Positions 1 to 15,724 of a stretch of 15,724 nt of DNA are shown here, in pieces. This DNA comes from Candidatus Mcinerneyibacteriota bacterium. GTDB taxonomy: Bacteria; Macinerneyibacteriota; Macinerneyibacteria; Macinerneyibacteriales; DSCS01. Location of the stretch: positions 1-15,724 of the forward strand of contig JAFGWL010000021.1 of assembly GCA_016937175.1 (NCBI GenBank), in the 5' to 3' direction. The position numbers and the translations under genes were made by a program. Under the pieces are notes generated by a model. The model had not been told where the DNA came from. It saw only the letters and a list, made by a program, of their open reading frames with translations, and did no database searches. The stretch's first letter is position 1; every line of letters starts with the position of its first letter.

Positions 1-538
1 TCTGGGCTTTGACGAATTTGCGCCAGCGGGCAAAGTAGATGACACCGGACATGACCAGAGCCGCCAGGACGGGGACGTAGAAGAGCTTATAGGCTTCCAC
101 GGGAGCTATGAGGAAGACCAAAATGAAGAAAACGATAAGAAAGGTATTGAACTTCCCCAAAACATTGGGCTTGGGAATGGTCTCGTATTTCAAAATCACG
201 AAGAGCGCCAGCACGGCTATGATGAAATCTCGCACGACGAAAAGGGTGGCGATCATCATGGGGAAGCCGTACTTCACAAGGGCGATCATGATAAGGTCGA
301 AAGTAAGCTTGTCCGCCACGGGGTCCAGGATCTTCCCCCATGTGGAGACCTGGTTGAGCCGGCGGGCGAGAAAACCGTCCAACGCGTCGGTGATCCCCTG
401 GATGAGGAGCAGGATGAAGATGGTCTTGAGGTTGCCGTGGAGGTCACGGTCGATCAGAAAGAGTATGAAGGGCAAAAGGGCCAGACGGAGCAAAGTAAGC
501 ATGTTGGGAATGGTCAGAAAGCGCCCTTTGAAGATCAC
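1..538 (-). CDS. pgsA: CDP-diacylglycerol--glycerol-3-phosphate 3-phosphatidyltransferase (3' end outside window)
   Basis: This integral membrane enzyme transfers the phosphatidyl group from CDP-diacylglycerol to glycerol-3-phosphate, the committed step to phosphatidylglycerol and cardiolipin. About 179 residues are visible; the family is usually 180-195 long, so only the tail is missing. The complete CDP-alcohol phosphatidyltransferase signature is present: D51xxD54G55xxAR, then G68xxxD72xxxD76, with the N-terminal PNMLTLLRL typical of PgsA. Several hydrophobic helices follow. The start is GTG at 538, which overlaps the TGA of the upstream gene as GTGA; GAGGTGA (543-549) lies 4 bases upstream, supporting the GTG over the internal ATG at codon 13. 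It is the last visible gene of the long leftward operon. The assignment to PgsA rather than a related CDP-alcohol transferase rests on the N-terminal motif and is strong but not absolute. Confidence 0.93.
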   Translation of the reverse strand, partial: MIFKGRFLTIPNMLTLLRLALLPFILFLIDRDLHGNLKTIFILLLIQGITDALDGFLARRLNQVSTWGKILDPVADKLTFDLIMIALVKYGFPMMIATLFVVRDFIIAVLALFVILKYETIPKPNVLGKFNTFLIVFFILVFLIAPVEAYKLFYVPVLAALVMSGVIYFARWRKFVKAQ

Positions 539-1161
539 AGCTTCACCTCGATGCCTATTCCGTACCCACCATCCTCCTGAATGCCCCCAGAAAGCCCCAG
601 ATTGCCCCGAGAAGCCCCGATAAAGGCGTCGACGGCACTTATCACATGATTTGCGATCAATACGGCTAAAAAGGTGTTTTTCGTCTTATAGAGGCGGTTG
701 GCCTCCTGGCGCATGTCGTAATAGTAGGCCTGCTGGGCGGGCTCATCCCAGAACGGGGTCAGTTCAGGAAGTTTCCCGATGAGTTCGTAATATTCCCCCA
801 CTTTTTCGTAGGGCAAGTTGGTCTTTGCGTAGACCCGTTCCCTGAGATACTCCCACATCTCCGTGTAGCTCTTGCGCTCGGGGTCGTCCCCTTCATAATA
901 GAAGTGGGTGTCGGCATAGGAGATGTAGCGGTCCACGGCGATGTCCGAGCGGTAGGAGAAATAGGCGGTCAGGCCGATACTCACAGCTTCAGCCAGCATA
1001 AAGGACTCTCCCTTCACCTTCTGCCCGTTCATATACTGGCCCAGCCCGGGAACGGCCAGCGAGTAGAAGAAGGCCCTGGCCGGGCTGATCCCTTCCCTCC
1101 CCGCCGCAGCAGGGAGGAGAAGGGCCAGAAGCAGAAGAAAAGAGATGATCCTCTTCATCAT
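535..1161 (-). CDS. DUF5683-like exported membrane protein A
   Basis: A 208-residue protein of unknown function. Residues 1-20 form a signal peptide or first membrane helix. Residues about 29-55 contain the small-residue-rich segment SLAVPGLGQYMNGQKVKG, followed by a hydrophobic stretch; this pattern (PGLGQ, then Y/F, G, KG) is characteristic of DUF5683 and related TM2-like families. A middle region rich in Tyr and charged residues (about 75-165) is followed by a final hydrophobic segment with SAVDAFIGAS, carrying a conserved-looking Asp. It begins with MM one base after the stop of the PorV-like gene and has no clear Shine-Dalgarno sequence, so translation is probably coupled to that gene. 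A second protein with the same plan is encoded at 8855-9325. The family name is inferred from pattern memory. Confidence 0.7.
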   Translation of the reverse strand: MMKRIISFLLLLALLLPAAAGREGISPARAFFYSLAVPGLGQYMNGQKVKGESFMLAEAVSIGLTAYFSYRSDIAVDRYISYADTHFYYEGDDPERKSYTEMWEYLRERVYAKTNLPYEKVGEYYELIGKLPELTPFWDEPAQQAYYYDMRQEANRLYKTKNTFLAVLIANHVISAVDAFIGASRGNLGLSGGIQEDGGYGIGIEVKL

Positions 1162-1162
1162 A

Positions 1163-2110
1163 TCAGAACCGGAAGCTTAACGAATAGATGCTGGTTCCCT
1201 TGTCCAGCGTGTAAAGATTATCCATGGCAAAGTCAAGGCTGATATTGGCATAGGAGAAACCCATCCCCCAGTTGAAAGCGGAATCGTCGTAATAGTTATT
1301 GGTATAATAGCCGCCCCGCAGGAAGATCACATCCATAAAGGCGATCTCACATCCCCAGTGAAGAGACGAGTTCTCTGTGAAGAGATCCACCATATCCATA
1401 TCATAGCCTGCCGACATGGTCAGCGCTGTGTTCCACGGTTTGTAGTCCAGCGTCCCGTGAAAGCCTGAGCGCAGGTAGCGGGGCAGGCTGTCGGACTGTT
1501 CCCGGTCCTGATAGGAGATCCGGGGGCCGATGTTCTGGATGGTCGCTCCGGCGCCGTATTCCAGAGTCACGTCGGGGCTGAAATCCTTTGCATTTTTATA
1601 GAGCGCTCCCACGTCTACAGCTACACTGCTGCCTGTATAATCGGGAGAAAGATGGTCATTGATATATTTCAGAGAGACTCCGGCCCCCCAATGGTCGTCG
1701 AGTTTTATCGCATAGGTCAGGCCGAGGACCATCTGATAGACGGTGAAAGAAGGCAGAGCCTGGCCGAACTCATCTGTGGCCTGGACATCCCCTCCTCCGA
1801 AATAGAGGATTGTAAGGCCCACTGTCCCGTAGAGAGGGCGGACGGGCATAAAGAAGCTCAAAGCCTCATTGTCCTGGTCGAACTCTTCGATCTGCTGATA
1901 GTTCAGGAAGATCTCTTTCTGTTCGAAAAAGGCGCTTCCCGCCACATTATAGATAAAGGTCTCTCCGCCTTCGGCGATGGAAGCATAACTCCGTCCCATG
2001 CCCAGGGAGCGCCCCCCCATCTCGGCATTGGCAAAAATAGCGCCCGGCATCTCAGCCATCACAGGAAGCGCTGCACAAAGAATCACAAGTATCAGTGTCA
2101 AGTGTTTCAT
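1163..2110 (-). CDS. PorV/PorQ (UPF0164)-type outer-membrane beta-barrel protein
   Basis: A 315-residue exported protein with a cleavable signal peptide of about 19 residues (ending PVMA). The mature start, roughly residues 30-60, reads as GGRSLGMGRSYASIAEG then YNVAGSAFF, the opening seen in PorV/PorQ and UPF0164 proteins, where an inward N-terminal segment and an NPA-like motif precede the barrel. Alternating hydrophobic/aromatic strands continue to the end, and the protein terminates in Phe (SLSFRF), a typical BAM recognition end. The ribosome binding site AAAGGAG lies 6 bases before the ATG. It sits 49 bases after prs, the largest gap in the operon, and is directly followed by the DUF5683-like A gene. 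PorV takes part in type IX secretion in Bacteroidota; whether this homologue does is unknown, since no other T9SS gene is in view. Confidence 0.8.
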   Translation of the reverse strand: MKHLTLILVILCAALPVMAEMPGAIFANAEMGGRSLGMGRSYASIAEGGETFIYNVAGSAFFEQKEIFLNYQQIEEFDQDNEALSFFMPVRPLYGTVGLTILYFGGGDVQATDEFGQALPSFTVYQMVLGLTYAIKLDDHWGAGVSLKYINDHLSPDYTGSSVAVDVGALYKNAKDFSPDVTLEYGAGATIQNIGPRISYQDREQSDSLPRYLRSGFHGTLDYKPWNTALTMSAGYDMDMVDLFTENSSLHWGCEIAFMDVIFLRGGYYTNNYYDDSAFNWGMGFSYANISLDFAMDNLYTLDKGTSIYSLSFRF

Positions 2111-2159
2111 GTTATCTCCTTTCCTCCCCTTCTTTTACGCTTTTTCCCTTCATCTGTTG

Positions 2160-3248
2160 CTACTCCAGGACAGAATAGGGATCTTCAGGGCAGAAAAACT
2201 GGGTGATGGAAGAGCCGATGTTGATCCGGTAGATGATCTCGGCGGCCAGTCGCGCCGAACTCACTACGTTCATAAAGGGCAGTTCCTTTTTCATAGCCTC
2301 GGGGATGTAGATGGTATCCACGCAGAGGAAGTGTTCCAGAAAACCCTCTTCGTGGAGCTTGCTCAGGCGCTGGACAGCCGGCCCCGAAAGGACGGGGTGG
2401 ATGATGGCGATGTTCACGTGTTTCACCCCGCGTTTTTTGAGCTCTTTGACCAGGGTATAGACCGAGCCTCCCGTGTCGATCATGTCATCTACGATCCAGA
2501 TGGTCTTGTCGTCCAGGGGAGAATCGCTCAGAATATCGATCTTCTCCACGGTGTTGGCCTGGGTGATGCTCCGGCGTTTATTAGCGATGACCAGGTCACA
2601 GTTGAAGGTCTCTGCAAATTGGCGCGCCATCTTCTCTCCGCCGGCATCCACCGAGCAGATGGCCCACTTTTCGTGGACTTTTGTGCTGAAGGCTGCCTTC
2701 GTCTTGACAAAGTCCTTGAGCATATGGTATTTCAGAAGGGATGTGGCGGGCATATCGTCTATATTGGCCTTGGTGGGGTCGATGATGGTCTTGGACTTGT
2801 CCGAATGGAGCTGAAAGGTGATGTAGTGGGTCATCCCCAGGGTCATCATGGTCTTGATGTGGATCCAGAGTCCCACCGAAGAGCGGCGGGTGGCCCGGTC
2901 GCTCCGTGAACAGGAAGTGTAGGGCTCAAAGACCGTCAGGCTCTTGGCCTGGGCCCGTGCCAAAGCGTCGATGGCATGGTAGAGCTCGATCTGGTTGTCT
3001 CCCACGGACAGGTTGTATTTATTGCGCCGGGAAGAGTTATGGAAGAGGTAGACATCTTTTTTACGGATGGACTCGCCGATGTCCACTTCGATCTCCCCGT
3101 CGGAAAAGGTCTTGACCTCCAGGTCCCCTTTCAGGTCTTTATATTTCCGTGTGAACTCGTTAAGGTTTTTCAACTCCTCGATCACGGAAACAGCATAATC
3201 TTCAGAACTGCGTGTGGAAAAAATCTGGACTTTACCCCTGTCCATCAT
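2160..3248 (-). CDS. prs: Ribose-phosphate pyrophosphokinase (divergent)
   Basis: PRPP synthetase makes phosphoribosyl pyrophosphate from ribose-5-phosphate and ATP, for nucleotide, NAD, His and Trp synthesis. Visible family marks are FSDGE (48-52), His148 in a QLH context, SVDAGG (199-204) supplying a metal-binding Asp201, the flexible-loop KRR (224-226) and the PRPP-binding loop VDDMIDTGGS (253-262). It is 362 residues long, against about 315 for typical bacterial Prs, with an insert near 70-84 and extra terminal residues. The usual FGYARQDR is TSCSRSDR here, and the usual DLHxxQIQGFF signature is not kept. Start ATG at 3248 lies 4 bases after the upstream stop; AGGGG precedes it weakly, and a second ATG at 3245 is possible. 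The core catalytic residues suggest an active enzyme, but regulation or oligomer contacts probably differ. Confidence 0.9.
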   Translation of the reverse strand: MMDRGKVQIFSTRSSEDYAVSVIEELKNLNEFTRKYKDLKGDLEVKTFSDGEIEVDIGESIRKKDVYLFHNSSRRNKYNLSVGDNQIELYHAIDALARAQAKSLTVFEPYTSCSRSDRATRRSSVGLWIHIKTMMTLGMTHYITFQLHSDKSKTIIDPTKANIDDMPATSLLKYHMLKDFVKTKAAFSTKVHEKWAICSVDAGGEKMARQFAETFNCDLVIANKRRSITQANTVEKIDILSDSPLDDKTIWIVDDMIDTGGSVYTLVKELKKRGVKHVNIAIIHPVLSGPAVQRLSKLHEEGFLEHFLCVDTIYIPEAMKKELPFMNVVSSARLAAEIIYRINIGSSITQFFCPEDPYSVLE

Positions 3249-3252
3249 GCTA

Positions 3253-4698
3253 TCAACCCCTTTTTATGACTTTCGGTATGGCGGCAGCAAGGCCGCTCGC
3301 TGGAAAATGAACCTCCCCCCCCTCGACGAGCCGGTCACCGGCCCGGCTGTGCAAAAGCACGCCGGCAGATGCCGCCTCCTCCCGGGAAAGTCCCCGGGCC
3401 CAGAGCGCAGCAACCACCCCGCTCAGAATATCACCACTCCCCATGGTGGCAAGAAAAGAATTGCCTGCCGGGTTAAAAGAAAAGCTCCCGTCAGGGAAAA
3501 AGATAACCGTGCCGTGGGATTTAAGGATCAGGACGCACTCCTCCTCCCGGGCAAAGCTTTGGCCCAGGGGGATCATCTTTTCGCGGATCTTATCCACGGG
3601 CACTCCGGTCATCTGAGAAAACTCCCCCAGGTGAGGCGTGACGATCGTCTGATGGATACCTTTTCTGTAAAATTTTTCAAAAAAGAAGAGCGCATCGGCA
3701 TCCAGGACAAAGCGCTTCCCCTTTTCTTTATCAAAAAGATCCGTTAAAAAACTTTTAGCCCCTTCACTCTGTCCCAGTCCCGGGCCGATGAGATGGACAG
3801 CGCACTTGTCATGAAGCGAAACGTCTTGAAAATTCTCGTGGCCGCGCACGATGAGTTCAGCGGGCGCTTGCACCGGCCCCTTTTGAAGCACATCGGTGAC
3901 CACATACCCGGCTCCTGAGCGAAGCGCGCCCATTGAGGCCAGGAGAGGCGCTCCTGTGTAGGGTTCAGCTCCGCCGATGACCTGCACGGCTCCTCTGCTG
4001 TATTTATGGGTATCAGCAGGCGGATCGGGAATGGAAAGTAAGTGGTCTGAGAGAAGCATTCCCTGAAACTCTTTTTCCTCTTTGTCTTGAGCCTTCACGC
4101 CGATGGGGACGACGGAGAGCTTCCCGCTCAAGACCCGCCCGTCATTGATGAAATGTCCGTATTTGGGATATTCAAAAGTCACAGTCTCTTGAGCTTTCAG
4201 AGCGTCTGCAGCAGCGACTCCCGTATCCCCGTTGACGCCCGAGGGAATGTCCAAAGCCCGGACAGGGAGATTCATCGAAGAGGCCTTCCGGAAGACCTTT
4301 CTCACTTCTTCGGGGAGCTCTCCCTGAAAGCCTGTCCCGAAGACCGCATCGATGATGACTTCACTATCCCGAAAATCTCTTGTTTCAATGACCGTGATCC
4401 CGTGATTCAGGGCCAGCCTTTGTTGAAAAAGGCCCTCTTCTGTAACAGGCTCCATCAAGGGGAAGATCCTCACGTCGTAACCGTTCACATGAAGGATCCG
4501 ACCTACAGCCCAGCCGTCTCCACCGTTGTTTCCTTTCCCGGTGAGGATAGTGATGCGTTTCTCCCCCGGGACTTGAACCATAAAAATGCGCGCAAAGGCC
4601 TGGGCGGCCTGTTCCATGAGAAGAAGCGAGGTATACCCTCTCTTCTTTACGGCGTTTTGATCGCAGCGTCTCATCTCCGCAACAGACAGGACTTTCAC
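3253..4698 (-). CDS. nnrDE: Bifunctional NAD(P)H-hydrate epimerase / ADP-dependent NAD(P)H-hydrate dehydratase
   Basis: This metabolite-repair enzyme epimerises R-NAD(P)HX to the S form (N-terminal YjeF_N domain) and dehydrates it back to NAD(P)H using ADP (C-terminal YjeF_C, ribokinase-like domain). With the chosen start it is 481 residues. N-domain marks are GKGNNGGDG (54-62), VIIDAVFGTG with Asp117, and DIPSGVNGDTG (150-160). C-domain marks are RGAVQVIGGAEPYTGAP (235-251), GPGLGQ (305-310), DADAL (333-337), TPHLGE (354-359), NPAGN (409-413) and GSGD with catalytic Asp423. The start is GTG at 4698, overlapping the acpS TGA as GTGA, with GGGAGG at 4704-4709 five bases upstream. An in-frame extension to 4842 would lie inside acpS and carries no family sequence, so it is rejected. 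The neighbour acpS matches a common arrangement with nnrD in many bacteria. Confidence 0.96.
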   Translation of the reverse strand: MKVLSVAEMRRCDQNAVKKRGYTSLLLMEQAAQAFARIFMVQVPGEKRITILTGKGNNGGDGWAVGRILHVNGYDVRIFPLMEPVTEEGLFQQRLALNHGITVIETRDFRDSEVIIDAVFGTGFQGELPEEVRKVFRKASSMNLPVRALDIPSGVNGDTGVAAADALKAQETVTFEYPKYGHFINDGRVLSGKLSVVPIGVKAQDKEEKEFQGMLLSDHLLSIPDPPADTHKYSRGAVQVIGGAEPYTGAPLLASMGALRSGAGYVVTDVLQKGPVQAPAELIVRGHENFQDVSLHDKCAVHLIGPGLGQSEGAKSFLTDLFDKEKGKRFVLDADALFFFEKFYRKGIHQTIVTPHLGEFSQMTGVPVDKIREKMIPLGQSFAREEECVLILKSHGTVIFFPDGSFSFNPAGNSFLATMGSGDILSGVVAALWARGLSREEAASAGVLLHSRAGDRLVEGGEVHFPASGLAAAIPKVIKRG

Positions 4699-5048
4699 AG
4701 GAGCCTCCCGGGAGATGCGATGGCCACGGCATAGGCATGGCAATGAGAGAGGGAGAGGTGCAGCCTGCGCTCCCTTTTTCCGTTGACGATAAAATAGGGC
4801 TGGCCGTTTTCCTGGCGGGAGACTTCGATCTGGGCCAGACACTTTCCGTGAAGCCCTCCCTTAGCCTTGATATAGGACTCTTTGGCGGCGAAACGCACCG
4901 CATACGAGGGATAAGGGTTCACCTTGCTGGAGCAATAGGCGATCTCCCGGTCCGAATAGATTCGTTTGAGGAACCGCTCTCCCCGTTTTTCAATGGCATG
5001 TTTGATCCGGTCGATCTCGATAATATCAACGCCTACAGACATCATCAT
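4695..5048 (-). CDS. acpS: Holo-[acyl-carrier-protein] synthase
   Basis: AcpS transfers 4'-phosphopantetheine from CoA to apo-ACP, switching on fatty-acid synthesis in the cytoplasm. The 117-residue product has the usual family length. Metal ligands are visible as Asp8 in GVDIIEIDRI and Glu57 in RFAAKES; YSDREIAYCSSK (31-42) and SLSHCHAYAVA near the C-terminus are also typical. Three consecutive ATG codons occur at 5048, 5045 and 5042. The first overlaps the preceding glmM stop as ATGA and gives family-like numbering for Asp8 and Glu57, so it is chosen; a GTG at 5063 is possible but unlikely. The Shine-Dalgarno sequence is weak, pointing to translational coupling with glmM. The 3' end overlaps the nnrDE start by GTGA. 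Confidence 0.96.
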   Translation of the reverse strand: MMMSVGVDIIEIDRIKHAIEKRGERFLKRIYSDREIAYCSSKVNPYPSYAVRFAAKESYIKAKGGLHGKCLAQIEVSRQENGQPYFIVNGKRERRLHLSLSHCHAYAVAIASPGRLL

Positions 5049-6391
5049 TCCATCACTTTCCACATGGATCTAATTTTTTCTTCCAGCCACTCTTTTGAAA
5101 GGCTCTCGCCGATGACGCGCATAGCAGGCTCAGTCCCCGAAGGGCGGATATGGATCCAGCCCTCCTCAAAGGAGAGACGCAGCCCGTCGTTGGTATCGAT
5201 CCCGCGTACATCCGAAAACTCGTGTCCTTCCAAACGTTTGAAGGCTTCCCGACGCTCATCCAGCGTGGAAAAACTCTTTTTCTCTTTGACCATGACATAA
5301 GGGGGAAAACTTCTGACAAGTTCTGATATGCTTTTCTTGCGGCGCGCTATGAGATCCAGGATCAGGGCGATCCCCAGGGGGGCGTCCCTGGTCACGTGGA
5401 GCGCCGGATAGATGACACCGCCGTTCCCCTCGCCTCCGATGACCGCTTTCCTTTCGATGATCAGCTGCGCTACATTAGCTTCCCCCACAGGAGCGCGGAA
5501 GAGGCGGGCTCCGTTTCGCCGGGCCGCTTCTTCGGTAAGAGAGCTTGTGGAGTAGTTGCAGACCACATCCCCTTTTTTCTTTTCCAGGACGCTTTCCACG
5601 GCCAGGGCCAAAGTAAACTCCTCCCCGGGGGCTGTTCCCTCGTCGGTGACGAGAGCCAGCCGGTCCACATCAGGGTCGTGGGCAAATCCGATATGGGCCT
5701 TTGTCTTTTTCACCAAGTCTTCCAGCTCTCCCAGATGGTCAGGCGTGGGCTCAGGATCGCGTGGAAAAAGCCCTGTAGGCTCTTCATTGATAGTATGGAC
5801 CGTGCAGCCCAGCCGCTTCAACAGAAGAGGCGTGATGACGCCTCCCGCTCCGTTGACACAATCCAGGGCCACGATGAAATGCTCATTTTTGATACGTTCT
5901 GTGTCCACCAGGGCGCATATCTTATCGATATGGCGCTCTACAGCTTTATCGTCGCAGGAGATCCTGCCAAGTTTGTTCCAGGGCATAAGGGGAAAATCTC
6001 TTTTCCCAAGGATCGCCTGGAGCTTTTTTGATTCTTCCCTGTTCAGGAAGATCCCCCTGGAAGAAGCCAGTTTCAAGGCATTCCACTCTTTGGGGTTGTG
6101 AGAGGCGGTGACGATGATCCCGCCGTCGGCTTTCAAATCGTTGACGGCCAGAAGGACTGTGGGGGTGGGGACGATCCCCAGGTCGATGACATCCACCCCG
6201 GCCGACGAAAGGGCTCCGGTGATGAGGGAAGCGATCATGGGGCCGCTGACACGGCTGTCGCGCCCCAGGACGACCTTTCCGCCCCGGATGAGGCGCGCAA
6301 AGGCCCGGGTATAGTCAAGGATGACGTCGGGAGTGAGGCTGTCGCCTACGATCCCCCGGATCCCGGAGACACTTACCATGAGTTCGCTCAT
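5045..6391 (-). CDS. glmM: Phosphoglucosamine mutase-type phosphohexomutase
   Basis: A cytoplasmic alpha-D-phosphohexomutase of 448 residues, probably converting glucosamine-6-phosphate to glucosamine-1-phosphate for UDP-GlcNAc, peptidoglycan and LPS. The four domains each show their hallmark: phosphoserine loop TASHNP with Ser97, metal loop DPDVDR (Asp239, 241, 243), sugar-binding GEGNGG (320-325) and phosphate-binding RPSGTEP (416-422). The N-terminus MVSVSGIRGIVG is family-typical. The ATG at 6391 overlaps the previous stop as ATGA, and AGGAG lies about 8 bases upstream. The family also contains phosphomannomutase/phosphoglucomutase enzymes, and sequence alone does not settle the substrate; the immediately preceding GlmU-like gene favours GlmM. 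The following gene is acpS, also coupled by ATGA. Confidence 0.88.
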   Translation of the reverse strand: MSELMVSVSGIRGIVGDSLTPDVILDYTRAFARLIRGGKVVLGRDSRVSGPMIASLITGALSSAGVDVIDLGIVPTPTVLLAVNDLKADGGIIVTASHNPKEWNALKLASSRGIFLNREESKKLQAILGKRDFPLMPWNKLGRISCDDKAVERHIDKICALVDTERIKNEHFIVALDCVNGAGGVITPLLLKRLGCTVHTINEEPTGLFPRDPEPTPDHLGELEDLVKKTKAHIGFAHDPDVDRLALVTDEGTAPGEEFTLALAVESVLEKKKGDVVCNYSTSSLTEEAARRNGARLFRAPVGEANVAQLIIERKAVIGGEGNGGVIYPALHVTRDAPLGIALILDLIARRKKSISELVRSFPPYVMVKEKKSFSTLDERREAFKRLEGHEFSDVRGIDTNDGLRLSFEEGWIHIRPSGTEPAMRVIGESLSKEWLEEKIRSMWKVME

Positions 6392-7458
6392 CGGCCCTCT
6401 CCTTTTTGATGGAACCCTTTGCTCGCGTTGAAAACCGCGCGCATCTGCTCTTCATAGTCTTCGCTCATCTCTTTATGTCTGCGTCCCATGACGATCTTTT
6501 CCGTATGAATGAAGGAGCGGATCTCATAGAGTCTGGTCCGGCCGTCCACATGCCAGGAAAAGGGCGGAAGCCACGTGGGAGCCATGCCTCCTCCTGCGAT
6601 AAGGCTTCCCAGGGAGATCCTGGATCCCGTATTGAGAAGGGTCCCGATCCCCGTTTTCACGTGATCGCCTATAAGAGCCCCCAGCTTGAGGAGGGGTGTG
6701 GCTTTGCGTTCTCCCTGAGCATCGGGAAAGTGCACAGGTGAATAGTTGTTTTTGAGGTCGCTCCCTGTGGTAAGGGCACCCAGGTTCACCCAGCGTCCTA
6801 TCACGCTGTGTCCTATAAAACCTTCATGGTGTTTGTTGGAAAAGGGATGGAAGATGGATTCCTCCACTTCCCCTCCCATACGGCAGGCTTCGCCGATGTA
6901 AGAAGCGCGTATGCGCGCGCTTTCGATGATACTGTCGGGGCCGATGTAAAGAGGCCCTTCCAAAACCGAAAAAGGCTTGACCGAAGCGCGGGCATCGATG
7001 ACTACAGGCCCCTCTTCGGTGCTCACAGAGACCGGGCCGGCGATCCGCGCTGTCTTATGGATGAGAAGGTCTTTGCGCCCGCCTCTGAGGACGACTCCCT
7101 CGGGCAGGACATGGAGAAACTCCTCTTCGTCCATAAACAAACGGTCCTCTTCGGCCATTTGACTGTGCAAACTGAAAAGCTCTATGGGGTCTTCGATAAA
7201 AACGCAATCCGCTTCGCTTAACTCTATGCGCCGTCCTCCGCCCTGATAGGTGAGAACGCTTGTCTCATTGAAATAAAAATCAGAAGGCGTATCGGGAAGT
7301 ACCGGGACCCGCGCCCGGATCAAACCGGGGACGGGGCGGAAATCCTTTCCCCCTTCAGGGAGAGTCCGCCTGAGACGCTCAGAGACTGAAAAAAGCCCGC
7401 AGCAGAAATCATCTGAGAGAGAGAAATGACCATGGGCGTTTTCTGCAGAAAGCTTCAT
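6388..7458 (-). CDS. GlmU-like left-handed beta-helix acyltransferase with degenerate N-terminal domain
   Basis: A 356-residue protein resembling the Bacteroidota-type GlmU family (TIGR03991-like). Residues about 130-300 form hexapeptide-repeat (LbetaH) turns: HKTARIAGP, GPVVIDARASV, GPLYIGPDSII, YIGEACRMGGEVEESI, then FSNKHHEGFIGHSVIG, WVNLGALTTGSDLKNNY and GDHVKTGIGTLLNTGS, close to the acetyltransferase half of that family. The first 120 residues are short and do not show the canonical GlmU pyrophosphorylase motif (LAAGxGTRM) nor the TRPxADIR-type motif of the Bacteroidota form; GLFSVSERLRRTL (21-33) may be a remnant of the latter. It is co-transcribed with glmM through an ATGA overlap, so a role in UDP-GlcNAc synthesis is likely, but only acetyltransfer is well supported. 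AGGAGG lies 11 bases before the ATG. Confidence 0.78.
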   Translation of the reverse strand: MKLSAENAHGHFSLSDDFCCGLFSVSERLRRTLPEGGKDFRPVPGLIRARVPVLPDTPSDFYFNETSVLTYQGGGRRIELSEADCVFIEDPIELFSLHSQMAEEDRLFMDEEEFLHVLPEGVVLRGGRKDLLIHKTARIAGPVSVSTEEGPVVIDARASVKPFSVLEGPLYIGPDSIIESARIRASYIGEACRMGGEVEESIFHPFSNKHHEGFIGHSVIGRWVNLGALTTGSDLKNNYSPVHFPDAQGERKATPLLKLGALIGDHVKTGIGTLLNTGSRISLGSLIAGGGMAPTWLPPFSWHVDGRTRLYEIRSFIHTEKIVMGRRHKEMSEDYEEQMRAVFNASKGFHQKGEGR

Positions 7459-7461
7459 CGC

Positions 7462-8085
7462 TTACGGGCCCTCCTTGACGAGGATGGTCGTGGGGACGAT
7501 CCAGGCATCCTTGTATCCCAGAAGCTTGATGTATTTGAGGGCATACTGGGCTTCGCTGCGTGACTTGAAGTTTCCCACCCGAAGCTTCCAGTAGGGATCG
7601 TAGAATTCGATGTAGATGGGGATCTCTTCGCGGTAATGGTAGGAGTCCTCGTTTTCCTTGTCCAGGGCCGCTTCATTCCACTTCTCTTTGAACTCTTTGC
7701 CGAAGCTTTCAGCGTTCTCCTTCTGGGTCACTGTGATGAGCTGGACGCGGTAGCCGCTGTCGCGTTTAAGGATAACCGTCCCGGTGGGGACATTTTCGGC
7801 ATCTTCTACGATGGGAGGCAGGCTGTCGTCCTCTTCGTCATAGTTGATATTGACAGAGACATCCTCTTCTTCGGCCGAATCGGTGTGGGCCTGAGCTACG
7901 ACCACGCCTTCACGGACATTGATCTCCGCCACGTCGGAATCGTCGATCTTGAGCTCTTCAATGGTGGTTTCCTGGGGGACATCCTCCTCTTCGGTAGTGC
8001 GGCCGCCCAGGCGGTCTTTGATATTTTGATTCTGGCAGGCTGCCAGGGCCGCGATAAGAAATACGGCCAACAGGATCCTTTTCAT
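7462..8085 (-). CDS. SPOR-domain lipoprotein
   Basis: A 207-residue lipoprotein. The signal peptide ends in the lipobox LAAC with Cys17 as the lipidated residue. Residues 30-100 form a strongly acidic, low-complexity linker rich in Glu and Asp. Residues about 111-204 match a SPOR domain: GYRVQLITVTQKENAESF, then WKLRVGNFKSRSEAQYAL and the final strand AWIVPT. SPOR domains bind peptidoglycan glycan strands lacking stem peptides, mostly at division septa, so this protein probably tethers to the outer membrane and contacts septal cell wall. The ATG at 8085 overlaps the previous TGA as ATGA, with AAAGGAGGGG just upstream. An inserted stretch (about 130-155) makes the SPOR domain longer than usual. 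Function beyond wall binding is unknown. Confidence 0.88.
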   Translation of the reverse strand: MKRILLAVFLIAALAACQNQNIKDRLGGRTTEEEDVPQETTIEELKIDDSDVAEINVREGVVVAQAHTDSAEEEDVSVNINYDEEDDSLPPIVEDAENVPTGTVILKRDSGYRVQLITVTQKENAESFGKEFKEKWNEAALDKENEDSYHYREEIPIYIEFYDPYWKLRVGNFKSRSEAQYALKYIKLLGYKDAWIVPTTILVKEGP

Positions 8086-8855
8086 AACCCCTCCTTTACA
8101 ATATCCGATAAGCCGGGAGTACCGTTCACAGCAATCCCTACTGTAACAACGACTCCCTCCTTGGTCAATTCTTTCTTGAGGACACGCGCTCCTTTGATGG
8201 TGACGTCAAGGCGCGATCCATCGATTTCGAACCCCTCTTTTTGGGCGATATTTTTGAGCAGGATCCCCAGGTTCCGATAGGCGGTCACCTTGGCGGCGCG
8301 CTCCGCCTCCAGCCGGACACTGGCATCACTCCCCCCGCCGAACCTGGCAAACCCCGAAGCGGTAATGATCCCCCGCTCGCTGTTCACGCCCTCGTAGGAA
8401 TGTTTCAAACTGAGCTGTCCGGGAGGGGTGTCCCTGAAGTCGTAGGCGATCTTGGAGACGAGGCCCATGAAGGGCCCCGGGACAGTGAGTGTGAACTGAG
8501 CGGGCATAGAGCCGATCTCGAAAAAATCCGTGACCAGGCTCCCGTCTGAACCGCGATAGAGCGACAGAGGCTTCCCGTCTCCGGAAAGAGTTATTCCCGT
8601 TTCTCCTCCGAGCAGGGTAAGTGACAAGATGCGCACTCTGACAAAACGGGCTCCGTCTGCCTTGACGGAGGAGAAGAGAAGCCTGGCTTCCCCTCTTTCC
8701 AGGTAGGTGATGTAAAGGGCCTCTCCCACCATGGCGGTCACAGCCTTGTCGCTTGTGACATCCTCTTCAAGGCCCAGGCTGTATTCCACCTGAAGGGCGC
8801 TTAATAAGAGGGCCGGTGTCAGAAGCAGAAAAACGAAAGTCGAAAGTTTTTTCAT
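8082..8855 (-). CDS. Exported LPP20-like domain protein
   Basis: A 257-residue protein of unknown function with a signal peptide (about residues 1-20, ending LLLSA) and no lipobox Cys. The first two thirds look beta-rich, with no recognised motif. The C-terminal part, about 160-245, resembles the LPP20 / FlgT N-terminal fold: ITASGFARFGG, then an Ala- and Arg-rich helix (RLEAERAAKVTAYRNLG) and GARVLKKELTKEGVVVTVGI. Such domains occur in periplasmic or surface proteins, often without known role. The ATG at 8855 shares its A with the preceding TGA (TGATG), and AGGAG lies 6 bases upstream. It sits between DUF5683-like B and the SPOR lipoprotein in an envelope block. Confidence 0.68.
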   Translation of the reverse strand: MKKLSTFVFLLLTPALLLSALQVEYSLGLEEDVTSDKAVTAMVGEALYITYLERGEARLLFSSVKADGARFVRVRILSLTLLGGETGITLSGDGKPLSLYRGSDGSLVTDFFEIGSMPAQFTLTVPGPFMGLVSKIAYDFRDTPPGQLSLKHSYEGVNSERGIITASGFARFGGGSDASVRLEAERAAKVTAYRNLGILLKNIAQKEGFEIDGSRLDVTIKGARVLKKELTKEGVVVTVGIAVNGTPGLSDIVKEGL

Positions 8856-9325
8856 CAGAACTCCTTTTTCAGCGAGAGGACAGTCCGGCCATCTTCTGTC
8901 CGGGCCTGCTCGATATGGACGTTTTCCACCGACCAGTCGGAAAGGGAGGCTTCCACCACCCCGTCCAGAACACTGACAGCCAGGTTGATGAGATAAAAAT
9001 AGAGATACTGCTGGGTTCTGTCATAAGCCGTCTCATAACGGCTGTAGTCGTTTTCTCCGCCTGTCCGCTCATATAACTCGTAAGCTTTGTCGCTTTCTCT
9101 CCAGTAGTGATAGGTCTGGTATCCCAGAAAAGCCCCTATGGCAAAATAGATAAAGCCTTTGAGGGGTTTTCCCGCATAAAAGTCGCCCCCTCCGGGGATA
9201 ACGGTCCCAAGAGCCAGCGCTGTCAGAGCCGATTTGGATTCACCCTGCTTCTCTTGTTCTTCCTGTGCCTCTCCCGGGAGAAGTGTCATGAGAAGAATAA
9301 GAAACAAAAGGAGACACTTTTTCAT
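8855..9325 (-). CDS. DUF5683-like exported membrane protein B
   Basis: A 156-residue protein of unknown function. An N-terminal signal peptide (MKKCLLLFLILLMTLLPGEA) is followed by an acidic, Gln-rich linker, then a hydrophobic hairpin with LGTVIPGGGDFYAGKPLKG (the PGxGxxYxGxxxKG pattern), a charged Tyr-rich middle and a last hydrophobic segment YLINLAVSVLDGVVEAS. The layout repeats that of the protein at 535-1161, including an Asp in the final membrane segment. The chosen start is ATG at 9325; a GTG at 9334 would add three residues and overlap the htrA stop. The Shine-Dalgarno sequence is weak (GGTGG), so coupling with htrA is likely. The ORF ends by sharing one base with the next start. Confidence 0.7.
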   Translation of the reverse strand: MKKCLLLFLILLMTLLPGEAQEEQEKQGESKSALTALALGTVIPGGGDFYAGKPLKGFIYFAIGAFLGYQTYHYWRESDKAYELYERTGGENDYSRYETAYDRTQQYLYFYLINLAVSVLDGVVEASLSDWSVENVHIEQARTEDGRTVLSLKKEF

Positions 9326-9327
9326 GG

Positions 9328-10815
9328 TTACCACCGGGCCTGTGTCTTGAAAAAGTAGCCCCGCCGTTCGGCGATGATCTCGATCTCATCACCGGGAAGA
9401 AGGCGTGAGAGGACCGCTTCCAGGTCAGCTTTTTCATAGATCTTGCGTCCTCCGAAGACTCGCAGGACGTCATTGGGACGGAGGCCCGCTTTATAGAGAG
9501 GAGCCTTCTCCCTGAGGCTTTCGATGAGAAGCCCCTTTTCGGGCCTGATGTTGTAACGGACGGCTGTCTCATAATCGAGGGGCTTGAGAGACTCAACCCC
9601 CAGGGAAGCCAGAGCGCTGTTGAGCTGAAAGGATTGAGGAGCAAAGGAGATCTCCATCTCTTTTCCTGCATCCCAGAGGCCGAGCAGGACTTGGTCTCCT
9701 GCGTTGATGCGCATGGCCAGGCCGTTCCACCAGCGGGAGTTCCGCACCGGTATCCCGTTAAGAGAAGTCACGATCTGTCCGGGCACAAGCCCCGCTTTGG
9801 CAGCAGCTGACCCGGGATAGACTTTAGCCACCACGACCCCGTGAAAAACACCCATTTCGAATTTTTTCTTGAGTTCTTCATCGATATCCACCACGCCGAC
9901 TCCCATCCAGCCGCGCTGGACGCTTCCGTTTTTTAAAATAGCTTCAATACTCTTCCGGCATGTGTTCACAGGAATGGCAAAGCCTATCCCCTGGGACCCG
10001 CCGCTTGTGGAAAAGATGGCGTTATTGATCCCCACCAGCTCTCCCCGGGCATTGACCAGGGGGCCGCCGGAATTGCCGGGATTTATGCTGGCATCGGTCT
10101 GGATCAGGCCGTAATAGTGTTTCTTCCCCTGCCCGTCGTCGATCTGGATGGTCCTCATGAGGGCCGAGACGATGCCGGCGGTGATCGTGGGCTGGGGGTC
10201 GCCGGCCATAAGGCCGAAAGGATTGCCGGCTGCGATCACCCACTCTCCCTGGACAAGAATATCTGAATCTCCCAGGATGACATGGGGCAGTTCCGTCCCT
10301 TCCGCCCGGAGAAGAGCCACGTCGTTCATGGAATCTTCTCCCAGCAGCTTCAGCTTGTATTGCCGGCCGTCGGGAAGGGTGGCAAAAATGGAAGAGGCAC
10401 CCTCCACCACGTGATCGGCTGTGAGGATAAGCCCTTCGGGGGATATGATTACACCGGAACCCACACCGTGTTTTGTATCTCTCCGGCTGTCCGGGGCTGA
10501 ACCGAAAAACTCACGGAAAAACTCTTCAAAGACATCGTTGGAGCGTCTCTGCATGGGTTCATACTCTGTCTCTATACTCACTACGGCGGGAAGGACGTTC
10601 TGTGCCGCTACAGCCAGGGCCCCGGCCCGTTCAGCCGAGACGTCGCGGCTCACACCCTGGGAGAGGTTGAAGGGCTGCTTTACCCTCTGTCCTTCTTTTA
10701 ATCCGCTGAGAAGACGCCCGCCACCGAAACCCAGAGTCAGGAGGAGGATCGCTCCTCCGATGATCAGCAGGGTTCGAAGGGGTATCCTCCCACTCTTATC
10801 CCTTGATAAAATCAT
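9328..10815 (-). CDS. htrA: HtrA/DegP-family membrane-anchored serine protease
   Basis: An envelope protease/chaperone that degrades misfolded periplasmic proteins. It is 495 residues long, with one N-terminal hydrophobic segment (about 11-32) that probably anchors it to the inner membrane facing the periplasm. The trypsin-like domain has the full triad: His135 in TADHVV, Asp165 in MNDVALL, Ser249 in GNSGGPL. Two PDZ domains follow, at about 300-395 (RGWMGVGVVDID, AAAKAGLVPGQIV) and 405-492 (KAPLYKAGLRPNDVL). The ATG at 10815 lies inside the thioredoxin gene, overlapping it by 20 bases; AAGG is the only upstream SD-like sequence and no other in-frame start precedes the membrane segment. Several uncharacterised exported proteins follow it. 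DegP, DegQ or DegS cannot be separated by sequence here. Confidence 0.95.
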   Translation of the reverse strand: MILSRDKSGRIPLRTLLIIGGAILLLTLGFGGGRLLSGLKEGQRVKQPFNLSQGVSRDVSAERAGALAVAAQNVLPAVVSIETEYEPMQRRSNDVFEEFFREFFGSAPDSRRDTKHGVGSGVIISPEGLILTADHVVEGASSIFATLPDGRQYKLKLLGEDSMNDVALLRAEGTELPHVILGDSDILVQGEWVIAAGNPFGLMAGDPQPTITAGIVSALMRTIQIDDGQGKKHYYGLIQTDASINPGNSGGPLVNARGELVGINNAIFSTSGGSQGIGFAIPVNTCRKSIEAILKNGSVQRGWMGVGVVDIDEELKKKFEMGVFHGVVVAKVYPGSAAAKAGLVPGQIVTSLNGIPVRNSRWWNGLAMRINAGDQVLLGLWDAGKEMEISFAPQSFQLNSALASLGVESLKPLDYETAVRYNIRPEKGLLIESLREKAPLYKAGLRPNDVLRVFGGRKIYEKADLEAVLSRLLPGDEIEIIAERRGYFFKTQARW

Positions 10816-11110
10816 GGAGCGCCTTTTCGTTCATGACGCCGACTTTCTGGCGCACAAGGCGGCCGTTTTCAAAGAGAGCTACCGTTGGGATACTCATGAT
10901 CTCATGCTCTGCGGCGGTCGTTTTGGCTTCATCTACGTTTACTTTGCAGAAGACCACCTCATCGCCATACTCCTCTGCCGCCTTTTCAAAGATGGGTCCG
11001 AACATCCGGCAGGGGCTGCACCACTCCGCCCAGAAATCCACGATGACTTTGGACCCCTTCTTCTCTATGACTTTTTTGAAATCTTCATCAGTACAATGAA
11101 TGAGACCCAT
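10796..11110 (-). CDS. trxA: Thioredoxin with WCSPC active site
   Basis: A small cytoplasmic disulfide reductase of 104 residues, the standard length for bacterial thioredoxins. DFWAEWCSPCRMFGP (25-39) holds the redox Cys31 and Cys34, and the cis-proline is Pro75 in SIPT. The active site reads Cys-Ser-Pro-Cys rather than Cys-Gly-Pro-Cys, a substitution known in some thioredoxins that may shift redox potential. There is no signal peptide. A very strong AGGAGGAG lies directly upstream of the ATG. It is the second gene of the operon, nine bases after the Nif3-like gene, and overlaps htrA by 20 bases. A reductase partner is not in view. Confidence 0.95.
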   Translation of the reverse strand: MGLIHCTDEDFKKVIEKKGSKVIVDFWAEWCSPCRMFGPIFEKAAEEYGDEVVFCKVNVDEAKTTAAEHEIMSIPTVALFENGRLVRQKVGVMNEKALHDFIKG

Positions 11111-11119
11111 TTCTCCTCC

Positions 11120-11869
11120 TTAAAGGTTGGTGTCATTTTCATAAAACAGATATGTCAAAGCGGGGTATGTCCTCTCCAGAAACTCCCTGAGACGAAGAAG
11201 GCCGCCCCGCTCGGTGGCATAGTGGCCGTAGAAGAGGCCTGAAAGGCCGCTCTCCCTGAACGGATGGAACATGGCATGGTTCAGTTCTCCGCTTATGAGA
11301 AGGTCGATCCCCGATTCCAGGATCCCGTCGAGGAGAGACCCGGCATCCCCTGTGATGACTCCGGCCCTGCGGATGGGCCTCCCGCCGTCTATGACATGGC
11401 GTAGTGTATAATCTCTATTCAGAGAAGCCTTGACCTCCTCCAGGGAGCGGGCCTGGTCGAAATGCCCTGACACGCCCAAGGGCAGCCCCTTATAGGAAGC
11501 CAGGGTCCCGTCCCGGATGATCCCCGCTTCCAGGGCCAGGCTGATGTTGTTCCCCAGTTCGGGATGTTCGTCCAGGGGAAGGTGGACAGCATAGAGGCTG
11601 ATCTCGTTCTCCAGAAGGGCTTTTAAACGTTCCTTCATATAGCCCCGGACCATGAAGGGGCGGGACCAGAAGAGGCCATGGTGGACGATGATAAATCCGC
11701 AGCCCTCTTCTTTTGCCTTTTGAATGGTCTCCAGGGAGGCGTCGACAGCCAGAAGGACTTTCTCCACTTCCCCTCTCCCGGCGACCTGAAGGCCGTTTTG
11801 GGAGGGGTCGGGGAACTTTTCAGGTTCAAAAAGGGTATCTAAAGCTGCCGTCAGCTCATCTCTTTTCAT
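11120..11869 (-). CDS. Nif3-like dinuclear metal centre protein
   Basis: A member of the NIF3 / YbgI / YqfO family (often labelled GTP cyclohydrolase 1 type 2 homologue), which forms hexameric rings holding two metal ions per subunit; the biological role is unsettled. With the chosen start it is 249 residues, the short bacterial length. Metal-ligand motifs are visible as IIVHHGLFW, AVHLPLDEHPELGNN and, near the end, SGELNH with GHYATERGG. PSQNGLQVAG near the N-terminus is also typical. The ATG at 11869 places the family N-terminus correctly. An in-frame extension to 11953 would run through a perfect promoter and is rejected. Only seven bases separate the -10 box from the ATG, so the mRNA may be leaderless. 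This is the first gene of the operon. Confidence 0.92.
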   Translation of the reverse strand: MKRDELTAALDTLFEPEKFPDPSQNGLQVAGRGEVEKVLLAVDASLETIQKAKEEGCGFIIVHHGLFWSRPFMVRGYMKERLKALLENEISLYAVHLPLDEHPELGNNISLALEAGIIRDGTLASYKGLPLGVSGHFDQARSLEEVKASLNRDYTLRHVIDGGRPIRRAGVITGDAGSLLDGILESGIDLLISGELNHAMFHPFRESGLSGLFYGHYATERGGLLRLREFLERTYPALTYLFYENDTNL

Positions 11870-11876
11870 ACCCTCG

Positions 11877-11905
11877 ATTATATCGTAAGGCAGGAAAAGT
11901 GTCAA
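11877..11905 (-). promoter_or_regulatory. Consensus sigma-70 promoter of the leftward operon
   Basis: Reading leftward, TTGACA (11900-11905) and TATAAT (11877-11882) are both perfect consensus hexamers, separated by exactly 17 bases. The -10 box ends only seven bases (CGAGGGT) before the ATG of the Nif3-like gene at 11869. Transcription would be expected to begin at or within a base or two of the ATG, so the first message would have essentially no leader. No comparable promoter is seen further down the operon. Perfection of both boxes and the spacer makes chance very unlikely at this position. Confidence 0.9.
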
Positions 11906-11936
11906 CTCTTCACCATTTTCGGGAACTAATTGCTCC

Positions 11937-11965
11937 TTGACATTTTTTACCAAATAAAGTAACGT
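11937..11965 (+). promoter_or_regulatory. Probable promoter of the lipoprotein/barrel pair
   Basis: TTGACA (11937-11942) is a perfect -35 box. Seventeen bases later TAACGT (11960-11965) keeps the most conserved T, A and final T of the -10 box but differs in the middle. A start near 11972 would give a leader of about 14 bases containing the AGGAGG ribosome binding site at 11973-11978. It lies back to back with the leftward promoter, the two -35 boxes being 31 bases apart, so a shared regulator could bind between them. No operator sequence was recognised there. Confidence 0.6.
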
Positions 11966-11985
11966 TCAAGCAAGGAGGAACCTGC

Positions 11986-13164
11986 ATGCGTAAATCTATT
12001 TTCATTATATTGATCATTATGTCCGCCCTTTTCGGCTGTGGCAAAAAGGGCCCCATCGAGCTGCCCACTTCGGAAAGCTACATCAACGACAACCTTCAGC
12101 CCCCCGAGGAGATGGACCTGGCGGTGACAAGGTCCTACACCCACGTCATCCGCTTCGATCCCGTCCTCAACCAGGAAGGCTGGGTGGGACGGGCCCAGGG
12201 GACTGAGATCCGTCTTCTCTACAACGCTCCGGCTGAAGTAGCTGACGATCCGGACGCCGTCTACACCTTACGGCTTCATCTTCTCTACAAGATGGGGCTC
12301 TCGTCCCTCAACGTGACCATCGCCCCTCTAACCACAGGCTGGGACAGTTCTTCGGTGACCTGGGAAGAGGCGTCTGAAGACACTCCGTGGACCACCCCCG
12401 GGGGTGACTATGACCCGGCCCATGCCGTGACGGCAACGGTATCCGAAGCGGAGGATTCGCTTATTTCCATCGATATCACTCCCCTCTATGACTACTGGGC
12501 TGAAAACGAAAACCACGGATTCATCATCATCGCCAATGATTTCCTCATGACCGACCCGGAGCACCTGGCCTTTTCCACGCCCTACAACAATGACGATGAG
12601 ACCGATGAGAAGCCGGCCATCCTCATCACATCGGGTGAGACCACCACAACCGAGCTGATCACCTCATCCGATCATATCTCCGACCTTTCCGCCCGGCCGG
12701 AATACGCCAACGACCCGGCTCTCTTCGCCCTGGGTGACGGTTACGTCCCGGTCCTGGCCCTCGACTACTCTCCTTTGGATTACAAATGGGAGATCCTGGA
12801 AGCCACCCTCTCCTTCACAGCAGACCCTGTACTCATGAAATATTATTTCGGCCTGGACATCACCGTTCCTGAAGAAACCGAGGAAAAGATCTACTGCTAT
12901 ACGGTGGAGAACGAAGACCCGACCGATTTCACCTTTGACAAATACGGCAGCACGGTCCCGGGCTATGACGAGGCCACCTCGCGCTTTACCCTGGATATCA
13001 CCGGGTCTCTGCGCCATGCTTTTGAGAATAATCAGCCCATCGGGCTGGTGCCGCCCCATTACCGCAACCAGCTCCGCGAGATGGCGATCACTGATGCGGC
13101 TGTCCACATCGTCTACCGCAGGAACATAGAAGAATATGAAGAAGATTTCGAGGTGACTGAATGA
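11986..13164 (+). CDS. DNRLRE-type outer-membrane lipoprotein with LptM-like N-terminus
   Basis: A 392-residue lipoprotein. The signal peptide ends in the lipobox LFGC, with Cys18 lipidated; the following residues CGKKGPIELP resemble the start of LptM/YifL-type lipoproteins (CGxKGPLYxP). Gly at +2 favours export to the outer membrane. Residues about 60-215 look like a DNRLRE domain, with TTGWDSSSVTWEEA, PWTTPGGDYD and the strand SIDITPLYDYW. A second, more diverged copy seems to span about 225-378 (TLDITGSLRHAFENN). The protein is strongly acidic and ends EEYEEDFEVTE. AGGAGG lies seven bases before the ATG, and its stop overlaps the next start as ATGA. The function is unknown; co-expression with a barrel protein suggests a surface or outer-membrane complex. 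Confidence 0.78.
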   Translation: MRKSIFIILIIMSALFGCGKKGPIELPTSESYINDNLQPPEEMDLAVTRSYTHVIRFDPVLNQEGWVGRAQGTEIRLLYNAPAEVADDPDAVYTLRLHLLYKMGLSSLNVTIAPLTTGWDSSSVTWEEASEDTPWTTPGGDYDPAHAVTATVSEAEDSLISIDITPLYDYWAENENHGFIIIANDFLMTDPEHLAFSTPYNNDDETDEKPAILITSGETTTTELITSSDHISDLSARPEYANDPALFALGDGYVPVLALDYSPLDYKWEILEATLSFTADPVLMKYYFGLDITVPEETEEKIYCYTVENEDPTDFTFDKYGSTVPGYDEATSRFTLDITGSLRHAFENNQPIGLVPPHYRNQLREMAITDAAVHIVYRRNIEEYEEDFEVTE

Positions 13165-14339
13165 AACGGCTTTTCCTTATACTGACTCTGTGCGTCTTTA
13201 CCGCCGCGGGGATTTCTGCGGGTTCTTTTCTGGCTCTCAACAGCTTCGGAAAGTATAATCTTCAGGGAGATATCCGCTCCTTCTCCATGGGTGTCTCGGG
13301 AGTCGCTCTTTCTGACAACTACAACACATCCCTGGCCAACCCCGCCACAGCCACAGGCAAAGACAGGATCTATATCAATATCGGAGAGACCTACTCCGGC
13401 CTCTCCATCGACTACGAGCGTTTTACAGGGTTCGACCCCTCCAGCGGCGATTTCGACACCCCCTATCTGAACATCATCTTCCCCCTGCCCCTGAAGGGCA
13501 CTGTCCTCACCGCCAGCTACTATTCTCCGGTCAATTCCATGATCGAACTGCACTATGCCAATGGAACAGAGCAGGTCGAAGAGGTGCATCAGAAGAATAT
13601 CAACTTCGCCGAGTTCGGGGCTGCCTATGAGCTCCTCCCCTCCCTTTCCGTGGGAGCCGGGGTTCTTTATGCCTTCGGAAACGAACGCAACGAATACACG
13701 ATCATCGATGAGAACTATACAGAAGAGACAACCTACAACAAATGGAAATATACCTACAGCGGCATAGGTTTTCATACGGGGGCCTTCTACCGCTCGGAGA
13801 TCGCCAACGTGGGAGTCTCTTATTTTCCCGCTTTTGACATTACCGTCTCCCGTTCCTTCAACGATGCCCGCATCGATCCCGAGACCTCCTTCACCTATCC
13901 GGCCCAATTGACTCTCGGGTTCTCCCTCACCCCCGGCGAATTCACCCTCACCGGCGAGTGGACGTCCATCGACTGGTCGGGGATCGACTACAACGACTAT
14001 GATTTGGAGAAGATGAGCCGCCTCTCCTTCGGAGCGGAGTATGACCTGAAGATCCCCTATAAGCGCCACGGCAACTTGAAGACCTTTGATATCCCTGTCC
14101 GCGCAGGCTTCTATACCCAGAAGGGTTTCTACGAAGACGGAAAAGAGTGGGGCCTTACGGGAGGGTTCTCCCTTTTCCCCTTTAAAAACGTGAGCGGAGC
14201 CCGAATGGACGTGCTTCTCTCCTACGGACAGCGCAACGCGCTCCTTGAAGATTCCTTTCAGGGGGGCATCTACGATTATAAAGAGAATTTCTTTACCTTC
14301 GGCGTAAGCTTTTCCGCCACTGACAAGTGGTACAAGTGA
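13161..14339 (+). CDS. Outer-membrane beta-barrel protein (FadL/PorV-like)
   Basis: A 392-residue exported protein with a signal peptide of about 20 residues (ending AGISA). After it, DIRSFSMGVSGVALSDN and then TSLANPATATG form the MG-to-NPA opening shared by FadL/TodX, PorV and UPF0164 barrels. Repeating alternating strands rich in Tyr, Phe, Ser and Gly (for example FGAAYELL, VGAGVLYAFG, LTLGFSL, FTLTGEW, FFTFGVSFS) fill the rest, consistent with roughly 14 or more strands. It ends DKWYK, without a C-terminal Phe. The ATG overlaps the lipoprotein stop as ATGA, with GAGGTGA upstream, so the two are made together. FadL members import hydrophobic compounds, but ligand and role here are unknown. 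Confidence 0.8.
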   Translation: MKRLFLILTLCVFTAAGISAGSFLALNSFGKYNLQGDIRSFSMGVSGVALSDNYNTSLANPATATGKDRIYINIGETYSGLSIDYERFTGFDPSSGDFDTPYLNIIFPLPLKGTVLTASYYSPVNSMIELHYANGTEQVEEVHQKNINFAEFGAAYELLPSLSVGAGVLYAFGNERNEYTIIDENYTEETTYNKWKYTYSGIGFHTGAFYRSEIANVGVSYFPAFDITVSRSFNDARIDPETSFTYPAQLTLGFSLTPGEFTLTGEWTSIDWSGIDYNDYDLEKMSRLSFGAEYDLKIPYKRHGNLKTFDIPVRAGFYTQKGFYEDGKEWGLTGGFSLFPFKNVSGARMDVLLSYGQRNALLEDSFQGGIYDYKENFFTFGVSFSATDKWYK

Positions 14340-14355
14340 CCTGTCACTTATACCG
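14328..14355. repeat. Imperfect inverted repeat between convergent genes, possible bidirectional terminator
   Basis: GGTA, one mismatched base, AAGTGAC, a 2-base centre, GTCACTT, one base, TACC: arms of 11 paired bases with a single mismatch (14329-14354), extendable by a T-G wobble. The hairpin covers the stop codon of the barrel gene and ends just before the recG stop. A second small hairpin, CCACT gaca AGTGG (14317-14330), overlaps its first two bases. There is no T-run on either strand, so it is not a classical intrinsic terminator; it could slow or end convergent transcription, perhaps with Rho. Confidence 0.4.
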
Positions 14356-14358
14356 ATG

Positions 14359-15724
14359 CTATTCGGCGCTCTCCCGTTCGGGAAAATAAAAGTCCGCCCC
14401 TCGCTCAAAATCATTCCAGGAGGGGCGGAACCGTTCGATAAAGGCTTTAGCCTCTGAAAAGAGGCTTTTGTCTTCGGGGAAGGAGGCAAAGCGCATGGTC
14501 AGGCCTCCGTGTTGTCTCAACCCCAGGATCTCTCCCCCGCCTCTGTATTGAAGATCAAGCTCTGCGATGACAAAGCCGTCGTTGGTCGATGCAAATTTCT
14601 CCAGCCGTTCATACGCTTCAGGAGAGAGCCCGGGATCGGTGAGAAGGACACAATAGGAGGGATGGGGGCCCCGCCCGATACGCCCCCGGAGCTGATGGAG
14701 CTGCGCCAGCCCGAAGCGTTCCGGATGTTCGATGATCATAAGAGTGGCATCGGGGACATCGATCCCCACTTCGATCACCGTGGTGGTCACAAGAAACTTC
14801 ACCCTCTTCTCCTTGAAATCCCTGAGACAGGCCATCTTCTCCTCAGCTTTCATCTTCCCGTGAAGAAGCGCCGTGTGCGACGAGCCGAACCGGGCTGAGA
14901 TCTCCTTATACATGGTCTCCGCCGAGCGCAGGTCGCTTTTGTCTGAATCTTCTACAAGGGGATAGACGGCATAAGCCTGTTTCCCCTCACTCATCTCTTT
15001 TCGGGCAAACTCATAGACCTTCTCCCTTGAGCCTTCCGGGCGGAGGGCAGTCTTCACCCCGCCCCTTCCTCCCGGGAGAGTCGAGATGACTGAAATATCC
15101 ACATCGCCGAACCAGACCATGAGCGTCGTGCGGGGGATGGGGGTCGCTGTCATGAGAAGATAGTGGGGCATAACCCCTTTGAGCTGAAGGCTTTTACGCT
15201 GGGCGACGCCGAACTTGTGCTGTTCGTCGATGACCACCATATCGAGGGCGGAAAACTCCACGGAATCGTAGAGGAGGGCATGGGTGCCGATGACCACACC
15301 GGATCTTCCCGAAGCGCATGTTTCCAGGGCTTTCTTTCGCTCGCCCGGGCTCATCCCCCCGGTGATAAGCACCGTTTCGACTCCGAGGGGAGCAAGGTAA
15401 GAAGTCAGATTATCATAATGCTGACGGGCCAGGACTCCTGTGGGAGCCATAAAAGCCCCCTGGTACCCGTTGGAAACGGCACAGTAGAGGGCATAGGCGG
15501 CCAGGACCGTCTTTCCGCATCCCACGTCCCCCTGGAGGAGGCGGTACATGAGGCGGGATCCTGTCATATCCCCTTCGATCTCCTCCATGACTTTTTTCTG
15601 GGAATCGGTGAGGGTGAAGGGTAGAGAGCCAAGGAAACGCTCACGTTGTTCTGCACTGATCCGGTAGGGCTTTTTTTCTACACAGGCTTTCTCTTCTTTT
15701 CTTTTTTTCATGATCAGGTTGAAA
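14359..15724 (-). CDS. recG: ATP-dependent DNA helicase RecG (5' part outside window)
   Basis: RecG remodels stalled replication forks and Holliday junctions. About 454 C-terminal residues are visible; the frame stays open to the right edge (codons for FNLI precede the first internal Met at 15711), so the N-terminal wedge domain lies outside and the internal Met is not the start. The complete protein should be about 690 residues. Visible motifs are LPFTLTDSQKKV (RecG helicase entry), Walker A GDVGCGKT, IDEQHKFGVAQR, TATPIPRT, TTVIEVGIDVPDA and the motif ERFGLAQLHQLRGRIGRG. The RecG-specific tail reads DLQYRGGGEILGLRQHG, where a Pro is usual in place of the middle Gly. It converges on the barrel gene, with 19 bases between stops, and is probably a separate transcription unit. 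Confidence 0.95.
   Translation of the reverse strand, partial: FNLIMKKRKEEKACVEKKPYRISAEQRERFLGSLPFTLTDSQKKVMEEIEGDMTGSRLMYRLLQGDVGCGKTVLAAYALYCAVSNGYQGAFMAPTGVLARQHYDNLTSYLAPLGVETVLITGGMSPGERKKALETCASGRSGVVIGTHALLYDSVEFSALDMVVIDEQHKFGVAQRKSLQLKGVMPHYLLMTATPIPRTTLMVWFGDVDISVISTLPGGRGGVKTALRPEGSREKVYEFARKEMSEGKQAYAVYPLVEDSDKSDLRSAETMYKEISARFGSSHTALLHGKMKAEEKMACLRDFKEKRVKFLVTTTVIEVGIDVPDATLMIIEHPERFGLAQLHQLRGRIGRGPHPSYCVLLTDPGLSPEAYERLEKFASTNDGFVIAELDLQYRGGGEILGLRQHGGLTMRFASFPEDKSLFSEAKAFIERFRPSWNDFERGADFYFPERESAE

Follow-up and report, generated by a model that had tools for sequence, protein, structure and literature searches.

The nif3 gene of the genome studied here is preceded by a perfect sigma-70-type promoter, very likely the main promoter of a conserved nif3-trxA-htrA operon. 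Transcription from it would begin on the first base of the nif3 start codon or 1–2 nt before it, and nif3 would therefore be translated from a leaderless 5′ AUG. It is a clean, conserved example: a perfect −35 and −10, a nearly fixed distance to the AUG, a predicted leaderless first cistron and Shine-Dalgarno (SD) use later in the operon.

A perfect promoter directly in front of nif3

The stretch of DNA analysed (the window) is 15,724 nt long and carries the feature on its minus strand, where direct inspection of the sequence reads TTGACA-CTTTTCCTGCCTTACGA-TATAAT-CGAGGGT-ATG. This matches exactly the layout in the first-pass annotation (TTGACA, 17 bases, TATAAT, seven bases, ATG). The compared set consisted of three genomes of the phylum: our own (G000), a sister species of the same genus (G001; MAG SpSt-1200, DSCS01000018.1, labelled Bacillota) and a genome of the same order from another family (G002). 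The parts are as follows.

11900..11905, minus strand: −35 hexamer TTGACA, 6/6; same hexamer in G001 and G002
11883..11899, minus strand: spacer of 17 nt, CTTTTCCTGCCTTACGA; 11/17 identity with the sister species G001
11877..11882, minus strand: −10 hexamer TATAAT, 6/6; same hexamer in G001 and G002
11870..11876, minus strand: discriminator CGAGGGT, 7 nt; CAAGGGT in G001, AAATCT in G002
11869–11867, minus strand: nif3 ATG (A = 11869), 7 nt after TATAAT

This is the sole 12/12 promoter-like site of the window, in which about 0.003 such sites are expected by chance (0.0025 from base composition; both strands, spacers of 16–18). A search of the whole 1.88-Mb genome for exact TTGACA-N15-19-TATAAT gives 26 sites, against none for the reversed control, and almost all of the 26 sit 5′ of a same-strand ORF or of a tRNA-like sequence, the latter assigned by eye. 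Because of this ratio of 26 to 0 and the position of nearly all sites before ORFs or tRNA-like sequences, the site in front of nif3 is very probably a real promoter. Its spacer of 17 nt compares with a mode of 16 nt (18/26) among the perfect promoters, and most protein genes behind these have leaders of about 20–60 nt with SD sites. Several perfect promoters of the genome precede tRNA-like sequences.

The first-pass annotation had proposed a comparison of the upstream regions in related genomes, and this brought the promoter to light in both relatives. In G001, whose Nif3 protein is 64% identical to that of our genome, it reads TTGACA-17-TATAAT-CAAGGGT-ATG (7 nt to the ATG), with both hexamers and the distance to the ATG unchanged and 11 of the 17 spacer positions identical. 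In G002, with a Nif3 identity of 39–40%, it reads TTGACA-16-TATAAT-AAATCT-ATG (6 nt). A perfect promoter thus lies 6–7 nt before the nif3 ATG in all three genomes of the phylum compared, and judged from these alignments it is a footprint preserved across large divergence. That the promoter serves another transcript, such as a small RNA, and that its distance to the ATG is accidental, is very improbable: searches of the window for Rfam families and tRNAs gave no hit and no support for such an RNA, and the distance of 6–7 nt is kept in three diverged genomes and recurs in the genome-wide class described below.

The start codon of nif3

Two reading frames have to be considered for the start of the protein.

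11120..11869, minus strand: nif3, 249 aa, DUF34/NIF3 (Pfam PF01784); heads the operon and is predicted to be leaderless
11870..11953, minus strand: putative 28-codon N-terminal extension with a TTG start (11953), rejected; stops in relatives

The product is a member of the DUF34/NIF3 family by a full-length match to PF01784 (1.2e-54, residues 1–247 on model positions 1–254 of 256), and the alignment to the model begins at residue 1 of MKRDEL. In our genome the frame is also open upstream, from TTG 11953, so the protein could carry 28 additional residues and the promoter match would be coincidental. This is scarcely credible. The frame upstream of MKRDEL is closed in both relatives: G001 has a TGA and a TAG in the extension frame, the nearer one separated from the ATG by five codons, and the TAG falls inside its promoter spacer region; G002 has several stops. 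Moreover, the perfect promoter is conserved against the minute number of chance matches expected. The in-frame stops in G001 and G002, together with the Pfam model starting at MKRDEL, exclude the extension. The first-pass annotation had rejected it too, but on the grounds that the promoter disproves it; a promoter may lie within coding DNA, and so the promoter alone would not have sufficed and it is the stops in the relatives that decide. The analysis fixes the nif3 start codon: the codon following the −10, the ATG at MKRDEL that had been taken as the true start, is predicted to be the real one.

Predicted transcription start and leader length

RNA polymerase prefers to start 7 bp past the −10 element. 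Starts more than 1 bp before this point or more than 2 bp beyond it are rare, so that they lie about 6–9 bp from the element; purine-rich discriminators favour upstream starts (PMC5730371). These start-site rules give the following prediction.

11869..11871, minus strand: predicted transcription start, A 11869 or, less likely, T 11870 or G 11871 (start-site rules, PMC5730371)

Counted from the −10, G 11871 is position 6, T 11870 position 7 and A 11869 position 8. T 11868 is also within the allowed starts, but a start there would destroy the nif3 AUG. Since the rules are applied to a −10-to-ATG distance of 7 nt, the nif3 leader would measure only 0–2 nt, in line with the earlier prediction of a start at or next to the A of the ATG, and A 11869 is the most likely start. 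A start at position 6 or 7, with a leader of 1–2 nt (UAUG or GUAUG), would be a near-leaderless variant of the same explanation and is a real if lesser possibility, because the discriminator is purine-rich and favours upstream starts and because position 7 is the modal one (PMC5730371). Against this, position 7 holds a T, a base that initiates poorly; the A of position 8 is preceded by a T, and in G002 the distance of 6 nt puts the A of the ATG at exactly position 7. A pyrimidine at −1, the signature expected for a start at A, is present at nif3; in a broad sample it was about as frequent in the leaderless class as among SD genes (69% versus 65%, Fisher p = 0.82).

No SD site at usable spacing was found in the sequence upstream of nif3. 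The GAGG of the discriminator CGAGGGT is 2 nt away from the ATG, and the GAGGG cannot act as an SD because it is too close and predicted to be mostly untranscribed. This also bears on the idea that nif3 is transcribed, additionally or mainly, from a promoter farther upstream and is leadered, with the perfect promoter being secondary. A site on the same strand at 12044-12016 (TTGCCA-17-CATAAT) matches the consensus in 10 of 12 positions, but it falls within the divergent gene's coding sequence, G001 does not conserve it, and the leadered message would lack an SD at a suitable distance from the nif3 ATG. Such a role for an upstream promoter is improbable, and the site at 12044-12016 was rejected for want of a conserved counterpart in G001.

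The lack of a usable SD and the promoter geometry conserved in G001 and G002 support, from sequence, the leaderless reading of the first-pass annotation. From the promoter, the gene order, their conservation and the genome-wide class, all of which are observed directly, we infer the nif3 5′ end and leaderless initiation: a sigma-70-type RNA polymerase would start at the A of the ATG or 1–2 nt upstream, nif3 would be translated from its leaderless 5′ AUG, to which 70S ribosomes presumably bind directly, and the downstream cistrons would rely on SD sites or on coupling. Translation of other leaderless mRNAs is relatively resistant to kasugamycin. On leaderless messages it is mainly 70S ribosomes that bind at the 5′ AUG, and initiation is sensitive to the level of IF3 (PMC9031893).

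The operon and its Shine-Dalgarno sites

2..11110, minus strand: remaining probable operon, comprising trxA, htrA, orf159, orf257, orf207, hexapeptide/GlmU-like, pgm, acpS, nnr, prs-like, orf315, orf208 and pgsA

From 11869 to the contig edge, which the operon reaches, 14 genes point in the same direction with overlaps or gaps of at most 9 nt and a single exception of 49 nt; this arrangement agrees with the 14-gene operon proposed earlier. The order nif3-trxA-htrA-orf159-orf257-orf207-hexapeptide-pgm is common to all three genomes, with nif3 leading each time, and G001 shares it beyond pgm through acpS-nnr. Strong SD sites had been said to occur on the downstream genes alone. There is indeed none before nif3, and trxA, orf257, orf207, pgm and orf315 have good ones, but the generalization does not extend to htrA, orf159, prs and orf208, which are without a clear SD. 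As only the operon-proximal cistron can be leaderless and distal ones usually need an SD (Zheng et al., PMC3160421), the contrast fits in outline what would be expected of a leaderless first cistron. A sparsely sampled phylum (three genomes) would thus mix SD-led and leaderless genes, as predicted from sequence.

A 16S rRNA gene, sought for its anti-SD tail, was not detected in any of the three assemblies of the phylum, two of which are about 99% complete. A missing 16S gene is common in MAGs.

Other genes with the same promoter–ATG geometry

The arrangement is not confined to nif3. TATAATN4-9ATG occurs 101 times in the whole genome, versus 40 for the reversed pattern. TATAAT precedes the ATGs of long ORFs at distances of 5, 6, 7 and 8 nt in 2, 20, 6 and 2 cases, respectively, counted in the whole genome for ORFs with a short upstream frame, distances outside 5–8 being partly sampled. 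In a sample of 411 kb, hexamers with at least 5/6 matches were found 15 times at a distance of 6 nt and 14 times at 7 nt, where internal ATGs lead one to expect about 2.6 each; the excess is about 24 among 367 ORFs, or roughly 6%, which is a crude figure. In three genes the perfect promoter is placed exactly 7 nt ahead of the ATG, and G001 keeps it in all three: nif3 (64% identity), a gene for a HATPase-domain protein (52%) and a heptosyltransferase-like gene (78%). By these counts, nif3 belongs to a genome-wide class with the same promoter-ATG geometry.

A further perfect promoter of our genome (G000:C18, ~2651-2700) has an ATG 6 nt downstream that opens a 13-codon ORF (MQKLSEQKFDFFA). Behind it comes a gene of 440 aa that has a good SD and begins 99 nt from the −10; the short ORF is perhaps a leaderless leader peptide.

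Relation to known leaderless genes

In TA-led leaderless genes, which are widespread but not dominant, a TATAAT-like signal about 10 bp 5′ of the start replaces the SD (Zheng et al. 2011, PMC3160421). The nif3 gene shares several features of this class: a −10 within 5–8 nt of the start codon (7 nt, TATAAT 6/6), the lack of a usable SD and conservation in orthologues (3/3 genomes). As in that study, the proximal gene of the operon would be leaderless and distal genes SD-led. Unlike the TA-led genes, nif3 also has a perfect −35, and it represents one orthologous promoter kept throughout a sparsely sampled phylum, which that survey may not have covered (PMC3160421). In Deinococcus-Thermus, close to a third of the genes carry a −10 motif (TANNNT, often TACACT) adjacent to the ORF (Zhong et al. 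2025, PMC12340547). The likeness lies in a −10 located 6–7 bp before the ORF, in leaderless mRNA, which is predicted for nif3, and in the use of the motif to correct wrong upstream starts, whereas the class described here would be a minority with the consensus TATAAT. According to two studies, leaderless mRNAs are common beside SD-led ones in mycobacteria, where they were mapped by RNA-seq and ribosome profiling (PMC3898074, PMC4633059); the nif3 case comes from sequence and comparison. Taken as predicted, nif3 is a further example of a known, uncommon mode of translation start.

Among the papers searched, none links DUF34/NIF3 with leaderless mRNA. Among 54 nif3 genes from other phyla, a −10-like hexamer lies 6–8 nt before the start in 6, versus 0.7 in shuffles, a comparison that covered the nif3 genes alone in those genomes. 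Such hexamers were seen in some MAGs of Spirochaetes, Bacteriovoracia and Chloroflexi. As Chloroflexi and Spirochaetes are among the lineages given as users of leaderless genes (PMC3160421), the hexamers may mirror a genome-wide habit rather than something particular to nif3. As the layout is kept in all three genomes of the phylum and such hexamers recur in other lineages, it is tempting to speculate that selection has long maintained the leaderless start at nif3, that this is not a lineage habit, and that it perhaps couples the operon to the state of ribosomes or initiation factors, but we consider this rather unlikely.

The divergent gene

11937..11965, plus strand: probable promoter of the divergent lipoprotein-like gene, TTGACA at 11937-11942, 17 nt, TAACGT at 11960-11965 (weak −10)
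11986..13164, plus strand: divergent gene for a 392-aa protein with a lipoprotein-like signal; its SD is AAGGAGGA (11972-11979)

The 392-aa protein has no Pfam match. Its promoter block is nearly identical in G001. Between the two divergent −35 boxes, the block CGGGAACTAATTGCTCC (11919-11936) is also nearly identical in the sister species, and the adjacent linker has diverged; this block may serve the lipoprotein-like gene as a regulator site or as an upstream element.
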